Below, one piece after another: positions 1-64,000 of a stretch of 64,000 nucleotides of DNA. How positions within the stretch are numbered: position 1 is the stretch's first letter; each line of letters opens with the position of its first letter. The stretch comes from Aureispira anguillae. GTDB taxonomy: Bacteria; Bacteroidota; Bacteroidia; Chitinophagales; Saprospiraceae. The notes beneath the pieces are model-generated. The model was not told the origin of the DNA, ran no database searches, and was given only the letters and a program-made list of their open reading frames with translations. The stretch is from NCBI RefSeq assembly GCF_026000115.1, contig NZ_AP026867.1:2449501-2513500 (forward strand), written 5' to 3'. The position numbers were made by a program, and so were the translations under genes.

Positions 1-372
1 ACAGGTGGTCATAAGATTTCTGACCTTCCTAAGAACTTTAGAATTCAACAAATTGGAAAGAACTATTTTTTCTTTAAAGAAGTAGTTGATGAGCTTAACG
101 ATAAGCTAGTAAAAACGGTATATTGTTATGATCTATTTGAACGAAAAGAAGTCTTCTCTCATAAACTAGAGCAGTATACTGTTGGTGTAAATGGTAAGAA
201 AAATTATAGCTATCGCAAACAAATAACATTTGCTGAAAAGACTAGTGATTGTGCTATTATTATCAATGCATGGAACCTAGAAGAAAATGTTATCAAGCCA
301 CTAGGATTAACTGTTTATGTCTATGATGAAGATTCAAATGAATTTGTCAATCCTAATAATCTAATAAATTAG
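1..372 (+). CDS. C-terminal fragment of an unrecognised protein
   Basis: An open frame runs in frame 1 from the first base to a TAG at 370-372 and gives about 123 residues with no start inside the window, so the gene begins upstream. The fragment is rich in Lys, Asn, Tyr and Asp, has no membrane segment, and ends in NPNNLIN. I recognise no motif. It lies 27 bases before the next small gene on the same strand. I call it coding because the frame is continuous and its residue composition resembles a soluble protein. Confidence 0.6.
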   Translation, partial: TGGHKISDLPKNFRIQQIGKNYFFFKEVVDELNDKLVKTVYCYDLFERKEVFSHKLEQYTVGVNGKKNYSYRKQITFAEKTSDCAIIINAWNLEENVIKPLGLTVYVYDEDSNEFVNPNNLIN

Positions 373-399
373 CAACTTTAAAAGCCTAAAAAACTAAGT

Positions 400-639
400 A
401 TGTTGCCTCCTTGGAAAAAATATCCTAAAATTTGGCGTTTTTCAATTGGTTGGAGAATGGGAAAAGGGGAAAGTTATCTCTACCAATGGGAAAGTTGGTT
501 TCTAAAATTACCAAAAGAAGAGCAAAGGAATTATATCTCTCAAAACATAGGAAGTAGTGGTGGTCTATATGAGGAATTCGCCATTCTAACTAAAATTGAA
601 ACAACAAATGAACTCAAAAATCGCAGCCCAAGGATTTAA
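400..639 (+). CDS. Small conserved-looking hypothetical protein (GWRMG motif)
   Basis: A 79-residue soluble protein starts at ATG 400. Its N-terminus (LPPWKKYPKIWRFSIGWRMG followed by GE, then a WF and Y-rich stretch) resembles, from memory, a family of small bacterial proteins with a PPWxxYP...SIGWRMGxGE signature and no assigned function. There is no signal peptide or membrane helix. Its 3' end overlaps the next gene by 32 bases, which suggests translational coupling. The final dozen residues may be less conserved than the aromatic N-terminal half. Confidence 0.55.
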   Translation: MLPPWKKYPKIWRFSIGWRMGKGESYLYQWESWFLKLPKEEQRNYISQNIGSSGGLYEEFAILTKIETTNELKNRSPRI

Positions 640-1048
640 ATTGCTCATCAGCCTAAATTGTATTTTTCTATTTATTGTTCCATTGAATTACTCCCTTGGC
701 CCTCTCAATGATACGAATCGTGAATTTGGATGGCGGCCTGACTATTTTTACAACGATGAAATATCCTTAATTTTTATCGCCCCTTTTTTATTTTTATGGG
801 CTATGTATATAACTAATAAATCAACTAAAACTATACTTGCTATTCTCCTTTGGGCAATATCCGCTTTTTATGCATTCATTAGTTTTATGTCCGTTTCGAT
901 GTTGGCTCAAGATTATCAACCCTATTGGGGAATGCTCTTGCTCTTTTTGTTTTTCCCTTTACTAAGCATCTTCTTTATTCTTGAAAAAAAAGCAGCACAT
1001 ACAAAGAAAATTTATAGCGACAGGATTCTTGATGAAAATAATTTGTAA
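608..1048 (+). CDS. Polytopic membrane protein of unknown function
   Basis: I place the start at ATG 608; a TTG twelve bases upstream at 596 is also in frame. The protein is about 146 residues with roughly four hydrophobic segments: near the N-terminus (ending LFIVPLN), the middle (SLIFIAPFLFLWAMYI and ILAILLWAISAFYAFISFM) and the C-terminal half (MLLLFLFFPLLSIFFIL). A short charged tail follows. It is probably an inner-membrane protein. No family is recognised. It overlaps the preceding gene, so the two may be co-translated. Confidence 0.6.
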   Translation: MNSKIAAQGFKLLISLNCIFLFIVPLNYSLGPLNDTNREFGWRPDYFYNDEISLIFIAPFLFLWAMYITNKSTKTILAILLWAISAFYAFISFMSVSMLAQDYQPYWGMLLLFLFFPLLSIFFILEKKAAHTKKIYSDRILDENNL

Positions 1049-1091
1049 AAACAGAACTGAACATAACAGTTAAAATACAATTCAACCGAAT

Positions 1092-1442
1092 ATGAAAGAA
1101 AAGTTAAAAACCATAGGGGTTAAAATAAGGCTAAAAAAAGGCTCCCTAAAAAAAGTACAGCGTTGGGCAAAAGAGCTTAACCATAGAATTGAAGAGGCAA
1201 TGGAAACGCTTCGTGATGAAGGTGTTTTTCTCGAAGCTGCTTTTTTGGACAGAGGGGAAAACGACGATTATTTAATCTATTTCATGAAGGTTAAAAACCT
1301 TGAAAAAGCTGGCGAAATAGCCCAAAAATCTACCCATGCTATTGATAAATTTCATCAGGCGTTCAAGAAAGAATGCTGGGTAGAAGGCAAAAATCTTGAA
1401 CTCCTGATTGATTTTGACCGTTATCATGAATTTCACGAATAA
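1092..1442 (+). CDS. DUF6176-like small protein
   Basis: The 116-residue protein begins at ATG 1092. It reads like the ferredoxin-fold DUF6176 family: an N-terminal strand (IGVKIRLKKGS), a helix with WAKELNHRIEEAMETLRDEG, a strand VFLEAAFLDR, YLIYFMKV, and the conserved-looking HAIDKFHQAFKKECW segment. Function is unknown; relatives resemble dimeric alpha-beta barrel monooxygenase-type folds. It has no signal peptide. The family call is from memory of the motif pattern. Confidence 0.65.
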   Translation: MKEKLKTIGVKIRLKKGSLKKVQRWAKELNHRIEEAMETLRDEGVFLEAAFLDRGENDDYLIYFMKVKNLEKAGEIAQKSTHAIDKFHQAFKKECWVEGKNLELLIDFDRYHEFHE

Positions 1443-1509
1443 GGTATAGAGCAACGTTAATCTTACTTAAGTAATGAATCTAAATTATTGATAGTTTATT
1501 CGAGCAATC

Positions 1510-1612
1510 TTTTTAATCTTAACTGTGTTGAAAATACTCGCCATAGCTAAGGCTATGACTGTGTTTTTCGCCTTGTTAATATCAAAAATCTTTTACTGCA
1601 AATTCTATAAAT
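1510..1612. repeat. Imperfect long hairpin, dispersed repeat
   Basis: Between the DUF6176-like gene and the convergent lipoprotein gene lies a long imperfect hairpin centred on CGCCATAGC TAAG GCTATG. Its core (CCATAGC...GCTATG followed by TTTTCGCCTTGTTAATAT) resembles the core of the repeat at 44248-44332 (CTCCATAGC...GCTATG, TTTTTGCCTTGTTTATCT). Both sit at 3' ends of minus-strand genes. It may serve as a transcription terminator or be a degenerate mobile hairpin. Confidence 0.5.
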
Positions 1613-1628
1613 AATTTTGCCCCATTAC

Positions 1629-2855
1629 TTATTTTAAATCATAATACTCCAATTTGCGTTCTATCGTTTGGTGGATCTCCCCATTGTTGTCTTTTTCTAC
1701 CTGTTTGATCCAATTCCCTTGCGCATCGTATTCATAATCCCAAGTAAAAATAGAAGCCTCTTCTTCTCCATTGTACAACAGTTCTATTTTAGTAAGGTCA
1801 TTGTGCTGATTGTAAGTATTTTGTACTTTTTCATAGCGTTTTCCGTTTTCATAAATTGCTTCACTGGTGCAATTTCCTGCCTCATCAAAGGTTCGAATAG
1901 TCTTGCGAACTGACTTTTCACCTCCTGTCTCCAAATCATCTAATTCGCTTAGCATCTTTTTGTCCTCCTCGCTTAATTCAGTGCCATATTGTTGGTACAG
2001 ATGCTCTACCTCATCAATGGTTTCTTCCTTCTCCTCCTTAGACAATTCACGACCAAAATAAACCTTCTGAAACTCAGCATAAGGCAATTCTTGAACACGA
2101 TATTCTTCCTCTATTGGATTTCCTTTTTTGTCGTATTTATAAGTTGTTGTTGCCAATTGACCATTTTCCATGTAATACTTTTCTCTCAGCACATTGCCAT
2201 AAGAGTCATTTTCATAGCAATTTTTATACTTTAAATTGCCATCCCATTTTTTTAAAGCGGACGCAGTGATAAAACCGTTTTTATCATACGCATAAGACAT
2301 AGAGTAGATCAATTCACCTGCATGATCTGTTCTTTTCTCAGCCATTAATTCTCCTTTGTCATTGTATTCGAAGGAATTTTTATAGCCATATTTCCCCCTA
2401 CCAACCGTCTCATAAAAAGCAAGTTGCCCTTGGTCATTGTAGGTATTAACGATCGAATCGTAAAAAAAATCTGTTATGTTAACTCCTTTTTCTGTGTCGT
2501 AAAAAGAACTCGTTTCCTCCGTATAGATTCTAAGCGGATTTCCTACACTATCGTATTCATAAACGTGACAATTTACCTCTCCCTCAAATCCCAACAGTCC
2601 ATCTCTAAGTCTGCGCCCTGAACGGTCAAACGTAGTAATAGAAGCCTCTTCGTCTAGTGGCAAGGTTTGAATTGATTTGACCTTTCCTCTTAAAGCCTCT
2701 CTTTCCCAATCGTTCTGAGGGCTTTTTCTTTTTTGCAACGCATCAGAATGTAACTCAGGTTTTGTTGCTATCTTTTTATTATTCTGAGAAGATAAGGTAT
2801 TATCACAAGAAACCAGCAATAAACAAATCAAAAACAGTGGATATAATTTATTCAT
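1629..2855 (-). CDS. YD/RHS-like repeat lipoprotein
   Basis: I start at the ATG at 2855 (MNKLYPLFLICLLLVSCDN), which gives a clean lipoprotein signal with Cys in VSCD; the frame is open 47 codons further upstream, but that part lies inside the neighbouring gene. The mature ~390-residue protein is a series of ~20-residue repeats of the type YDxxGN followed by strand-forming residues, as in YD/RHS repeat proteins, but far shorter than RHS toxins and with no toxin domain. Its start overlaps the stop of the upstream lipoprotein by 8 bases (ATGAATAA). It is likely lipid-anchored in the outer membrane or periplasm. Function is unknown. Confidence 0.75.
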   Translation of the reverse strand: MNKLYPLFLICLLLVSCDNTLSSQNNKKIATKPELHSDALQKRKSPQNDWEREALRGKVKSIQTLPLDEEASITTFDRSGRRLRDGLLGFEGEVNCHVYEYDSVGNPLRIYTEETSSFYDTEKGVNITDFFYDSIVNTYNDQGQLAFYETVGRGKYGYKNSFEYNDKGELMAEKRTDHAGELIYSMSYAYDKNGFITASALKKWDGNLKYKNCYENDSYGNVLREKYYMENGQLATTTYKYDKKGNPIEEEYRVQELPYAEFQKVYFGRELSKEEKEETIDEVEHLYQQYGTELSEEDKKMLSELDDLETGGEKSVRKTIRTFDEAGNCTSEAIYENGKRYEKVQNTYNQHNDLTKIELLYNGEEEASIFTWDYEYDAQGNWIKQVEKDNNGEIHQTIERKLEYYDLK

Positions 2856-3747
2856 TATAGCTAATTTTTTGCTCTGTAAATTCATTGGCAACGTCATTAT
2901 AATCATAGCGAATTCTAACCGTCCAGTTTCCTTTGTTGTCGTATTCATACTTATAGCTATAAGAATCGGAGGCATTAATAACCCCTTTGCCATCAAAAGC
3001 CAAATCCTTTATTTTATTGCCCATTTTATCGTATTCAAATTTCCGTTTGTAACTCGGAGCATTATCCCCAGTAAAAATAGCCTGTTGAATCTCCTGTCCT
3101 GCCTCGTTATAAGTATACAATTGTTTTAATTGCAAATCATTTTTTTCATTGTAGATTTTTGTTTCTCGTCTGCGTCCATTTTTATCATATAAATGTTCAC
3201 TTTTGCTTTGCCCCTTACTTTCCATAAAAACATCCTTTACCTCAATCTCATTTCCTCTATTATCATAGGTATAACTCGTATTTTTGACTTCCTTATCGTT
3301 TACATATTCCTTGCAAATACTAGGTTGATTGGTATTGGTATACGTATAAACCAACTTTCTATTGACGGTAGCATCTGAATAGTTGCTTTCTGCTAAATTA
3401 TGACTGGCATTATAATGGTGTTTCCAAGTATGCAGCAAATCCTTGTTGTTATCATAGCTGGTTAATGACAGCTTATTGCCATGCTCATCATATACTATTT
3501 CAACAGCACCTTCTAGCTCGCCGTTAGTCACATAGCCATCTTTTATCTTAGCGGTATAGACTAAAACTTCTCTAGATTTTATCTTTCCCTTTAGATTTTT
3601 CTTTGTTAAATCGTTTGAAACGGTTGAAGTAACTGGACGACTTACTGTGGTGGTATCTTGGGGCTTCAAATCAGTTGTTTTTTCTTCTTGCTCTGATGTA
3701 CAAGCGACAAGTGCCCATAAAAAAATAATACTTAGGAAATACCTCAT
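2848..3747 (-). CDS. YD/RHS-like repeat lipoprotein, upstream paralogue
   Basis: A 299-residue protein opens with a lipoprotein signal (MRYFLSIIFLWALVACTSEQ, Cys16). After a Thr-rich linker it has repeats such as YDEHGN, YDNRGN, YDKNGR and YDKMGN, ending with YEYDNKGNW. A very similar ending (YEYDAQGNW) closes the downstream gene, so the two are tandem paralogues in one operon. It is probably exported and lipid-anchored. No enzymatic motif is visible. Small YD-repeat lipoproteins occur in several Bacteroidota; their role is not known to me. Confidence 0.75.
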   Translation of the reverse strand: MRYFLSIIFLWALVACTSEQEEKTTDLKPQDTTTVSRPVTSTVSNDLTKKNLKGKIKSREVLVYTAKIKDGYVTNGELEGAVEIVYDEHGNKLSLTSYDNNKDLLHTWKHHYNASHNLAESNYSDATVNRKLVYTYTNTNQPSICKEYVNDKEVKNTSYTYDNRGNEIEVKDVFMESKGQSKSEHLYDKNGRRRETKIYNEKNDLQLKQLYTYNEAGQEIQQAIFTGDNAPSYKRKFEYDKMGNKIKDLAFDGKGVINASDSYSYKYEYDNKGNWTVRIRYDYNDVANEFTEQKISYNE

Positions 3748-4089
3748 ATCTTTTGCTTTCGTTTAGGTTATTTTACAATATGATTAAAATAATTTTAGCC
3801 CCTAAATATACAAAACCCATCAAAAATTCCCAATCCTTCTCATCAGTAGATAGCTTTGGGACCGTTCTTGTATTAAATTGCCGAGTAAGTAGCCAAGCAT
3901 TCTACTTAAAATCCTTTATATTTTTTCTTCTTTACCGATAAATTTCAATTCCATTCGGGTTGTCCCAACGACAACAAAATATTAGGAGCTGTTAATTATA
4001 GACTAAAGCACATTGACATGCCTATTTATGCACATTTTTTGCTTAAATTTGTCCGTAGACAATCTGTTTTTAACCAGTTCAAAACATCC
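3748..4089. other. Divergent intergenic region
   Basis: About 340 bases separate the minus-strand lipoprotein pair from the plus-strand OstA-like gene, so it should hold divergent promoters. I see no convincing TAnnTTTG element. The short open frame at 3753-3941 has no signal or motif, and I treat it as chance. Confidence 0.4.
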
Positions 4090-6189
4090 ATGCCAATAAA
4101 GTACTTTGTATCAATACTATTTACCCTGTTGTTGCTCCATCCTACTTGGGGACAACTATCAGATACTCCGCCTTCTCCAAGCCATATAGAAAATGATAGT
4201 TCTAAAATAGACATTATCAATATTGATAAATACAAAGAGCGCAATACCCCACAAGGTATTTTTCGAGAACTCACAGGCAATGTACATCTCAAACAACAAG
4301 AAATGCATATGTGGTGTGATTCTGGTTTTATTCTTCCCAACAAACAAGTAGAGGCCTTTGATAATGTCCAAATGCTGCAAGACGACAGCATTCGCATTTT
4401 TTCAGACTCGCTCTATTACGATGGTATTTTGCGTTTTTCGAGGTTAAGAGAAAATGTTGTTCTCAAAGACACGAGTATGACGTTGTTTACAGATAAATTA
4501 GATTACGATTTAAATACTCGCATTGCCACCTTCCCAGAAGGCTCTTTGATAGAGAGCGACACCACGACTATGATTAGCAAAAAGGGAACCTATAATGCCA
4601 ATACCAACATAGCTCATTTTTCAGATTCTGTTCGAGTCACCAATCCTAACTATAAATTAGTAGCGGATTCTTTAGCCTTTAATACGCAAACCGAAATGGC
4701 TTTTTTCTTAGGACCAACAATGGTTTATAATGAAGAGAAAATTGTTTATTGTGAGGACGGTTTTTACGATAGTAAACGCAATTATGCAGAATTGTATAAA
4801 AACGCTCACTTTGAAAATCGAGAAGACGGAAAATCAGAAGTTGCTCAGGGAGATACCATTATTTATGATGGAGAGCAAGATGTCTATTATTTGATTGGGC
4901 ACGCTCATTTTAGAAACGATCAACAAGAAGTTTTTGCCGATACAATTTTAATGGATGGAAAAACAGAACAATATTCTTTCCAAGGCAATCCTATTTTTAA
5001 AAGCCGTGATAGCACCAACAACCAATCCATCAATGCAACGCATTCGGATTATGATGGCGTTACCAAAACCATGATTTTCAGGGGCGATGTGGTTGTCGCC
5101 CAAGATCAACAAATTATGACAACGGATAGCTTGGACTACAGCACCGAAACCAAAAGTGGTGTGGCAAGGGGAAATGTAGTGTGGCGAGATACCTCAGCCA
5201 ATATGCAAATTAGTTGCGGTGAGGCCTTCTATAATGACAGTACAAAATACTTACTGGCGCACAAAAATCCTCTTTTAACAACGCTAATTGATAAAGATAC
5301 GATGTGGTTGCGCTCGGACACTCTAATTGCAATCCCTGATTCTTCCGATCAAGACCAACGCAACCTATACGCATTCCACCAAGTACAAATATTCAAATCC
5401 AATATTCAAGTACTTTGCGATTCTCTATTTTACAACAGCATAGATTCTATCTTTAATTTTTATATCAATCCTATTCTTTGGGTTGATGGCAGTCAATTTA
5501 CGGCCGATACCATACAGGTGCAAATGAAAAAATCCAAGCTGCACCGAGTTTCTTTATTTAATAATTCTTTTATTGTGAACACCAATGAGGCAACTTATTT
5601 CAATCAGATAAAAGGCAAAGATGCCATTACTCAATTTAATGGAGCAGGAGACATTCAATCCATGTCCGTTTATGAAAATGGAGAAACCGTCTATTATGCC
5701 CTTGATGAAGCGGATCGCTATATGCTTGTTAACGATATTGATTGTCAGGACATGCGGTTATATTTCGCCGATAATCAAATCAAGCGCATCAACTATTTAG
5801 GGAAGCCATCTGCTGTTGTTTACCCCATGCATCAAGTGGATCACAAAACACTGCAATTAAATGGTTTTCAATGGCTAGACAGCTTGCAAATTAAAACAAA
5901 ATACGAATTTTTGGGCATTCCTGCCCCCATTGTTTTAATAGACAGCAATTCTATTTCTCCTATAGACAGCCTATCCATTAGCGAACAAATTGATAGCATT
6001 GTAACGCCCTTGGATAGTAGTCAAACGCTTAACAAAAGCAACAAATTAAAGTCTAAAAAAATTATAAAATCCAATACAAACCCTCCGATTAAATCTTCTA
6101 CTCCCAATCCAAAGAAAGACAATTCGGCAATCCGAAAAAGTAAAAAACGCTCTAAACTTAAAAAGAAAAAACAGCAGGCTGAGCGTTAA
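4090..6189 (+). CDS. OstA/LptA-like LPS-transport family protein
   Basis: I choose ATG 4090 because it gives a signal peptide (MPIKYFVSILFTLLLLHPTWG); the frame is open 24 codons upstream. The ~700-residue protein consists of many beta-jellyroll OstA repeats, seen as recurring D-S-L-Y-Y/D-T-I-x-D-G patterns (for example FRELTGNVHLKQ, ADSLAFNTQ, GDTIIYDGEQDVYYL, FADTILMDG). This family bridges the periplasm in lipopolysaccharide transport. The last ~60 residues are a Ser/Lys-rich basic tail (KSKKRSKLKKKKQQ), unusual beside the acidic core. The histidine kinase gene starts 22 bases downstream, so read-through is likely. Confidence 0.8.
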   Translation: MPIKYFVSILFTLLLLHPTWGQLSDTPPSPSHIENDSSKIDIINIDKYKERNTPQGIFRELTGNVHLKQQEMHMWCDSGFILPNKQVEAFDNVQMLQDDSIRIFSDSLYYDGILRFSRLRENVVLKDTSMTLFTDKLDYDLNTRIATFPEGSLIESDTTTMISKKGTYNANTNIAHFSDSVRVTNPNYKLVADSLAFNTQTEMAFFLGPTMVYNEEKIVYCEDGFYDSKRNYAELYKNAHFENREDGKSEVAQGDTIIYDGEQDVYYLIGHAHFRNDQQEVFADTILMDGKTEQYSFQGNPIFKSRDSTNNQSINATHSDYDGVTKTMIFRGDVVVAQDQQIMTTDSLDYSTETKSGVARGNVVWRDTSANMQISCGEAFYNDSTKYLLAHKNPLLTTLIDKDTMWLRSDTLIAIPDSSDQDQRNLYAFHQVQIFKSNIQVLCDSLFYNSIDSIFNFYINPILWVDGSQFTADTIQVQMKKSKLHRVSLFNNSFIVNTNEATYFNQIKGKDAITQFNGAGDIQSMSVYENGETVYYALDEADRYMLVNDIDCQDMRLYFADNQIKRINYLGKPSAVVYPMHQVDHKTLQLNGFQWLDSLQIKTKYEFLGIPAPIVLIDSNSISPIDSLSISEQIDSIVTPLDSSQTLNKSNKLKSKKIIKSNTNPPIKSSTPNPKKDNSAIRKSKKRSKLKKKKQQAER

Positions 6190-6211
6190 TTATTAAAAAT
6201 TATTAGAAACG

Positions 6212-7465
6212 ATGAAAGATAAAATTTCACTTTTTATCAAAAGTATACAAGATGGTGTTATTGTTATTAATAAAAGAGGTATTATCATAGATTCTAACCC
6301 TGCAGTAACTACTATTTTAGGGTATACCTTACAAGAGTTAGTAGGCAACAATGTATCGATGCTCATGGGCAATCCTCACAAAAGTAAACATGATCAATAC
6401 ATCAAAAATCATCAGACAACTGGCGAAAATAAGATTATAGGCATTGGTCGGGAGGTTGTTGCTTTACACAAAGAGGGCAATAAAGTTCCCGTTCGTCTAA
6501 ATGTCAGTGAGTTGGAATCGGAAGGAGAACAACTTTACGTTGGGATGATTCACGATTTGACCAACCAACGCTCCCTAAAAAGTCATGTTTCTAAAATTAA
6601 TACAAGTTTGGAGGAGGAAATTCACGCTCGTAACGAGGCTTTGGAAAAAGCAATGGCGAAACTCACTCAAAATAAATTGACCTTAGAACACGAGATTTTA
6701 GAACGTAAAATCATACAAGAAAAACTCCTTGCTGCACAAGAAACCATACAAGATGCCTTAAATCGAGAACGAGAGTTGAGTGAATTGAAGACACGTTTTA
6801 TTTCTACGGCCTCTCATGAATTTCGTACCCCTTTGAGCAGTATTTTATCTTCTGCATCTCTTATAGAGCGTTACACGACTACCGAAACCAATGACAAACG
6901 CTTAAAACACGTCAATAGAATCAAGTCCTCTATCCAAAATCTAACACAAATACTAAGTGACTTTTTATCGCTTACCAAACTAGAAGAAGGAAAAACGGAG
7001 CAACAAAAGCATATCTTTGATTTAAGTACACTTATTCATAGTATTATTGAAGAAGTTAGCGTTTTTGCTAAAAAAGGACAAAGCTTTGATTATAAGCACA
7101 CTGGAGAAATTAGCGTTATTTACTCCAATACCCAAAACATAAAAAATATATTGATCAACTTACTTTCTAATGCTATAAAATACTCTGCTTCCGATAGTAA
7201 AATTTATATTAGCAGTATAATTGATGATAAAACAATAAAAGTTGCCGTAAAAGATGAAGGAATTGGGATTCCTTTAGAGCAGCAAAAACATTTGTTTTCA
7301 CGATTTTTTAGAGCCGATAATGCTACTGCTATTCAAGGCACTGGATTGGGGCTTTATATTGTACGCAAATATTTAGAAAATTTAGATGGTGACATTAATT
7401 TTGTTAGTGAACTAAACAAAGGAACAACCTTTACCATTAGCATTCCTAAAGAAGACTTTCAATGA
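6212..7465 (+). CDS. PAS sensor histidine kinase with FixL-like PAS
   Basis: The 417-residue protein has no membrane segment. Residues ~5-120 form a PAS domain, ~120-190 a coiled coil, ~195-265 HisKA (STASHEFRTPLSS, phospho-acceptor His202) and ~300-415 HATPase (N box NILINLLSNAIKYS, DEGIGIP, GTGLGLYIV). The PAS core (NVSMLM, then HDQYI and IIGIGR) closely matches rhizobial FixL. His60 lines up with the proximal haem ligand His200 of Bradyrhizobium FixL, and Arg80 with the O2-switch Arg220, with the same 20-residue spacing. Haem binding is an inference. The stop overlaps the response regulator start by 4 bases (ATGA), so this is the cognate pair. Confidence 0.88.
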   Translation: MKDKISLFIKSIQDGVIVINKRGIIIDSNPAVTTILGYTLQELVGNNVSMLMGNPHKSKHDQYIKNHQTTGENKIIGIGREVVALHKEGNKVPVRLNVSELESEGEQLYVGMIHDLTNQRSLKSHVSKINTSLEEEIHARNEALEKAMAKLTQNKLTLEHEILERKIIQEKLLAAQETIQDALNRERELSELKTRFISTASHEFRTPLSSILSSASLIERYTTTETNDKRLKHVNRIKSSIQNLTQILSDFLSLTKLEEGKTEQQKHIFDLSTLIHSIIEEVSVFAKKGQSFDYKHTGEISVIYSNTQNIKNILINLLSNAIKYSASDSKIYISSIIDDKTIKVAVKDEGIGIPLEQQKHLFSRFFRADNATAIQGTGLGLYIVRKYLENLDGDINFVSELNKGTTFTISIPKEDFQ

Positions 7466-8508
7466 AAAAAATCCTAGTAATAGAAGATAATTTAGAAGTT
7501 CGAGAAAATACTTGTGAGATACTAGAGCTTTCAGGCTATAAAGTTTTTAGTGCAGAAAATGGCAAAGTAGGCATTCAAGCAGCATTAGATCATATGCCTG
7601 ATTTGATTATTTGTGATGTTATGATGCCTGTTTTAGATGGCTTTGGAACACTCAAAATTTTGCATAAAAACCCAAAGACAACCCATATTCCATTTATTTT
7701 CTTGACGGCAAAAGCAGAAAAAGACGATTTTAGAAGGGGCATGAATTTGGGAGCAGACGATTATATTACCAAGCCTTTTACTGATATAGAGTTATTGGAG
7801 GCGATAGAAATTCGCCTTGAAAAATATCAACATGCCGCTCCTTCTTTTACGCAAAATGTATTTTTTAATGTAGAGGAGCATTTTCAAACTATTCTAGTCG
7901 ATTTTTTAAAAGATAAAGAGCAGCGTTTCTACAATTCTAAAGATATTATATTTAAAGAAAATAGCCACCCTCGTTCGGTTTTTTGGATCAAAAAGGGCAA
8001 AGCCCAAACCTTTAAGAGCAATGAGTACGGCAAAGAACTTACCTTGTCTCTTTACGGAGATCATGACTTTATTGGAATTAGTGACGCATTCAGAAACAGC
8101 CCTTATCAAGAAACGGCCATTGCTATTGATGAAACGGAAGTTGTTTTGATTCCTAAAGATGAGTTTATGGACTGGATGCGTACGGACAATAGCATTGCTC
8201 AACACTTTATCCATTTACTGGCCATTAAAGCAGGAGAAAAAGATAATCATTTGTTGGAGTTAGCTTACAGTTCTGTTCGAAAACGTGTTGCAGAATCTTT
8301 GCTTCGCTTATTTAGGCATTACAAAGAAGACGACCATAGCTTATTTAAAATCAACATTCGCCGAGAAGAACTTGCTCATATTGTTGGAACAACCAAAGAA
8401 ACGGTTACTCGAACCTTATCTGAATTTAAGGATGAGGGCTTGATTGATGTCAAAGGAAGTAACATTACTTTGTTGGACATTGAAGGGCTTGAGGCAACAC
8501 CTGTTTAA
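7462..8508 (+). CDS. Response regulator: receiver plus Crp/Fnr-type output
   Basis: Residues 1-120 are a CheY-like receiver with the acidic pair near residue 8-9 (IEDN), phospho-acceptor Asp52 (CDVMMPVLDG), Thr82 and Lys104 (KPF). Residues ~150-260 look like a cyclic-nucleotide-binding-type beta roll, and ~275-345 a Crp winged helix (REELAHIVGTTKETVTRTLSEFKDEGLI). CheY-Crp fusions are common in Bacteroidota. Through the 4-base overlap with the kinase it is the likely phosphorylation target and DNA-binding output. If the partner senses O2 through haem, this would be a FixLJ/FixK-like relay merged into one regulator; that is inference. Confidence 0.88.
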   Translation: MKKILVIEDNLEVRENTCEILELSGYKVFSAENGKVGIQAALDHMPDLIICDVMMPVLDGFGTLKILHKNPKTTHIPFIFLTAKAEKDDFRRGMNLGADDYITKPFTDIELLEAIEIRLEKYQHAAPSFTQNVFFNVEEHFQTILVDFLKDKEQRFYNSKDIIFKENSHPRSVFWIKKGKAQTFKSNEYGKELTLSLYGDHDFIGISDAFRNSPYQETAIAIDETEVVLIPKDEFMDWMRTDNSIAQHFIHLLAIKAGEKDNHLLELAYSSVRKRVAESLLRLFRHYKEDDHSLFKINIRREELAHIVGTTKETVTRTLSEFKDEGLIDVKGSNITLLDIEGLEATPV

Positions 8509-8553
8509 TGCGCTACTCAATTATTTTCTAATTATTCTAATCGTCTAACGAAC

Positions 8554-9087
8554 ATGATAACTTGCAATAACAAACAATTTGAACTCTTTTTGACTAGTGA
8601 AGCCATCCAAAACCGTCTAAAAGAGCTTTGTCAGCAAATTAACCAAGAGTACGCCGATAAAAAGCCCATTTTTTTGGGCATTCTAAATGGAGTATTTAGA
8701 GTGGTTGGAGATGCGTTTAATTATATTGATATTGAATGTGAGGTTAGTTTTGTTAAGCTCAAGTCTTATGAAGGTACTCAAAGCAGTGGAAACTTAACAA
8801 CTATGATTGGTTTAGATACTGATTTAGAAGGTAGGCACATTGTCTTGCTAGAAGACATTGTTGACACTGGAAGAACCTTGCATAAGTTTCTCCCTGAATT
8901 AGAAAAAAAGAACCCTGCATCGGTTGCTATTCTTACATTATTGAACAAACCTGATGCGATGGAACATGATATTCCTATGAAATATATTGGGTTTAAAGTT
9001 CCCAACAATTTTCTAATTGGTTATGGCTTAGATTATGATGGTTGGGGACGCCAACACAATGATATTTATACCATTGTTGAAGATTAA
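8554..9087 (+). CDS. hpt: Hypoxanthine phosphoribosyltransferase
   Basis: A 177-residue purine-salvage enzyme that converts hypoxanthine (and usually guanine) plus PRPP to the nucleotide. The PRPP-binding loop is VLLEDIVDTGRTL at residues 97-109, the flexible loop region is LKSYEGTQSSG, and the C-terminus LIGYGLDYDG is typical. Length matches the family. It follows the CheY-Crp gene by 45 bases and ends at a strong palindrome shared with the convergent peptidase gene. Confidence 0.92.
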   Translation: MITCNNKQFELFLTSEAIQNRLKELCQQINQEYADKKPIFLGILNGVFRVVGDAFNYIDIECEVSFVKLKSYEGTQSSGNLTTMIGLDTDLEGRHIVLLEDIVDTGRTLHKFLPELEKKNPASVAILTLLNKPDAMEHDIPMKYIGFKVPNNFLIGYGLDYDGWGRQHNDIYTIVED

Positions 9088-9151
9088 TTGCTCCATCGGC
9101 TGCCTTATCAAAAAAATTGACCACAAGATTATTTTAGAATATTCTATAAAG

Positions 9152-9185
9152 TTAATACTCCGCTAAAAAATTAGCGGAGTATTAA
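9152..9185. terminator. Perfect 15-bp palindromic terminator
   Basis: TTAATACTCCGCTAA at 9152-9166 and its exact complement at 9171-9185 flank an AAAA loop, between convergent hpt and the C11 peptidase gene. It is probably a bidirectional terminator. Half-copies of the same arm (AATACTCCGTTAATTTTT) occur near 12864 and 18330, and a shorter version near 40229, all at gene ends. Confidence 0.7.
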
Positions 9186-9248
9186 TAAAGTATCCACGAT
9201 TAAATTTAGGAAAATCACGTTATCCCATTGCACTCGTAATCACATCTA

Positions 9249-10385
9249 TTAAACATTGTAATGCATTCGGTAAAAATATTCATCTAAGAACTGCACCCAA
9301 TTGGGGTATGTTTTGGCAAATTTTAACGCCGTATATTCTGCTCGGTTGTTAAAATACAAAGGAGCGTCTCCAGGAAACCACAAGGATAAACCATTGGCAT
9401 TTTCTAATTGGAAACCTTTTGTTTTATTGGCAATAATACATTTCTGGGTTTGCTCCATAAACGTTAAGGCTGCTGTTTGAATTTCGGGGATCATAATTTG
9501 CTCTGCTATCAATTCCGCAAAATGAATTGCATCAACATAATCTGCCATATCAAAATACTGTATGGTATATCGAATCACAATTAATTGCCCACGAATATCA
9601 TTGATGTGCTTGATTAGCAACTTACTCAAAGCATCTAACGCATGAAAAGCTCTATCCACTTTTTGGGTATCAATTGCAGATTGAGTTAGGTTTTGAATCC
9701 CTGTATTTTTATAGCTTTTTATATAAGAATGAACAATCGATTTAGCCAAAGAATGGGCACACTGAGCCTCTTTAATTTCATGAATGACCTTATTATAAGG
9801 CCAGCCATCAGCTGGTTCGGTCTGTTGAGAACCCACAATAATTTCTACCTGATCCTTAAAATGATAGGCAATTTCTAGCATACTCATCAGACAAGCATCA
9901 AAACCTAATATTTTGATTTTTTCATCTTTGGCAATTCCTGATTTTCGTATTGCCCACTCGATTTCCGACATGTTCAAGGAGCTGCCAAAGTCATCGTAAG
10001 CAATATTTTTTCGCTTTGCCCTAAATCCAGAACCATGACTCCAAATAACCACCACATAATCCTCTGCTCGGTATCGGTTAAATCCCCATTTTAAGAAACT
10101 CTTAATTGTTTTGGGGCTGCCTGAGTCTCTTTCTTGTAGCCGCTCAATTACTTTTCGATAGGCCATTCCAGACCAATCAGCCTCTGGTATTTCGTATCGA
10201 ATGGATCCTGTATGTTCACCATAAGTATCTATCTCTACTCCTATATATATATCCGAACTAGCCCCTTCTTCACACATTTCTATGATGTCTTTCAAACCCG
10301 CATTACTAAGGTTATTATCTCCAGCAATGTAAGTTAAAAAACACCACTTTTTAAGAGGAGCGTTATTTTGTTTTTTATTCGTCAT
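9249..10385 (-). CDS. Clostripain-family (C11) cysteine peptidase
   Basis: A 378-residue protein with the C11 fold. The N-terminal strand FLTYIAGDNNLS is followed by catalytic His117 in IWSHGSG and catalytic Cys165 in LGFDACLMSMLE. The order and spacing are those of clostripain-like enzymes, which cleave after Arg or Lys. There is no obvious signal peptide, so a cytoplasmic or non-classically exported location is likely. The C-terminal half is predicted helical and ends in a hydrophobic, aromatic tail. It is the last gene of the minus-strand run, 24 bases after the gene at 10410-12725. Confidence 0.85.
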   Translation of the reverse strand: MTNKKQNNAPLKKWCFLTYIAGDNNLSNAGLKDIIEMCEEGASSDIYIGVEIDTYGEHTGSIRYEIPEADWSGMAYRKVIERLQERDSGSPKTIKSFLKWGFNRYRAEDYVVVIWSHGSGFRAKRKNIAYDDFGSSLNMSEIEWAIRKSGIAKDEKIKILGFDACLMSMLEIAYHFKDQVEIIVGSQQTEPADGWPYNKVIHEIKEAQCAHSLAKSIVHSYIKSYKNTGIQNLTQSAIDTQKVDRAFHALDALSKLLIKHINDIRGQLIVIRYTIQYFDMADYVDAIHFAELIAEQIMIPEIQTAALTFMEQTQKCIIANKTKGFQLENANGLSLWFPGDAPLYFNNRAEYTALKFAKTYPNWVQFLDEYFYRMHYNV

Positions 10386-10409
10386 TGTTTATTGAGTTTT
10401 GTCCTAAGA

Positions 10410-12725
10410 TTAATAACGCCGTTTGTGTCTATACAAATTAAAAATGGGAATATCGACAACAAAACTAAGTCCAAATCTTAACGCATTAAATTCATTGAGG
10501 ATCACATCATTTTGTTTTATACTGCGTAACAAAGGAGTATATTGCATTCCAATCATCATAGAAACAGGCGCATTTTTAAAACCATGCACATAATATAAAC
10601 CTGGAGAAAAAATTTGGTCAAATTTTAAGCTATCGGGAAAACCATTGGTTTCACTGTTTCCATTCCAGCGATAACTCAATGCAGCTCCTATGTCAACAAT
10701 ACAAAGGAAAATAGAGTTAGAAGCACCTGTGATTTCTTTCCATTTGTCATTAGGACTCAGATAATAGTTTTCTTTCAACGCTGCACCAGAATCAACGGTC
10801 TTTATCCGCCGACTTCCCCAATTAAGGCTAATTCCTATAGGAGCCGTTACGCCATAAGCAAAACCAGATTGGTCGATGGTAGTTGTAGCTTCTGGTGTCC
10901 ATTCAAAGCCCCCATACAACCCAGGATAAGCATTTAAATCAATAGAAAAAGCCGTATTTCGCTTAATTTTAAACGATCCAACAGGAGCGGCATATTTGCG
11001 CAACACTTTTTTCATTTTAGAAGAACTATCTGCCGAAGCAATATCCACAACAAAACTTCCATAAAAAGAAATTTGACTCAAAACTTCTTGAATTTCTTTC
11101 ACTCGTTTTATATCATTGAGATTAGTACTACCTAGAATTGTCTTTTCCAAGCCTAGGTTGATCAATTGATTGGTTATTTTCAGGCTATGCGCCAATACTT
11201 GGGCATAATTTTTATCGTTAATCCCTCTCAAAATGCTCAAGACATCCTTCATTAGCGGTTTCAAAACATCATTATAATCTACCGTTCCCGCTACATTCGG
11301 CAATACACTAAAGCCATAATCTACAATTTGAAAAGCGATTTCTGTATAATCTAGATAAGCTGCCAAATGCTCCTTTTTAGTTTTTTTTGTATCCTTTATA
11401 ATTTTTGCTAGATCAGAATAACTTTTTTGGATATTCTCACAAATCACTAAAAAAGAATTGATTTTCAGCAGGCTTGCCTGTATTTGAGTATCATTAGCAA
11501 AAGTAAATAAATTACTAATCAATGGCTTATTTCCTTGATAGATCAAACCTAGAAAATATTTCTTGGTTCTAAAATCCAACTGAATCAAATCTGACGGATG
11601 AATCCAAATTTGTGGCAAAGAATCTACCATTGATTCTTTGCATCGAATATTTTTGGACAACACAAAGGCAACTTGAAGCGCATTTTTTATCCTAGCATCT
11701 GCATTACTAAGCGTAGGATAAAAGGTATTCAAATAGGTAATCAAATCTGCTGCATTTGTCCCTTCTATAATTTTTTCGGCAGCATGATAAGCCAATCTTG
11801 TATATTGAAATTCAGGGGTTGTTTTTAGCGTTCGATAAGGTTCCGTTTGAGCTTGTAAGACAAACGATTCAAAATTTTTGGGCAGTGCAATAATATCAGC
11901 ACTAAACGCCTCTGTCCAAGCTTTGCCCACCGAAGGTTCCTTAAAATCCATCAGACCTTCCAACAAACCATAAATGGCTGGAAAAAAAGCTTTGGTTTCA
12001 GGATATTTTTCTAATTGCTTTTTAAATTTATCAAAAAAGGCAATTGATAGTTCTTTTTGTGTTCGTTCTACCAAAAACTGGGCGGTTGCATCAATCAACA
12101 TAGATGTAAAGTTAGCCCCTGAAACATTGCTAAATGCACCAAAAACATCACCAATATCAATTCCTGCTACCGATCCGTTTTCTATTCCCTTATTAGCAGC
12201 CTCATTCACCTCTTTGTACAAGGGATATAACCCTGCCCTCTTGGAGGTAGAAACACATTGAAAAAGTTCTAAATAAGTAACCCAATCCTCTTCATAAACG
12301 GCCTTTAGAAGATTGGGGTAGTTTTTGCAAATGCCCGTATTGCCTGCTATCGTGGCATCTACATCTATTAGAATTTCTTTGGTAAGAAAGTCTATTTTTT
12401 TCTGCTGATTAAAAGCAACTGCCTTTTTTATTGTTTCATAATGATCGATTTGGTACAGCAAACGTTTGTTGTCAATATTGGGATCAAAAGGAGTTGCCAA
12501 AAAGGTTAACAGTTCGCTAAAATTGTTTAAAAGTATTAGATCTACTTTTTTGTCAATTAGCCCAAAAGATCGATACGATTGAATTAAATTCTTGGGAGTC
12601 GCCTGCGTCCAAGTTGTGATTTCAGCAGCAGAAATGTTGCTTACTGTTTTGGCATTGTAATAAGCATTTTGGGCAGATAAAGAAAGGGAGAAAAAGAAAA
12701 AAAAGAGGGCTATTAGTAATTTCAT
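10410..12725 (-). CDS. Large exported protein, C-terminal barrel-like region
   Basis: A 771-residue protein with a clear Sec signal (MKLLIALFFFFFSLSLSAQN). Residues ~25-600 look mostly helical. The last ~170 residues carry alternating aromatic and Gly patterns (for example LYGGFEWTPEA, YGVTAPIGISLNWG, FGLSFVVDIPIFNLYRHKRRY) that resemble outer-membrane beta strands ending in an aromatic-rich segment. I do not recognise the family. It is followed closely by the C11 peptidase gene, suggesting co-transcription. Confidence 0.7.
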   Translation of the reverse strand: MKLLIALFFFFFSLSLSAQNAYYNAKTVSNISAAEITTWTQATPKNLIQSYRSFGLIDKKVDLILLNNFSELLTFLATPFDPNIDNKRLLYQIDHYETIKKAVAFNQQKKIDFLTKEILIDVDATIAGNTGICKNYPNLLKAVYEEDWVTYLELFQCVSTSKRAGLYPLYKEVNEAANKGIENGSVAGIDIGDVFGAFSNVSGANFTSMLIDATAQFLVERTQKELSIAFFDKFKKQLEKYPETKAFFPAIYGLLEGLMDFKEPSVGKAWTEAFSADIIALPKNFESFVLQAQTEPYRTLKTTPEFQYTRLAYHAAEKIIEGTNAADLITYLNTFYPTLSNADARIKNALQVAFVLSKNIRCKESMVDSLPQIWIHPSDLIQLDFRTKKYFLGLIYQGNKPLISNLFTFANDTQIQASLLKINSFLVICENIQKSYSDLAKIIKDTKKTKKEHLAAYLDYTEIAFQIVDYGFSVLPNVAGTVDYNDVLKPLMKDVLSILRGINDKNYAQVLAHSLKITNQLINLGLEKTILGSTNLNDIKRVKEIQEVLSQISFYGSFVVDIASADSSSKMKKVLRKYAAPVGSFKIKRNTAFSIDLNAYPGLYGGFEWTPEATTTIDQSGFAYGVTAPIGISLNWGSRRIKTVDSGAALKENYYLSPNDKWKEITGASNSIFLCIVDIGAALSYRWNGNSETNGFPDSLKFDQIFSPGLYYVHGFKNAPVSMMIGMQYTPLLRSIKQNDVILNEFNALRFGLSFVVDIPIFNLYRHKRRY

Positions 12726-12877
12726 TGGTTGCTTTTAAGGGTTAGAATAATTATATTCATTATTATAAATATAATAGATAAAACCCAAGCGATCAAAAGA
12801 AATAATTCTTTTTTTTCACTCATTCACAAGCTCTTGTAAGTTTTGGTCGTCTTTTTTAGTAATACTCCGTTAATTTT

Positions 12878-13693
12878 TTAGAAAAAATTCATCAAAAGGT
12901 CTCTCCAACGCCCCGCCTCTTTGGGATTTTCGGCAGCAGCAGCCAAGGCATTGCAAGCCGTCTGAACATTGGATCGAACCATTTCTTTTGGGGTTCCCAA
13001 CACAATCGTTTTCATATAAGCCTCCGTTGCCTTTTGGTAATTTTTAGTTTCAAAATAAAGATTTCCCAGTTTTAGAAAAGCCTGTTTTTTGCTTTCAGGA
13101 TAACGCTTCATCATATCTTCTAAGAGTTCTTCTGCTCGTTGTTTATCTCCCTCAGACAAAGCCAATTCCAATTGCTGTTGGCAATCTTCTAAACTACTAT
13201 TTGGGGTTGAAAAAGAAGCATTAAAAGCATTAATAATGCGATCCACCTCTGCGCTATTTTGCCATTTTATCAATTGTATATAAGCTCCCTTTTTAAATGC
13301 AATAGAAACCATAGGAGGTTGTATTTTTAATGGAATTTGCCTTTTTTCAAAAAAATCAAATCCAACTCTTAACCCCTTTAATAACAATTGAAAATCGTCC
13401 ACTTGCTTAGAAAAAAAATCTACCTCTACCAAATTTAGCTCTTCTAAAGCTATTTTAAGGTTCTGAATCGTCAAATCTGCCTCCTCACTTCTTTCTAAAA
13501 CTGGCAAATGTTCAAACAATACATCTACCATTTCAACAGCATCAAAAATTGCATTGTAGGTCGCATCAGAAAATATTAAATCTGAAAAATGGAGCTGTCG
13601 AAAGGCTTTGCATAACAAATCCATCGCTTGTTCAAAATTGTGGCTAGAATAGGCAGCAATAGCTTGATGTGTCAGCTCTATATGCTTTTGCAT
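12878..13693 (-). CDS. TPR-like helical protein
   Basis: A 271-residue soluble protein with alpha-alpha repeats. The N-terminal helix pair AIAAYSSHNFEQAMDLLCKAF and the C-terminal PESKKQAFLKLGNLYFETKNYQKATEAYMKTI are TPR-like, with the A/Y/G pattern at expected sites. It has no signal peptide. It is likely a protein-protein adaptor in the cytoplasm; partner unknown. The stop lies beside a half-copy of the 9152-type palindrome arm. Confidence 0.65.
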   Translation of the reverse strand: MQKHIELTHQAIAAYSSHNFEQAMDLLCKAFRQLHFSDLIFSDATYNAIFDAVEMVDVLFEHLPVLERSEEADLTIQNLKIALEELNLVEVDFFSKQVDDFQLLLKGLRVGFDFFEKRQIPLKIQPPMVSIAFKKGAYIQLIKWQNSAEVDRIINAFNASFSTPNSSLEDCQQQLELALSEGDKQRAEELLEDMMKRYPESKKQAFLKLGNLYFETKNYQKATEAYMKTIVLGTPKEMVRSNVQTACNALAAAAENPKEAGRWRDLLMNFF

Positions 13694-13761
13694 AGTTGAT
13701 TGGTAAAGTCAAAAAATTAGCTTATTGAATATCATTCACGTTAGTACAAATAGGACTAATA

Positions 13762-14649
13762 TTAGATCTCTCCCGTAATAAAATCAACCATCAATTGTGC
13801 ATAGACTTCAAATCCCATGACAACAGGCACGGTACTATGCCCTCCACCTGGAATTCTACGCACCACTTTGTGGCTGCCTTTATAATTTTGAGCCACTAAA
13901 GCCCCATGATGGATTCCCACATAGTCATCGGCTTCTCCATGTAACCAAAGAAAAGGTTGTTGCACCTTTTTGATTTCTTCGGCATTATCTACTTCTAAAT
14001 TCGTATAGAAAGAGCCAGGCAGAGTTAATTTTGCAATATCTTGCGTCATAAAGTCAAAAGACGCAAAAGGCGCTTCTAAAATAAGTTTACTAGGCACAAG
14101 CGTTCTAGGATTAGCGGTCAATTCGGTAGCAGGAGCTCCGCCCAAACTAAAGCCCTTCATAACTAAACGATCCCCTGTTAACCCTTTTCCTTTCAACCAT
14201 TCCATACAAGCATCCACATCATAATACATTCCTGCTTCTGTTGGCTCACCTGTTGACATTCCATAACCTCTATAATCCATAAAAAATACACCAAAGCGGT
14301 TTTTGCCTCCTGCATTGGCCAGCAATTTAGCCCGTTGCCAGTAATAATCTAAATTGCCAGCATTGCCGTGGCAATACAAAATAACCGTATCTTGGCTAAT
14401 TTGGTTGGTGTCGCCAATATAGGCTGCATAAATGGTTTCTCGATCGCTTTCAGGACCAGATTCCAACGTCATTAAGTGAACTAAGCTTTCGGAAATTGCA
14501 TACGAACTATCCAATACAAATCGTTGTTCTCCTTCAAAAGCATCAAATTGATAGGCAGTCGTAACAGTAGGCTCATACAAAAAACTATCGAGTCTACAAC
14601 TAGACAAAATGGTCGCCATTGCCAATAAAAATAAACCTATTTTTTTCAT
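13762..14649 (-). CDS. Alpha/beta-hydrolase lipoprotein
   Basis: A 295-residue protein with a lipoprotein signal (MKKIGLFLLAMATILSSCRL, Cys18) and an alpha/beta-hydrolase body. Visible are the oxyanion region YCHGNAGN, the FMDYRGYG strand, the nucleophile elbow GFSLGG and the terminal catalytic His in PGGGHSTV. This matches the BEM46/YfhR-like serine hydrolases. The substrate is unknown; a lipid-anchored esterase or acylhydrolase in the envelope is the simplest reading. Confidence 0.82.
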   Translation of the reverse strand: MKKIGLFLLAMATILSSCRLDSFLYEPTVTTAYQFDAFEGEQRFVLDSSYAISESLVHLMTLESGPESDRETIYAAYIGDTNQISQDTVILYCHGNAGNLDYYWQRAKLLANAGGKNRFGVFFMDYRGYGMSTGEPTEAGMYYDVDACMEWLKGKGLTGDRLVMKGFSLGGAPATELTANPRTLVPSKLILEAPFASFDFMTQDIAKLTLPGSFYTNLEVDNAEEIKKVQQPFLWLHGEADDYVGIHHGALVAQNYKGSHKVVRRIPGGGHSTVPVVMGFEVYAQLMVDFITGEI

Positions 14650-14746
14650 ACTTCTTAAGTTTTATCGTTCTTTGAGCCCTCTAACTATTACATCACTTTG
14701 TGGTTCTTGCAGCAGTTTATCCTTTGACCACCTTGTTCATGACTGT

Positions 14747-15427
14747 TTAAAACTTCCTATAAATAGAAACATAAACACCCCAAGAACCTCTCCCGTCAAT
14801 CCCATTAAAATGTAAAGGAGTTCCCATATTACTAATGGTTGGCGCAATATATTTTCCTTCAATGGTATAACGCATTTTTTTATTCTCAAAGGTATGTCCC
14901 AAAGAAAAGCTAGGATAATACAAATTGGTATTTACCTGCCCATGCGCTCGTTCCCAAAGATCAAACCAAGATCCCCAGTTGAAATAAAAATAGTGCTGAT
15001 GTTTTGGTAGGTATTCCCAATATAGATTTACATCTAAAACAGGATACATTCGAAAATTTCCCTTAAAAACATCTACCATCATTTGGCTGCTAGCACCTAT
15101 ACTCAAACCTGGGATATATCCCTTTTGAGGATGCAAAACTTCACCCACAACTCCCATATCCCATTGAATGGTTCCAAAAATAGCAGAAGTGATGTGAGCA
15201 GCACCAAAAACGGTTACATTAGAATCAATCCCATAACCAAAGGTAAGCGAAGAAAAAGGAACAGGAATTTTAGCCGTTGAAAAATCAATAATAGGCCCTC
15301 CCAAATCTACCCCAACCGCCAATTCTTTTTTTGCCAATGGCTTAACAATTCGAGTCGTATTGCAAGCAGACATTGTCCATAAATAAGCGACCAATAATAT
15401 AGGTATATAGTATTTCATCTTCTTCAT
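14747..15427 (-). CDS. Lipoprotein with outer-membrane beta-strand features
   Basis: A 226-residue protein starts MKKMKYYIPILLVAYLWTMSACNTT, a lipoprotein signal with Cys22; an in-frame Met three codons later is an alternative start. The mature part alternates Gly and aromatics in short strands (SLTFGYGIDSNVTVFGAAH, LYWEYLPKHQHYFYFNWGSW) and ends in an aromatic residue (SIYRKF), as outer-membrane barrels do. No family is recognised. It lies between the hydrolase and rlmI genes on the same strand. Confidence 0.65.
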   Translation of the reverse strand: MKKMKYYIPILLVAYLWTMSACNTTRIVKPLAKKELAVGVDLGGPIIDFSTAKIPVPFSSLTFGYGIDSNVTVFGAAHITSAIFGTIQWDMGVVGEVLHPQKGYIPGLSIGASSQMMVDVFKGNFRMYPVLDVNLYWEYLPKHQHYFYFNWGSWFDLWERAHGQVNTNLYYPSFSLGHTFENKKMRYTIEGKYIAPTISNMGTPLHFNGIDGRGSWGVYVSIYRKF

Positions 15428-15471
15428 CGTTTTCTTTTTGATTTTGTTACTGAACCTATGTTTCCCTTACG

Positions 15472-16650
15472 CTACTCTACATACAAGACCAAACCTTTTA
15501 AATAATTTCCCTCAGGATGAAAGATATTTACAGGATGGTCCGCAGGTTGGGTTAAGCGGTGCAAGACTCTTACTTTTCGTTTGGCTTCAATTGCAGCAGC
15601 AGTTATTGTATTGTAGAACAACTGATTATCGACCACTTGCGAGCAAGAAAAAGTAAATAATACCCCTCCCTTTTTCACCAATTTTAAACCCTCTATATTT
15701 AGGCGCTTATATGCTTGAACTGCTTTGTGGCGTTTAGAAACTGTTTTTGCATAAGCGGGCGGGTCCAACACCATCACATCATAAGGCGTATCTTGGTCTT
15801 TTAGGAACTGTAAAACATCTGCTTTGTAGCTCTGATGGTTTGCGCCATCAAAACCATTGAGTAAAACGTTCTTATCCACCAATTCAATGGCTTTGGCAGA
15901 TGCATCTACCGAATGAACTTCTGCGGCTCCTGCTTGCAAGGCATAAACAGAAAAACCACCAGAATAACAAAAGGCATTCAAGAGTCGTTTTCCTTTCGAA
16001 AATTTTCTCAACAAGTTTCGATTATCCCGTTGATCCAAAAAGAAGCCTGTTTTTTGACCTGTCTGCCAATTAACTTCAAATTTGCAACCGTTTTCTAAGA
16101 TAACATCAGCCACTTTTTCGGTTCCCCACAAGCAACCATTTTCCATCGTTTGGGCATAATGTTTGGGCAAGGAGTTTTTACTTTTGTCATAAATTGCGGT
16201 TATCCTTGTTCCAAAAACTCGCTGCAAACCTTCACAAATGAGCATCCGTGATTGATGCATCCCAATTGTATGAGCCTGCAATACAATGGTATTGTTATAA
16301 ACGTCAATAATCAAACCTGGCAAACCGTCTCCCTCTCCATGTACTAACCTAAAAGCGGTCAACTCCAAATCAACTAAGCCCAATTTTTGGCGCATATCAA
16401 ATGCTCCTTGAAGTTTTTGATACCAAAAATCAGCATTGGGATTTACCTGTTCAAACGAAAAAATTTTGACGGCAATACTTCCTTCGTGATAATGCCCCAT
16501 GGCCAAAAAATCTCCTTGATGGCTATAAACTTCAGCTATACCTCCATCTTCAATTTTTCCTTCTTTCCTAGCAATTGCCCCTGAAAAAATCCATGGATGA
16601 AAACGGCGGACAAACGTATCTTTTTTATTTTTTAAGTGTATTTTTATCAT
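15472..16650 (-). CDS. rlmI: 23S rRNA m5C methyltransferase RlmI-like
   Basis: A 392-residue SAM-dependent methyltransferase with an N-terminal PUA domain (residues ~1-75, RRFHPWIFSGAI) and a Rossmann methyltransferase domain. Signatures are GFFLDQRDNR, LLNAFCYSGGFSVYALQAGA (SAM-binding motif I), VDASAKAI and MVLDPPAYAK (motif IV with PP-A-Y). It is expected to methylate a cytosine of 23S rRNA (position 1962 in E. coli). Length and motif order match the YccW/RlmI family. Confidence 0.88.
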   Translation of the reverse strand: MIKIHLKNKKDTFVRRFHPWIFSGAIARKEGKIEDGGIAEVYSHQGDFLAMGHYHEGSIAVKIFSFEQVNPNADFWYQKLQGAFDMRQKLGLVDLELTAFRLVHGEGDGLPGLIIDVYNNTIVLQAHTIGMHQSRMLICEGLQRVFGTRITAIYDKSKNSLPKHYAQTMENGCLWGTEKVADVILENGCKFEVNWQTGQKTGFFLDQRDNRNLLRKFSKGKRLLNAFCYSGGFSVYALQAGAAEVHSVDASAKAIELVDKNVLLNGFDGANHQSYKADVLQFLKDQDTPYDVMVLDPPAYAKTVSKRHKAVQAYKRLNIEGLKLVKKGGVLFTFSCSQVVDNQLFYNTITAAAIEAKRKVRVLHRLTQPADHPVNIFHPEGNYLKGLVLYVE

Positions 16651-16743
16651 TGTGTATAAGCGTAGTAATTTGCTGATTCCGCATTTTGCATCGTATTATA
16701 ATATGCAAAAAATAGCCGAAAAGCTAAATAAATTAGCAAGAAT

Positions 16744-18312
16744 TTAAACGTTTGTAGAAATTCTCAACGTTTTTTTAAGTTTTTTTATACTATTATTTAA
16801 TGTTTCTGGATTTGAACAAAAGTCATAAACAATTCGATCTGGGCGAATCAGGACAAATTTTGCCTTGTGTTCTTTCATCCATTTTTGAATTTTTCCTTCT
16901 TTGTCGTATAAATTTTGTGCATAGCGATTGTCCTGCACAAATTTCTTTTTGGCGGTTGTTAATTGTATAAACTGAGTTCCTAATAACGCTAGATATTCCA
17001 ATTGATTTGGACGCAGTGCATCAACAGGATTCGAGGAGATTGCCAATAAAACAAATTGGGTTCCCAAAGCCTTATTAAAAGAAATAACTTCTCCCTTTTG
17101 TGTTGCTACCTTAGGTGAAACGATTACTCGACCAGCACCCTTTGTTTTTGTTGCGATTATCCCTGATTTGATGTGGCTACTGCTGTCTAGTTTTCGTTTT
17201 AGAAACCATTTGGGTATAACAGGAATAAAGCCTTTAATCCATCTTAACTTACTAGATTGGAAAAGTCGTTTGATCCACAAGTTTAGCTTAATCAAATGCT
17301 GCACATCTGGCAAGCGCTCTTTTTGATAGGTATCTAATACTTTTAAGGCTAAGGTTCCCTGACGAATCAGGTTGATTTTCCACGTTAAATTATAGACATC
17401 CTTAATTCCTGCGGATAATCCCATTCCCAAATACGGCGGCATAATATGTGCGGCATCTCCAGCAATCAACACTCGATTATACCGCCAGTTCTCTAAAATT
17501 TTAGAATCAAAGTTATAAACAAAGGCCGAAACGACCTCTAAATCCAATGTACTCAACTCTGCCAATAAGTTTCGCACTTTTTCTGGCGTTTGTTTGGCTT
17601 GAATCGTCTCCGCTTCTATTTGAAATTCCCAACGTTGGCGCTGCTGATCTTTTGTGATTCGAGTAACGGGAAATTCGGCATCGTAGATGGTCTGTGCATA
17701 CGATTGGCTGTTGGCTGTTTTTTGCCTATTTATTGTATCGACACAAAGTACTGAAGAGTGATAATTAAAATCATTAATATCAATATCCAAAAAATCTGCA
17801 ATACGACTGTATTGACCATTACAAACCAGCATAAAAGAGGTTTGGAGCACTGTAAAATTCTGTTTGCCTGTTGTTGCAATATAGACATCTATCTTATCGT
17901 CATCTACTTCTTCAAAAGTTTCTACCTCGCAGCCCGAATAAACACGAATACCGCTGTGTTTTTGGGTTGCTTGTTGTAGTATATGTTGAAGATCGGGTTG
18001 ATAAAATCCCATGACAGGTGCAAACTGACTGTGCCGATTTTGATTAAGCTCCAACAAAACACGATCTTGTTTATCAACAATTTGTGTCCCCTTCAAAGGA
18101 TATAAGACCTCCTTTAGCTCATCCATTAGCCCTAACTGTTCAAAAATTAGCATCACCTCATCGTCAATTCTTGCTGATTTAGCCAACAGGAGATCATCCA
18201 GTTCTTTCTTTTCAACAACGGCAACAGACATTCCTAAATTTGCCAACAACAAAGCAGCTACATTTCCCAACACGCCATACCCTACAATCAGAACATCATA
18301 TTCCGTTTCCAT
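16744..18312 (-). CDS. FAD-dependent aromatic monooxygenase-like protein
   Basis: A 522-residue flavoprotein of the PHBH/MhpA class. The dinucleotide motif is GYGVLG at residues 11-16, and the FAD ribityl motif is GDAAHIMPPYLGMGLSAG with Gly285-Asp286. The middle DG motif is degenerate (CNG near 164-166). The C-terminal ~170 residues resemble the extra thioredoxin-like domain of MhpA-type hydroxylases. No Tat or Sec signal is present. It could hydroxylate a phenolic or related substrate; the true substrate is not evident. The hotdog thioesterase gene lies directly upstream. Confidence 0.8.
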   Translation of the reverse strand: METEYDVLIVGYGVLGNVAALLLANLGMSVAVVEKKELDDLLLAKSARIDDEVMLIFEQLGLMDELKEVLYPLKGTQIVDKQDRVLLELNQNRHSQFAPVMGFYQPDLQHILQQATQKHSGIRVYSGCEVETFEEVDDDKIDVYIATTGKQNFTVLQTSFMLVCNGQYSRIADFLDIDINDFNYHSSVLCVDTINRQKTANSQSYAQTIYDAEFPVTRITKDQQRQRWEFQIEAETIQAKQTPEKVRNLLAELSTLDLEVVSAFVYNFDSKILENWRYNRVLIAGDAAHIMPPYLGMGLSAGIKDVYNLTWKINLIRQGTLALKVLDTYQKERLPDVQHLIKLNLWIKRLFQSSKLRWIKGFIPVIPKWFLKRKLDSSSHIKSGIIATKTKGAGRVIVSPKVATQKGEVISFNKALGTQFVLLAISSNPVDALRPNQLEYLALLGTQFIQLTTAKKKFVQDNRYAQNLYDKEGKIQKWMKEHKAKFVLIRPDRIVYDFCSNPETLNNSIKKLKKTLRISTNV

Positions 18313-18410
18313 TCTATTTTTTAAATTAATACTCCGTTAATTTTTACCTGTATCATTACTTCGTTAGAAACTACGTAACAGCAGCGTAGTATTACTGCAT
18401 ACAGCTTCTT

Positions 18411-18824
18411 CTAAAAGGTTTTCTCTTCAATTTTTTCAATCGCAGCCCTCCATTCGTTGGGCACACGCACACTATGCCCTTTTTTGACATCAATTAAGAC
18501 AATTGTACATTCTGCAATAGCAGCCAAACCAACCTTGGGGCTAATCATTTCGCAGGACATCTTAAGGCTAGCATGCCCCAAACTAGTAACCCCTACCTTC
18601 ATGGTTAGTGTATCAGGATAAACAACAGGTTTTTTGTAACTACAGGAAATATTAGCTAACACAGGAATTTCGTTTCCATGAAAACCTGCCAATTCAGGAA
18701 TCGCATCAAAATATTTTACCCTAGCCGATTCAAAATACTTTAAGTATACCGTATTATTAACATGCCCAAAAGCATCCATATCCCCCCAAGCTACGGGTTG
18801 TTCTACATTTATTTTTAAATCCAT
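18411..18824 (-). CDS. Acyl-CoA thioesterase, 4HBT hotdog family
   Basis: A 137-residue single hotdog protein. The N-terminal motif GDMDAFGHVNN (Asp17, His21) is the 4-hydroxybenzoyl-CoA thioesterase signature with the catalytic Asp. The following YLKYFESARVKYF helix and the central strand GHASLKM fit YbgC/FadM-like thioesterases. It hydrolyses acyl-CoA in the cytoplasm; chain preference cannot be read from sequence. It heads the minus-strand run that contains the monooxygenase. Confidence 0.87.
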   Translation of the reverse strand: MDLKINVEQPVAWGDMDAFGHVNNTVYLKYFESARVKYFDAIPELAGFHGNEIPVLANISCSYKKPVVYPDTLTMKVGVTSLGHASLKMSCEMISPKVGLAAIAECTIVLIDVKKGHSVRVPNEWRAAIEKIEEKTF

Positions 18825-19240
18825 TCGATCAATTTAACAACATTATTCTATATCTAATTAGCTACTATACAGACCCTTTTGCTGGCTCAAAAACCTAGTA
18901 AATTTACCTAACAACATCATTACTGCAAAGAAGCAATGAAACTACCATGCAGTAGCAACGCAGTTAAATTTTCAGAGTACTGCAATAAGTAATAGAACAA
19001 AATTAACAAAGAGTTTTACTTTTTTGAGAAATAATTTATTTTTCGGAAACTAAATTTTATTATTTGGTGTAGTATATATAAATAATAGTTTTACTTCTAA
19101 CCTTAATAGCTAAACTATTAAACCAGTAAAATAAATTTTACCTTTTTATCTTCCTTTCTTAACTTTAACAGTATATTTACTATAGATAGGAGGATAACGC
19201 TTATCCCAAAACATTTACTACAATCCCAAAACATGAACCA
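18825..19240. other. Divergent intergenic region before the flotillin locus
   Basis: About 416 bases of AT-rich DNA separate the thioesterase from the YqiJ-like gene. It holds a degenerate copy (around 18940-18962, CCATGCAGTAGCAACGCAGTTAA-like) of a short repeat also found in the MITE-like elements, and a 12-base direct repeat ATCCCAAAACAT at 19203-19214 and 19223-19234, just before the start codon. It probably contains the promoter of the locus. Confidence 0.4.
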
Positions 19241-19969
19241 ATGGGCGAACTAATCACTGCTGCATTTTCTACCTCAAATCTCTTTTTGACCTTTTTATTA
19301 GGTCTTGTAACGCTATACTGGCTAAGCGTTATTATTGGTGCTATTGGCATGGATTCTTTTGATATAGACTTGGACTTAGACGCTGATATTGATGTAGACG
19401 TAGACATTGATGTGGATGCCGATATTGATGTCGATGCAGACGTAGATGCTGATGTGGACGCCGATGCCGATGCCAATACAGCTGTAGGGCAAGTTGGGAG
19501 TGGTCTAATGATTGGAGCTTTGCGCTTTTTAAATTTTGGACGAGTGCCATTTATGGTACTTTTATCGACCATTGTTTTGTCCATGTGGTCTATATCCATC
19601 TATTGCAACCACGATGCGAGTTGGATCAACCCAGGCAACTCTACTTCAATGGCTGCGCTTTTATTTTTGCCCAATTTGATTGCCAGTCTATTGCTGTCCA
19701 AGATTTTTACGGCTCCTTTGGTTCCTGTTTTTGCCAAACTCAATACTGCTGAAAAAGCTTTGGTTATTGATGGTAAGGTTGGAACCCTAATGACCAGCAT
19801 CAAAGAAGAAGAAGTAGGTCAATTAAAAATTGACATTAATGGGTCTATTGTTTCTCTTAGTGTAAAATCTAATGATGGAAAAAAAATTCAGAAGGGGGAT
19901 CGAGTGGTTGTCGTTGAAAAACTAGAGAATGGAAAGGCTTATATTGTGCAAAAAATTGAGCATCATTAG
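19241..19969 (+). CDS. YqiJ-like membrane protein with C-terminal OB-fold
   Basis: The 242-residue protein has membrane segments near residues 13-36, 103-121 and 139-163 and a C-terminal OB-fold-like beta region (~175-240, ending KGDRVVVVEKLENGKAYIV). The LNFGRVP segment before the second helix matches LNIGRLP of E. coli YqiJ, the partner of flotillin YqiK. Between helix 1 and 2, residues 41-77 are a strict Asp-aliphatic alternation (19 Asp), an insert I do not know from the family. It heads the flotillin locus. It probably stabilises or regulates flotillin assemblies in the membrane. Confidence 0.78.
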   Translation: MGELITAAFSTSNLFLTFLLGLVTLYWLSVIIGAIGMDSFDIDLDLDADIDVDVDIDVDADIDVDADVDADVDADADANTAVGQVGSGLMIGALRFLNFGRVPFMVLLSTIVLSMWSISIYCNHDASWINPGNSTSMAALLFLPNLIASLLLSKIFTAPLVPVFAKLNTAEKALVIDGKVGTLMTSIKEEEVGQLKIDINGSIVSLSVKSNDGKKIQKGDRVVVVEKLENGKAYIVQKIEHH

Positions 19970-20024
19970 TCACTGTGTTTAGCTCTTTTTCTTTATTTTT
20001 CTCATAGCCCTAAAATGTTCTAAT

Positions 20025-20699
20025 ATGCTCCCCACTATCCTTATGGTTCTTGGCATAGGATTCTTTATTATACTCATTGGCTTTTTTCTATTGATAGCTC
20101 GTGTTCACAAAAAAGTACCACAGGGCAAAGCCTTAATACGTACTGGTTTTGGAGGCGCAAAGGTTGCCTTAGATTCGGGCATCTTTGTCATTCCTATTCT
20201 ACACAAGGTAGAGGAAATAGATATTTCGCTCCAAACAATCGTCGTTGAGGAAGAAATCATCACCAAAGAAGAGGAACGTATAAGCATGAGGGTAGTTTTT
20301 TATCTTCGTATCAATAAAGATCGTAATTATACGGTAGAAGTAGCCCAAACAGTAGGTTGCGCTCGTGCCTCTAGCCCTGAAACCTTGCATGAATTATTCT
20401 ACCCAAAATGCCTAGAAGCCATTAAAACAGTTGCTACTGGATTTACAATCAAAGAATTGCGCAAAGAACGAGAAGCCTTCAAAAAAGGAATTTTACAAAC
20501 TATAGGAGTCGATCTAAACGGTTATATTTTGGATGACTGTGCCATTGAACAAATTCGCAGGATTCCCAATCCTAATTTAGAGCAGGCAGTCTTTGTGCTA
20601 ATAGATCATAAAGCGCCTTTGAAAAAAGGTGAAAAAGTCCTTGTTGTAGATCAAATAAATGATGGAAAATCTTATATTGTACGGCGAATCATAGAATAG
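20025..20699 (+). CDS. Mini-SPFH protein with OB-fold-like tail (chimera)
   Basis: The 224-residue protein starts like the flotillin encoded downstream (MLPTILMVLGIG, then QGKALIRTGFGGAKVALDSG) and keeps the SPFH domain to about residue 175, then lacks the long coiled coil. Its last ~27 residues (KKGEKVLVVDQINDGKSYIV) resemble instead the end of the upstream YqiJ-like protein. It therefore looks like a fusion of the head of one neighbour to the tail of the other. A segment near residues 71-86 (VVEEEIITKEEER) differs from the flotillin copy and is more stomatin-like. It is probably membrane anchored and able to cap or modulate flotillin oligomers; that is inference. Confidence 0.75.
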   Translation: MLPTILMVLGIGFFIILIGFFLLIARVHKKVPQGKALIRTGFGGAKVALDSGIFVIPILHKVEEIDISLQTIVVEEEIITKEEERISMRVVFYLRINKDRNYTVEVAQTVGCARASSPETLHELFYPKCLEAIKTVATGFTIKELRKEREAFKKGILQTIGVDLNGYILDDCAIEQIRRIPNPNLEQAVFVLIDHKAPLKKGEKVLVVDQINDGKSYIVRRIIE

Positions 20700-21099
20700 A
20701 CATCTACCAAAATAGCTTTTTCCTGTTTCTGATTTTTATTAAAAAGATCTATCCGTTCATAGACTTAAAATTTATAGAAATTTGATCCATGAAAAATCAA
20801 TACTTACTTTATCCACTATTCTGGAACTTTTTGGCTTAACAAAGCATTATATAATTATAGCTTTACTACTATAAAAAATAGTATTACTCTTAAATATAGA
20901 TACCCTAAATTAATGAACACGAACAACACTACTAACTTAGCTTATTTGTGGATACGTATGCCTTGCTCTTTTATTCTACAATACGATCCTCCTGACCCTT
21001 AGTGGTCAGAATCCACCACATAAAAACAAATTATAAAACAAGTATATTTCGCTTCTATAGCGCAATTATATTTCCTTCTCAAACTCAAAATTAATACAA
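20700..21099. other. 400-bp spacer before the flotillin gene
   Basis: No gene is seen. The length suggests an own promoter for the flotillin; TAGCTTTA at 20858-20865 is a weak -7 candidate. A short inverted repeat CTGACC/GGTCAG lies at 20992-20997 and 21004-21009. Confidence 0.3.
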
Positions 21100-23226
21100 A
21101 TGCTACCTACAATTCTTATGGTCCTTGGTATAGGACTCTTAGTTATACTTATCGGCTTCTTTTTATTGGTAGCCCGTGCCCATAGAAAAGTACCTCAAGG
21201 TAAGGCATTAATTCGTACTGGATTTGGTGGTGCGAAAGTAGCCTTAGATTCGGGTATGTTTGTCATCCCTATTCTACACAAAGTAGAAGAAATGGACATC
21301 TCATTAAAAACAATAGAAGTACATCGTGCAGGTTCTGAAGGTTTGATCTGTAAAGACAATATGCGTGCTGACATCAAAGTGGTATTTTTTGTTCGTGTTA
21401 ACAAAGATAAAGATCATGTTGTTGAAGTAGCACAAACCATTGGTTGTCTCCGTGCCTCTGAGCAAGCTACCCTTAATAGTCTATTTGACGCTAAGTTTTC
21501 AGAAGCTTTAAAAACAGTTGGTAAAGGATTTGACTTTGTTGACCTTTATACCGAACGTGAAGAATTCAAAAAAGGAATCCTCCAAACCATTGGCACTGAC
21601 TTAAATGGTTATATCTTGGACGACTGTGCCATTGATTATTTAGAACAAACCTCTCTTGCTGATCTAGATCAAAAAAATATTTTAGATGCTCAAGGTATCA
21701 AAAAGATTGAAGAGCTTACTTCTAAAGAGCAAGAAAGCACCAACCAAATTCGTCGTAAACGTGAGCAAGTTATCAAAGAACAAGACGTTGAAGCTAAAAA
21801 GAACATCCTCCGCTTGGAAAAACAACAAATCGAGGAAGAGCAAAAGCAAAAACGTGAAATTGCTGAACTAACTACCGAGCAAGAAAATGCAGCGAAACAA
21901 GTTGTAATTAGCAAAAACTTGGAAACGGAGCTTATCCAGAAACAATCTGAACAAAAATTAGGTGAAGCTGAAGAGGATAAACAACGTCAGATTATTTTGG
22001 CTAGATTGAACAAAGAAGAGTTAGAGAAAGTTCAACAGCAATTGGTTCAAACCGAAGAACAAAAAGCAATCGAAAACCGTGAAAAAGTGGTTGGTATTGC
22101 AAAAATTGAAAAGGAGAAAATCTTAGAAGAAAACAAACGTGACATCCAAGTTATCATCAAGGAAAGAAAAGCGGAAGAAAAGAAAACAGTAGAAGAAGAT
22201 CAAAAAATTGAAGATGTCAAACAGATTGCTGCTGCTGAAAGATCTAGAAAAGTAGCTGAAATTGAAGCTTCTAAAGAGGCTGAAATGCAAAAAATCCTCC
22301 AAACTCGCAAAGCAGAAGCGGATAAATTATCAGCAGAAGTAAAAGCTCAACAGGTTGTTATTGAGGCGGATGCTAAAAAAGCAGCTTCTCAAAAAGAAGC
22401 GGAGGCTCGTAAGATTAGTGCGGAGGCATTGGCTGCGGAGGAAGCAACAGTTGGTTTGGCAGAAGCTGATGTAATGAAAGCAAAAGCGGAAGCAAAAGAA
22501 ATGGAAGGTACCACTGAGGCTAATATCCTACAGAAAAAAGCGGAAGCAGAGTCTAAGGCTATTCAACTAAAAGCAGAAGCAGAGCGTGTAAAAGGGCTTG
22601 CTGAGGCGGAAGTTGTCAAAGAGAAAGGTAATATTGATGCTACCGTAACCGAACAAAAAGGACTAGCAGAAGCAAAAGTAATTGAGCAAAAATTAAGCTC
22701 TGAAGCAAAAGGTATTGAAGCGAAAGCAAATGCCATGAAGTTGTTGGATGGTGTTGGCAAGGATCACGAAGAATTCAAACTCAAATTGGCGCAACAAAAA
22801 GACATCAAATTGGCAGAAATTCAAGCTCAATTGGGTATTGCTGAGTCTCAAGCTCGTGTATTGGCGGCTGCCTTGCAACAAGCTAAAATCGACATCGTGG
22901 GTGGTGAGACTAAATTCTTTGATAGCATCATTAATGCAATTAACAAAGGTAAGTCTATTGATCGAATGATTGGCAATAGTGATAATTTACAAGCCATTAA
23001 AGGTGCTTTGTTAGGGAATGGTGATGATAATTTAATTGCTAGAATTGGTAGTTTTGTAGATCACTATGGTATCAGTTCTGAATCGGTCAAAAACTTAACG
23101 TTATCCGCTTTGCTGTCTAAAATTTATGCAAAGGCTACAGGTGACGACAAAGATGTTGTTATGAGCCTAATTGAGACGGTTAGCCGTCTTGGCATGGGTG
23201 GCGAAGATGCTGGAAAACTGCTATAA
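21100..23226 (+). CDS. Flotillin-family protein (YqiK-like)
   Basis: The 708-residue protein has one N-terminal membrane segment (residues ~3-26), an SPFH/Band-7 domain (~30-190) and a very long Glu/Ala/Lys coiled coil (~200-580) with AEA and KAEAE repeats typical of flotillins. A C-terminal ~130-residue region follows (GNSDNLQAIKGALLG...). The core motifs RTGFGGAKV, LICKDNMRADIKVVFFVRV and VAQTIG match E. coli YqiK. Flotillins oligomerise into ring or dome scaffolds at the membrane. It lies between the mini-SPFH paralogue and the giant ATPase, all on one strand. The first ~175 residues are close to the paralogue, also at DNA level. Confidence 0.88.
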   Translation: MLPTILMVLGIGLLVILIGFFLLVARAHRKVPQGKALIRTGFGGAKVALDSGMFVIPILHKVEEMDISLKTIEVHRAGSEGLICKDNMRADIKVVFFVRVNKDKDHVVEVAQTIGCLRASEQATLNSLFDAKFSEALKTVGKGFDFVDLYTEREEFKKGILQTIGTDLNGYILDDCAIDYLEQTSLADLDQKNILDAQGIKKIEELTSKEQESTNQIRRKREQVIKEQDVEAKKNILRLEKQQIEEEQKQKREIAELTTEQENAAKQVVISKNLETELIQKQSEQKLGEAEEDKQRQIILARLNKEELEKVQQQLVQTEEQKAIENREKVVGIAKIEKEKILEENKRDIQVIIKERKAEEKKTVEEDQKIEDVKQIAAAERSRKVAEIEASKEAEMQKILQTRKAEADKLSAEVKAQQVVIEADAKKAASQKEAEARKISAEALAAEEATVGLAEADVMKAKAEAKEMEGTTEANILQKKAEAESKAIQLKAEAERVKGLAEAEVVKEKGNIDATVTEQKGLAEAKVIEQKLSSEAKGIEAKANAMKLLDGVGKDHEEFKLKLAQQKDIKLAEIQAQLGIAESQARVLAAALQQAKIDIVGGETKFFDSIINAINKGKSIDRMIGNSDNLQAIKGALLGNGDDNLIARIGSFVDHYGISSESVKNLTLSALLSKIYAKATGDDKDVVMSLIETVSRLGMGGEDAGKLL

Positions 23227-23233
23227 AATTTTC

Positions 23234-23267
23234 GATGGAGTTGCACTTAATTTTATGCAGCTCCATC
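23234..23267 (+). terminator. Hairpin after the flotillin gene
   Basis: GATGGAGTTGCA at 23234-23245 pairs with TGCAGCTCCATC at 23256-23267, with one G-T pair, eight bases after the stop codon. No clean T-run follows, so it may be only a partial terminator or an mRNA stabiliser between the flotillin and ATPase genes. Confidence 0.5.
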
Positions 23268-23502
23268 ATTCTTTAACTTTCTCCATTTATGGCTGATGAT
23301 TTTATAAAAAGCTAGAAAAATTATTCCTATTCATCTCTAAATTAATCAAGGAAATTGGTGATCATATTGCCAATCCAAGAATAGTGGTATAAGCATTACT
23401 AAAAAAGCTGTTCAAGCTATTTTTAGGCGTTTTATTCGCTCCATCACCTCCCATAAACCTAAATAAAATTTCTAGCAATACCCTAAATAAATAATTTCAA
23501 CA

Positions 23503-26500
23503 ATGGCTGACGATAATAAAAATATAGAAGAAACAGTAGCGCAAGAAGATAGTACACAGTTAGAAAGTGGTACTTATGAGATCATTAAAAGTCGCCTCAA
23601 TAAAAGTGGCGATAATCTCCGCCAACGATTAGAACAACTCAATGCAGAACGCAAAAAGGTGTTCGGCTCCATAGAAATGCAGCTGATCAGCAATCAACGC
23701 ATTGAAACGCATCACGAATGTATTGCTAGAGATATTTTTGCTTTGGGCAATGTTTGTATCTTTGGGTACAACATTCGTATGGGACTCAAAAATATTGAAT
23801 TACAAGATGTTTTTAGTATTTATGAATTTAAGGACGATCATAGCTTCAAGGCGATTGATTTAGACTTTTTAACCGTAGGCAATGAGAAATTTGTCTCGGA
23901 TTTTAAAAGTTTATACCGCTATTCCAAAGAGGTTTACTTTCTTAAATTTGCCAAGGATAAAAACGATCCCTTCTTTTATATGATTTTTAAAGATGGGAAT
24001 AGCGAAAAGACCTTCAAATGGGAAATTAGAGACAAAAAACTGTTTTACGACTCTACACCTGGTGATAAAAAATACAAATACCCCAATCAGTTTGAATTTA
24101 AGTGGGAATCGGTACGCCTAGAAATGTATCGTCAAGGAGAACATCCTCATATTTCTATTTTGGATAAAGTTTTTGTAGAGACAGTTGGTGGGGATTTGAC
24201 CATCAAAATTGAGGACAATACAGATACGGGCAAAGGAATTTATGCAGAAGATGTTAAACATGCCAACCAGAAAATTAGTGATGCAACCGTTAGTTATGCA
24301 GACTTGGATAACCTTATTGCCATTCGAATCAAGCCTTATCAAGAGGACTTTAGATATTTCATCTATAATGTAAAATTACAGACCGTACAACGGGTTGATG
24401 CGCTTGAAAATTCAGGGGTTTTGTTGCCTGGCAAGCAAGGTTTGGTTTTTTCCAATGGGTTTTATCTACAAACAGGTGATTTTAAAATGTTTGATAAAAC
24501 TTCGGGTACAGGAAATTTATTTGAACATCGAATTCAATCCCCCAACGGAGAAGATCACCTTTATGTATTTCACAACCCCAATGATGGTTCTTATATATTA
24601 TTGTCTTACAATGTAATTGAGCAAACGGTTAATACGCCGATTGTTTGCCATGGGTATACTTTATTCCCAAATGGCGAGCTATGTTACTTTAGAAGTGAAG
24701 AGGCCAAAACATCGCACCATTTGATTCAAATATGGCAAACGCCTTATATCAAAGGAAAAATCATTCCTTCGGATCACATGGATTCTTTTCTTTATAAAAT
24801 TAGCAACAAAGACATTGTTCGTGCTATGGCTGAGTGTCAAGAATTGTTAAGCCTCTTGGGCAAAGATGATACTTATAATGATTTGTACTATGATCTGAAT
24901 AAACGAGCTAATGTTCTCTTAGATTCTTATTATTGGATTGCAAGCGAAGAAGCCTTTAACTTGGGTGCTCCCCTAACCGATATTCGTACTTCTGCCAATA
25001 CAGCCATTGATGAATTTGAAAAGGTTCAAAGCATCAAAAAGAGTACGAGGGAAGCCATCCGTGAAACACAAAAGAATGCGGTTGCTTTATTTAAGGAAAT
25101 CAATTCAACCTCTTATCTAAAAATTGATCAATTTGTCCAGCACTTAGCCGATCTTCGGGGAATTCGTGGAGAAGTTATTTCGCTTAGAGAATTGCGTTAT
25201 ACGGATATTCCGCTTATTGAGGAGTTAGAAAGTCAAGCCGCTGAAATCAACAGTACCTTATCTAATAATTGTGTAGAATTCTTGCTCAAAGAAGATGCCT
25301 TACAACCTTATTTGGATCGAGTCTCGGAGGCGCAAGGTGAAATTGAGCAGGTTGAAACGGCTAGGCAGGGCAAACAGTTGGAGGAACGCATTGATGCCAT
25401 TGGTAAGGAATTAGAATTATTGATTGAAATTGTTTCGAATTTAAAAATCGAGGATGCTACTCAAACTACTCGAATAATCGACAACATTACTGCTATTTTT
25501 GCTACGCTAAATCAAGCAAAAGCTGGCATCAAACGCCGTTTGCGTGACTTAACAGGAGCAGAAGCTGTCGCTGAATTTGCAGCACAGTCAAAATTACTAG
25601 ATCAAGGTTTAATCAATTATCTGGATATTGCTGATACGGTCACCAAGTGTGATGAGTATTATACCAAAATGATGATACAGATTGAGGAACTGGAGAGTAA
25701 GTTTGCGGAATTCGATGAGTTTATCATTAAAATAGCGGATAAACGTGAAGAAATTAATAGTGCTTTTGAATCTCGTCGTTTGTCTATTATTGAATCCATC
25801 AATAAACGTACTTCTGCCCTACAGAGTGCTGCGGAGAGAAACTTAAAAGGAATTCAAAATCGTGCTAAAAACTTTAAGGAGGTATCAGAGATCAATGGCT
25901 TTTTTGCTTCTGACCTAATGATTGAAAAGGTTCGGGACACCATCCAAAAGTTAATTGATCTGGACGACACCAATAAGGCGGATGATATTCAAACCAAATT
26001 AAAGACGATTAAGGAGGATGCTATTCGCCAATTGAGGGACAAAAAAGATCTTTTTTCTGGCGATGGAAATTCCATCAAGTTTGGTAAACATTTCTTTTCG
26101 GTTAACAAGCAAAAACTGGGCTTGTCAATGACCCTAAAAGATAGCCAGATGTATTATCACCTCACAGGAACTGGTTTCTATGAGGAAGTAACCGATCCCG
26201 ATTTTTTGACCACCAAAACGGTTTGGGAACAAGGGATCGTTTCTGAAAACAATGAGGTTTATAGAGCAGAATACCTAGCCTATATCGCCTTTAAAAAATT
26301 ACAGACTGAAAACCTTGATTTGCTTTCGGAGGAAGTGCTGCCGTACGTTCAACAATTGATTAACCAACGTGCCACTAAAGAAGAGGGATACAGCAAGGGA
26401 ATTCACGATCTGGATGCCGCCAAAATGTTGGAATCTTTGCTTTATTTATCCAAGCATATTGATTTATTAGTTTTTGATGCGGATGCGAGGGCAATGGCTA

Positions 26501-28473
26501 ATTTATATTGGAGTAAATTTATAACGGAGGAAAATAAATCTACGTTTGACAAACAACTAAAAAGTGCAGGAATTATCCTTGAGGTCTTCCCTAGAACGCA
26601 TGAGTTTGATTTTTTGCTTCAAAACTTAGAAGAAGAATTGACTGGGTTTGCTCATGAGACTAAATTATTTGAGCCTTATTTGGCTCCAATGGCTGCCCGT
26701 TACTTATTCAAAGAAATCTCACGTCACAATCATTTTATAATAAGTGGGGATGCCCACGATCTGCAAGTTGCTTTTCAGCAATTTTTAGAGCAGAAAAGTG
26801 CAATGAAGCATTTTTCTACAGCGCTTCAATCCTTGGAAAATAACTTGATTGAACAATACCAATTAACCAAAAAATGGTTGAATGCTTTTGTAGAACAAAG
26901 TGACAATGCCAATTATGCCAATTATGTCAATGAAACGGTTACCTTAACTCTTACCAACAATCATTTAGAAAGTCATGTGGTTAATGTCAAAACACAGCAA
27001 GAGTTAACGGGTTTGCATGGCGCTCACAATGTTGTCGGAAAAGGTGGGGTTTATCTATTGGATTATAATGAGTTTATGCAAAAACTAGATCATTATACAC
27101 GTGAAATTGTTACGCAATATGAGAAATTTGTTGCCATGAAACGCCAATTGGCCAACCAATTTAAGGAAGACTTGCGCTTGGGTGAATTCCAACCTAGGGT
27201 GCTCAGTTCTTTTGTTCGTAACAAATTAATTGATCAATTGTACTTGCCTATTTTTGGAGATAACTTAGCCAAGCAAATTGGTACTGTTGGTGATACTACT
27301 CGTACCGATAGAATGGGGATGTTGCTTTTGATTTCGCCTCCTGGTTATGGAAAAACGACCTTAATGGAATATGTCGCCGATCGTCTGGGCTTGATCTTTA
27401 TGAAAATTAATGGTCCTGCCATTGGGCATCATGTTATTTCCTTAGATCCGAGCGAAGCTACCAATGCAGCGGCCTCCAAAGAATTGGAAAAATTAAACTT
27501 GGCGCTAGAAATGGGAGACAATATCATGATTTATTTAGATGATATTCAGCATTGTAATCCTGAGTTCTTACAGAAGTTTATTTCCTTAACAGATGGTCAA
27601 CGAAAAATTGAAGGGATTTACAAAGGTGTCACCAAAACTTATGACTTGCGAGGAAAACGAGTTTGTGTTGTTATGGCTGGTAACCCTTATACCGAGAGTG
27701 GGGATAAATTCCAAGTTCCTGATATGTTAGCCAATCGTTCTGATATTTATAATCTAGGAGATATTATTGGAGATACCAAAGATATTTTTGAATTGAGTTA
27801 CATCGAAAATTCATTAACTTCCAATTCTATTCTTCAAAAAATGGCGACCAAAAGTTCTAAAGATATTTATGGAGTGGTCAAATTTGCACAAACGGGAAGT
27901 AGAGAGGGCATTGATTTTGAAGGCAACCATACCAACCAAGAACTTAACGAGTATGTGGAGGTCATCAAACGAATGTTAACGGTTCGGGATGCAATTTTGA
28001 AGGTGAACTTAGAGTACATTCGCTCGGCTGCTATGGAGGATTCTCATCGCACAGAGCCTTCCTTCAAGCTCCAAGGTTCTTATCGTAATATGAACAAATT
28101 GGCTGAAAAAATTACGCCGATTACCAACGATGAGGAATTAAAAACACTAATTATTTCGCATTATGAAGGAGAGTCTCAAACCTTGACCTCTGGTGCGGAA
28201 TCGAATATGCTGAAATTTAAGGAGATGATTGGTGCTTTAACCGAAGAAGAAAGTAATCGCTGGGAGGAAATCAAAAGAGCCTTTAACAAAGATCGAATGT
28301 TACAAGGGAGCAAGGACGACCCAATGGTTCAAGTTGTGGCACAACTGTCTCAATTCTCAGATCACCTCAAAGATATTCACCATTCCATTCAAGAAGGTGT
28401 TGAGAAGGGCGTTAATATGACCAACTCTAAGCCTGCTAAAAAATCGGGTGGTATTAGTTTCCGAAAATCGTAA
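23503..28473 (+). CDS. Giant AAA ATPase ('DNA repair ATPase' type)
   Basis: The 1656-residue protein has an N-terminal region (~30-510) of beta-rich repeats, a central helical/coiled-coil part (~510-900), another helical region, and an AAA domain near 1240-1480. Walker A is SPPGYGKTT (about residue 1280) and Walker B is IMIYLDDIQ (about 1341); a MoxR-like GNPY segment follows. The layout resembles proteins annotated 'DNA repair ATPase' with an N-terminal DUF3686 domain; that name is from memory and the repair role is not established by this context. There is no signal or membrane helix. Next to flotillins it more plausibly remodels a membrane-associated complex. Confidence 0.8.
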   Translation: MADDNKNIEETVAQEDSTQLESGTYEIIKSRLNKSGDNLRQRLEQLNAERKKVFGSIEMQLISNQRIETHHECIARDIFALGNVCIFGYNIRMGLKNIELQDVFSIYEFKDDHSFKAIDLDFLTVGNEKFVSDFKSLYRYSKEVYFLKFAKDKNDPFFYMIFKDGNSEKTFKWEIRDKKLFYDSTPGDKKYKYPNQFEFKWESVRLEMYRQGEHPHISILDKVFVETVGGDLTIKIEDNTDTGKGIYAEDVKHANQKISDATVSYADLDNLIAIRIKPYQEDFRYFIYNVKLQTVQRVDALENSGVLLPGKQGLVFSNGFYLQTGDFKMFDKTSGTGNLFEHRIQSPNGEDHLYVFHNPNDGSYILLSYNVIEQTVNTPIVCHGYTLFPNGELCYFRSEEAKTSHHLIQIWQTPYIKGKIIPSDHMDSFLYKISNKDIVRAMAECQELLSLLGKDDTYNDLYYDLNKRANVLLDSYYWIASEEAFNLGAPLTDIRTSANTAIDEFEKVQSIKKSTREAIRETQKNAVALFKEINSTSYLKIDQFVQHLADLRGIRGEVISLRELRYTDIPLIEELESQAAEINSTLSNNCVEFLLKEDALQPYLDRVSEAQGEIEQVETARQGKQLEERIDAIGKELELLIEIVSNLKIEDATQTTRIIDNITAIFATLNQAKAGIKRRLRDLTGAEAVAEFAAQSKLLDQGLINYLDIADTVTKCDEYYTKMMIQIEELESKFAEFDEFIIKIADKREEINSAFESRRLSIIESINKRTSALQSAAERNLKGIQNRAKNFKEVSEINGFFASDLMIEKVRDTIQKLIDLDDTNKADDIQTKLKTIKEDAIRQLRDKKDLFSGDGNSIKFGKHFFSVNKQKLGLSMTLKDSQMYYHLTGTGFYEEVTDPDFLTTKTVWEQGIVSENNEVYRAEYLAYIAFKKLQTENLDLLSEEVLPYVQQLINQRATKEEGYSKGIHDLDAAKMLESLLYLSKHIDLLVFDADARAMANLYWSKFITEENKSTFDKQLKSAGIILEVFPRTHEFDFLLQNLEEELTGFAHETKLFEPYLAPMAARYLFKEISRHNHFIISGDAHDLQVAFQQFLEQKSAMKHFSTALQSLENNLIEQYQLTKKWLNAFVEQSDNANYANYVNETVTLTLTNNHLESHVVNVKTQQELTGLHGAHNVVGKGGVYLLDYNEFMQKLDHYTREIVTQYEKFVAMKRQLANQFKEDLRLGEFQPRVLSSFVRNKLIDQLYLPIFGDNLAKQIGTVGDTTRTDRMGMLLLISPPGYGKTTLMEYVADRLGLIFMKINGPAIGHHVISLDPSEATNAAASKELEKLNLALEMGDNIMIYLDDIQHCNPEFLQKFISLTDGQRKIEGIYKGVTKTYDLRGKRVCVVMAGNPYTESGDKFQVPDMLANRSDIYNLGDIIGDTKDIFELSYIENSLTSNSILQKMATKSSKDIYGVVKFAQTGSREGIDFEGNHTNQELNEYVEVIKRMLTVRDAILKVNLEYIRSAAMEDSHRTEPSFKLQGSYRNMNKLAEKITPITNDEELKTLIISHYEGESQTLTSGAESNMLKFKEMIGALTEEESNRWEEIKRAFNKDRMLQGSKDDPMVQVVAQLSQFSDHLKDIHHSIQEGVEKGVNMTNSKPAKKSGGISFRKS

Positions 28474-28486
28474 TGTTTACCATTAT

Positions 28487-28530
28487 GGCTAATGAACGAA
28501 TTGCTAGATTTAGTAATTCGCTCATTAGTC
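28487..28530. terminator. Bidirectional hairpin terminator
   Basis: A 20-bp imperfect stem (GGCTAATGAACGAATTGCTA at 28487-28506 against TAGTAATTCGCTCATTAGTC at 28511-28530) closes the ATPase gene and the convergent lipoprotein gene. Confidence 0.65.
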
Positions 28531-28538
28531 GTAAATAA

Positions 28539-29201
28539 TTATTCCGTCACCTCTTCATTTCGAATTTCCTTCATAGATCCATCTTCTTGCCTTTCTTGAA
28601 CAACAGATTGATAGGTAGATTCTGAGGAGTAAGTCCGATTCTCAATGCTCTTTTTGATAAATTTTCCATCCTGAACGCCATAAATAGTTTCGGTATAAGT
28701 AGCAGCAGATCCCCTTTCTGAAGATTTAATCTCTTGTTTTTGAGGATCAACCGTTGGCAAAGATAAATTCATCTCTGTATTGCGTTCAAATTGCTGGTTT
28801 TTGGAGTTATAAATCCAATAAGCGTAATACACATTAACATTTCCCATTGCTTCTGGCATTCTCATGTCGGGAATTCCATCAAAATTTAGATCTTCAAAAG
28901 TAGGTTGCTCAAAAAAAGGATTTCCATCTTGGTAGGGCAATTCTAAGCCCTTTATAATCTGAAAAATTTCAGTCGTTCCCTTCTTTCTAATTTCAATTGC
29001 CGTAATTATTTCTTGATCGGTATTAATGATATTTTTACCTTCAAACTCCAATTTTTCAGGCTTTTCTTCCTCCATATTTTTCTCTGGCTGTTCTACTACT
29101 TCCTTGATTTCTGTAACATTTGCTTCTTTAGTTTCAGTATTACAAGTCATCAATAAAAAAAGCAGTGGTATCCATAAGCAAAATGATATTCTTGTTGTCA
29201 T
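28539..29201 (-). CDS. Lipoprotein with calcium-type DxDG loop
   Basis: A 220-residue lipoprotein (MTTRISFCLWIPLLFLLMTCNTE, Cys20) with a Glu/Lys-rich linker. The segment DLNFDGIPDMR is an FG-GAP/EF-like calcium loop, and the following YYAYWIYNSKNQQFERN pattern resembles the XAC2610-type periplasmic family, where NxDGxxD loops precede a beta domain. The function of that family is not clear to me. It is convergent with the giant ATPase gene and separated from it by a hairpin. Confidence 0.65.
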   Translation of the reverse strand: MTTRISFCLWIPLLFLLMTCNTETKEANVTEIKEVVEQPEKNMEEEKPEKLEFEGKNIINTDQEIITAIEIRKKGTTEIFQIIKGLELPYQDGNPFFEQPTFEDLNFDGIPDMRMPEAMGNVNVYYAYWIYNSKNQQFERNTEMNLSLPTVDPQKQEIKSSERGSAATYTETIYGVQDGKFIKKSIENRTYSSESTYQSVVQERQEDGSMKEIRNEEVTE

Positions 29202-29337
29202 TTTTGATTTGTTTATAGTTTTTGATTTAAATATTAGATACGCTATAGCCTTAAAACAACGTTAATAAAGTTTTTAAAGCTACAATTTTTCTATGAATGT
29301 TGTATTTTGGTTCGTATAAATAAAAAAAGAACAATAC

Positions 29338-29928
29338 ATGAAACAATTATTACTACTCTCTGCTTTTTTATTCTTTTCGATTTCAACCTTTGCTCAAACA
29401 ACAAGTTCCACAGCCAAAATCAAGTGGATGACTTGGGACGAAGCGGTTGCACAGTCCAAAAAAGATGAAAAGCCTAAAAAAATATTTATTGACTTTTATA
29501 CCGATTGGTGCGGTTGGTGCAAGCGAATGGATGCGACGACCTTTGTTAATCCTTCTGTGGTAGAATATATGAACCGCAACTATTATGCAGTAAAGTTTGA
29601 TGCAGAATGCATGGATAGCATTGAGTTTAATGGCACACTATTTACCAATTCTGATCCTACTTTCAAAAAAACAGGCGCAAGAGGAAAAGTTCATATCTTA
29701 GCTTATTCTCTTTTAGAGGGAAAACTTAGTTACCCTTCTTATGTCATCCTAGATGAAAATTTCAGCCGTTTACATATTCTGGCGGGTTATAAAGCCGCAG
29801 AGCCGCTGCTAGGAAATTTAATTTTCTTTGCTGGCGAAGAATTTAAGCATTACCACAATTATGTTCATGCTCAATGGCAACGAAACATCAAGTTGCAACA
29901 ACAGCAACAAGCTGCAAAAGCCAAATAA
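29338..29928 (+). CDS. Exported thioredoxin-like protein
   Basis: A 196-residue protein with a Sec signal (MKQLLLLSAFLFFSISTFAQ) and a thioredoxin fold. The redox site is DWCGWCKRM with Cys58 and Cys61 and is followed by the helix MDATTF typical of the Thioredoxin_7/DUF255-like group. It probably acts as a periplasmic disulfide reductant or chaperone-like thioredoxin. The C-terminus is Gln-rich (LQQQQQA). It is monocistronic and convergent with the AspA-like gene. Confidence 0.85.
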   Translation: MKQLLLLSAFLFFSISTFAQTTSSTAKIKWMTWDEAVAQSKKDEKPKKIFIDFYTDWCGWCKRMDATTFVNPSVVEYMNRNYYAVKFDAECMDSIEFNGTLFTNSDPTFKKTGARGKVHILAYSLLEGKLSYPSYVILDENFSRLHILAGYKAAEPLLGNLIFFAGEEFKHYHNYVHAQWQRNIKLQQQQQAAKAK

Positions 29929-29940
29929 ACAGCAGAACAA

Positions 29941-30004
29941 GACGATTGATTTGAAAATATGCTCGTGATAAACGCAATGCTTTGCTATTGTCAAATCAAT
30001 CGTC
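29941..30004. terminator. Perfect 14-bp inverted repeat between convergent genes
   Basis: GACGATTGATTTGA at 29941-29954 is the exact complement of TCAAATCAATCGTC at 29991-30004, with a 36-base loop that itself contains a GCAATGCTTTGC mini-hairpin. It probably terminates transcription from both sides. Confidence 0.65.
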
Positions 30005-30014
30005 CACTCTTATA

Positions 30015-30983
30015 TTAAAACGCAATGCTTGTTTCTTTACTAATGTGAATCAAAGCATCTCCTTGGTTAACAATTGGAGCATGATTGGCACAAATAATAT
30101 AACCATCGTAAGTAGCTGTAACAGGCATTTCAAAGTCGCCATAAGGATCACTGATCGATCCAATAGCCTCCCCTTTGTACACCTTGCTCCCCAGCTTCAA
30201 TTTTGTTCTAAACATCCCCGAATGTTTTGCTCGAATCCAAGTAGATTTTTTGACTAAAATAGGTGTTTTGACATTGAGCGATGCCATTTCTTTTAATTCT
30301 TTTGTAAAATCTCGCATTTCCAAATGCTGCATTACTCTAAGCGCTCCATGGATACCGACTTGTGTAACGACTCGATCCAAATGCAGTGATTTTCCTCCCT
30401 CAAACAACAGTACTTTTTTGCCCATTGTCGATAAGGTCTTTCGAAATGATTTATCCCTATTTTCTGCATCAACAATAAATTTGGTTCCAAAAACTTTAGC
30501 CAACGCTAAGGTCTCTTTGCAATCTGCATCCAATCGGATTTGGGAGTAATTGAACCTTGCTGCTCCTCCTGTATGATAATCAATACAAAAATCAATATGG
30601 GGCGTAATTCCCCTTATAATATGATAAGCAAAACGGCTTGCTAAAGAACCTCTGCGAGAACCTGGAAAGACCCGATTGAGGTCTCTGCCATCTGGAAATT
30701 CTCTATTCTGATTTAAAAATCCAAATACATTAATCACTGGAATACAGACAACCGTTCCTTTGGTCGGTTTGTTGTAGCCATTGGCTACAATCTGGCGAAC
30801 AATCTCTACTCCATTGACTTCATCTCCATGGATGCCACCTGTTAGCAACAAACAAGGACCATCTTCCTTGCCTCGTTCAACAATAATAGGAATTGCAAGA
30901 CTGGTTCCCGTATGTAATTTTGCGATGTTTAGGTTCAACACCTTGCTTTCTCCAGCAGCAACAAATGTATTTAGAATCTCCAT
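30015..30983 (-). CDS. AspA/AstE-like zinc amidohydrolase
   Basis: A 322-residue enzyme of the succinylglutamate desuccinylase/aspartoacylase family. Zinc ligands are His52 and Glu55 in GGIHGDEVNG and His137 in DYHTGG; the substrate-binding DGRDLNRVFPG segment is present. The C-terminal ~100 residues form the beta subdomain (KLGSKVYKGEAIGSI). It hydrolyses an N-acyl amino acid or a related amide. Its gene follows the RimK-like ligase gene by 30 bases, a pairing seen in other bacteria, which suggests it acts on the same amino-acid or peptide modification. Confidence 0.85.
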   Translation of the reverse strand: MEILNTFVAAGESKVLNLNIAKLHTGTSLAIPIIVERGKEDGPCLLLTGGIHGDEVNGVEIVRQIVANGYNKPTKGTVVCIPVINVFGFLNQNREFPDGRDLNRVFPGSRRGSLASRFAYHIIRGITPHIDFCIDYHTGGAARFNYSQIRLDADCKETLALAKVFGTKFIVDAENRDKSFRKTLSTMGKKVLLFEGGKSLHLDRVVTQVGIHGALRVMQHLEMRDFTKELKEMASLNVKTPILVKKSTWIRAKHSGMFRTKLKLGSKVYKGEAIGSISDPYGDFEMPVTATYDGYIICANHAPIVNQGDALIHISKETSIAF

Positions 30984-31013
30984 GTGGTTTATATTTATAA
31001 TAATCCTTTTTTC

Positions 31014-31892
31014 TTACAAATTTACATTTTGCTCCACATAACAAATAATCGACTTGGCTATGTCTTTTTTTGTTGCACGTTCTATCCCCTCCAAACCAGG
31101 TGATGAATTCACCTCGAGGATCATTGGTCCTGAATCAGACTGCAACATATCCACTCCTGCGATTCCCAAGCCAAGAATGTTGGCAGCCTTAAGCGCTGCA
31201 TGTTCCTCATCCTCACTCAATTCTATAACGGTTGCTGTCCCACCCTGATGTAAATTAGAGCGAAATTCCCCCTCTTTGCTTTGGCGTTTGATAGCGCCAA
31301 CAACTACGCCATCAACTACAAACGCACGAATATCTGCCCCTTTTGCTTCGCTTATAAATTCTTGGACAATGACTCTTGCTTGCAAACCATTAAAAGCTTC
31401 TAAAACAGATTTTGCAGCACTTGATGTTTCTGTTAATACGACCCCAACCCCCTGAGTTCCTTCTAGCAACTTAAGGACACAAGGAGCCCCCCCTACTTTA
31501 TCAATAACACTAGCAACATCTTTAGAATAATTGGTAAAAGCCGTTTTGGGCATTCCTAGCCCAGCACTTGACAACAACTGCAAACTGCGAAGCTTATCTC
31601 TAGAATGCCCCAATGCCTGTGAACTAATTGCCGTAAAAACCTCCATCATTTCAAACTGTCGAATGACAGCAGCACCATAAAATGTTACCGAAGCTCCTAT
31701 TCTAGGAATGATGGCATCAATGTCTTTAAGTGCTTCCCCTTGGTAATAAATTTGCGGCTTTTTTTGTTCAATGACAAGATCACATTTGGTATGATCAATA
31801 ATTACCATTTTATGTCCTCTTTTTTCTCCTGCCTCTTTTAATCGTTGGGTGGAATATAGCCTAGGGCTCCGAGATAGAATCGCCATCCTCAT
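31014..31892 (-). CDS. RimK-family ATP-grasp ligase
   Basis: I start at the Met giving [14 protein letters not shown], which matches E. coli RimK (MKIAILSRDGTLYS); four more codons are open upstream. The ~292-residue protein is an ATP-grasp enzyme with [15 protein letters not shown] (ATP loop), [18 protein letters not shown], and [13 protein letters not shown] (metal and nucleotide site). RimK ligates glutamate to the C-terminus of ribosomal protein S6 and can make poly-glutamate; relatives make other amino-acid adducts. It precedes the AspA-like gene in one operon. The true substrate here is unknown. Confidence 0.87.
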
Positions 31893-32037
31893 TTTTTGCC
31901 TCATTCTTTGGGATCACTTTTAGTTGATTAATTAGAGCAACATCTACAATAAATTTATTTTTTAAGAACTTAGGGCTAATCCACACAGGATCTTTCATTT
32001 CAGCTCTATTGGTAAAGGACTATTCTATTAAATAATT

Positions 32038-32282
32038 GGTTCTTTGACAACCCGTGGGCTCACGCAGTAACCACGCAGTAGCAGCGAAGCTAATGGTGTG
32101 GAATCGTAAACTACCTTGCCTGCTTGCTTATTACTACTTTTGTTATAAGTTATAGGTTATAGGTCGTAAGTCCTGTATTTACAGGAACTAAGCATACGAC
32201 TTACAACCTATAACTTTCTTCTAAAAAAGTAGTTCAAAGCTTACCCTTTTTTAGTGTTTACCAAACGATTTGTCAAAGAACG
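32038..32282. mobile_element. MITE-like element, copy 1 (245 bp)
   Basis: The element starts GGTTCTTTGACAAC and ends GTCAAAGAACG, so its ends form an inverted repeat. It is flanked by an exact 8-bp duplication AAATAATT (32030-32037 and 32283-32290). The centre is a long palindrome built on TTATAGGTCGTAAGTC. It encodes no transposase. It is homologous to the element at 48381-48618. An extra CCACGCAGTAGCAGCGAAG block sits near the left end. Confidence 0.82.
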
Positions 32283-32284
32283 AA

Positions 32285-32439
32285 ATAATTTTTTCAAACT
32301 CAATTATTCCATTAAAACGTCTAACTGAAGTAGCTTTACAATCGTCAAGAACTAGCTCTTTCTCTTCATATACACAATATAACACATTCGCAAATCTACC
32401 ATGTAATTTCTTTGATATTTCTTTAATATCATTCGTCAC
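32285..32439 (-). pseudogene. Small hypothetical ORF truncated/extended at the MITE
   Basis: A short frame from GTG 32439 reads to a point inside the repeat (stop at 32251). The last codons of the ORF (FFDKSFGKH) come from the inverted end of the MITE-like element. If the element and one 8-bp duplication are removed, the frame would stop right after GAA AAA ATT ATT with TAA, so insertion happened at the 3' end of this reading frame. The frame is open a dozen codons upstream of the GTG. It looks like a remnant or small hypothetical gene; no family is recognised. Confidence 0.3.
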
Positions 32440-32902
32440 GACATTTCTACTGAGAACAAAATCAACGATTAATCACTCGGTAAAAGTTACACCAACTTAA
32501 TCAGTTATAAGCGTCTATTAAAAGAATTTAATTAAAATTAACAATTATCTAATCTACCTTAATCTAACTATAAAGTATAACACTTTCAAACAATACATTA
32601 AACGACAAAACAAAAACCTAACAAAATAAAAACCAAATAAATACACATTAAACAAATTAACTTTTTAATTTCAAGCATTAAATTTAAGTAAAATTAAATT
32701 TAAAAATTAATAATTTGTTTCAAGCCCTAACAATTGCTTATTATAAAATTCTATACTGCCAAAAGCATATTTTTCAATATTTTGTTGTATTTTTATGCTA
32801 CACACATATAAAAGTTTGCTTGAATTAGGTGTCCCCCGCATTAAGTCAATGCTAATTCTATAAAAACTGCATAAATTAATTTTCCCCATTTATACATTAA
32901 AT
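32440..32902. other. AT-rich intergenic region
   Basis: About 460 bases, extremely AT-rich with long A and T tracts. No gene, repeat or convincing hairpin is seen. It likely holds the promoter for the PilJ-repeat gene and may be bent DNA. Confidence 0.4.
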
Positions 32903-34540
32903 ATGCAAAATATTATATTAACGACATGCTTCTGTTTTTTTAGTTTGACAATCCATTTACAAGCTAATGATTTTAATTTGTCCATAAAAAAAGCATTAGA
33001 ACTAGCTGCAGACCAACAAGTTCAATCGCAACGGGTTGCCAAAGTATACGTTGCTCTCTGTAATAATGTAAGAGAACCCAAGTTCTATCAAGAACGAGAT
33101 GCTGCAATTGAAACATTTGATGAACAATTACATCAGTTAAGCCTTTTTACTCCTACCAATAACATCAAAGAAAACATTCAAAATGTTCGTACAATTTGGA
33201 CGGAGTACAAAAAGATTGCTGGTTGGAGTATCAAAAAAGATGCTGCGTCCAAATTGTTAAAACAATCAACGATCTTGTTGCAAGCAACCAAAGCACTCTA
33301 TAGTGCTTACCAAGATTACGAAAAGACACAAACTACCGCATCTGAAAATAGTGACTTAATCACGATAGATCAATACATCAAGCAAAACAACAACCAACTA
33401 ATTTTGATGCAGCGAATCATGCTTTATTATTTGGCAGAAAAACAAGGAATTGACGCTACTGCATCTGGACATAGTTTACATGACGCGCAAAAAGTATTTG
33501 CTAGGATTTTGGGTATTCTTGAAAAATCTAAAATTACCTCTAAATCTATCCAAGCCAAACTAAAATCCATTAGAGAAAATTGGACAGAAATTAATCAACA
33601 CTTAATTTTTGTCAATAAAGATCAGAGCTATGTTGATGATATGCTCAATCGATCGGATCTAATTTCTAAAACCGTCAAAGAAATTACCAAAAGTTATCGT
33701 GAACTAGGAATCAAACTAAATATTAGTTATTCAATCACTGAAAGTGCTGCACAAAGTATGCATGTGCAAAGAATTGCCAAATCATACATTGCAAGTGTCA
33801 ATGATCATATTGCTTACAAATACAAAAAAGCAATTATAGAGCATGTTGATGATTTTGAAAAAAAGATGAATTCTATGTTTATCACAGCTCAAAATGACGA
33901 TATTAAACGAGCAATTAATGTGGTAAAGACAATGTGGAAAAATTATAAAAACTTGGTTACCTCTTCTGAAAAAGTAGATGAGCTAAGTGCCATAAAAATC
34001 ATAGAGCAATCTCATGTCGTTATGGCGGCCTGTGATAGAGTTTCTGAAGAAATTGAGCAATACGCACAGCAAATTCCAGCTTATAAGGCTTTGAGCGAAA
34101 AAGATGGTCAGAAAGTTGATCCTTCTTTAGATATTTCAATCCAAATAAAAGCATCTGGAAAATTAAGGGTTTACTCACAACGTCTGGCGCTTTATTTTAT
34201 AATGAAAACGCTCAATCTTGACAGCGACTTAACAAACAAACGCTTGCAAACTTGCATCCAAGATTTTCAAAAAAGCTTTAATCAACTACGTGCCTCTAGA
34301 CTTAATAGCCCTGCTATAAGAGTTCTTTTAGAAAGCTGTGTTACAGAGTGGGATTGGATTCAGACTACTTGCAAAACCAATAATAAGGATGATATTGACT
34401 CTATGCTGGAACAAACCAATATGCTTTCCAAAAAATTGGCAAAATTAACCACTCTTTATGAGCATAAAATGAACAGTTTCTTTGCTGAAGACATAAAGGA
34501 AGAATCTCCTGCCGCCTTGGCTACTCCTTCCAAAAATTAA
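32903..34540 (+). CDS. Exported protein with four PilJ_N-like helical repeats
   Basis: A 545-residue protein with a signal peptide (MQNIILTTCFCFFSLTIHLQAN). Four similar units follow at ~29-110, ~155-240, ~282-380 and ~410-500, each opening with a Gln/Arg-rich helix of the form QSQRVAKVYVAL, LMQRIMLYYLAEK, MHVQRIAKSYIAS and VYSQRLALYFIMK. This is the PilJ/NarX-type periplasmic sensor helix. Here there is no membrane anchor after it and no signalling domain, so it is a stand-alone periplasmic protein. It is probably a ligand-binding or scaffold protein. A T-rich hairpin terminator follows. Confidence 0.75.
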   Translation: MQNIILTTCFCFFSLTIHLQANDFNLSIKKALELAADQQVQSQRVAKVYVALCNNVREPKFYQERDAAIETFDEQLHQLSLFTPTNNIKENIQNVRTIWTEYKKIAGWSIKKDAASKLLKQSTILLQATKALYSAYQDYEKTQTTASENSDLITIDQYIKQNNNQLILMQRIMLYYLAEKQGIDATASGHSLHDAQKVFARILGILEKSKITSKSIQAKLKSIRENWTEINQHLIFVNKDQSYVDDMLNRSDLISKTVKEITKSYRELGIKLNISYSITESAAQSMHVQRIAKSYIASVNDHIAYKYKKAIIEHVDDFEKKMNSMFITAQNDDIKRAINVVKTMWKNYKNLVTSSEKVDELSAIKIIEQSHVVMAACDRVSEEIEQYAQQIPAYKALSEKDGQKVDPSLDISIQIKASGKLRVYSQRLALYFIMKTLNLDSDLTNKRLQTCIQDFQKSFNQLRASRLNSPAIRVLLESCVTEWDWIQTTCKTNNKDDIDSMLEQTNMLSKKLAKLTTLYEHKMNSFFAEDIKEESPAALATPSKN

Positions 34541-34575
34541 TCCTCTCCTCTATTTTTACCATTCATAGGAAAACT

Positions 34576-34625
34576 TAAAGATGTGATCGTAATAATTATT
34601 ATTATCACATCTTTATTTTTTTTAA
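34576..34625 (+). terminator. Intrinsic terminator after the PilJ-repeat gene
   Basis: TAAAGATGTGAT (34576-34587) pairs with ATCACATCTTTA (34604-34615) and is followed by a T-run, giving a classical rho-independent terminator. Confidence 0.75.
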
Positions 34626-34658
34626 CTTCGTCCTATAACATTTATCAAATCTTTTATC

Positions 34659-35021
34659 ATGCAATCAGTAAAAACAAAAATATACCACAATCCCCGTTGT
34701 TCAAAAAGTAGAGAAAGTTTCAATTTTTTAACAGATGCAGGGCTTGATTTTTCTACCGTTGAGTATCTAAAAACTCCCATAAATAAAGCTGAATTAGAAG
34801 ATATTTTAAAAAAATTAGGAATAAAAGCGTCTCAACTAGTTCGCAAGAGTGAAGCCATTTACAAAGAATTGTACAAAGACAAAACACTCCAAGAAAAAGA
34901 ATGGATTGACGCAATGCTAACGCATCCTAAATTAATTCAACGCCCAATTATTGTTCATGGCGATAAAGCTGTAATTGGTCGCCCTATAGAACAGGTTATA
35001 GAATTATTGCAAACTAAATAG
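34659..35021 (+). CDS. arsC: Arsenate reductase (ArsC/Spx-like)
   Basis: A 120-residue thioredoxin-fold protein starting MQSVKTKIYHNPRCSKSRE. The catalytic Cys14 lies in the NPRCSKSR motif of glutaredoxin-linked ArsC. The conserved RPIIVHGDKAVIGRP segment near the C-terminus carries the Arg ligands. It reduces arsenate to arsenite, or could be an ArsC-like protein of other function; no arsenic transporter or ArsR is nearby, so the detoxification context is missing. It is followed by a 16-bp hairpin. Confidence 0.8.
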   Translation: MQSVKTKIYHNPRCSKSRESFNFLTDAGLDFSTVEYLKTPINKAELEDILKKLGIKASQLVRKSEAIYKELYKDKTLQEKEWIDAMLTHPKLIQRPIIVHGDKAVIGRPIEQVIELLQTK

Positions 35022-35071
35022 TTTTTGATTTTTTGGTCATCATTGAAACAGAGCTAAATTGGGCCTTTGTT

Positions 35072-35133
35072 AAGTAACTAAGCAGAATTGATTATCCGCT
35101 AAATTTACCATCATTAGTTCTGCTTAGTTACTT
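35072..35133 (+). terminator. 16-bp perfect inverted repeat after arsC
   Basis: AAGTAACTAAGCAGAA at 35072-35087 is complementary to TTCTGCTTAGTTACTT at 35118-35133, with a 30-base loop, followed by TTCTC. Confidence 0.6.
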
Positions 35134-35155
35134 TTCTCTAAAGTTAGAATTAGAT

Positions 35156-36133
35156 ATGAAGTTCAGTCCTGTATATCAATTTAATGCTAAGGTTAATCAA
35201 TGGATTATCCACCAAACAGACGCTTCTATACCTAGCCCCGATTCTTTTAAGATCTTAACGTTTAATGTGTTATTTGACACCTGGTGGGGAAAACCTCATA
35301 AAGATCATATTATTTGCTCCTTAGAGCGTTTTAAGCATCAATTTAACGTATTCAAAGAACTTGATGCTGATCTTATTGCACTTAATGAGGTTACCCCCAA
35401 TTATATCCATAGAATCATTCAAGAAAAATGGGTGCAAGACTCCTATTATATTAGTGATAGTAGTGGCGCTACCATCAACAACTTTGGCAATCTAATTTTG
35501 TCCAAATTTCCTATCAAAGAGTTGTCTTTTGTAACACTCCCCCAATTGAAACGCCCTGTTCCTTGTGCAAAAATTCATTTTAAAAATCAACCATTAATCA
35601 TTGCTGCCACCCATCTTTCTGCCCAAAAAGAAAATATCGAACGCCGACAGCTACAAATCAATGAATTGACGCACTTCCTCCATCAATATTATCCCAAAGA
35701 GGATAAAATAATATTAGGAGACTTGAATTATCATATAGAACAAGAAATTGTTCCTAAAGCCTATCAAGATGCTTGGGAAAGTATTCATTCCAACAAAAAG
35801 GGCTATACCTTTGATGGAACCATCAATACCATGATTCATGAGATGTGGCCCTTGGCTTGGGTTTATGGTTTTAAGGACGATGTTCAAATGCGTTTAGATC
35901 GAATTCTCACCCAACTCTACCATTGGCAACCCTCAACAATTGATGTTTGCCTAAATACACCTATCTACAAAGCCCAATCAACCCCCAATATTATCAAAGA
36001 TATCATTTCGACAATATTTGACCGATTTAAACTGAATTTGGCAAGAAGCCCTAAGCATTATCTGTTTCCCAGTGATCATTTTGGTTTAATTGCCACCTTT
36101 ACCGCTTTGAATCCCCCTCCCACAAAAACGTAA
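35156..36133 (+). CDS. Endonuclease/exonuclease/phosphatase-family protein
   Basis: A 325-residue protein with the EEP metallophosphatase motifs: KILTFNVLFDTWW (Asn), LIALNEVTPNY (Glu metal ligand), ATHLSAQ, LGDLNYH and the C-terminal SDHFGLIA (Asp-His). These define a Mg2+-dependent phosphodiesterase or DNase I-like fold. There is no signal peptide. The substrate could be a nucleotide, sugar-phosphate or lipid phosphate. It stands alone, followed by the acyltransferase gene. Confidence 0.82.
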   Translation: MKFSPVYQFNAKVNQWIIHQTDASIPSPDSFKILTFNVLFDTWWGKPHKDHIICSLERFKHQFNVFKELDADLIALNEVTPNYIHRIIQEKWVQDSYYISDSSGATINNFGNLILSKFPIKELSFVTLPQLKRPVPCAKIHFKNQPLIIAATHLSAQKENIERRQLQINELTHFLHQYYPKEDKIILGDLNYHIEQEIVPKAYQDAWESIHSNKKGYTFDGTINTMIHEMWPLAWVYGFKDDVQMRLDRILTQLYHWQPSTIDVCLNTPIYKAQSTPNIIKDIISTIFDRFKLNLARSPKHYLFPSDHFGLIATFTALNPPPTKT

Positions 36134-36233
36134 GACCTAATGCTAGTCAAAAGAATTAACTAACTAGTTAAGTAATTTTCACATCAAACGATAAGTTTAT
36201 CCGTGTAAACCGATCGTAAATAAAGTTTTTGTT

Positions 36234-36241
36234 TAGCTTTG
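36234..36241 (+). promoter_or_regulatory. Bacteroidota -7 promoter element (TAGCTTTG)
   Basis: TAGCTTTG matches TAnnTTTG and lies 64 bases before the chosen start of the acyltransferase gene. No clear -33 TTG is present at the ideal distance. Confidence 0.4.
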
Positions 36242-36304
36242 CAGCATGAATAACAAAATTCATCAAAAAAGTAACCGTCCTTGACTAAAAGCCGTGCGTT
36301 ATCA

Positions 36305-37456
36305 ATGCAAGATAATAACATCAAACCTAAGATTTATCGAGACGACCAAGTCCGAGCAGCTATTCAAGAATTATTCAGTTATCAGGATTTCTTAGCAGGA
36401 ATGAAGGCCTTTGTTCCCGTTCAATTGAATAAGTTAATCCTAGAGGAAAAAGATCGAGTTGAAACGGCTCATGATTTTCAAGCCAAAGTAATTCGTCCTT
36501 TTTTAAAGACGGTTAAGCAAAGTAGTATTAGCAATTTTACCTTTAGTGGTTTAGAGCACCTTGACCCTAAAAAGAGTTATCTCTTTATCTCCAATCATCG
36601 AGATATTGTTTTGGACTCGGCCTATCTAAATATGGTTTTGCTGGAACACGGCATGCAAACAAGTCAAATTGCTATTGGCGATAATCTAGTTGCCAATAGA
36701 TTGACTGAGTTACTGTTCAAAATTAATAAGAGTTTTGTTGTCAAACGCTCTGGAAACCCTAGAGAAATTTATAAACATGCAGTACTTCTTTCTAGCTATA
36801 TCCATGAAACAATTATACAACAAAAAGATTCGATTTGGATTGCCCAACGAGAAGGTAGAGCAAAGGATGGCAATGATCGAACACAAATTTCCTTGCTCAA
36901 AATGTTGACCCTTTGCAAAAACAAGAATACGGACTCTATTGAGCATTTCAAAGCACTCAATATTGTTCCTGTTTCTATTTCTTATGAATATGACCCTTGT
37001 GGGTTCTTGAAAACAAAAGAGCATCTAGAAAAAATAGATAATCCTGATTACAAGAAATCATTTCACCAAGATGCACAACATTTATTGCTGGGTATAAAGG
37101 GGCACAAAGGGCATGTCCATTTTCACTTCGAAAAACCACTTGACAAAAGACTCCATCAACTAGACGAAAAATTAGATAGCAAGGAAAAGCTCCAAACCTT
37201 AGCCGCTATTATTGACAAGGCAATCCACTTAAATTACAAATTGCACCCCATTAATTATTATGCTTATGATATGCTTATGCAAAGTGACCGCTATCAGCAT
37301 GAATACCCTGCTCCTATTCAATCTTCTTTGCAAGAGTACTTTGATATGTTATTAGAAATGTTGCCCAAAGAAGCACAAAAAGAAGGCAGCGACTTCTTAT
37401 TTAAAATGTATGCTAACCCGCTAATTAATGCACTGTCATATAAGCAAGGATTTTAA
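36305..37456 (+). CDS. PlsC-type acyltransferase
   Basis: I prefer ATG 36305 (MQDNNIKPKIYRD) over the TTG at 36281. The ~383-residue protein carries the acyltransferase blocks: FISNHRDIVLDS (His98, Asp104), KRSGNPREIY and WIAQREGRAKDG. These are those of 1-acylglycerol-phosphate acyltransferases. The His-to-Asp spacing is X5 rather than the usual X4; I recall the NHRDIVLD form in Bacteroidota relatives. It transfers acyl chains to a lysophospholipid-type acceptor at the membrane. No transmembrane helix is evident. Confidence 0.8.
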   Translation: MQDNNIKPKIYRDDQVRAAIQELFSYQDFLAGMKAFVPVQLNKLILEEKDRVETAHDFQAKVIRPFLKTVKQSSISNFTFSGLEHLDPKKSYLFISNHRDIVLDSAYLNMVLLEHGMQTSQIAIGDNLVANRLTELLFKINKSFVVKRSGNPREIYKHAVLLSSYIHETIIQQKDSIWIAQREGRAKDGNDRTQISLLKMLTLCKNKNTDSIEHFKALNIVPVSISYEYDPCGFLKTKEHLEKIDNPDYKKSFHQDAQHLLLGIKGHKGHVHFHFEKPLDKRLHQLDEKLDSKEKLQTLAAIIDKAIHLNYKLHPINYYAYDMLMQSDRYQHEYPAPIQSSLQEYFDMLLEMLPKEAQKEGSDFLFKMYANPLINALSYKQGF

Positions 37457-37924
37457 TTCATTTAATAAATGAATATTCCAACGCTCCTTTTTCTAATTCA
37501 AAAAATAATTTCACGCTACACAATTGCAATAAAAATTGTCATTTTTACTAAAAAAGCAACAATAACAACTTTTTTTTACTAAAAAACTAAGAATCAGTTT
37601 CATAAACTACTTTTTTTTATTAAATTGTAGAAACATAAGAGTCAACCCGTCTCTTTTTAATCTATTTCTTCCATAGAAAAAGAAAAGCCCTATACCAACA
37701 ACAAACGTTTGGATGCTTTAGAAGCAACTTATAAAACACTTTCTTACTTGTGTTTTTCCAAATACATATATCGACAATAATGGCAAAAATAGGCTATTCA
37801 TTGGCAAAAATGAATATAAATTTTGGCAAGAATAAACACCTATCTGTACGACAACAAGGTTACTTTTGTGGTACATTAACTATAGAGTTAATTTTTTTAT
37901 TTACTTAAGCAAAAACATATAAAT
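37457..37924. other. Intergenic region with TGGCAAAAAT iterons
   Basis: About 468 bases with no convincing gene. Three copies of TGGCAAAAAT/TGGCAAGAAT start at 37781, 37802 and 37824, spaced 21 and 22 bases, i.e. two helical turns. They lie ~90-145 bases before the next start codon and may be a regulator site. A 42-codon frame overlaps them (37780-37908), probably chance. Confidence 0.4.
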
Positions 37925-38377
37925 ATGAAATTTTTAATCTCTCTCTTAAGCTTAGTGGTTTGTTTAAACAGCACCTTCGCTATGGATGCTCCTTCGCAAG
38001 AAGACAAAATGGTTGCGATTGTCCTTTTGATGGATAATGGCGATGACCAAGAAATTATCAGTACAATCTACACCTCTTTAATGGCAGCTGAAAAAGTGGC
38101 AAAAATATTAGATGTAGAACTGATTGCAGAAGATGAAGTGAATGACGATGTGTTTGTTTTCTCTTTGAAATCTGAAGAACAAAAGGAAATTGCCATGAAA
38201 ATGTTTGACGAAGAAGGCTATGAGTTGGCAGCCAATCGAATTCTTCACTTGGACAATGGTAATAACTATAATGCCCTTAATGTAAAAACATTAAAAGATG
38301 GCACTTATAAATTTCAAATTACTGACCAAAATGGCGCAGAGAAAACAACTACAGTAGTTATCAACCGCAATCAATAA
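37925..38377 (+). CDS. Small exported hypothetical protein
   Basis: A 150-residue protein with a Sec signal (MKFLISLLSLVVCLNSTFAMDAP). The mature part is acidic, with a central EDEVNDDVFVFSLK stretch and a C-terminal KTLKDGTYKFQITDQNGAE motif like small beta-sandwich or T9SS-linked domains. No family is recognised. It opens the group of exported proteins upstream of the TonB receptor. Confidence 0.6.
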   Translation: MKFLISLLSLVVCLNSTFAMDAPSQEDKMVAIVLLMDNGDDQEIISTIYTSLMAAEKVAKILDVELIAEDEVNDDVFVFSLKSEEQKEIAMKMFDEEGYELAANRILHLDNGNNYNALNVKTLKDGTYKFQITDQNGAEKTTTVVINRNQ

Positions 38378-38473
38378 TAATCAATATGAGTTAGCATTTC
38401 TAAAACTTAATACTTACTTTGTGGATTTTTTTAGAAAAGCTAACTCCTTTTACACACCCAAATTTTTAATACT

Positions 38474-39043
38474 ATGAAAAAAACAATACTACCTTTATGC
38501 TTTTTTGTCCTCTTCTTGAGCACTGTTTCGGCTCAAGAACTTGTTCATAATGGTAACTTTAATGCAGGAACAAACAACTGGCAAATATTGCTTGAAGACC
38601 CTAATTTACCAATTAAAGCACAAGTTATTGAACACAGTAAAGATTACCATTCTTATGGCTTAGCAGATAGTTATGTAAACACTAACTTTGTTGAACTAGA
38701 CGACAAATCTGCCATCCAACAAAAAATATTAACAACCAAATCAGAGAATTATACACTTGTTTTCGCCTATACGCACCGTCCTAATGCTGGTGACAAACAA
38801 TTGGTTATTACGGCTGATTCTAAAGTTATTTATACTAAAACAATCAAAGATGATGGTAGCATAGGTATGTTCAAATATGTTAATGCTTATTTTAAAGCCC
38901 CTAGCAATATGACAAAGTTGAGCTTCTATGCGGTATCTCTTAATGGTGCTGAAGATCAAGGTGTTTTATTAACCGATATTTCTTGCAAAAAAACAGCAGA
39001 AATAAGTATTGACAACCCTACCAAAGTTCAAAAATTACGTTAA
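38474..39043 (+). CDS. Exported protein, galactose-binding-like domain
   Basis: A 189-residue protein with a signal peptide (MKKTILPLCFFVLFLSTVSAQ). The body begins LVHNGNFNAGTNNW and has an alternating strand pattern (YTLVFAYTHRPN, FKYVNAYFKAP, KLSFYAVSL), typical of carbohydrate-binding-like jelly rolls. No catalytic motif is visible. It could bind a glycan or surface polymer and lies in the same orientation as its neighbours. Confidence 0.6.
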   Translation: MKKTILPLCFFVLFLSTVSAQELVHNGNFNAGTNNWQILLEDPNLPIKAQVIEHSKDYHSYGLADSYVNTNFVELDDKSAIQQKILTTKSENYTLVFAYTHRPNAGDKQLVITADSKVIYTKTIKDDGSIGMFKYVNAYFKAPSNMTKLSFYAVSLNGAEDQGVLLTDISCKKTAEISIDNPTKVQKLR

Positions 39044-39122
39044 ACGTCCCTCAGTTCCATAGCATTCGTCCTTAAGTGCCTAATATATCTCATTTTATAA
39101 TCATTATCCCCCTTATTTTATC

Positions 39123-40229
39123 ATGAAAAATTGTTTATACTTTTTGGTAACTCTAACTGGGTTCCTATTTTACCTTAGTTCTTGCGAAAAAGCGGCCCCT
39201 ACTTATATAATCCCTACTACGTATAATTTTGATAATGTCAACTACTCTGGTCAAACCACTAGAATTAACATGTTAAAAGAACTAGCTGATTACGCTAAAT
39301 CAGCTAATACAATGGGTGCTCCTGCTCTAAGTGCTGTTGCCATGACCAATATGTACACTAACGTCAATGCTCCTTTTTCAAATGCAGATCTCAACAATTC
39401 TGTGAAACAGCTAAAAAGCAAAACGGATCCAATCGTACAAAATAACTTTGAAAGCTATATGACAGCTTTAGCGGCTGCTAGTCAACACACCAACCGTGTC
39501 GCTACCGCAGGGCAAGCAGGTATTCTATCTAGCAACGATGGAAGCAAAAGCTATTTGCTCAATAGCAATGGAATGGAGTTGGCTCAAATTATTGAAAAAG
39601 GTCTGGCAAGTGCCTGTCTTTATTATCAAGCAACCGTTATTTATTTGGGCGAGACCAAAATGAATGTTGATAACAAGGCGATTATTAGTGGCAAGGGAAC
39701 CAATATGGAACATCATTGGGATGAATCATTCGGTTATTATGGCGCTCCTATTGATTTTCCAAGCAATACCAATAATTTAGAACTTTGGGCAAGATACTCC
39801 AATAAAGTTAATGCTATACTGGGCTGCAATTCAAAAATTATGAATGCTTATTTGAAAGGTAGAGCCGCTATTTCTGCTGGCGATTATGATACTAGAGATG
39901 CCATGCGTTCTAGCCTAAAGACAAACTGGGAAGAAATCCATGCTGCCGTTGCTATTTCTTATCTAAATGATGCCAAAACACATCAGGCAGATCCTGCTAT
40001 TTATTATCATAATTTAACGGAGGCTTATGCCTTTATTGCTGGGTTGAAGCATGGAGCTTCTCAAACCCTCCCTGATTTTGACATCAATGGTATTCTAAGT
40101 AATTTAGCAGGTAGCTCAGACCCCTTGCAAGCCAATCTGTATAGTACTTCTATACAAAAAATTGATAATACCATCAATGCTCTTGCTAATACCTTTACCA
40201 ATTTGGAGACTGTTAAAGCTAGTCTGTAA
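39123..40229 (+). CDS. DUF4856-like lipoprotein
   Basis: A 368-residue protein starting MKNCLYFLVTLTGFLFYLSSCEKAAPT (lipoprotein, Cys21). The Y-N-F-x-N-V-N-Y-S-G-Q-T-T-R-I-N opening, the LKSKTDP and HHWDESFGYYGAPIDFP segments are those of DUF4856 proteins, which by memory sit beside iron-uptake TonB receptors and resemble M75/imelysin-like folds. Here the TonB receptor follows 157 bases downstream. It is likely an outer-membrane lipoprotein assisting uptake; the ligand is not known. Confidence 0.75.
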   Translation: MKNCLYFLVTLTGFLFYLSSCEKAAPTYIIPTTYNFDNVNYSGQTTRINMLKELADYAKSANTMGAPALSAVAMTNMYTNVNAPFSNADLNNSVKQLKSKTDPIVQNNFESYMTALAAASQHTNRVATAGQAGILSSNDGSKSYLLNSNGMELAQIIEKGLASACLYYQATVIYLGETKMNVDNKAIISGKGTNMEHHWDESFGYYGAPIDFPSNTNNLELWARYSNKVNAILGCNSKIMNAYLKGRAAISAGDYDTRDAMRSSLKTNWEEIHAAVAISYLNDAKTHQADPAIYYHNLTEAYAFIAGLKHGASQTLPDFDINGILSNLAGSSDPLQANLYSTSIQKIDNTINALANTFTNLETVKASL

Positions 40230-40386
40230 TACTCCGTGGCTTTTTTAAGCATCTTGTATTCGGTTGATTATTAGGTAGAATAAGCTAAGCTATCCAATCC
40301 TTAATATTCGAAGGAATAACTCCACCTAATCCAATTTTTACGGAATAATAAAAATAAGTCTTTTTTAACTCTCTCTATTTTAGCTG

Positions 40387-42987
40387 ATGAATACAATGAA
40401 AAACATCTACATCATACTGATTTTTTTTCTTTCCACTTCTGTTGCATTTTCTTGGACAGAAATTAGTGGTAACATTCGTGGTCTTGTCACCAATCATGAA
40501 TCAGGGCAAATCATTCGGGGCGCAACCATCAAATTAATTCCTTTTAAAGGTAAAAAAGAAGAGACAAAATCCTTTTCTCAGGACGCAGGAGAGTTTCTTT
40601 TTGCCAATGTAAAACCAGGACTTTACAACTTAGAATGTACAGCCTTTGGGTTTAAAACGACCCGTATTATAGGTATTCAGGTTCGAGAAGATCGCACCAA
40701 ATTAGCCTACTTTAAACTGGTTAGAGGCTCCGCTGCCGAAGTTACAGAAATATATACTTATGCAGCCTTAGAAGCCAAACAAAATGAGGCAACCGCAACA
40801 GGTTCTAGTACCCAAGAATCCATCAAAGATGCTCCTGCTACCATTTATGTTATTACTGCTGAGGATATTGAAGATCGAGGTTATATGGGAATCAATGAAT
40901 TGCTTTTAGATATTCCTGAAATAGAAATTCAAAATCGCTCCAATTCAGAAGATTACAATACCATATCTTCTAGAGGAATTTATGGCAATGAGAAAATACT
41001 AGTTTTGGTTGATGGTATTCGTTATAACAGTATGGTTAGTACTATATATGCACTGCTCGAAAACTATAATATTCGCTATGCAGAACGGGTAGAGGTAATC
41101 TTAGGTCCTGCTTCTGCACTTTATGGTGCCGATGCTTATATGGGAGTTATTAATATCATCACAAAAAAAGGCATCAAAGCCAAGGGAGCTGCGTTAACGG
41201 GTAGTTATGGCTTATATAATACCACGAGCAATGCCTTTCAATTTGGCGTTGGCAATGAGGAAATTTCGTTTGCTATGTCTGGCGGTTTTTATTATTCGGA
41301 TGGGGTGAATTTAAATGATCATTATCGAGATGAATTTAGATTTTACAACAATAGTTATTTAACAAATGGACAGGTTCTCAATAGCCCCTTTGATCCTAGA
41401 GGTAGTACAAGAACACTTCCTATTGAACCCTTTAACATGAGCCGTTTTAGCTACTTTATACAAGGAAAATTTAGATACAAACGTTTAAGTATTGGTGTTT
41501 TTCACAATCAAGAACAACACAGTAGCTCGGTTAGTACAAGGGCTCAATATTCACCTTATTTAAAAGAATCGAAGTTTGGCAGTTCTTTATCAGGGCTTAA
41601 TGTAGAACATAAGTACATTCCTAAAAATTCAAAAAAATGGAGCCTAAACACGCTGTTTAATGCAACCTTTATGTTTCTTCCTACTAATACTAGATTTCTC
41701 AATACGTTTTCTAGTTATAAAGATGCCTATAAAGCAGGTACAGACATGGGTGCTAGGTTAACAGAAACATTTAATTACCAATTTAACAAATACCATAAAT
41801 TTGCGGCTGGAATTACCCTCCAACATTCTCTTACACTTCCTAAAAGTAGTGATATTCCTACCCGACAAGCTATTTTTATTCCTATGCGCTTGACCAGTTC
41901 TGTCGAGCGAGATATTTATTATTTAGGCACCAACTATACCGATGTTGATGGGAATAGTTTAAAAATTTATCAAGATCTTTATTACATCCGTAGAATTATA
42001 TTAGGAGCTTTTGCCGAGTATCGTGTCAACATCAAGGATAAACTATTAATGACATTGGGGCTTCGATTTGACCAAATCATAGACATTAGCGAATTTGCTG
42101 CTGACAAACATAAAAAAGCCTACAACAGTATTAATCCTAGACTGGGGCTAGTGTACAAACCGATCGATAACCTTACCTTCAAGCTTTTTTATGGAGAAGG
42201 CTTTTTGCAACCACCGCCACAACGAAAATACGATCACTTTGGTGCCTTTTATCCTATTACAGATAACAACGGAAAATATACCCATATTCAAGGAGGTTTT
42301 TGGAGAGTTCCCAATGAAGATCTACTTCCTGAAAAAGTTCGAACCATAGAGCTTTCTACTAAATACACCAAAGAAGATTTTTCGCTTAGTGCCAATGCCT
42401 ATGCTAACTTTATTCAAAATGCCATTGTTTTTGAAACCGATTTTGACAATCCTACTTTTAAGGGGGTTCCTATTCGGGTTGCTGAACAAGCTGTCAATAG
42501 TACTGAGCTAATCCATACCTATGGCGCTACCCTACGTGCAGACTATCAATTTGTATTTGGTAGAGAGGAGCAAACAAAACTCAAAGTACACGCTAGTTAT
42601 TCTTACGTGGACGGAGCCATTCACGGTCTAGAACGACTACCTTTTACCGCAAATCATACTTTTAAAGCAGGGGTATTGTTTAAATTTCATGATTTTAGCC
42701 TAAACAATAGTATTATTTACCGTTCGGCTACGTTCAACACTGGTTATACGGATATAGATGGTAATTTTGCACAATATGGAAATGCACCTTTTGCGATCTG
42801 GAACCTTTTTGCCAAATATAAAATTCTCAAAAAGGCAAAAACAAAGCTGAATGTCTTTGTTAAAGTCAATAATGTACTCAATAATAAATACTATCACACA
42901 ACAGGTAATTCTGCCATTTCTCTTGGAGCTTCTCCGCAAGATCCCATTCGTTTTGTGGGTGGCTTGTCCATTAGCTTTGGTAAATAA
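40387..42987 (+). CDS. TonB-dependent receptor
   Basis: An 866-residue outer-membrane receptor. After a signal peptide comes a CarboxypepD_reg-like domain (~25-115, GLVTNHESGQIIRGATIK), a plug domain (~150-270, PATIYVITAEDIEDRGYMGINELLLDIPE...LGPASALYGADAYMGVINIITKKG) and a 22-strand barrel ending in GGLSISFGK. It imports a substrate, probably an iron complex or other large solute, using TonB energy. The DUF4856 lipoprotein gene just upstream supports an iron-related role. Start ATG 40387 or ATG 40396 are both plausible. Confidence 0.88.
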   Translation: MNTMKNIYIILIFFLSTSVAFSWTEISGNIRGLVTNHESGQIIRGATIKLIPFKGKKEETKSFSQDAGEFLFANVKPGLYNLECTAFGFKTTRIIGIQVREDRTKLAYFKLVRGSAAEVTEIYTYAALEAKQNEATATGSSTQESIKDAPATIYVITAEDIEDRGYMGINELLLDIPEIEIQNRSNSEDYNTISSRGIYGNEKILVLVDGIRYNSMVSTIYALLENYNIRYAERVEVILGPASALYGADAYMGVINIITKKGIKAKGAALTGSYGLYNTTSNAFQFGVGNEEISFAMSGGFYYSDGVNLNDHYRDEFRFYNNSYLTNGQVLNSPFDPRGSTRTLPIEPFNMSRFSYFIQGKFRYKRLSIGVFHNQEQHSSSVSTRAQYSPYLKESKFGSSLSGLNVEHKYIPKNSKKWSLNTLFNATFMFLPTNTRFLNTFSSYKDAYKAGTDMGARLTETFNYQFNKYHKFAAGITLQHSLTLPKSSDIPTRQAIFIPMRLTSSVERDIYYLGTNYTDVDGNSLKIYQDLYYIRRIILGAFAEYRVNIKDKLLMTLGLRFDQIIDISEFAADKHKKAYNSINPRLGLVYKPIDNLTFKLFYGEGFLQPPPQRKYDHFGAFYPITDNNGKYTHIQGGFWRVPNEDLLPEKVRTIELSTKYTKEDFSLSANAYANFIQNAIVFETDFDNPTFKGVPIRVAEQAVNSTELIHTYGATLRADYQFVFGREEQTKLKVHASYSYVDGAIHGLERLPFTANHTFKAGVLFKFHDFSLNNSIIYRSATFNTGYTDIDGNFAQYGNAPFAIWNLFAKYKILKKAKTKLNVFVKVNNVLNNKYYHTTGNSAISLGASPQDPIRFVGGLSISFGK

Positions 42988-42994
42988 AAACTTG

Positions 42995-43035
42995 AATCTG
43001 GAGCATTAGAAATAAAGTTTCTAATGCTTCAGATT
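42995..43035. terminator. Hairpin between TonB receptor and convergent lipoprotein
   Basis: AATCTGGAGCATTAGAAA (42995-43012) pairs with TTTCTAATGCTTCAGATT (43018-43035), with one mismatch, and shares a strong stem between two convergent genes. Confidence 0.65.
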
Positions 43036-43042
43036 ATCCTAA

Positions 43043-43966
43043 TTATAAATTATCAATGGTTGTTGTTAGTTGTGCTTGGGTAACAGGCGACATTGGCACG
43101 AATAAAGTTGTATTGTTGTTCAGTACGGTCGAAAGCGTACCTAAATAAAGCTGAGTGCCATCCATCCCAATAATAACGATCGTTGCCGATTGACCTACAG
43201 GCATTCCCGATATAGAAAAAGTATTGGTACTGCTGTCATACCACAAGTTAGCAACAGCATTAATATTGTCAAATACAATATAGGCAGATACATCTGTCAT
43301 AGAAACACCTGTTATTCGTGGCTCTACATTGATTTGAGTGGTTTGGGCTGCATTATAAAAATAATCGCAATTAATCCAAGTTAAGCTATCAAAATAGACA
43401 TTGTAATTCCCTCCCGATGAGTCAACACCAACCCAAGCCGTTGAATCAGCAGGAGTCCATGTAGAATCACTCTCATTGGCAACAAACAAATCCATCGCAT
43501 TTGGATTTGAGGTAGCACTACTAACAGGTACTTCCATTTTATAATCTCTATTCAAAAAAACCTCTTGCCCGCCTGATGTTGCACTTAAAAAGAACTCACC
43601 GCCTGACTCTAACAATTGACCATTTGATGCCATAGTCATTCTATTTGACCAAATCATATCTCCCTTGGCGTAAATTTCTTTCATTTCAAAATCCACCGTT
43701 CCTGTAATAGCATTACCTTGGGCATCAACAAAACTATTGGCATAAAAAGTAAGTTTGGTTCCTTTTGCCCCTGTTATTGTTTTTGTTGTGGTAGGATCAA
43801 TCGAAAACGTTTGTTTTTGAGCTGCTTTTGTATCAAAAAATTCATCCAAGTTATCGAATGGCAATGTCGGCTCTGGATCAATGATGACGTCGTCTTTACA
43901 GCCCATAAAAAAGAACGTTGAAAATAGAGCTAGAACCAATAGCGATTTAACAGAATTAACAATCAT
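43043..43966 (-). CDS. Lipoprotein of unknown function
   Basis: A 307-residue lipoprotein (signal to Cys23 in FFFMGCKDD). The N-terminal part (TKLTFYANSFVDAQGNAITGTVDFEMKEIYAKGDMIW) looks like a ZU5/beta-sandwich-type exported domain repeated in Bacteroidota. The C-terminal half is Thr/Asn-rich strands. It is convergent with the TonB receptor gene. I do not recognise a named family. Confidence 0.65.
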   Translation of the reverse strand: MIVNSVKSLLVLALFSTFFFMGCKDDVIIDPEPTLPFDNLDEFFDTKAAQKQTFSIDPTTTKTITGAKGTKLTFYANSFVDAQGNAITGTVDFEMKEIYAKGDMIWSNRMTMASNGQLLESGGEFFLSATSGGQEVFLNRDYKMEVPVSSATSNPNAMDLFVANESDSTWTPADSTAWVGVDSSGGNYNVYFDSLTWINCDYFYNAAQTTQINVEPRITGVSMTDVSAYIVFDNINAVANLWYDSSTNTFSISGMPVGQSATIVIIGMDGTQLYLGTLSTVLNNNTTLFVPMSPVTQAQLTTTIDNL

Positions 43967-44208
43967 ATAGCTTTGTTTTTAAGTAATCGTTCACATTAAT
44001 TTACAGGAAAAAATAATTCTTTTTTACCCATACTTTTTTATGCTTAGTTACTGTTTAGGTAATTAAATTTTACCCTACAAATATCTTTTCTTCTCAAAAA
44101 AGAAAAAAAAACAATTATGCAACTCAATTTCACAATTACAATAAAAACTACTATATATAAAACTAATAATCAACTAAAAGAACAACACAAAACTATTTTT
44201 CACTTATA

Positions 44209-44368
44209 GAAGTTGTTTAAGAATAGCCTTAAATCACTAATGAAAGCTAATTTCTAGCTACTCTGCGTTAAAAATTTGCTCCATAGCGCTGCTATGAAGA
44301 AAATTTTTGCCTTGTTTATCTAAAAATTAGTACTCATTATCAACAAAACTCTATTTTTAAACAACTTC
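44209..44368. mobile_element. MITE-like element with 18-bp inverted ends
   Basis: GAAGTTGTTTAAGAATAG (44209-44226) matches the complement of CTATTTTTAAACAACTTC (44351-44368) at 17 of 18 bases. ATA flanks both sides and may be a 3-bp duplication. The interior is a long hairpin (44248-44332) related to 1510-1612. It lies just after the pgpH stop codon. A similar right end occurs upstream of pgpH (46588-46617) and near 55190-55206. Confidence 0.7.
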
Positions 44369-44384
44369 ATAAAGAGCGTACTTT

Positions 44385-46529
44385 TCAGGTATTATTTTTG
44401 TGCTTATCATCATTAGGATAAGCAATTCGTACATGATTCATACTTTTTAACAATTTTTTGAAAACTACTTTAACTGTTTCTAGCTCTCGAAATGACAAGT
44501 TAGTATTCTCCAATTGCCCCATTGTAATCTTTCCTCTAATGATATTGTCTACTAAATCATTAATATCTTCTTCGGTTGGCGACTTTAGACTTTTGGAGGC
44601 TGCCTCTAATGAATCTGCCATCATCAAAATAGCTTGTTCCTTCGTACTTGGCTTGGGACCAGGATAGGTAAAGTCAGCAGGGTCAATTTCTAAATCAGGA
44701 TTTTCTTTTTGATAGGTACGGTAAAAGAATTCAACTCTGGTTGTACCATGATGCGTCAAGATAAAGTCAATTAATACCGTAGGTAATCTATGTTTTTTTG
44801 CCAACCTAACCCCTTCTGTTACATGATTAATAATCATTTTGGCACTTTCCAAACAGGTTAAATTATCGTGAGGGTTTTGATCATTTTGGTTCTCAATATA
44901 ATAATGAGGATTAGACATTTTTCCAATATCGTGATACAATGCAGCCACTTTGACCAATAAAGAATTGGCACCAATGGCCTTAACCGCTGCTTCTGATAAA
45001 TTGGCTACTTGTAGAGAATGCTGTAGTGTTCCTGGTGCTCTGATTGACAATTCTTTTAATAGAGGATGGTCCATGTCTCCTAATTCGACCAAGGTAATAT
45101 CAGAGGTTAGTCCAAAAAATTTCTCCAACAAGGGAATTAAAGGATAAGACAATAAGGTCAAAAAGACATTAAATAAAATCCAGCCCAACATGTGCCAACG
45201 AACCCCTTCTTCGATGACGGTTCCATTAGCAGAGACAATTGGAAAAACGGTTCCTGCATGTATGATTTCTAAGCTCAAAAATCCCGCACCATAGGCAATT
45301 CCGATATACAGTAGAGAAACAAAAAAATCCGACAAATGCCTTGTCTTTAGTTTGCTCACTACAGCTACCATTCCAACCAAAATCTGAATTAGTATAAAAT
45401 GATAATCTAACGACAATAGCATACTTACCAATAGTACGATAATGACATGAGTAAATAGAGCCAACTGTGCGTTAAAAAAATTAATGATAATAATTGGAAT
45501 GATGCAAAAAGGAATGACGTATAAATCCAAAATATAAATTCCATTTACAATATAGGCCAAATACGCATAACCAGCAATCATTAACAAAACCAACGACAAA
45601 TGCCGTATATTATAAAAAACTTGTGGCGAGTAAAATTGCACAAAAAAGGCAAAAATACCAATCAACGCAATCGTTAAGGCCAAATATCCTAAATAAATGA
45701 GTAAGCTATTTTTATTTTGGTTGATTTCTTGATTGTACTTTTTTTTATAAGAAATCAATTTAAAATAAGTAACCGAATCAATTAATCGATCTTTGGTTAT
45801 AATGGGGTCGCCTGCCTTCACCATTCCCCTATAAGGAGAAATACTATTAAACGCAGCTTGCCTACTTTTTGCCGTAACAATGCTATCAAAAACAACGTTG
45901 GGAATAGCTATTATCTCTTCGAGTATATCAAATAAAAATTTTGATTCTGTCAATGCTTCTTCTACGCTATAAAGCGTATCGACCAAAAACTGCATTGCAG
46001 CTTTGTTGGTTAGAACATCAGCAGTTGTGTGCTCTCCTAGATCGACGTTTCCATCTAACAATTCAAATACAAAAATATCTTCTTGTTCTGCATGTTCAGA
46101 TTGTAGTTCAATCAACCGCTTATGGTACACATGATCCAAAACATCGAACCCAAATTGAATATAGGCAACAGAATCCATCAATGCTAAAGAATCCGTAGGC
46201 TCGTAAATCGTCCACGCCTGGTGAAAAATGCTTTTAAATCGCTCTTTTTGGTCCTTTATAAGGTCTTTATCCCATCGATAGTAGGGCACAATTTGATTGG
46301 CAATTTTGGTTCTCTCTTCGCTAATTTCTTGGCTTGTTTTCTTGATCGGAAAATCAAAAGGAGCTTTTAAATCGTGATGCTTCCAACGCTTCCCCTGCTC
46401 AAAATCATAGTCAAAATCGAGGTTGGTTGGAAAAAAAAGACTGACAAATAAGACCAGTGTTCCCAACAAAATTAACCGAACAATATGCGGAATTGTATGT
46501 ATTGAGTTTTGTATTATCTTTAGACTCAT
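44385..46529 (-). CDS. pgpH: 7TM-HD phosphodiesterase (PgpH-like)
   Basis: A 714-residue protein with an N-terminal membrane helix, a periplasmic 7TMR-HDED-type domain (~45-275), a seven-helix membrane block (~275-470) and a cytoplasmic HD domain (~495-650) with LQHSLQVANLSEAA, ALYHDIGKMSNPHY and ILTHHGTTRVEFFY. This is the PgpH architecture, which hydrolyses cyclic di-AMP. It is flanked on both sides by inverted MITE-family ends. There is no second PgpH gene in the window. Confidence 0.88.
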   Translation of the reverse strand: MSLKIIQNSIHTIPHIVRLILLGTLVLFVSLFFPTNLDFDYDFEQGKRWKHHDLKAPFDFPIKKTSQEISEERTKIANQIVPYYRWDKDLIKDQKERFKSIFHQAWTIYEPTDSLALMDSVAYIQFGFDVLDHVYHKRLIELQSEHAEQEDIFVFELLDGNVDLGEHTTADVLTNKAAMQFLVDTLYSVEEALTESKFLFDILEEIIAIPNVVFDSIVTAKSRQAAFNSISPYRGMVKAGDPIITKDRLIDSVTYFKLISYKKKYNQEINQNKNSLLIYLGYLALTIALIGIFAFFVQFYSPQVFYNIRHLSLVLLMIAGYAYLAYIVNGIYILDLYVIPFCIIPIIIINFFNAQLALFTHVIIVLLVSMLLSLDYHFILIQILVGMVAVVSKLKTRHLSDFFVSLLYIGIAYGAGFLSLEIIHAGTVFPIVSANGTVIEEGVRWHMLGWILFNVFLTLLSYPLIPLLEKFFGLTSDITLVELGDMDHPLLKELSIRAPGTLQHSLQVANLSEAAVKAIGANSLLVKVAALYHDIGKMSNPHYYIENQNDQNPHDNLTCLESAKMIINHVTEGVRLAKKHRLPTVLIDFILTHHGTTRVEFFYRTYQKENPDLEIDPADFTYPGPKPSTKEQAILMMADSLEAASKSLKSPTEEDINDLVDNIIRGKITMGQLENTNLSFRELETVKVVFKKLLKSMNHVRIAYPNDDKHKNNT

Positions 46530-46587
46530 ATTTTTTTATCTAGTGAGACACGCTACTCTACTAAAAATTCGGCAGCGTATTAGAGAT

Positions 46588-46617
46588 AGTAATGTAAGGC
46601 TATTCTTAAACAACTTC
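46588..46617 (+). repeat. MITE-family end upstream of pgpH
   Basis: These 30 bases match the complement of 44209-44238 at 28 positions, so they form an inverted pair around the pgpH gene. The rest of the element is degenerate here. Confidence 0.6.
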
Positions 46618-46683
46618 ATAATTGCTCCTCAATAATTTCTTATAGATTTGAACAAAATTAAGATTGCTCCATTTATTCTTTTG

Positions 46684-46691
46684 TATCTTTG
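46684..46691 (+). promoter_or_regulatory. -7 promoter element TATCTTTG
   Basis: TATCTTTG fits TAnnTTTG. A TTG at 46664-46666 lies at a -33-like distance. It would drive the lipoprotein gene at 46821. Confidence 0.45.
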
Positions 46692-46820
46692 AACAAAAAA
46701 CTGATCGCACCAAATCTCTATTGTTGCACTATTTAAATCTTTTGTTTCAATAGAAATAGATCTATGTTTCTACCGAATTAGTACATCAAACAATCCATTA
46801 TAAAAATTGATTCTATCCAT

Positions 46821-47384
46821 ATGCATTATCTGAGTAAATATTTTTTGTTTTTTTGCTTATTAACAAGTATTTTTTCTTGTCAATTGCCTATTAAACCTCA
46901 AACAACAGTAACCAAAACTACCTTTTTTGACCTAAAAAACTTTCTAGATCAAGAAGTTAAACACTTAAACAGCAGCAACATTAAGGTTCAGAAAAACATT
47001 CGTTACAATAAAAAAACAGAAGAAAAAGTAGTACAAATAGATGATTGGAAAAAAGAATTGAAAGTCTTCTACGAAAGTGATATTAATAAACCATCTTGGA
47101 GCGATAAATACACCCTTGATTCTAGTAGTATCGGAGATGGCTTATCCTTACTCCACTACAAAGCCATCGATCAAAATTTAAGTACTCAAGTGCTAGACAT
47201 CAAATTGATTGGACAAAAGGTTCACTCTATTCTGGTTGTCAAAAAAACATCGAATCAAGTCTATGAATCACAACAATATTTAACCTATATCCCAGGCAAA
47301 AGTTATACAATAAAAAACACTCAAGATGTTATTTTATTTGATAAAAATGACTATCTGATTGAGGCAAAATATATCTACTCATGA
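46821..47384 (+). CDS. Lipoprotein of unknown function
   Basis: A 187-residue lipoprotein (MHYLSKYFLFFCLLTSIFSCQLP, Cys20). The mature part is Lys/Asp-rich with strand segments (KVHSILVVKKTSNQVYESQQYLTYIPGKSY). It overlaps the downstream DUF4442 gene by 4 bases (ATGA), so the two are co-translated. No family is recognised. Confidence 0.7.
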   Translation: MHYLSKYFLFFCLLTSIFSCQLPIKPQTTVTKTTFFDLKNFLDQEVKHLNSSNIKVQKNIRYNKKTEEKVVQIDDWKKELKVFYESDINKPSWSDKYTLDSSSIGDGLSLLHYKAIDQNLSTQVLDIKLIGQKVHSILVVKKTSNQVYESQQYLTYIPGKSYTIKNTQDVILFDKNDYLIEAKYIYS

Positions 47385-47866
47385 ATAAATTAAGCAAAAT
47401 CGTTCGCAATATATACCGACTTCCCAAGTTTATGCAAACCACGGCTCTTTCTTATAGCATTGGAAATGTGGTAAAATTTATAGGCACAGCAGGTATCCTT
47501 TTCGAAAAAATGAGCCACCAAGAGGTCATTTTATCCCTAAAAAACAAACCCAAAATCCAAAATCACATTGGGCAGGTTCACGCTGCCGCAACTGCTCTAC
47601 TGGCAGAAACAGCAACAGGTATGGTCGTAGGCATGAATTTGCCAGACCATAAGATTCCTTTGATGAAAAATATGTCGATTAGTTATATCAAACGCAGCCA
47701 AGGAGCTCAAACGGCTATAGCTACACTAAATGAAGAAATGATCCAACTGATAACGGTTGAGGACAAAGGTGAAATATTAGTACCTGTAACCGTTACCGAT
47801 TCTGTAGGAACAGAAGTCATCAAAGCCGAAATGCTTTGGGCTTGGATTCCAAAATCCAAAACATAG
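47381..47866 (+). CDS. DUF4442 hotdog-fold protein
   Basis: A 161-residue protein with the DUF4442 signature: NHIGQVHAAATALLAETATGMVVG and later KNMSISYIKRSQG. The hotdog fold resembles thioesterases (YiiD C-terminal-like). It likely acts on an acyl-thioester. It overlaps the preceding lipoprotein gene by 4 bases and ends at a shared terminator. Confidence 0.8.
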   Translation: MNKLSKIVRNIYRLPKFMQTTALSYSIGNVVKFIGTAGILFEKMSHQEVILSLKNKPKIQNHIGQVHAAATALLAETATGMVVGMNLPDHKIPLMKNMSISYIKRSQGAQTAIATLNEEMIQLITVEDKGEILVPVTVTDSVGTEVIKAEMLWAWIPKSKT

Positions 47867-47886
47867 TTGCCTTATAGCATTTAATA

Positions 47887-47939
47887 CACTGCCCTTTAAG
47901 CCTTCCTTTCTATAAACGTACACAACTTAAAGGGCAGTG
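47887..47939. terminator. Perfect 14-bp stem between DUF4442 and VOC genes
   Basis: CACTGCCCTTTAAG (47887-47900) is complementary to CTTAAAGGGCAGTG (47926-47939). Confidence 0.65.
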
Positions 47940-47948
47940 CGCCTAATA

Positions 47949-48365
47949 TTACTTTGTAAGCACTCCTTTGTTTTGTTCATTCGGTTCTAACAAATCCCAC
48001 AAATTGCCATATAAATCTTCAAATACGGCTACTCTTCCATAGGGCTCTTCCTTTGGAGGGCGAACAAAATGAATCCCTCGATCAAGCATTTTTTGATAAT
48101 CTCTCCAAAAATCATCTGTAAATAAAAACAAAAATACTCGCCCTCCCGTTTGGTTGCCAATTGCCTTTTCTTGTTCCTTATCGGCAGCTTTTGCCAAAAG
48201 CAGGCAGCATTCCTCGGCACCTGGTGGCGCTATAACTACCCATCTTTTGGTTTCTGATAATTTAGTGTCTTCAATAATTGTGAAGTCTAATTTTTCCGTG
48301 TAAAACTGAAGGGCTTCGTCGTACTCTTTTACCACTAATGCGATGTGGGCTATTCTTTGTTTCAT
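47949..48365 (-). CDS. VOC (glyoxalase-like) protein
   Basis: A 138-residue protein with the VOC layout: IAHIALVVKEYDEALQFYTEKLDF at the start and FEDLYGNLWDLLEP at the end, with an internal RFLFLFTDDFW-like strand. It is probably a metal-dependent lyase, dioxygenase or antibiotic-resistance-type protein, unassigned. Its start lies 16 bases from the left end of the MITE-like element at 48381, which therefore occupies its upstream control region. Confidence 0.82.
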   Translation of the reverse strand: MKQRIAHIALVVKEYDEALQFYTEKLDFTIIEDTKLSETKRWVVIAPPGAEECCLLLAKAADKEQEKAIGNQTGGRVFLFLFTDDFWRDYQKMLDRGIHFVRPPKEEPYGRVAVFEDLYGNLWDLLEPNEQNKGVLTK

Positions 48366-48380
48366 GCTATTTAAAATAAT

Positions 48381-48618
48381 GGTTCTTTGACAACTCTATC
48401 ATGCAGTAAATTGTGTGGAATATTAAACACCCCAGCTCTCTTATTACTACTTTTGTTATAAGTTATAGGTCGTAAGTCGTATGTTTAGTCTCTGCTAATA
48501 CAGGACTTACGACTTACGACCTATAAACTTTCTTCTAAACCACTTAGTAGCAGCGAAGCTAAAAGTAGCAGAAAGTTTACCCTTTGTTAGTGCTTGTCAC
48601 ACGAGTTATCAAAGAACG
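48381..48618. mobile_element. MITE-like element, copy 2 (238 bp)
   Basis: Its ends (GGTTCTTTGACAACTC and GTTATCAAAGAACG) form the same inverted repeat as copy 1, with an 8-bp duplication AAAATAAT at 48373-48380 and 48619-48626. The centre is a 15-bp perfect hairpin TATAGGTCGTAAGTC. It fills the gap between VOC and SDR genes. A GTAGCAGCGAAGCTAA block lies near the right end rather than the left end as in copy 1. Confidence 0.82.
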
Positions 48619-48629
48619 AAAATAATTAA

Positions 48630-49499
48630 TTAATCCTCTACAACGCCATAAACATCTAGACCAGCCAACTCCATGCTTTTGGACCAGATACGCCTAGCAT
48701 TTTCAAAATTTTTGGCCTGTTTAGTTATTCTAGCTTTTTTTCGATGGGCATAATACACCCCCGTTACCTTCGCCACATCGGGAGAAGTAGCTAAATAAAC
48801 AGATGTTTTAGCACCATTTTCGGGCGTTGCCAAGAGAGGGCCGCCTATCTTGACAAGTTTAGCAAAAAATTTGCTTCCTGTTGCTCCAAAACCAGTATAA
48901 ACAGTCCCTGGATGCAAACAATTGACAGTGATTCCCGTTTCTTCGTTGGCTAATTTTTTAGCCAAAAACTGAGTAAAGTAAATGTTGTACAATTTAGACA
49001 AAGCATAAGCTGGAAATTGGCGATATTTAACGTTATTCAATTGCAAATCTCCCCAAGGAATAGCAGGTGCCATCTTGTGCGCCAAAGAAGCCACATTAAC
49101 AATACGTTTTTGAGTTCCTTTTTTTACCAAATCTAACATATAATGCGTAAATAAAAAGTATCCCATATGATTAAGCCCAAAAGTCTGCTCCAAACCATCT
49201 ACTGTTAGTTGGTGTTCTCCAAATATTCCACCTGCATTGTTAATAAGAATATCTATATGGCTGTACTTGTTGCGTATGTTCTGGCTACATGCTCGAATCG
49301 ATTCATGAGCGGTCAAATCACACAACTCTAAAAATACATTTGCATTCGCACTGGCCTTGATTACTTCTTGTCTTGCCGCTTCTCCCCTTGCTTCATTACG
49401 GCAAACCATCACAATCGTCCCTCCCTGTTTCGCCAGTTCTATGGTTGTTGCTTTACCAATTCCTGAATTGGCTCCTGTAATAACTACTATCTTTGACAT
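48630..49499 (-). CDS. Short-chain dehydrogenase/reductase
   Basis: I place the start at MSKIVVITGANSGIG (49499), with a Rossmann TGANSGIG near residues 8-15. The open frame extends 13 codons upstream but adds an unlikely N-terminus. The NNAGG motif and the YALSKLYN catalytic YxxxK are present. The ~289-residue protein resembles retinol dehydrogenase/WW-domain oxidoreductase-like SDRs. NAD(P)H-dependent; substrate unknown. Confidence 0.85.
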   Translation of the reverse strand: MSKIVVITGANSGIGKATTIELAKQGGTIVMVCRNEARGEAARQEVIKASANANVFLELCDLTAHESIRACSQNIRNKYSHIDILINNAGGIFGEHQLTVDGLEQTFGLNHMGYFLFTHYMLDLVKKGTQKRIVNVASLAHKMAPAIPWGDLQLNNVKYRQFPAYALSKLYNIYFTQFLAKKLANEETGITVNCLHPGTVYTGFGATGSKFFAKLVKIGGPLLATPENGAKTSVYLATSPDVAKVTGVYYAHRKKARITKQAKNFENARRIWSKSMELAGLDVYGVVED

Positions 49500-49739
49500 A
49501 TCTTTATTTTTTGATGATGTCATAAAGATAAAAAACACTATCGAAATACTATGCGGTATCTAATCTTTTATCATCCAAACCCTGAATTCATGCCTATTAG
49601 AGCCATAATTTGTACACTTATAAAAAGAGCATTTTTTTTTACAACCTCTATCCTATTGATTCTAAATAAACTACCTTTTTTCTTATTCAAAAAGACAAAA
49701 AAAAAATGAATTAGATTTTTTTATTCCAAACTAAGATTA

Positions 49740-49747
49740 TATCTTTA
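49740..49747 (+). promoter_or_regulatory. -7-like element of tRNA-His 1
   Basis: TATCTTTA, one base from TAnnTTTG, lies at the same position relative to the tRNA as TATCTTTG of copy 2. Confidence 0.5.
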
Positions 49748-49766
49748 CACCGCTGTAGGAAACATG

Positions 49767-49840
49767 GTGCCTGTAGCTCAGTTGGTTAGAGCATCGGTTT
49801 GTGGTACCGAGGGTCGTGGGTTCGAACCCCATCAGGCACC
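49767..49840 (+). tRNA. tRNA-His (GTG), copy 1
   Basis: A full cloverleaf can be drawn: acceptor GTGCCTG/CAGGCAC, D arm GCTC/GAGC, anticodon stem TCGGT/ACCGA with loop TTGTGGT (anticodon GTG) and a TTCGAAC T-loop. A G at 49766 precedes the acceptor and could be G-1 opposite C73, a tRNA-His hallmark. CCA is not fully encoded. Confidence 0.95.
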
Positions 49841-49852
49841 CAGAAAAGCAAA

Positions 49853-49882
49853 AGATCTTCTCTTTTTGAGAAGGTCTTTTTT
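49853..49882 (+). terminator. Terminator of tRNA-His 1
   Basis: AGATCTTCTC pairs with GAGAAGGTCT around a T5 loop, followed by a T-run. Confidence 0.8.
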
Positions 49883-49980
49883 CTCCATACACTTTATGGC
49901 ATGTTTATCACTACAGTTTTTATATTTTCTTTTGCAGAGAAAAAAAATGGATTAAATTTCTTTATTTTAAATTAAATTCA

Positions 49981-49988
49981 TATCTTTG
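49981..49988 (+). promoter_or_regulatory. -7 element of tRNA-His 2 (TATCTTTG)
   Basis: An exact TAnnTTTG element lies 17 bases before the G-1 position of the second tRNA. Confidence 0.6.
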
Positions 49989-50006
49989 CATCGCTTCAGG
50001 AATATG

Positions 50007-50080
50007 GTGCCTGTAGCTCAGTTGGTTAGAGCATCGGTTTGTGGTACCGAGGGTCGTGGGTTCGAACCCCATCAGGCACC
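50007..50080 (+). tRNA. tRNA-His (GTG), copy 2
   Basis: Identical in sequence to copy 1 and exactly 240 bases downstream. The flanks are similar but not identical, so this is an older tandem duplication with each unit having its own promoter and terminator. Confidence 0.95.
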
Positions 50081-50092
50081 CAGAAAAGCAAA

Positions 50093-50124
50093 AGATCTTC
50101 TCTTCTTGAGAAGGTCTTTTTTTT
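50093..50124 (+). terminator. Terminator of tRNA-His 2
   Basis: Same stem as for copy 1 with a TTCTT loop and a longer T-run. Confidence 0.8.
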
Positions 50125-50206
50125 ATAAGCATCACTATCATTTTACTCCACTCCATTTTTGCCTAATAATACTTTCCATATTTGTTATTTTACTCCATTG
50201 ATTATT

Positions 50207-50214
50207 TATCTTTA
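50207..50214 (+). promoter_or_regulatory. Possible -7 element (TATCTTTA)
   Basis: TATCTTTA upstream of the LRR-YwqG gene, one mismatch to TAnnTTTG; a TTG occurs at 50198-50200, too close to be a typical -33. Confidence 0.3.
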
Positions 50215-50287
50215 TTTTCCCAATTGTCTCTGAAACAAGTCATTTCAGAACGGAAATTAAAAACCAAAGGAATCAATCGAAATAACA

Positions 50288-52195
50288 ATGAAAGAATTTT
50301 TTAAAATAAACAACATTGATGTTGGATTTGCCAACCACCCAACAGAAGAAACCTTTTTCACCAAAGGTTCTTTAAATACAGAGGTTCTCATTCGAAAAGG
50401 AAAACTGCGCATAAGCCTACTGACACCTGCCTTAGAAATTACTGATGAAATGCACAATGGGTTATTAAATGACCCTTATTACGATAACTTAAGGCATATT
50501 GACTATTTCAGGATGGTTACGTATTATGACTTAGCCATTGAAAAGGGAGCATACAACAGTCAGATTGCTTGTCCTTATAATACGAATTTAACGGGATTTG
50601 AAACCTATAATTTTCCTGAAGCGGTCGAATTTCATGGCATTATCGATTTGCAAGAAGGTTTTGTACACATAAAAGGGGAATTAAAGAGCAGATCCAATGA
50701 GAAGAAACCCAGCATACCCGTTGAGGCTTTAAAATGTTTTGTGCCTAAGCCATTACTTCCTATAAGAGAGTTGTACACTTGGGAACAAGCACTAAAAGCC
50801 AATCCAACAGATGTTTATGATTTAAGTATTGGTGAAGGAGATTTTCAAACTTTTCCATCCAAGCTATTAGAATTTAAAAACTTAGAAAAAATATGGATCG
50901 GTGGTGCTGCTCAATGTAATTTTACGGAACTCCCCGATCCCTTTTATGGGCTTACCAATTTACATACCATCCAAATTTACCAGAGCAAAATCAATACAAT
51001 TTCTGAACACATCAATCAATTGCATCAATTAGAAGAATTAACCATTGAGTCCAGTAATTTAAGCCTTCTTCCTGATGCCTTGTGTGATTTACCTGCGTTG
51101 ACAACATTAAATTTAAAACACAATAAGCTAATTAGTTTACCAAAGCAAATTGGCGCTTTACCAAAGCTAAGAGACTTAAATATTGTTGGTAATAACTTTA
51201 AAGCATTACCCAAATCTCTGGCTAATATTTATGCTGTTAATGCCGACAGAAAGCATAGAAAATTATTTATGGATTTAAGCTATAAAAGTAAAAACCCAAC
51301 TGCTATTGATTCCTCGCTTTACGACTGGTCCAACTATCCAGCACAAAAAGCATTGTTGGAAAAATCAATATTGGCGATTCCTGAATTGGAGGAATTCAAG
51401 AATCTAATTGTTGATTACAGTACGATGGCTACTTTTTTGATCTTAAACAAAGAAGAAAAAGAGATTCCTATTGGGCGTTCAAAAGTAGGTGGCAGCCCTG
51501 ATTTGCCTAAAAATTGGGTACACCCTGCCAATAAAAATGGGTTGTTATATTTATTCCACGCCCAAATAAATTGTGAAGAAATCGCACCTTTTCAAAAATA
51601 CCTGCCTAGAAAAGGAATGCTTTATTTCTTTGTCAATGACGAAGAATATGCAGAGCGCCCTATTGTATTGTACGCAGCAGATAATCAAAACTTAGTTCCT
51701 TCTATTTACACCGAAGACACAGCCTTTATCGATAGTGATTTTGATTGCGATTTTAGAACTGCCGTTGCTGTTACTTTTCAAAATTATCTTTCTCTGCCTA
51801 ATTTTTACAATGCTTACTATTATGGCGCCGAACGCTACCCTAACTATGCTACGTTTTGGGATGCTCCCGACAATGATGAAAAAATTGAACAACTAGAGGA
51901 CTACATCGAAGCACTTAAAAGTTCAATAGATTGGTCTTTGGGTGCTGAACAAGGAGCAACAGCAACACGCACACACAGTATCCACAGTTCGGTATTTACG
52001 CAACACGAATCTCCACAAGAACAAGCTGCTAATAAATTTGGTGGGGAGCCTTCAGAATGGTTGGTTTTACTAAATATGGAAAGCGTCGATGAGTTTAATT
52101 TCTGGGATGCGGGAACCTTAACCTATTGCATTCATAAAAAGGATCTAGCCATAAACGATTTTTCAAAAATCAGTGTTAGTATAGAGAGCAGCTAA
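50288..52195 (+). CDS. LRR plus YwqG (DUF1963) fusion protein
   Basis: A 635-residue cytoplasmic protein. The first ~150 residues are an unrecognised beta-rich domain, ~190-320 carry leucine-rich repeats (LPDALCDLPALTTLNLKHNKLISLPKQIGALPKLRDLNIVGNN style), and ~370-635 form a YwqG/DUF1963 domain (GRSKVGGSPDLPKNWVHP, LYLFHAQINCEEIAP, GMLYFFVNDEEY, KFGGEPSEWLVLLNME, FWDAGTLTYCIHKKDL). LRR are of the bacterial/Roco-like short type. The combination suggests a protein-interaction or recognition role; no toxin motif is seen. Confidence 0.75.
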   Translation: MKEFFKINNIDVGFANHPTEETFFTKGSLNTEVLIRKGKLRISLLTPALEITDEMHNGLLNDPYYDNLRHIDYFRMVTYYDLAIEKGAYNSQIACPYNTNLTGFETYNFPEAVEFHGIIDLQEGFVHIKGELKSRSNEKKPSIPVEALKCFVPKPLLPIRELYTWEQALKANPTDVYDLSIGEGDFQTFPSKLLEFKNLEKIWIGGAAQCNFTELPDPFYGLTNLHTIQIYQSKINTISEHINQLHQLEELTIESSNLSLLPDALCDLPALTTLNLKHNKLISLPKQIGALPKLRDLNIVGNNFKALPKSLANIYAVNADRKHRKLFMDLSYKSKNPTAIDSSLYDWSNYPAQKALLEKSILAIPELEEFKNLIVDYSTMATFLILNKEEKEIPIGRSKVGGSPDLPKNWVHPANKNGLLYLFHAQINCEEIAPFQKYLPRKGMLYFFVNDEEYAERPIVLYAADNQNLVPSIYTEDTAFIDSDFDCDFRTAVAVTFQNYLSLPNFYNAYYYGAERYPNYATFWDAPDNDEKIEQLEDYIEALKSSIDWSLGAEQGATATRTHSIHSSVFTQHESPQEQAANKFGGEPSEWLVLLNMESVDEFNFWDAGTLTYCIHKKDLAINDFSKISVSIESS

Positions 52196-52264
52196 AAATT
52201 GCGTCTTATAGGCCTGTTTTCTAGCATTTATTTAATACACAATACTATAAACATTACGATAAAA

Positions 52265-52801
52265 ATGGTTGAAGAATATTTAAATAACATTAGAACACAA
52301 TTCAAATCTTACAAAGCCGTTGCTGATAAAACAATTTCGCAATTATCAGAACAAGATTTATATTGGAAATACAACGAGGAAAGCAATGATATCGCTTGCA
52401 TAATTGTACATATGTCCGAAAATATGCTGTCTAGATGGACTAATTTTTTTGAAAGTGATGGGGAAAAAAGCTGGAGAAATAGGGACAATGAATTTTTAGC
52501 GCAGCAGTTAAGCTATGCCGAATTAATTGAAAAATGGGAAGAAGGCTGGAATTGCCTTTTTGCTGCTCTAGATTCAATGAACGAAAGCAATTTTAATACT
52601 CCTATCATCATAAGAAACAAAAAAGTAAAGTTAATACAGAGCATCACTCGACAAATTGCACATTATCCTTATCATATAGGACAAATTACCTATATCGGAA
52701 AAATGATATTAAACGACAAATGGGATTCTCCATCCATCCCTAGAGGAAAATCAAATGAATATATTCAAAAAGAATTCAAAAAAAATCTGTTGGATAAGTA
52801 A
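52265..52801 (+). CDS. DinB-superfamily protein (DUF1572-like)
   Basis: I choose ATG 52265 (MVEEYLNNIRTQFKSY); the earlier TTG 52199 would add 22 residues. The ~178-residue helical bundle has the conserved ACIIVHMSENMLSRW segment and the late IAHYPYHIGQITYIGK with metal-ligand-like His residues. These are metal-binding four-helix bundle proteins often acting as thiol transferases. It follows the LRR-YwqG gene closely and may be in its operon. Confidence 0.8.
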   Translation: MVEEYLNNIRTQFKSYKAVADKTISQLSEQDLYWKYNEESNDIACIIVHMSENMLSRWTNFFESDGEKSWRNRDNEFLAQQLSYAELIEKWEEGWNCLFAALDSMNESNFNTPIIIRNKKVKLIQSITRQIAHYPYHIGQITYIGKMILNDKWDSPSIPRGKSNEYIQKEFKKNLLDK

Positions 52802-52856
52802 TTAAAATACCGATTTTAAAGACATAAGGCGCTCCTGTTTTTAACAACCTTAATTG

Positions 52857-53411
52857 ATGAATGAAGCAATAAAAATATTTTTAGACCAAGTAGAGAAGGT
52901 ACTCAATGGCTCTACGTTTTTTGTGGTTATCGACCATAATCTTAGTGGAATCAAAGAGGAAGAATTAATTCGAACTGTAATCCACTCTAGGGAGTTTGAT
53001 CTAAAATTATTAGAAGCAGATTTGTTTCAACAAGACGGTGATTTTTTTCACGAATTAGACAAAAGTGGAAAATTGATTCCCAAACGCTATACTTTCCCCA
53101 AAACGGATTCTTTGATGCGTAATTTAGATTTCCAAGGGGCTTATGAATACTTGGTTTCAATGTTAACGGCAAATACAAAAAATACTTTCTGGAGCCCTTA
53201 CCATAAGGAACTAGACCGCCCAAAAGCTCAAGAAATCGTCAATTCTTTTTTGGATGAATTGGGAAACAGCAAAGCGCTTAGGTTTTACCAACTAGAACCC
53301 TCATTTATCTTCCAGTCTCTGGATTTCTGGAAAAATTTAGGTTCTGATAGCATCACAGCAATCCTAAGCAATCATAGGCTTTTTTTCCTTTTTACCAATG
53401 GTACGGATTAA
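52857..53411 (+). CDS. Hypothetical soluble protein
   Basis: A ~184-residue protein starting MNEAIKIFLDQVEKVL (ATG 52857; a TTG directly precedes it). It is acidic and aromatic, with FFVVIDHNLSGIKEEELI and a C-terminal ILSNHRLFFLFTNGTD. No signal or membrane helix is seen. The pattern resembles small bacterial proteins of immunity-like operons, but no family is recognised. It is the third gene of the 50288-53411 run. Confidence 0.6.
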   Translation: MNEAIKIFLDQVEKVLNGSTFFVVIDHNLSGIKEEELIRTVIHSREFDLKLLEADLFQQDGDFFHELDKSGKLIPKRYTFPKTDSLMRNLDFQGAYEYLVSMLTANTKNTFWSPYHKELDRPKAQEIVNSFLDELGNSKALRFYQLEPSFIFQSLDFWKNLGSDSITAILSNHRLFFLFTNGTD

Positions 53412-53675
53412 TCGTGTAGTGTGAAAATCCTTATTGGGATATAATTCTATAAAAACACATACATTTTCATTCCTCTTTTGAATAAAAAATTCTCAATTGG
53501 ATTCGAGGATAAGATCATTACTAAAAGATTTAGAATTTCATCTCTTTCATTAAAATAAAACACCCTATAAAATGCCAAATAGTATACTAGACACCTCCAT
53601 CCGAACTCCCTAAATCAAAAAAATCAGAACTTAAACCTTGAATGTTTTTTTAAGTGATTAAAGAATAAACAAAAG

Positions 53676-54227
53676 ATGGCTACCATTCAAAAACTTATTG
53701 AAGAATTAGAACGTTATGGAAAAACCAAAAAATTCAAGCTCAATGATACCTTTATACGAGAAGGTCAAATCCCTAACAAAATAGGAATTGTAAAAAAAGG
53801 GCTATTCAGATATTATTACCTTACTTCTGAAGGAAAAGAATTTACAAAAGTTTTTATGAAGGAGGGAGCTATTATTTCTTCCTATTCCTCTATGATTTTA
53901 GGGACAAAATCAATCTATACTATAGAAGCGCTCGAAGCGTCTAACGTCATTGAAATAAGTTATCACCAATGGGTAAAACTAAGGGAAGAAGACAACAAGT
54001 GGGATAAGTTATTAATTTCATTTCTCGAAAAAGGGTATAGAACCAAGGAAAAAAGAGAGCAAACATTTTTACTGATGGATGCTGAGCACAGATACAAAGA
54101 GTTTCTCTTGGAATATCCAAATTTAGAGCAGCGAGTAAAACAATATATGGTTGCGTCCTATCTTGGTATAACTCCTATTGCATTAAGTAGGATACGAAAA
54201 AAAATGAAGCGGATAAACCTATGTTAA
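53676..54227 (+). CDS. Crp/Fnr-family transcription regulator
   Basis: A 183-residue regulator with an N-terminal cNMP-binding-like beta roll (LNDTFIREGQIPNKIGIVKKGLFRYYY) and a short C-terminal winged helix (QYMVASYLGITPIALSRIRKKMKR). No iron-sulfur Cys cluster is seen, so it is not FNR-like. It is shorter than the CheY-Crp regulator earlier in the window. The methyltransferase-like gene starts 53 bases after it. Confidence 0.82.
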   Translation: MATIQKLIEELERYGKTKKFKLNDTFIREGQIPNKIGIVKKGLFRYYYLTSEGKEFTKVFMKEGAIISSYSSMILGTKSIYTIEALEASNVIEISYHQWVKLREEDNKWDKLLISFLEKGYRTKEKREQTFLLMDAEHRYKEFLLEYPNLEQRVKQYMVASYLGITPIALSRIRKKMKRINLC

Positions 54228-54280
54228 TGTATTAAGGTTAAAGAACAAATAACTTTGTTTTTTTAACAAAAAATTTTAAC

Positions 54281-54724
54281 ATGAAAAGAGTAATTCCACC
54301 ATTTTTGTTTGTCCTTTGTATTCTACTTATGATTGGATTAAATTTTTTAAGTCCAACACCAAAACTATTAAAACCACCCATTAATTACTTCGGTATCTTA
54401 CTACTTCTTTTGGGCCTTGTAATGACCGCTAAAGTCAGAAAATTATTTGACGATGTAGATACGGAAATCCATACCTTTAAAAAACCCAAAAAATTAGTTA
54501 CAGATGGCTTATTCAAAATTAGTAGAAATCCTATCTATTTGGGATTTTCAATTTCATTAATTGGCGTGTGGATGCTGCTAGGAAATCAGACATCAATAAT
54601 CGGAATCTTTTTATTTATCTTAATTTCAAATTTTTGGTACATTCCTCATGAAGAAAATAGAATGGAAAAAGAATTTGGAATCGACTATAAAAAGTATAAA
54701 TCAAAAGTGCGAAGGTGGATTTAA
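54281..54724 (+). CDS. Isoprenylcysteine methyltransferase-like membrane protein
   Basis: A 147-residue membrane protein of the ICMT/PEMT group: N-terminal helices (FLFVLCILLMIGLNFL, YFGILLLLLGLVM), the GLFKISRNPIYLGF motif, and the C-terminal EENRMEKEFGIDYKKYKSKVRRW. It likely methylates a lipid or membrane-bound substrate using SAM. It may be controlled by the adjacent Crp-type regulator. Confidence 0.83.
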   Translation: MKRVIPPFLFVLCILLMIGLNFLSPTPKLLKPPINYFGILLLLLGLVMTAKVRKLFDDVDTEIHTFKKPKKLVTDGLFKISRNPIYLGFSISLIGVWMLLGNQTSIIGIFLFILISNFWYIPHEENRMEKEFGIDYKKYKSKVRRWI

Positions 54725-55244
54725 GTGCTAAAAATTTGCTGTGTTGATTCTTTAAGTTTGGTGTTGAGACTATTTCAAAAACTGTATCAATGACTAAGCT
54801 TATAAAATTCTATTGATCATTTAGGATAAAGTGGGCTTCTTTTTTGAGGTTTACTTTTAGTTAAACCAATAGGTATTTAGTGCAACAATGTATATCGCCA
54901 TCCCACATACAGGCTAAAGCTAAATTCTCTGTATGCAAGGAGATTCTGAAAAATCAAAGATTTGGCTCGTTCCGCAAGGAAAAAATACCACCAAACCCGC
55001 TCTTTTACTTTGGGATGGCGCTCTCTTTTTGGACTTTTCTTATATCCTTGTAGAATATTAGTCTAGTAAAAATGAAGTTATTTCTCCGTTTTGTTGAGCT
55101 AAGCCTATGGCGAACTCACGTAAGTATAATGAGTCCCCCAAAAGGCGAGTTTAATAGCGATGTAAGGCTATTAGCTTTGCTGATTTCTAGTTCTTAAACA
55201 ACTTTATTATCAAAATTTTTAATTTAGCTCTGATTACAACAAAA
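54725..55244. other. Non-coding region with repeat remnants
   Basis: 520 bases without a gene. CGCCATCCCA at 54896-54905 is complementary to TGGGATGGCG at 55011-55020, defining a ~125-base hairpin-like unit. A MITE-family remnant with an ATAGC...AAGGCTATT hairpin and a TTCTTAAACAACTTTAT end lies at about 55154-55211. Confidence 0.45.
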
Positions 55245-58200
55245 TTAAATTTTTATTACTTTTTTACTCAATATTCCTCTATTGCTTTGGATAAACAAAT
55301 AATAAACACCTGTGCTTAATCCCTTGATATCTATTTTAATTAATTCTTTATCGGGTGTGTTATTCATCAACAGCACTTCACCTAACTGATTAACAAGGCT
55401 ATACTGAATTTGTCTATTATTGGCGTTCTCAATAAAAAGTATATTTTCAACAGGATTTGGGTAAATATTTACATCAAAACTAGCTTCTATTTTTGAAACA
55501 TTAACTGTTGTAATAGGGATGCAACTAGAAACCTCTGAACAATTAATATTCGATATAATAACTGCATAGTTTCCATTAGCTAAAGGCGAAAAAGACCGAT
55601 TAGTTGCCCCTAGAATTGGATTGTTATTATTATCACAATCAACCCATTGATAATTATATCCTATGGCATTTGCTGTTAAAATAGTCCCATTTTGAGTTAT
55701 ACTTGTATCTATCGTATTTTCAACCGTTAAATCTAAATAAACAGTACTGTCACAGCCCCAATAATTGCTATAAACACTTGAATAATTGCCACTAGTAGTA
55801 TAGTATTGCCCATTCATTTCAAAACTATCGCAAATAATGGTGTCTATATGACTGAAATTATTAAGAATATCAACATTGATTAAGTAGAGCGTATCGTTCC
55901 CATTATTCTGAATGGTCTGCAAATAGTTACCATCACTATTGTAAAGCACCCCATTATATAAAACGCTATCACATGCTGTTACATCGATCGTATCAGACCC
56001 CATGGAATTGTTTATCTGGGGAGCGCCAATCGTATGAAAATAAGTATTTGTAACTATTGGAAGGTTAAAATCAAAATAAATGCTAGCCGTATTCTCAATC
56101 CTAGTTCCAATAGGTAAATCAGGGTTCTGATCAACAGAAAAACGAACAAAGCCATTACTACCTTCTAAGTTTGTCAAGCTATCTGGCAATAAAATATCAT
56201 AGAAAGTCCATTCTAGAACTCTTTCTCCATAAATTCTAAAATGATAATTATGGCTAGAGGCTCCCGATCTTACTGAAAAAACATCTAATTCGCTCGAAAG
56301 TGTATCACGAATAACTACCGTAAATGCTGTATCTGTTCCTGTGTTTTGAAACCGAATTAAATATTCAATTTGTTCATTCGCATCAATCTCATGATTTGCC
56401 CCTATCCCCAAAGGGAACCCCATTTTATCGTTAGGATCATAGGCACCAGATACAACGACACAAGTAATATCAACATGTGAATCACCATCATCATGGGGCA
56501 GCAGATTCACCAAATCTGGCGTCCAATTAGCTTCTGGACCGCAAAGTTCAATTGTAGTAGATGGATTTGAATTACCAGGATGTAATGGGTGTTGGCAAAC
56601 TTCCATTCTCCATGTTCGACCATCAGCACCATAATTATAGACCATTGAATCACCAGCGGTTAATTGAACAGAATCCCGACTTATAAACTGACCATCTACA
56701 TAAAGATTAACAGGTGACCAACAAGACATATTTCCACTTCCTGTATTCTTTATTTTAAAAGAAATATTAGTTCCATTGCAAGTAGAGCCAATTTCAAGAT
56801 GAGATAAATCATAAGGTGTAACGCAAGGACTAAAATTATTCGGATAAGGTTTTGGAATCGTATCTAAAAAACAATTATGGATTGGATGCAAAGTTGCCTT
56901 CATACACAAAGATTCACCAAGCAAAATTGTGCTATCAATATGACAAAATAAAACAACCGTTTGGCATTGTGAGGGAGCTAACCTCCCGATATATACACCA
57001 TATCTATTATTCCCTAAGGTATCCAAAGGCATGGTAGCGGATTCAATTGTTAACCTATCATCAAACTCTAAAATGACATAAGCACTATCCAGTATATCCG
57101 AAGCTAAAAGATTATTGCAAGCTTCTACAAAAATTATCTGGTTTGAGAAGCCAGGTCTCAAAGAAAGAGCATCTATGGTTACGTGATTATCGGTACAAGG
57201 ATTATTAGCAATTAAGCCAATACCGCCTACTGAAATTAATGTATCATATGATGGAACCGTAAAAGTTTGAGTAGAAGAACATGTCGCACTCCATCCTCCA
57301 GAGGTATCAACAGTTATGGTATAATTACCAGGTGCTAAAGAATCTACACTCCATATTCCACCTAGAGTTGATGTAACTAAAATATTCCCTGGCTGAATCT
57401 CTAGCAATCGCTCCAAACCAACCTCAAAAGAATCTAAGGTACAATTTTGATTAAAATCTTGGAACACACTACCATAAATTCCTTTTTGGCTTAATTTTCT
57501 ATAAAATCTTGTTGGAGTTAATCCATCCAAACTTTCAAGTAGATATACATCCGCTGTTGGGTCAAAATCTACTATAGATTTAAACGTGCCACTTTGGTAA
57601 AGGTTGTTATCATTATCCAGTTCTAAATGATTAGGATTAAAAGCCCATTCAGAACTTATATTCGCCCAAATAAAATCTCCCTGTGAGCTCAGTTTAAGAA
57701 GATACTGAGCATTTTGGCTAGCAGTAAATATCCCAGTTCCTGGATCTAAATCTGGCGCTCCAGATCCAGTCATACCAGCACAATAGAGATTATTGGAATT
57801 GTCCAGTAAAGAGAGACTGATGCCAGTATCGGTCAATTTTTTGACCCAGATAAAATTACCTTGAGGAGTCAATTTTAAAATATAACCATCAGAATATCCT
57901 GTACTCGTTAATTGTTGCGTTCCCGCTCCAAAATCAAAATCAACCGTCCCCACAAAAGAACCTGATAGTACAATATTGGTATCAGAATCTATAGTTATTC
58001 CAGTTGCAGTAATCACATTAGAATTTGACCCAAGTACTGAACTTTTGACCCAATCAAAATTGCCCAAATCATCTAATTTTAAAAGAAACAAATCATGGTG
58101 TGATGAATTAAGAGATGCCACAGCAGGACCAGGGTCAAAATCTATAGTATCTGAATACCTCCCAATAATATATAGATTATTTAATGCATCCAATGATGAA

Positions 58201-58988
58201 TTAAATAAGACTGGATACGCTGTACTACCACCAAATGTTTTTGCCCAAATAAAATTCCCATTGGCATCTAGTTTTAAAGCAAAGATATCTCTAGTCCAAT
58301 TATTTAGATTATTATTTGGAATCTGAGTAGATGCTAAAATATTGTTATTCGATCCAGGGTCAAAATCTATTTCTCCCTGAAAAAAACCAACAATACAAAG
58401 ATTTCCTTGATTGTCTAAATGACATTGTGAGCCTGTTGTTTCTCCTCCTCTGAGTTCTTTAGCCCAAAGCGTATTTCCATTTGCATCAATTTTGAGAATA
58501 AAACAATTGTTACCATTAGCAAAAGAAATCCATTCTTTGGTTAGGGTATCAACCCCTGAAACTGTATTAAATGTGATAGTATCTTTAAAAGTACCTATTA
58601 CATATGAGTTCCCATTTACATCTGTTGAAAAACTTGAAATAAAGACGTTACTACTTTGACTGTGTTCAAAATACCGAAGCCAAATTAAGTTGCCAGATGG
58701 GTCATATTTTTGAACAAAAAAACTTTTACTTGTTGGAGAAACAAGATGATTAACACCAATCCCAGGGTCAAAATCTAATGTATCATAGAATATTCCCGTT
58801 GAATAAACATTGCCAAAATCATCTAAGCTAATGATGGGAGCCATCACAGAACTTCCACCTCCTGGCCCAACAGGTCTTTCTAAGATATTTACCCATTCCA
58901 AATCCAATTGTGCATTGGCTCTTAAAAATGTCAACAAAAAAAAGATTATCAAAAAAGAAGAAATAGAAAAAGATCTACTATGTTTCAT
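55245..58988 (-). CDS. T9SS-exported surface protein with SBBP-type repeats
   Basis: I start at MKHSRSFSISSFLIIFFLLTFLRANAQ (ATG 58988); earlier Mets are in frame. The ~1247-residue protein has ~7-8 repeats to about residue 480 (pattern DxxGNxYxxGxFxDTIDFDPG, an SBBP-like beta-propeller), an SdrD-B-like segment (GSVFQDFNQNCTLDSFEVG), a DUF7619-like domain (GAYDPNDKMG...FDFNLPIVTNTYFHTIG) and a C-terminal T9SS type A domain (NIYPNPVENILFIE...GLSTGVYYLFIQS). It is secreted and attached to the cell surface. A role in adhesion or matrix is likely. Confidence 0.85.
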   Translation of the reverse strand: MKHSRSFSISSFLIIFFLLTFLRANAQLDLEWVNILERPVGPGGGSSVMAPIISLDDFGNVYSTGIFYDTLDFDPGIGVNHLVSPTSKSFFVQKYDPSGNLIWLRYFEHSQSSNVFISSFSTDVNGNSYVIGTFKDTITFNTVSGVDTLTKEWISFANGNNCFILKIDANGNTLWAKELRGGETTGSQCHLDNQGNLCIVGFFQGEIDFDPGSNNNILASTQIPNNNLNNWTRDIFALKLDANGNFIWAKTFGGSTAYPVLFNSSLDALNNLYIIGRYSDTIDFDPGPAVASLNSSHHDLFLLKLDDLGNFDWVKSSVLGSNSNVITATGITIDSDTNIVLSGSFVGTVDFDFGAGTQQLTSTGYSDGYILKLTPQGNFIWVKKLTDTGISLSLLDNSNNLYCAGMTGSGAPDLDPGTGIFTASQNAQYLLKLSSQGDFIWANISSEWAFNPNHLELDNDNNLYQSGTFKSIVDFDPTADVYLLESLDGLTPTRFYRKLSQKGIYGSVFQDFNQNCTLDSFEVGLERLLEIQPGNILVTSTLGGIWSVDSLAPGNYTITVDTSGGWSATCSSTQTFTVPSYDTLISVGGIGLIANNPCTDNHVTIDALSLRPGFSNQIIFVEACNNLLASDILDSAYVILEFDDRLTIESATMPLDTLGNNRYGVYIGRLAPSQCQTVVLFCHIDSTILLGESLCMKATLHPIHNCFLDTIPKPYPNNFSPCVTPYDLSHLEIGSTCNGTNISFKIKNTGSGNMSCWSPVNLYVDGQFISRDSVQLTAGDSMVYNYGADGRTWRMEVCQHPLHPGNSNPSTTIELCGPEANWTPDLVNLLPHDDGDSHVDITCVVVSGAYDPNDKMGFPLGIGANHEIDANEQIEYLIRFQNTGTDTAFTVVIRDTLSSELDVFSVRSGASSHNYHFRIYGERVLEWTFYDILLPDSLTNLEGSNGFVRFSVDQNPDLPIGTRIENTASIYFDFNLPIVTNTYFHTIGAPQINNSMGSDTIDVTACDSVLYNGVLYNSDGNYLQTIQNNGNDTLYLINVDILNNFSHIDTIICDSFEMNGQYYTTSGNYSSVYSNYWGCDSTVYLDLTVENTIDTSITQNGTILTANAIGYNYQWVDCDNNNNPILGATNRSFSPLANGNYAVIISNINCSEVSSCIPITTVNVSKIEASFDVNIYPNPVENILFIENANNRQIQYSLVNQLGEVLLMNNTPDKELIKIDIKGLSTGVYYLFIQSNRGILSKKVIKI

Positions 58989-59547
58989 GCTTATCATCAT
59001 TGAGTATTTAAAGGTTGTGTACAAGACAAAAATCATTGATCTACCTCAACATTGGTTTGTCCGATGCTCAGTCAAAAAAGTTTAATTTATTTCCAGTCCT
59101 AACTAATGTTTCCACAATAATACAAGAGATATAGGGCTAATTCTTAGCCACATTTTATCAATTATTACTTGTGCAGCCAATAGCTCCAACACCATACTCG
59201 ATTAATAACCAATAACTTACACCAAAAATAAGTTACACATAAAAGCAGTTTATTTGCCTTGCCCCCATCCTTCTTGATAAATTCTTTTCCTCTTTGAAAT
59301 GGGATTATGGAAATTTAAATGGTTTCCCAAGCTATTCACTAGGTTTACACGCTCATTTTCAACAAAATATACAATTTAATAAAAAAATTAAAATAAGAAG
59401 CTTTTTATTGCATTGTAATAATGCAGTAGCCAGAAGATAAAAGCTAATGCTCAAAGAAAAGATACAAGCAAAACTCATAATTTTGCTTATTTTTAACGCC
59501 AATATTTCGTATTTTGTTTTTTTGCACCATAATATCCCTAGAGAAAA
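58989..59547. other. Intergenic region
   Basis: About 560 AT-rich bases between divergent genes. The frame at 58810-59085 is a shadow. No strong promoter or repeat is seen. Confidence 0.35.
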
Positions 59548-60027
59548 ATGAATCGAGAAATTGAAACCATATTAAAGGCATTAAATGAGACTCCTAGATT
59601 GTTGAGGGAATTAATTACAGAAATTGACCCAGAACTTTATAAAAAGAAAATAATTAACGGGAAGTGGTCCATTCACGAACATGCAACTCATATAGCAGTT
59701 GGTGATGTATATGGATTTCAAAAAAGGCTTAAAGATTTTAAAAGGAAAGCAAAACCAATCTTTGAACCACTATCTGGAGATAATTTTGATGAAGATTTTT
59801 TTATAAAATTAGAGTTGGAAAAGACTGTAAATGATTTTTTTGAAATTCGACAACAAACAATCGAATTGGCAAAAGCATTTGATCCGAACGACTGGAATAA
59901 ATTGGCGATTCATCCCGAATATAAGACCTATACGCCCTATATTATGCTAAGGCATTTGTTAATGCACGATCACAATCATTTGTATAAAATTGAAGATTTG
60001 GGATTTGGAATTGGGCATGTAAAATAA
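59548..60027 (+). CDS. DinB-family protein
   Basis: A 159-residue four-helix bundle protein with GKWSIHEHATHIAVGD (first His ligands) and ILRHLLMHDHNHLYKIEDL-like C-terminal His residues. This is the DinB_2 group, separate from the DUF1572-like protein at 52265. It is probably metal-binding and possibly thiol-transferase-like. Function not fixed. Confidence 0.8.
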   Translation: MNREIETILKALNETPRLLRELITEIDPELYKKKIINGKWSIHEHATHIAVGDVYGFQKRLKDFKRKAKPIFEPLSGDNFDEDFFIKLELEKTVNDFFEIRQQTIELAKAFDPNDWNKLAIHPEYKTYTPYIMLRHLLMHDHNHLYKIEDLGFGIGHVK

Positions 60028-60092
60028 CGAAATTACAACATATTGCGCTTTTTATACGGACTAACCTTCAATTAAACATTAAAACAACTTTC

Positions 60093-60296
60093 ATGAATCG
60101 CCATCGGTTTTTTAGCATTTTTTGTATTATTTTTGGATTCATTTGCTTTTCCGAAACCGTCCAGATCATTAAAAGCACTAATGATTTAAGTACACTAGCT
60201 ATTGTTGCTCCATTGAGCCTTGGTCTTACCTTCCTCGTTTTTAGACAAGCTAGAATTTTTTGGAAAAAAGGCGGTAAACCTAGTTCTAAACTTTAA
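60093..60296 (+). CDS. Small two-helix membrane protein
   Basis: A 67-residue protein with two hydrophobic segments (FFSIFCIIFGFICFSETV and TLAIVAPLSLGLTFLVFR) and a basic tail (WKKGGKPSSKL). It sits between the DinB and hypothetical genes. No family is recognised. Confidence 0.5.
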   Translation: MNRHRFFSIFCIIFGFICFSETVQIIKSTNDLSTLAIVAPLSLGLTFLVFRQARIFWKKGGKPSSKL

Positions 60297-60395
60297 TAAT
60301 AAGAGATTCTTCTAAAACCCTATAGTTTATCCTCTGCTATGGGATATACACGGATCATTACAACCAATAAAATTCAAAAACCAAAATACTTTTTT

Positions 60396-60938
60396 ATGTC
60401 TAGTTTAAGTAAAATCACGATTAAAGTCCTCAATAACAAAACATATCGCCTAAAAATTGAACGCATCCACCCTGATGCACCTGCTCTAAGTTGGTTAAAT
60501 GATCAAAGCGAAAAAAACATAAAAACAACACTATTATTTAGAACATTAAACCTATTAGAAGCAAACCATAAAGAAACAGCAATCATCTCTAAATTTTACG
60601 AACATATTTTTTCTTTGTTATCCCCTTTTATAGAAGAAGAATACGGTGACAATATAACACTCAACCAATACACTGAACTTACGGAATATGGCAGCGAAAT
60701 TTTAGAAAATATTGTAGAAAACATCTTACTTTCTGCCACCCCAATTGAGTCTGACATCAATGATAATTGGGAAAAAGGGCTAATTAAAAATTTCAATCCT
60801 TATAAAGAGGTCAATGAAGGGGTACCATTTGTGCACTATGAAATTACCTTATCAGAGCCGTTACTAGATAACCTTGAAGAAAACCTAACAACTAAAGTTG
60901 ATTATTCTTCATTAAGCATTTCTTGTCAATTTAAATAA
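60396..60938 (+). CDS. Hypothetical soluble protein
   Basis: I choose ATG 60396 (MSSLSKITIKVLNNKTYRLK); the frame is open to 60339. The ~180-residue protein is acidic and helical (SEKNIKTTLLFRTLNLLEANHKE, ENIVENILLSATP). No family is recognised. It lies in an unrecognised run with 61020 and 61962. Confidence 0.55.
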   Translation: MSSLSKITIKVLNNKTYRLKIERIHPDAPALSWLNDQSEKNIKTTLLFRTLNLLEANHKETAIISKFYEHIFSLLSPFIEEEYGDNITLNQYTELTEYGSEILENIVENILLSATPIESDINDNWEKGLIKNFNPYKEVNEGVPFVHYEITLSEPLLDNLEENLTTKVDYSSLSISCQFK

Positions 60939-61019
60939 ACTACGGTAAATCAAGGCATTAAACGCATATCACACCTACTATTATTGTGTTCATTTTTGCA
61001 AATTCCCCTAATTCACCCC

Positions 61020-61895
61020 ATGAAATCAAAACATAAAAATCAATCCAAGCTATTACGGAAAATAAAAGAGAAATCTGAAAGAGCTGCTTTGCTTGCAGAA
61101 TCAAATTATGCCAGAAACTTTGGTTGGTACATTGAACTAAATGGGGAAATCATAGGTGAATTAATAAAATGCAGATTTGAAGATATGTTTTGGGACTCTT
61201 ATGAAATTATTCCTCAAAACACAGCCGCTAAAAAAATACTTTTTGATTCCGAAAAACTACTAAACAGTGATTTTCGATTTAAAAATAAAAGGCTTAATGA
61301 ATATGCACCAAATGCATTCTTAGGAGGTAGTCAAAATCTATTATTAACAAAAAAAAGAATCATTGTTAGAGCTTTATATTTAAGACCTAAAGATATAGTC
61401 GAAGAAAAGTTATTGCGAAAGGTTGGAGAACTTTTACAGAGACTACCTGAGGAAGAAAAACAAATTTCTTCCAAAAAATTTGAATTTATCAAGCTTACTA
61501 AAAATACTTCAAGAAAAAATATTGACTCTTATTTTATCGAAATATATACAGATGGAAATATTCGATGTATTGACGATCATCAAGCTCCCCAAATTAATCG
61601 ATATGAATACAAACTAAAGAAAAGTACAATTAATGAAATTCAAAAATTAATTGATGACTATCGCTTGCTTGATTTAAAACCATCTAAAATAAACACGTCC
61701 AAAATTTTCAATTGGCTTGTGTCAAAAACTTATCAATCAGACATCTATACAATCGAAATCACAAATGAACTATTCGAAAAATTTTTAAAATTCAAAATAT
61801 CTTTATTTAATCCATCGGAATCTCAAAAAAAATTAATTGATTGTTTTAATCAAATTGAAACGCTTGCTAGACTAGGATTACCAGAAAGCTCTTGA
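61020..61895 (+). CDS. Hypothetical protein with charged N-terminus
   Basis: I choose ATG 61020 (MKSKHKNQSKLLRKIKEKSERAALLAESNYARN); a GTG at 60984 would add 12 residues. The ~291-residue protein has an N-terminal basic helix, a strand-rich middle (NFGWYIELNGEIIGELIKCRFEDMFWDSYEI) and a helical C-terminal part. No family is recognised. Confidence 0.6.
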   Translation: MKSKHKNQSKLLRKIKEKSERAALLAESNYARNFGWYIELNGEIIGELIKCRFEDMFWDSYEIIPQNTAAKKILFDSEKLLNSDFRFKNKRLNEYAPNAFLGGSQNLLLTKKRIIVRALYLRPKDIVEEKLLRKVGELLQRLPEEEKQISSKKFEFIKLTKNTSRKNIDSYFIEIYTDGNIRCIDDHQAPQINRYEYKLKKSTINEIQKLIDDYRLLDLKPSKINTSKIFNWLVSKTYQSDIYTIEITNELFEKFLKFKISLFNPSESQKKLIDCFNQIETLARLGLPESS

Positions 61896-61961
61896 TCAAT
61901 CTCTAATGGTGCAAATTTTATCTACTCCCTATCGTTTAAAACATCCTAAATAAAGCATACC

Positions 61962-62882
61962 ATGAATAGCCTATACCGCTTTCTTTTCATTATTTTGCTT
62001 CTTTTTTCGTGCGAAAACCCCAAACCCTCTGCTCCTCAAAATCCGCTTCAAAAAGATGATTTTATTGAAAAAAAAGAATACAAGTCTGTAGATCCTCAAA
62101 CCTTTCCACAAGGGCTTTGGATCGGAAAAAGCTACTATGATTCCCTTCAAAAAGGGAAATTAACGCCCCTATTTATCGAAAATCATTTAAAAACGTATGT
62201 AAGTGAACATCAGGGGCATCTTGAAATCGGAAACGCTTATGGTTTTGAGTCGGGAATAGTTTCCATGACAGAAAAAAACTATCGTTTTGAACCGTCAAAT
62301 CAAGAAAAAGAAAGGGATTATTTTTTTAACGTTAAAGAAGAAAATAATTCACTTTTACTTTCCACTAATTTCTATTGGGGGGTTAGATATATTGACGAAA
62401 TGAATAAAGACACGCTTTATATAAAAGTTAGTGCTGATTCTGAAGATAACAGGCATGATGGCCATTATCATCTCGAATTTCCTATCGAGTCGCTCTATTT
62501 TAGCGGAAAATATACTGTTTTAGATAAAAAAAACAACCAAAGCTATCCGAATGTAACAATCGAAAATCAGACTATTCAAAATTTTATAAAAGGAAAAAAC
62601 TATCCTTTCCGCTACGAAGCACTGTTCCCAGGCTCGCATGTGATATACATAGCTCTTGAAGAAAAATTTGGAAGAGGATATTCACTAGAATATTCTAAAA
62701 GAGCATATTATTTACCTTCTGAAAGGAAATATTTTGTTGTTGAGGATACCGAAAAAGGATTTCAACTCTTTGAATTATTACAACCATCTCTTAAAAACCC
62801 TAAGGGTTGTGTAGAAGCTCATGACATAGAATCTGAAGCAGAAAAAGGAGAATTGTTATTTGACTTCACTAAAACCAATTAA
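61962..62882 (+). CDS. Hypothetical lipoprotein
   Basis: A 306-residue lipoprotein (MNSLYRFLFIILLLFSCENP, Cys17). The body is beta-rich with aromatic residues (FPQGLWIGKSYYDSLQKGKLTPLFIE, SLYFSGKYTVLDKKNNQSYPN) and ends in an acidic tail. No family is recognised. It is likely in the outer membrane or periplasm. Confidence 0.65.
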   Translation: MNSLYRFLFIILLLFSCENPKPSAPQNPLQKDDFIEKKEYKSVDPQTFPQGLWIGKSYYDSLQKGKLTPLFIENHLKTYVSEHQGHLEIGNAYGFESGIVSMTEKNYRFEPSNQEKERDYFFNVKEENNSLLLSTNFYWGVRYIDEMNKDTLYIKVSADSEDNRHDGHYHLEFPIESLYFSGKYTVLDKKNNQSYPNVTIENQTIQNFIKGKNYPFRYEALFPGSHVIYIALEEKFGRGYSLEYSKRAYYLPSERKYFVVEDTEKGFQLFELLQPSLKNPKGCVEAHDIESEAEKGELLFDFTKTN

Positions 62883-63036
62883 TGTTTAAATAGAATTTAA
62901 TCTCAGGTGGAATAGAAATAGTAGAAATGATCAAGTACCTTTTGCTTATAAATGCTAAGAAAGAAATCAGAATGCTCCAAGGCTAACACCTTGATATCTA
63001 GCCCCTTCTATATCAAGATAAAAAATGATACCAAAT

Positions 63037-63522
63037 TTATTCTTTAACTTCGCTATTATCATCTATAAAAGAAGAATCATCAAGGATAGTTGATTCTCCT
63101 TTTATAGATGGCGTTTTTTCTCTTAAAATTTGATTTGTAGTACTTTCTAAAAACTTTGTAATGGCAAGATCACTATAAATTCCCGCAACAAAAACAACAA
63201 GATAAGTTATAACTGATTCTTTAGCGTCAACAAATGAATTAAGAAAAAGGAATAAAATTGCTCCCAATATAATTCCCATTAAAGAACGTACTACTATTAA
63301 TTTAAAAAAAGAATTTATTTCATCCTCTTGATAAAGAGTATAGATTAACTTAAAAAGGCTTCCTACGAAACTCACCAGAATAACTCCTAAGGGAATGCCT
63401 AAAAAAGTATACGTTTTGATGTTTTCCCAAGATAAATCAAGTGAAAGGAAAAGAAAAAATAAAGAAATAGGAACTAAAATTAGTAAAAATGCTTTTGTGT
63501 TATTCGCTTGATTGTTTGCCAC
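63037..63522 (-). CDS. Four-helix membrane protein
   Basis: A 161-residue membrane protein with segments AFLLILVPISLFFLFLSL, YTFLGIPLGVILVSFVGSLFKLIY, LIVVRSLMGIILGAILFLFL and VITYLVVFVAGIYSDLAITKFL, and an acidic C-terminal tail (STILDDSSFIDDNSEVKE). No family is recognised. Confidence 0.6.
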   Translation of the reverse strand: MANNQANNTKAFLLILVPISLFFLFLSLDLSWENIKTYTFLGIPLGVILVSFVGSLFKLIYTLYQEDEINSFFKLIVVRSLMGIILGAILFLFLNSFVDAKESVITYLVVFVAGIYSDLAITKFLESTTNQILREKTPSIKGESTILDDSSFIDDNSEVKE

Positions 63523-63648
63523 TTCTATTCGCTTATAAAGTTTATGTAGAATTAGTAATATACACTAACTTAATGAGAAAAACAACATATAACAAGCATT
63601 ACACTACATTAAAAATTATTACTTTTCTGAATACAGTAATCGAGCAAC

Positions 63649-64000
63649 CTAAAATTCCTGTTTTATTAATTTCCCAGTACTTTCTAACCCATCTAAACTT
63701 TCAACCTTGTAAAAATAAATGCCATTGGGCAGTGTTTTTTGTAATCTGATTTGATTGCTAATATTGTATATTTTTTGACGTTGAATCAATTGCCCATTTA
63801 CATTAAATAAGCTAAAAATATATTCTACATGATTCAATTCTTCAAAATCAACCGTGATATAATCAAAAAATGGATTGGGGGATATTTGAGCAGATAACGT
63901 TTCGATATTTGATACATTAACCGATGCACAGGGATTACTTAACATACTAATTGTATCAGAAATAATAATACATTTTCCTGGTCCAATAAGCGTATCCAAA
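63649..64000 (-). CDS. C-terminal part of a T9SS-sorted protein (partial)
   Basis: The frame continues beyond the right edge, so the gene is truncated by the window. The visible ~117 residues hold a T9SS type A sorting domain: NVSNIETLSAQISPNPFFDYITVDFE, FSLFNVNGQLIQRQ, PNGIYFYKVESLDGLESTGKLIKQ. It is a secreted surface protein. Confidence 0.8.
   Translation of the reverse strand, partial: LDTLIGPGKCIIISDTISMLSNPCASVNVSNIETLSAQISPNPFFDYITVDFEELNHVEYIFSLFNVNGQLIQRQKIYNISNQIRLQKTLPNGIYFYKVESLDGLESTGKLIKQEF

What the first reader, a model, noticed from the sequence alone, without database searches (positions are those of the whole stretch)
19241..28473. Flotillin-plus-giant-AAA ATPase locus with an extra mini-SPFH gene
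Four genes on one strand encode a YqiJ-like OB-fold membrane protein, a 224-aa SPFH-only protein, a YqiK-like flotillin and a 1656-aa AAA ATPase of the 'DNA repair ATPase' type. YqiJ-YqiK pairing is known; the coupling to a giant ATPase and to a second, short SPFH protein suggests a membrane-scaffold remodelling machine rather than DNA repair. The arrangement as a four-gene set is, as far as I know, not described as a system.
Basis: partly seen in the sequence, partly recalled or inferred. Interest (0 to 1): 0.85.

Follow-up and report, generated by a model that had tools for sequence, protein, structure and literature searches.

The report
Flotillin–AAA operon with chimeric mini-flotillin
A relative of the bacterium Aureispira carries a known but little-studied gene set (a flotillin scaffold, its membrane partner and a giant ATP-driven motor) to which its genus added a short flotillin whose tail comes from the partner protein; short flotillins sit in the same slot in a few other relatives, which hints at a job for scaffold subunits without a wall.

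Summary
The four genes are real, at the stated coordinates. Three of them (YqiJ-like, YqiK-like flotillin, DUF3686/AAA ATPase) are the short form of a system already in print (Ravi et al. 2024, PMC11237479). In 77 DUF3686 loci with at least 5 kb upstream, 71 have a flotillin and 70 flotillin plus YqiJ upstream on the same strand; 27 also have CesT, PspA and an XRE regulator. This genome keeps two CesT-PspA dyads elsewhere. 'DNA repair ATPase' is so far only a name. New is the mini-SPFH: not SPFH-only but a chimera, TM+SPFH of the neighbouring flotillin plus a tail homologous to the end of YqiJ's OB domain. It is intact in 5 of 9 genus genomes, decayed in one, and its protein sequence is constrained; its first ~62 residues follow the genome's own flotillin, as gene conversion would give. 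Tail-less short SPFHs fill the same slot in four genomes of two other families. A conserved small ORF lies between mini and flotillin. Best reading: a coiled-coil-less subunit that co-assembles with the flotillin and opens or limits the scaffold; this mechanism is inferred. New variant of a known kind.

The parts
19241..19969 (+). YqiJ/DUF1449-like membrane protein with C-terminal OB (NfeD-like) domain, 242 aa
   Evidence: (PF21001 5.4e-05; NfeD 0.021, below its cut-off)
19352..19480 (+). Asp-rich alternating linker (DxD repeats) of the YqiJ-like protein, before its second hydrophobic stretch; tandem repeat in the DNA
20025..20699 (+). mini-SPFH (224 aa): TM helix + SPFH, no coiled coil
20025..20210 (+). 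first 62 codons of mini-SPFH, 88.7% identical to the genome's own flotillin (56.9% in codons 63-185); candidate gene-conversion tract
20604..20690 (+). mini-SPFH tail (residues 194-222), homologous to the end of the YqiJ OB domain
   Evidence: E 4.4e-06 with a profile built without the four mini-bearing Aureispira loci; tail strands in the model, pLDDT 57-70
20865..20885 (+). inverted-repeat-like stretch inside a block also seen in G006, G008 and G001 but not in G004; role unknown
20913..21002 (+). conserved small ORF, 29 aa, between mini-SPFH and flotillin
21100..23226 (+). YqiK-like flotillin (TM + SPFH + long charged, coiled-coil-like part), 708 aa
23503..28473 (+). giant AAA+ ATPase (DUF3686, 'DNA repair ATPase'), 1656 aa
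23614..24933 (+). DUF3686 match (residues 38-477); modelled as a beta-rich domain followed by helices
27322..28086 (+). AAA+ module: Pfam AAA match 27322-27684 and on to the conserved QGSYR motif

Best explanation
The locus is a form of the PspA/flotillin/AAA+ envelope-maintenance system in which the PspA part lies elsewhere. Inferred working: the YqiK-like flotillin forms a membrane-attached ring or dome; the YqiJ-like protein binds it through its membrane helices and OB domain; the DUF3686 ATPase uses ATP to extract or remodel membrane-associated proteins or PspA (ESCRT-III-type) polymers at that scaffold, much as FtsH works with HflK/C. PspA and its CesT/Tir partner come from two dyads elsewhere in the genome. 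The mini-SPFH co-assembles with the flotillin through its anchor and SPFH face but has no coiled coil, so each copy leaves a gap in the wall (a door) or limits ring closure; its YqiJ-type tail imitates or competes with YqiJ at its docking site. Shown: gene set, conserved neighbourhood, chimera, constraint on the protein, place of the dyads. Inferred: every step of the mechanism.
For: Flotillin upstream on the same strand in 71 of 77 loci with at least 5 kb upstream, flotillin+YqiJ in 70, regulator+CesT+PspA in 27. Two CesT-PspA dyads elsewhere in this genome. AAA+ motifs invariant in 25 aligned sequences. Mini: a profile of YqiJ tails from 21 loci without the four mini-bearing Aureispira ones finds the four mini tails (E 4.4e-06 to 5.7e-04) and no other non-YqiJ ORF below 0.89; dN/dS 0.080, 0.164 and 0.188 in the three pairs with finite dS; intact in 5 of 9 genus genomes; its N-terminal tract follows its own flotillin more than the middle does. 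The model resembles prohibitin, HflK/C, flotillin, stomatin and QmcA. Short SPFHs in the same slot in four genomes of two other families. [quoted passage not shown]
Against: No interaction, expression or complex was tested. dS of 1.6-2.9 (and infinite in the three pairs with G004) makes dN/dS rough. The mini changes faster than the flotillin (dN 0.23-0.47 against 0.04-0.12 in the same pairs) and is dispensable: absent in G002, decayed in G001, probably absent in G007, and G005 shows neither mini, flotillin nor ATPase. It is present in few loci outside the genus. In G003/G008 three other genes, in G006 one, separate flotillin and ATPase. The tail has low model confidence. In G008 own and another genome's flotillin tie as nearest to the mini's N-terminal tract. 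Five of 77 loci have the ATPase with no flotillin nearby.
Confidence: 0.55

Rival explanations
1. The mini-SPFH is the left-over of a local duplication (yqiJ-yqiK doubled, then a deletion fused the start of one yqiK to the end of the second yqiJ) with no job of its own.
For: The order yqiJ / yqiK-start+yqiJ-end / yqiK is what such events would leave; patchy presence and a decayed copy in G001; fast protein change.
Against: Four distinct intact sequences with dN/dS 0.08-0.19 where it can be computed; short SPFHs in the same slot in two other families.
Confidence: 0.25
2. The ATPase is a DNA-repair enzyme and the flotillin only its membrane anchor.
For: The product name in records and the Pfam description 'ATPase involved in DNA repair'; weak RuvB matches at the P-loop; a 'LexA family' name for the Hymenobacter regulator; a Shewanella mutant of a YqiK homologue was H2O2-sensitive and gave more drug-resistant colonies (PMC1468410, abstract and passages).
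Against: Constant neighbours are membrane proteins and, in 30 of 77 loci, PspA. In five annotated regions no repair gene. The P-loop matches reach many AAA+ proteins, NVL, Rix7 and VCP first, over 33-67 residues.
Confidence: 0.05
3. Part of an anti-phage or anti-plasmid defence island.
For: Presence on plasmids of several phyla; variable genes beside or inside the set, among them a calpain-family protease and a 203-aa protein with a sub-threshold abortive-infection match (0.049); in L008 an upstream ORF whose start looks like Cas9 (likeness recalled, not searched).
Against: The four window proteins have only one sub-threshold PADLOC match (mad8, 0.032, P-loop); the set is co-inherited with PspA in many loci. 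Neighbours in other loci were not scanned for defence genes.
Confidence: 0.07

Closest known systems
CesT/Tir-PspA + YqiJ/YuaF + TM-band-7-flotillin + novel AAA+ ATPase operons (Ravi et al. 2024, PMC11237479, section 19)
   Same: The same three core proteins, also in forms without the PspA dyad; ATPase described with beta-propeller repeats and coiled coil, in agreement with the model here
   Different: No short SPFH or small ORF is mentioned in the section read; LexA, S24 and XRE do not occur in its main text. In this genome the CesT-PspA dyads lie elsewhere
E. coli yqiJ-yqiK / B. subtilis yuaF-yuaG (SPFH2-NfeD2; PMC2636767, passages)
   Same: Membrane protein with OB domain next to a flotillin; operons with two SPFH genes are described
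   Different: In the passages read there is no giant ATPase and no truncated SPFH with a piece of the NfeD-like partner
FtsH-HflK/C and prohibitin-m-AAA
   Same: SPFH cage that works with a AAA+ machine; open and closed cages (PMC13220708, PMC12624060, passages)
   Different: Different AAA+ family, no protease family matched in the DUF3686 protein; HflK/C-FtsH contacts are periplasmic, flotillins are taken to face the cytoplasm (recalled)
QmcA-YbbJ (PDB 8z5g)
   Same: SPFH-NfeD complex; the mini model matches QmcA (rank 18, E 2.3e-08)
   Different: SPFH and NfeD are separate chains there; here a piece of the NfeD-like partner is fused to an SPFH domain

Membership tests
PspA/flotillin/AAA+ system of Ravi et al. 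[quoted passage not shown]
PspA/flotillin/AAA+ system of Ravi et al. 2024 | CesT/Tir-PspA dyad in the same operon (full form) | tested here: not met
   Not in the locus; two dyads elsewhere in the genome. The paper describes forms without it, so membership is claimed for the abbreviated form only
PspA/flotillin/AAA+ system of Ravi et al. 2024 | ATPase with beta-propeller repeats and coiled coil | tested here: inconclusive
   Model: beta-rich 60-412, then helices. Many of the best Foldseek matches are propeller proteins (recalled from their names), but query TM-scores are at most 0.22 in the 50 rows shown
SPFH/Band-7 superfamily (mini) | SPFH domain | tested here: met
   Band_7 1.4e-19; fold matches
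Flotillin (mini) | long coiled-coil C-terminal part | tested here: not met
   Ends after the SPFH domain with a YqiJ-like tail
SPFH/Band-7 superfamily (tail-less short proteins of L033, L155, L169, L173) | SPFH domain | tested here: inconclusive
   Profile scores 126-206 bits for L155, L169, L173, not used to build the profile, and 174.5 for L033, which was; blastp of the window flotillin to L033 29% over 160 aa, 59 bits; Pfam found no family for L033, the others were not scanned
DNA-repair system | conserved neighbourhood with repair genes | tested here: inconclusive
   None seen in five annotated regions; other loci only tested with six profiles
Known anti-phage systems (PADLOC) | significant profile match of the four window proteins | tested here: not met
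AAA+ ATPase | Walker A and B, sensor-1 Asn, sensor-2-like Arg (motif names recalled) | tested here: met
   SPPGYGKT, DD, MAGNPYT and QGSYR invariant in 25 sequences

The most novel reading that the evidence does not exclude
SPFH scaffolds that work with AAA+ motors have, perhaps more than once, gained a purpose-made wall-less subunit that keeps a door open in the cage. In Aureispira this subunit is a flotillin-YqiJ chimera kept compatible with its flotillin by gene conversion, with a co-inherited micropeptide as a possible further part.
Probability: 0.25. Interest if true: 0.75.

Novelty: new variant of a known kind. Interest (0 to 1): 0.5.

Why it matters
How membrane proteins get into and out of closed SPFH cages is an open question; HflK/C seems to solve it by opening between subunits. 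A natural short SPFH in the operon of a flotillin and a AAA+ motor gives a genetic handle on that question. The neighbourhood data also suggest that proteins named 'DNA repair ATPase' with DUF3686 should be looked at first as flotillin partners.

Tried and rejected
One origin of all short SPFHs against several: not settled. In the tree (8 minis, 33 flotillins) the four Aureispira minis form one clade inside a starred clade of Aureispira flotillins (98/97) and starred branches force at least two changes, but holding all eight minis together is not rejected (p-AU 0.17). With only the segment outside the candidate conversion tract (mini_L169 left out for its long branch) the place of the minis is unresolved (p-AU 0.283; starred branches force only one change). 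An earlier tree (5 minis) had two very long rows. One search ended with an error when its tree was shown.

Small ORF: differences by codon position are 9/10/13, 7/10/15 and 7/7/14 for three pairs, and changed codons are mostly non-synonymous (14 to 5, 13 to 7, 12 to 7), so coding is not proven by this; the case rests on shared start, place, length and motif. The G004 relative has E 0.68, no better than chance matches elsewhere (0.36-2.1). The pattern also occurs elsewhere in the genomes, and its control (pattern read backwards) in some. The stretch at 20865 was searched with a pattern taken from the alignment, so its exact match is by construction; it is the only match in the window, and a stricter script pattern found it in the window alone of six sequences. 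Rfam found nothing in 18800-29300. Promoter- and terminator-like sites were at chance level (33 against 30.7; 8 against 6.4). The regulator's Peptidase_S24 match is below its cut-off (5.9e-04, one protein) and no catalytic pair stands out in the consensus of 27, so self-cleavage is not claimed. Loci L003, L007, L009 and L011 (fragments) were left out of the neighbourhood count. L010 and L196 look like the same contig; both fall in the dropped group.
Full report
What is there. Four ORFs of 242, 224, 708 and 1656 aa lie on the + strand at the stated coordinates. Pfam gives YqiJ_N for the first, Band_7 for the second, nothing for the third, and DUF3686, DUF7902 and AAA for the fourth. The window belongs to a 7.8-Mb genome in three contigs; its ATPase is 88-90% identical to those of Aureispira sp. 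CCB-QB1 and two Aureispira MAGs, 73-80% in further Aureispira records.

How common is the set. PF12458 (DUF3686) is found in 11 of 60 genomes of the 'relatives' sample, 10 of 395 of the phylum sample, 39 of 396 of the order sample (each of these counts the window's own genome), 49 of 291 of a second order, centre included, and 0 of 14 control genomes. tblastn in the plasmid collection gave 12 records; I fetched 10, from Bacteroidota, Pseudomonadota, Actinomycetota and Deinococcota. I labelled ORFs with six profiles built here in 91 loci: 31 held earlier and 60 fetched. The 60 are all 34 new hits and 26 of the 48 new hits, chosen by me for spread. 90 loci hold the ATPase; 13 with under 5 kb upstream were dropped. 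In the other 77, within 9.5 kb, 71 have a flotillin upstream on the same strand and 70 flotillin plus YqiJ; in one more (L169) the YqiJ-mini-flotillin genes run the other way; five (L012, L031, L163, L170, L177) have none. PspA is upstream in 30, CesT in 27, and regulator, CesT and PspA together in 27. In all nine fetched plasmid loci outside Bacteroidota the flotillin is next to the ATPase.

Prior art. Ravi et al. 2024 (PMC11237479; section 19 read whole, passages; [quoted passage not shown] This fits: the window genome has two PspA genes, each beside a CesT/Tir gene, far from the window, and 9 of 9 genus genomes have a CesT_Tir_1 match, in G001 only a partial one. 'DUF3686' is in no paper of the library, 'DNA repair ATPase' with 'flotillin' in none; phrases for short or truncated SPFH gave four papers which by their titles are about other things (listing only).

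The ATPase. Identity of the window protein to 40 homologues is 32-74% over the whole length, and higher in residues 1050-1560 than in DUF3686 for 38 of 40. SPPGYGKT, DD, MAGNPYT and QGSYR are invariant in 25 aligned sequences. A model of residues 1-620 (mean pLDDT 84.3) has a beta-rich part 60-412 followed by long helices. Many of its best Foldseek matches are propeller proteins (as I recall them from their names), but query TM-scores are at most 0.22 in the 50 rows shown, so a propeller is consistent with this, not shown. Sequence matches to solved structures cover little more than the P-loop.

The mini-SPFH. In the genus it is intact in G000, G003, G004, G006 and G008 (G003 and G008 score alike, so four distinct sequences), left as fragments, one with two stops, in G001, and absent in G002, where about 90 bp separate yqiJ and flotillin. 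In G007 the contig ends just upstream of the flotillin in what looks like the end of YqiJ, so it is probably absent. G005 has no match to mini, flotillin or DUF3686. A profile of the last 75 residues of YqiJ from 21 loci, the four mini-bearing Aureispira loci left out, finds the four mini tails at 4.4e-06, 5.5e-06, 8.3e-06 and 5.7e-04; the next ORF not labelled YqiJ is at 0.89. Shuffled tails do not reach the real local-alignment scores in 1000 shuffles each (71 against at most 42, 81/49, 93/45, 81/52), and the own flotillin scores 28-34. So the protein is a flotillin-YqiJ chimera. Its first 62 residues are 88.7, 88.7, 77.4 and 83.9% identical to the flotillin of the same genome (window, G006, G008, G004), residues 63-185 only 56.9, 59.3, 41.5 and 50.4%. 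For the first tract the own flotillin is nearest in three genomes (in G006 by 1.6 points) and ties with that of G006 in G008. For G004 its synonymous distance to the own flotillin is 1.09, while the whole-gene distances of G004's flotillin to five others are 4.55 or infinite; that is what gene conversion would leave, on a short tract. dN/dS between minis is 0.080, 0.164 and 0.188 where dS is finite (2.9, 2.0, 1.6) and cannot be computed for the three pairs with G004. From codon 186 on the three finite pairs differ less at synonymous sites (pS 0.36-0.47 against 0.63-0.83 before), which I cannot explain.

Structure of the mini. The model (mean pLDDT 83.6; 13 aligned sequences) has a helix at 2-27, the SPFH fold and tail strands in a region of pLDDT 57-70. 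The best Foldseek matches are prohibitin, HflK/C, human flotillin, stomatin, erlin and QmcA-YbbJ (E 7.2e-10 to 2.3e-08 in the first 18 rows).

Short SPFHs elsewhere. L033 and L155 (one genus, family f21) and L169 and L173 (family f12) have 180-184-aa SPFH-like proteins, without the tail, between YqiJ and flotillin, ending near the border to the coiled coil. Pfam gave no family for the L033 protein. Whether they share an origin with the Aureispira minis is open.

Other variable parts. Between flotillin and ATPase G003 and G008 carry ORFs of 611, 913 (Peptidase_C2, calpain type, 5.6e-17) and 203 aa; G006 carries one of 606 aa whose start resembles the 611-aa one; the window none. Between mini and flotillin lies a small ORF of 29 aa, with relatives of 29, 31, 28 and 22 aa in G006, G008, G004 and G001. 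A search with the G006 peptide finds it in place in G008 and G003 (1.0e-07), G000 (5.4e-04) and G001 (1.4e-03); the G004 match (0.68) is at the level of chance matches.

How it may work. HflK/C forms a cage around FtsH; in an open, nautilus-like form the opening arises from the coiled coils of four subunits, and a form locked shut impairs recovery from tobramycin (PMC13220708, passages). Prohibitins also show open and closed forms (PMC12624060, passages). By analogy the flotillin would form the wall, the DUF3686 protein the motor and PspA the membrane polymer. A subunit with the same anchor and SPFH face but no coiled coil would leave a gap. That the tract at the membrane is the one kept most like the flotillin agrees with co-assembly; the YqiJ-like tail agrees with a role at YqiJ's docking site. 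These are inferences; no interaction was tested.

Verdict. Observation confirmed; interpretation partly supported; a new variant (chimeric mini-SPFH, PspA dyads elsewhere, small ORF) of a system already described by comparative genomics.

Noticed in passing
window 20913-21002: Conserved 29-aa small ORF between mini-SPFH and flotillin, with relatives in the other mini-bearing Aureispira genomes and in G001; 27 bp upstream of it lies an inverted-repeat-like stretch in a conserved block.
   Followed up: partly
L002:4683-9966 (same genes in L025, L030): Three genes, one for a calpain-family cysteine protease, lie between flotillin and the DUF3686 ATPase in two Aureispira genomes.
   Followed up: partly
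window 19352-19480: The YqiJ-like protein has a long alternating-Asp stretch; similar stretches in the other Aureispira YqiJs shown and in two other members of the family (L156, L160). The 132-aa ORF on the other strand (19201-19599) overlaps it and is probably its shadow.
   Followed up: partly
L008, L033, L065-L073, L076, L155, L178, L182-L189, L191-L194, L213: A divergent XRE-type regulator (named LexA family in Hymenobacter) precedes CesT-PspA in 27 of 77 loci.
   Followed up: partly
window 20580-20699: The last ~40 codons of the mini differ unusually little at synonymous sites between three genomes, as if DNA or RNA were constrained there too.
   Followed up: no
L012, L031, L163, L170, L177: DUF3686 ATPase genes with no flotillin within the upstream sequence held.
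   Followed up: no
L008:1-3470: An ORF whose start looks like Cas9 (recalled, not searched) lies upstream of the regulator of a full CesT-PspA-YqiJ-flotillin-ATPase operon.
   Followed up: no
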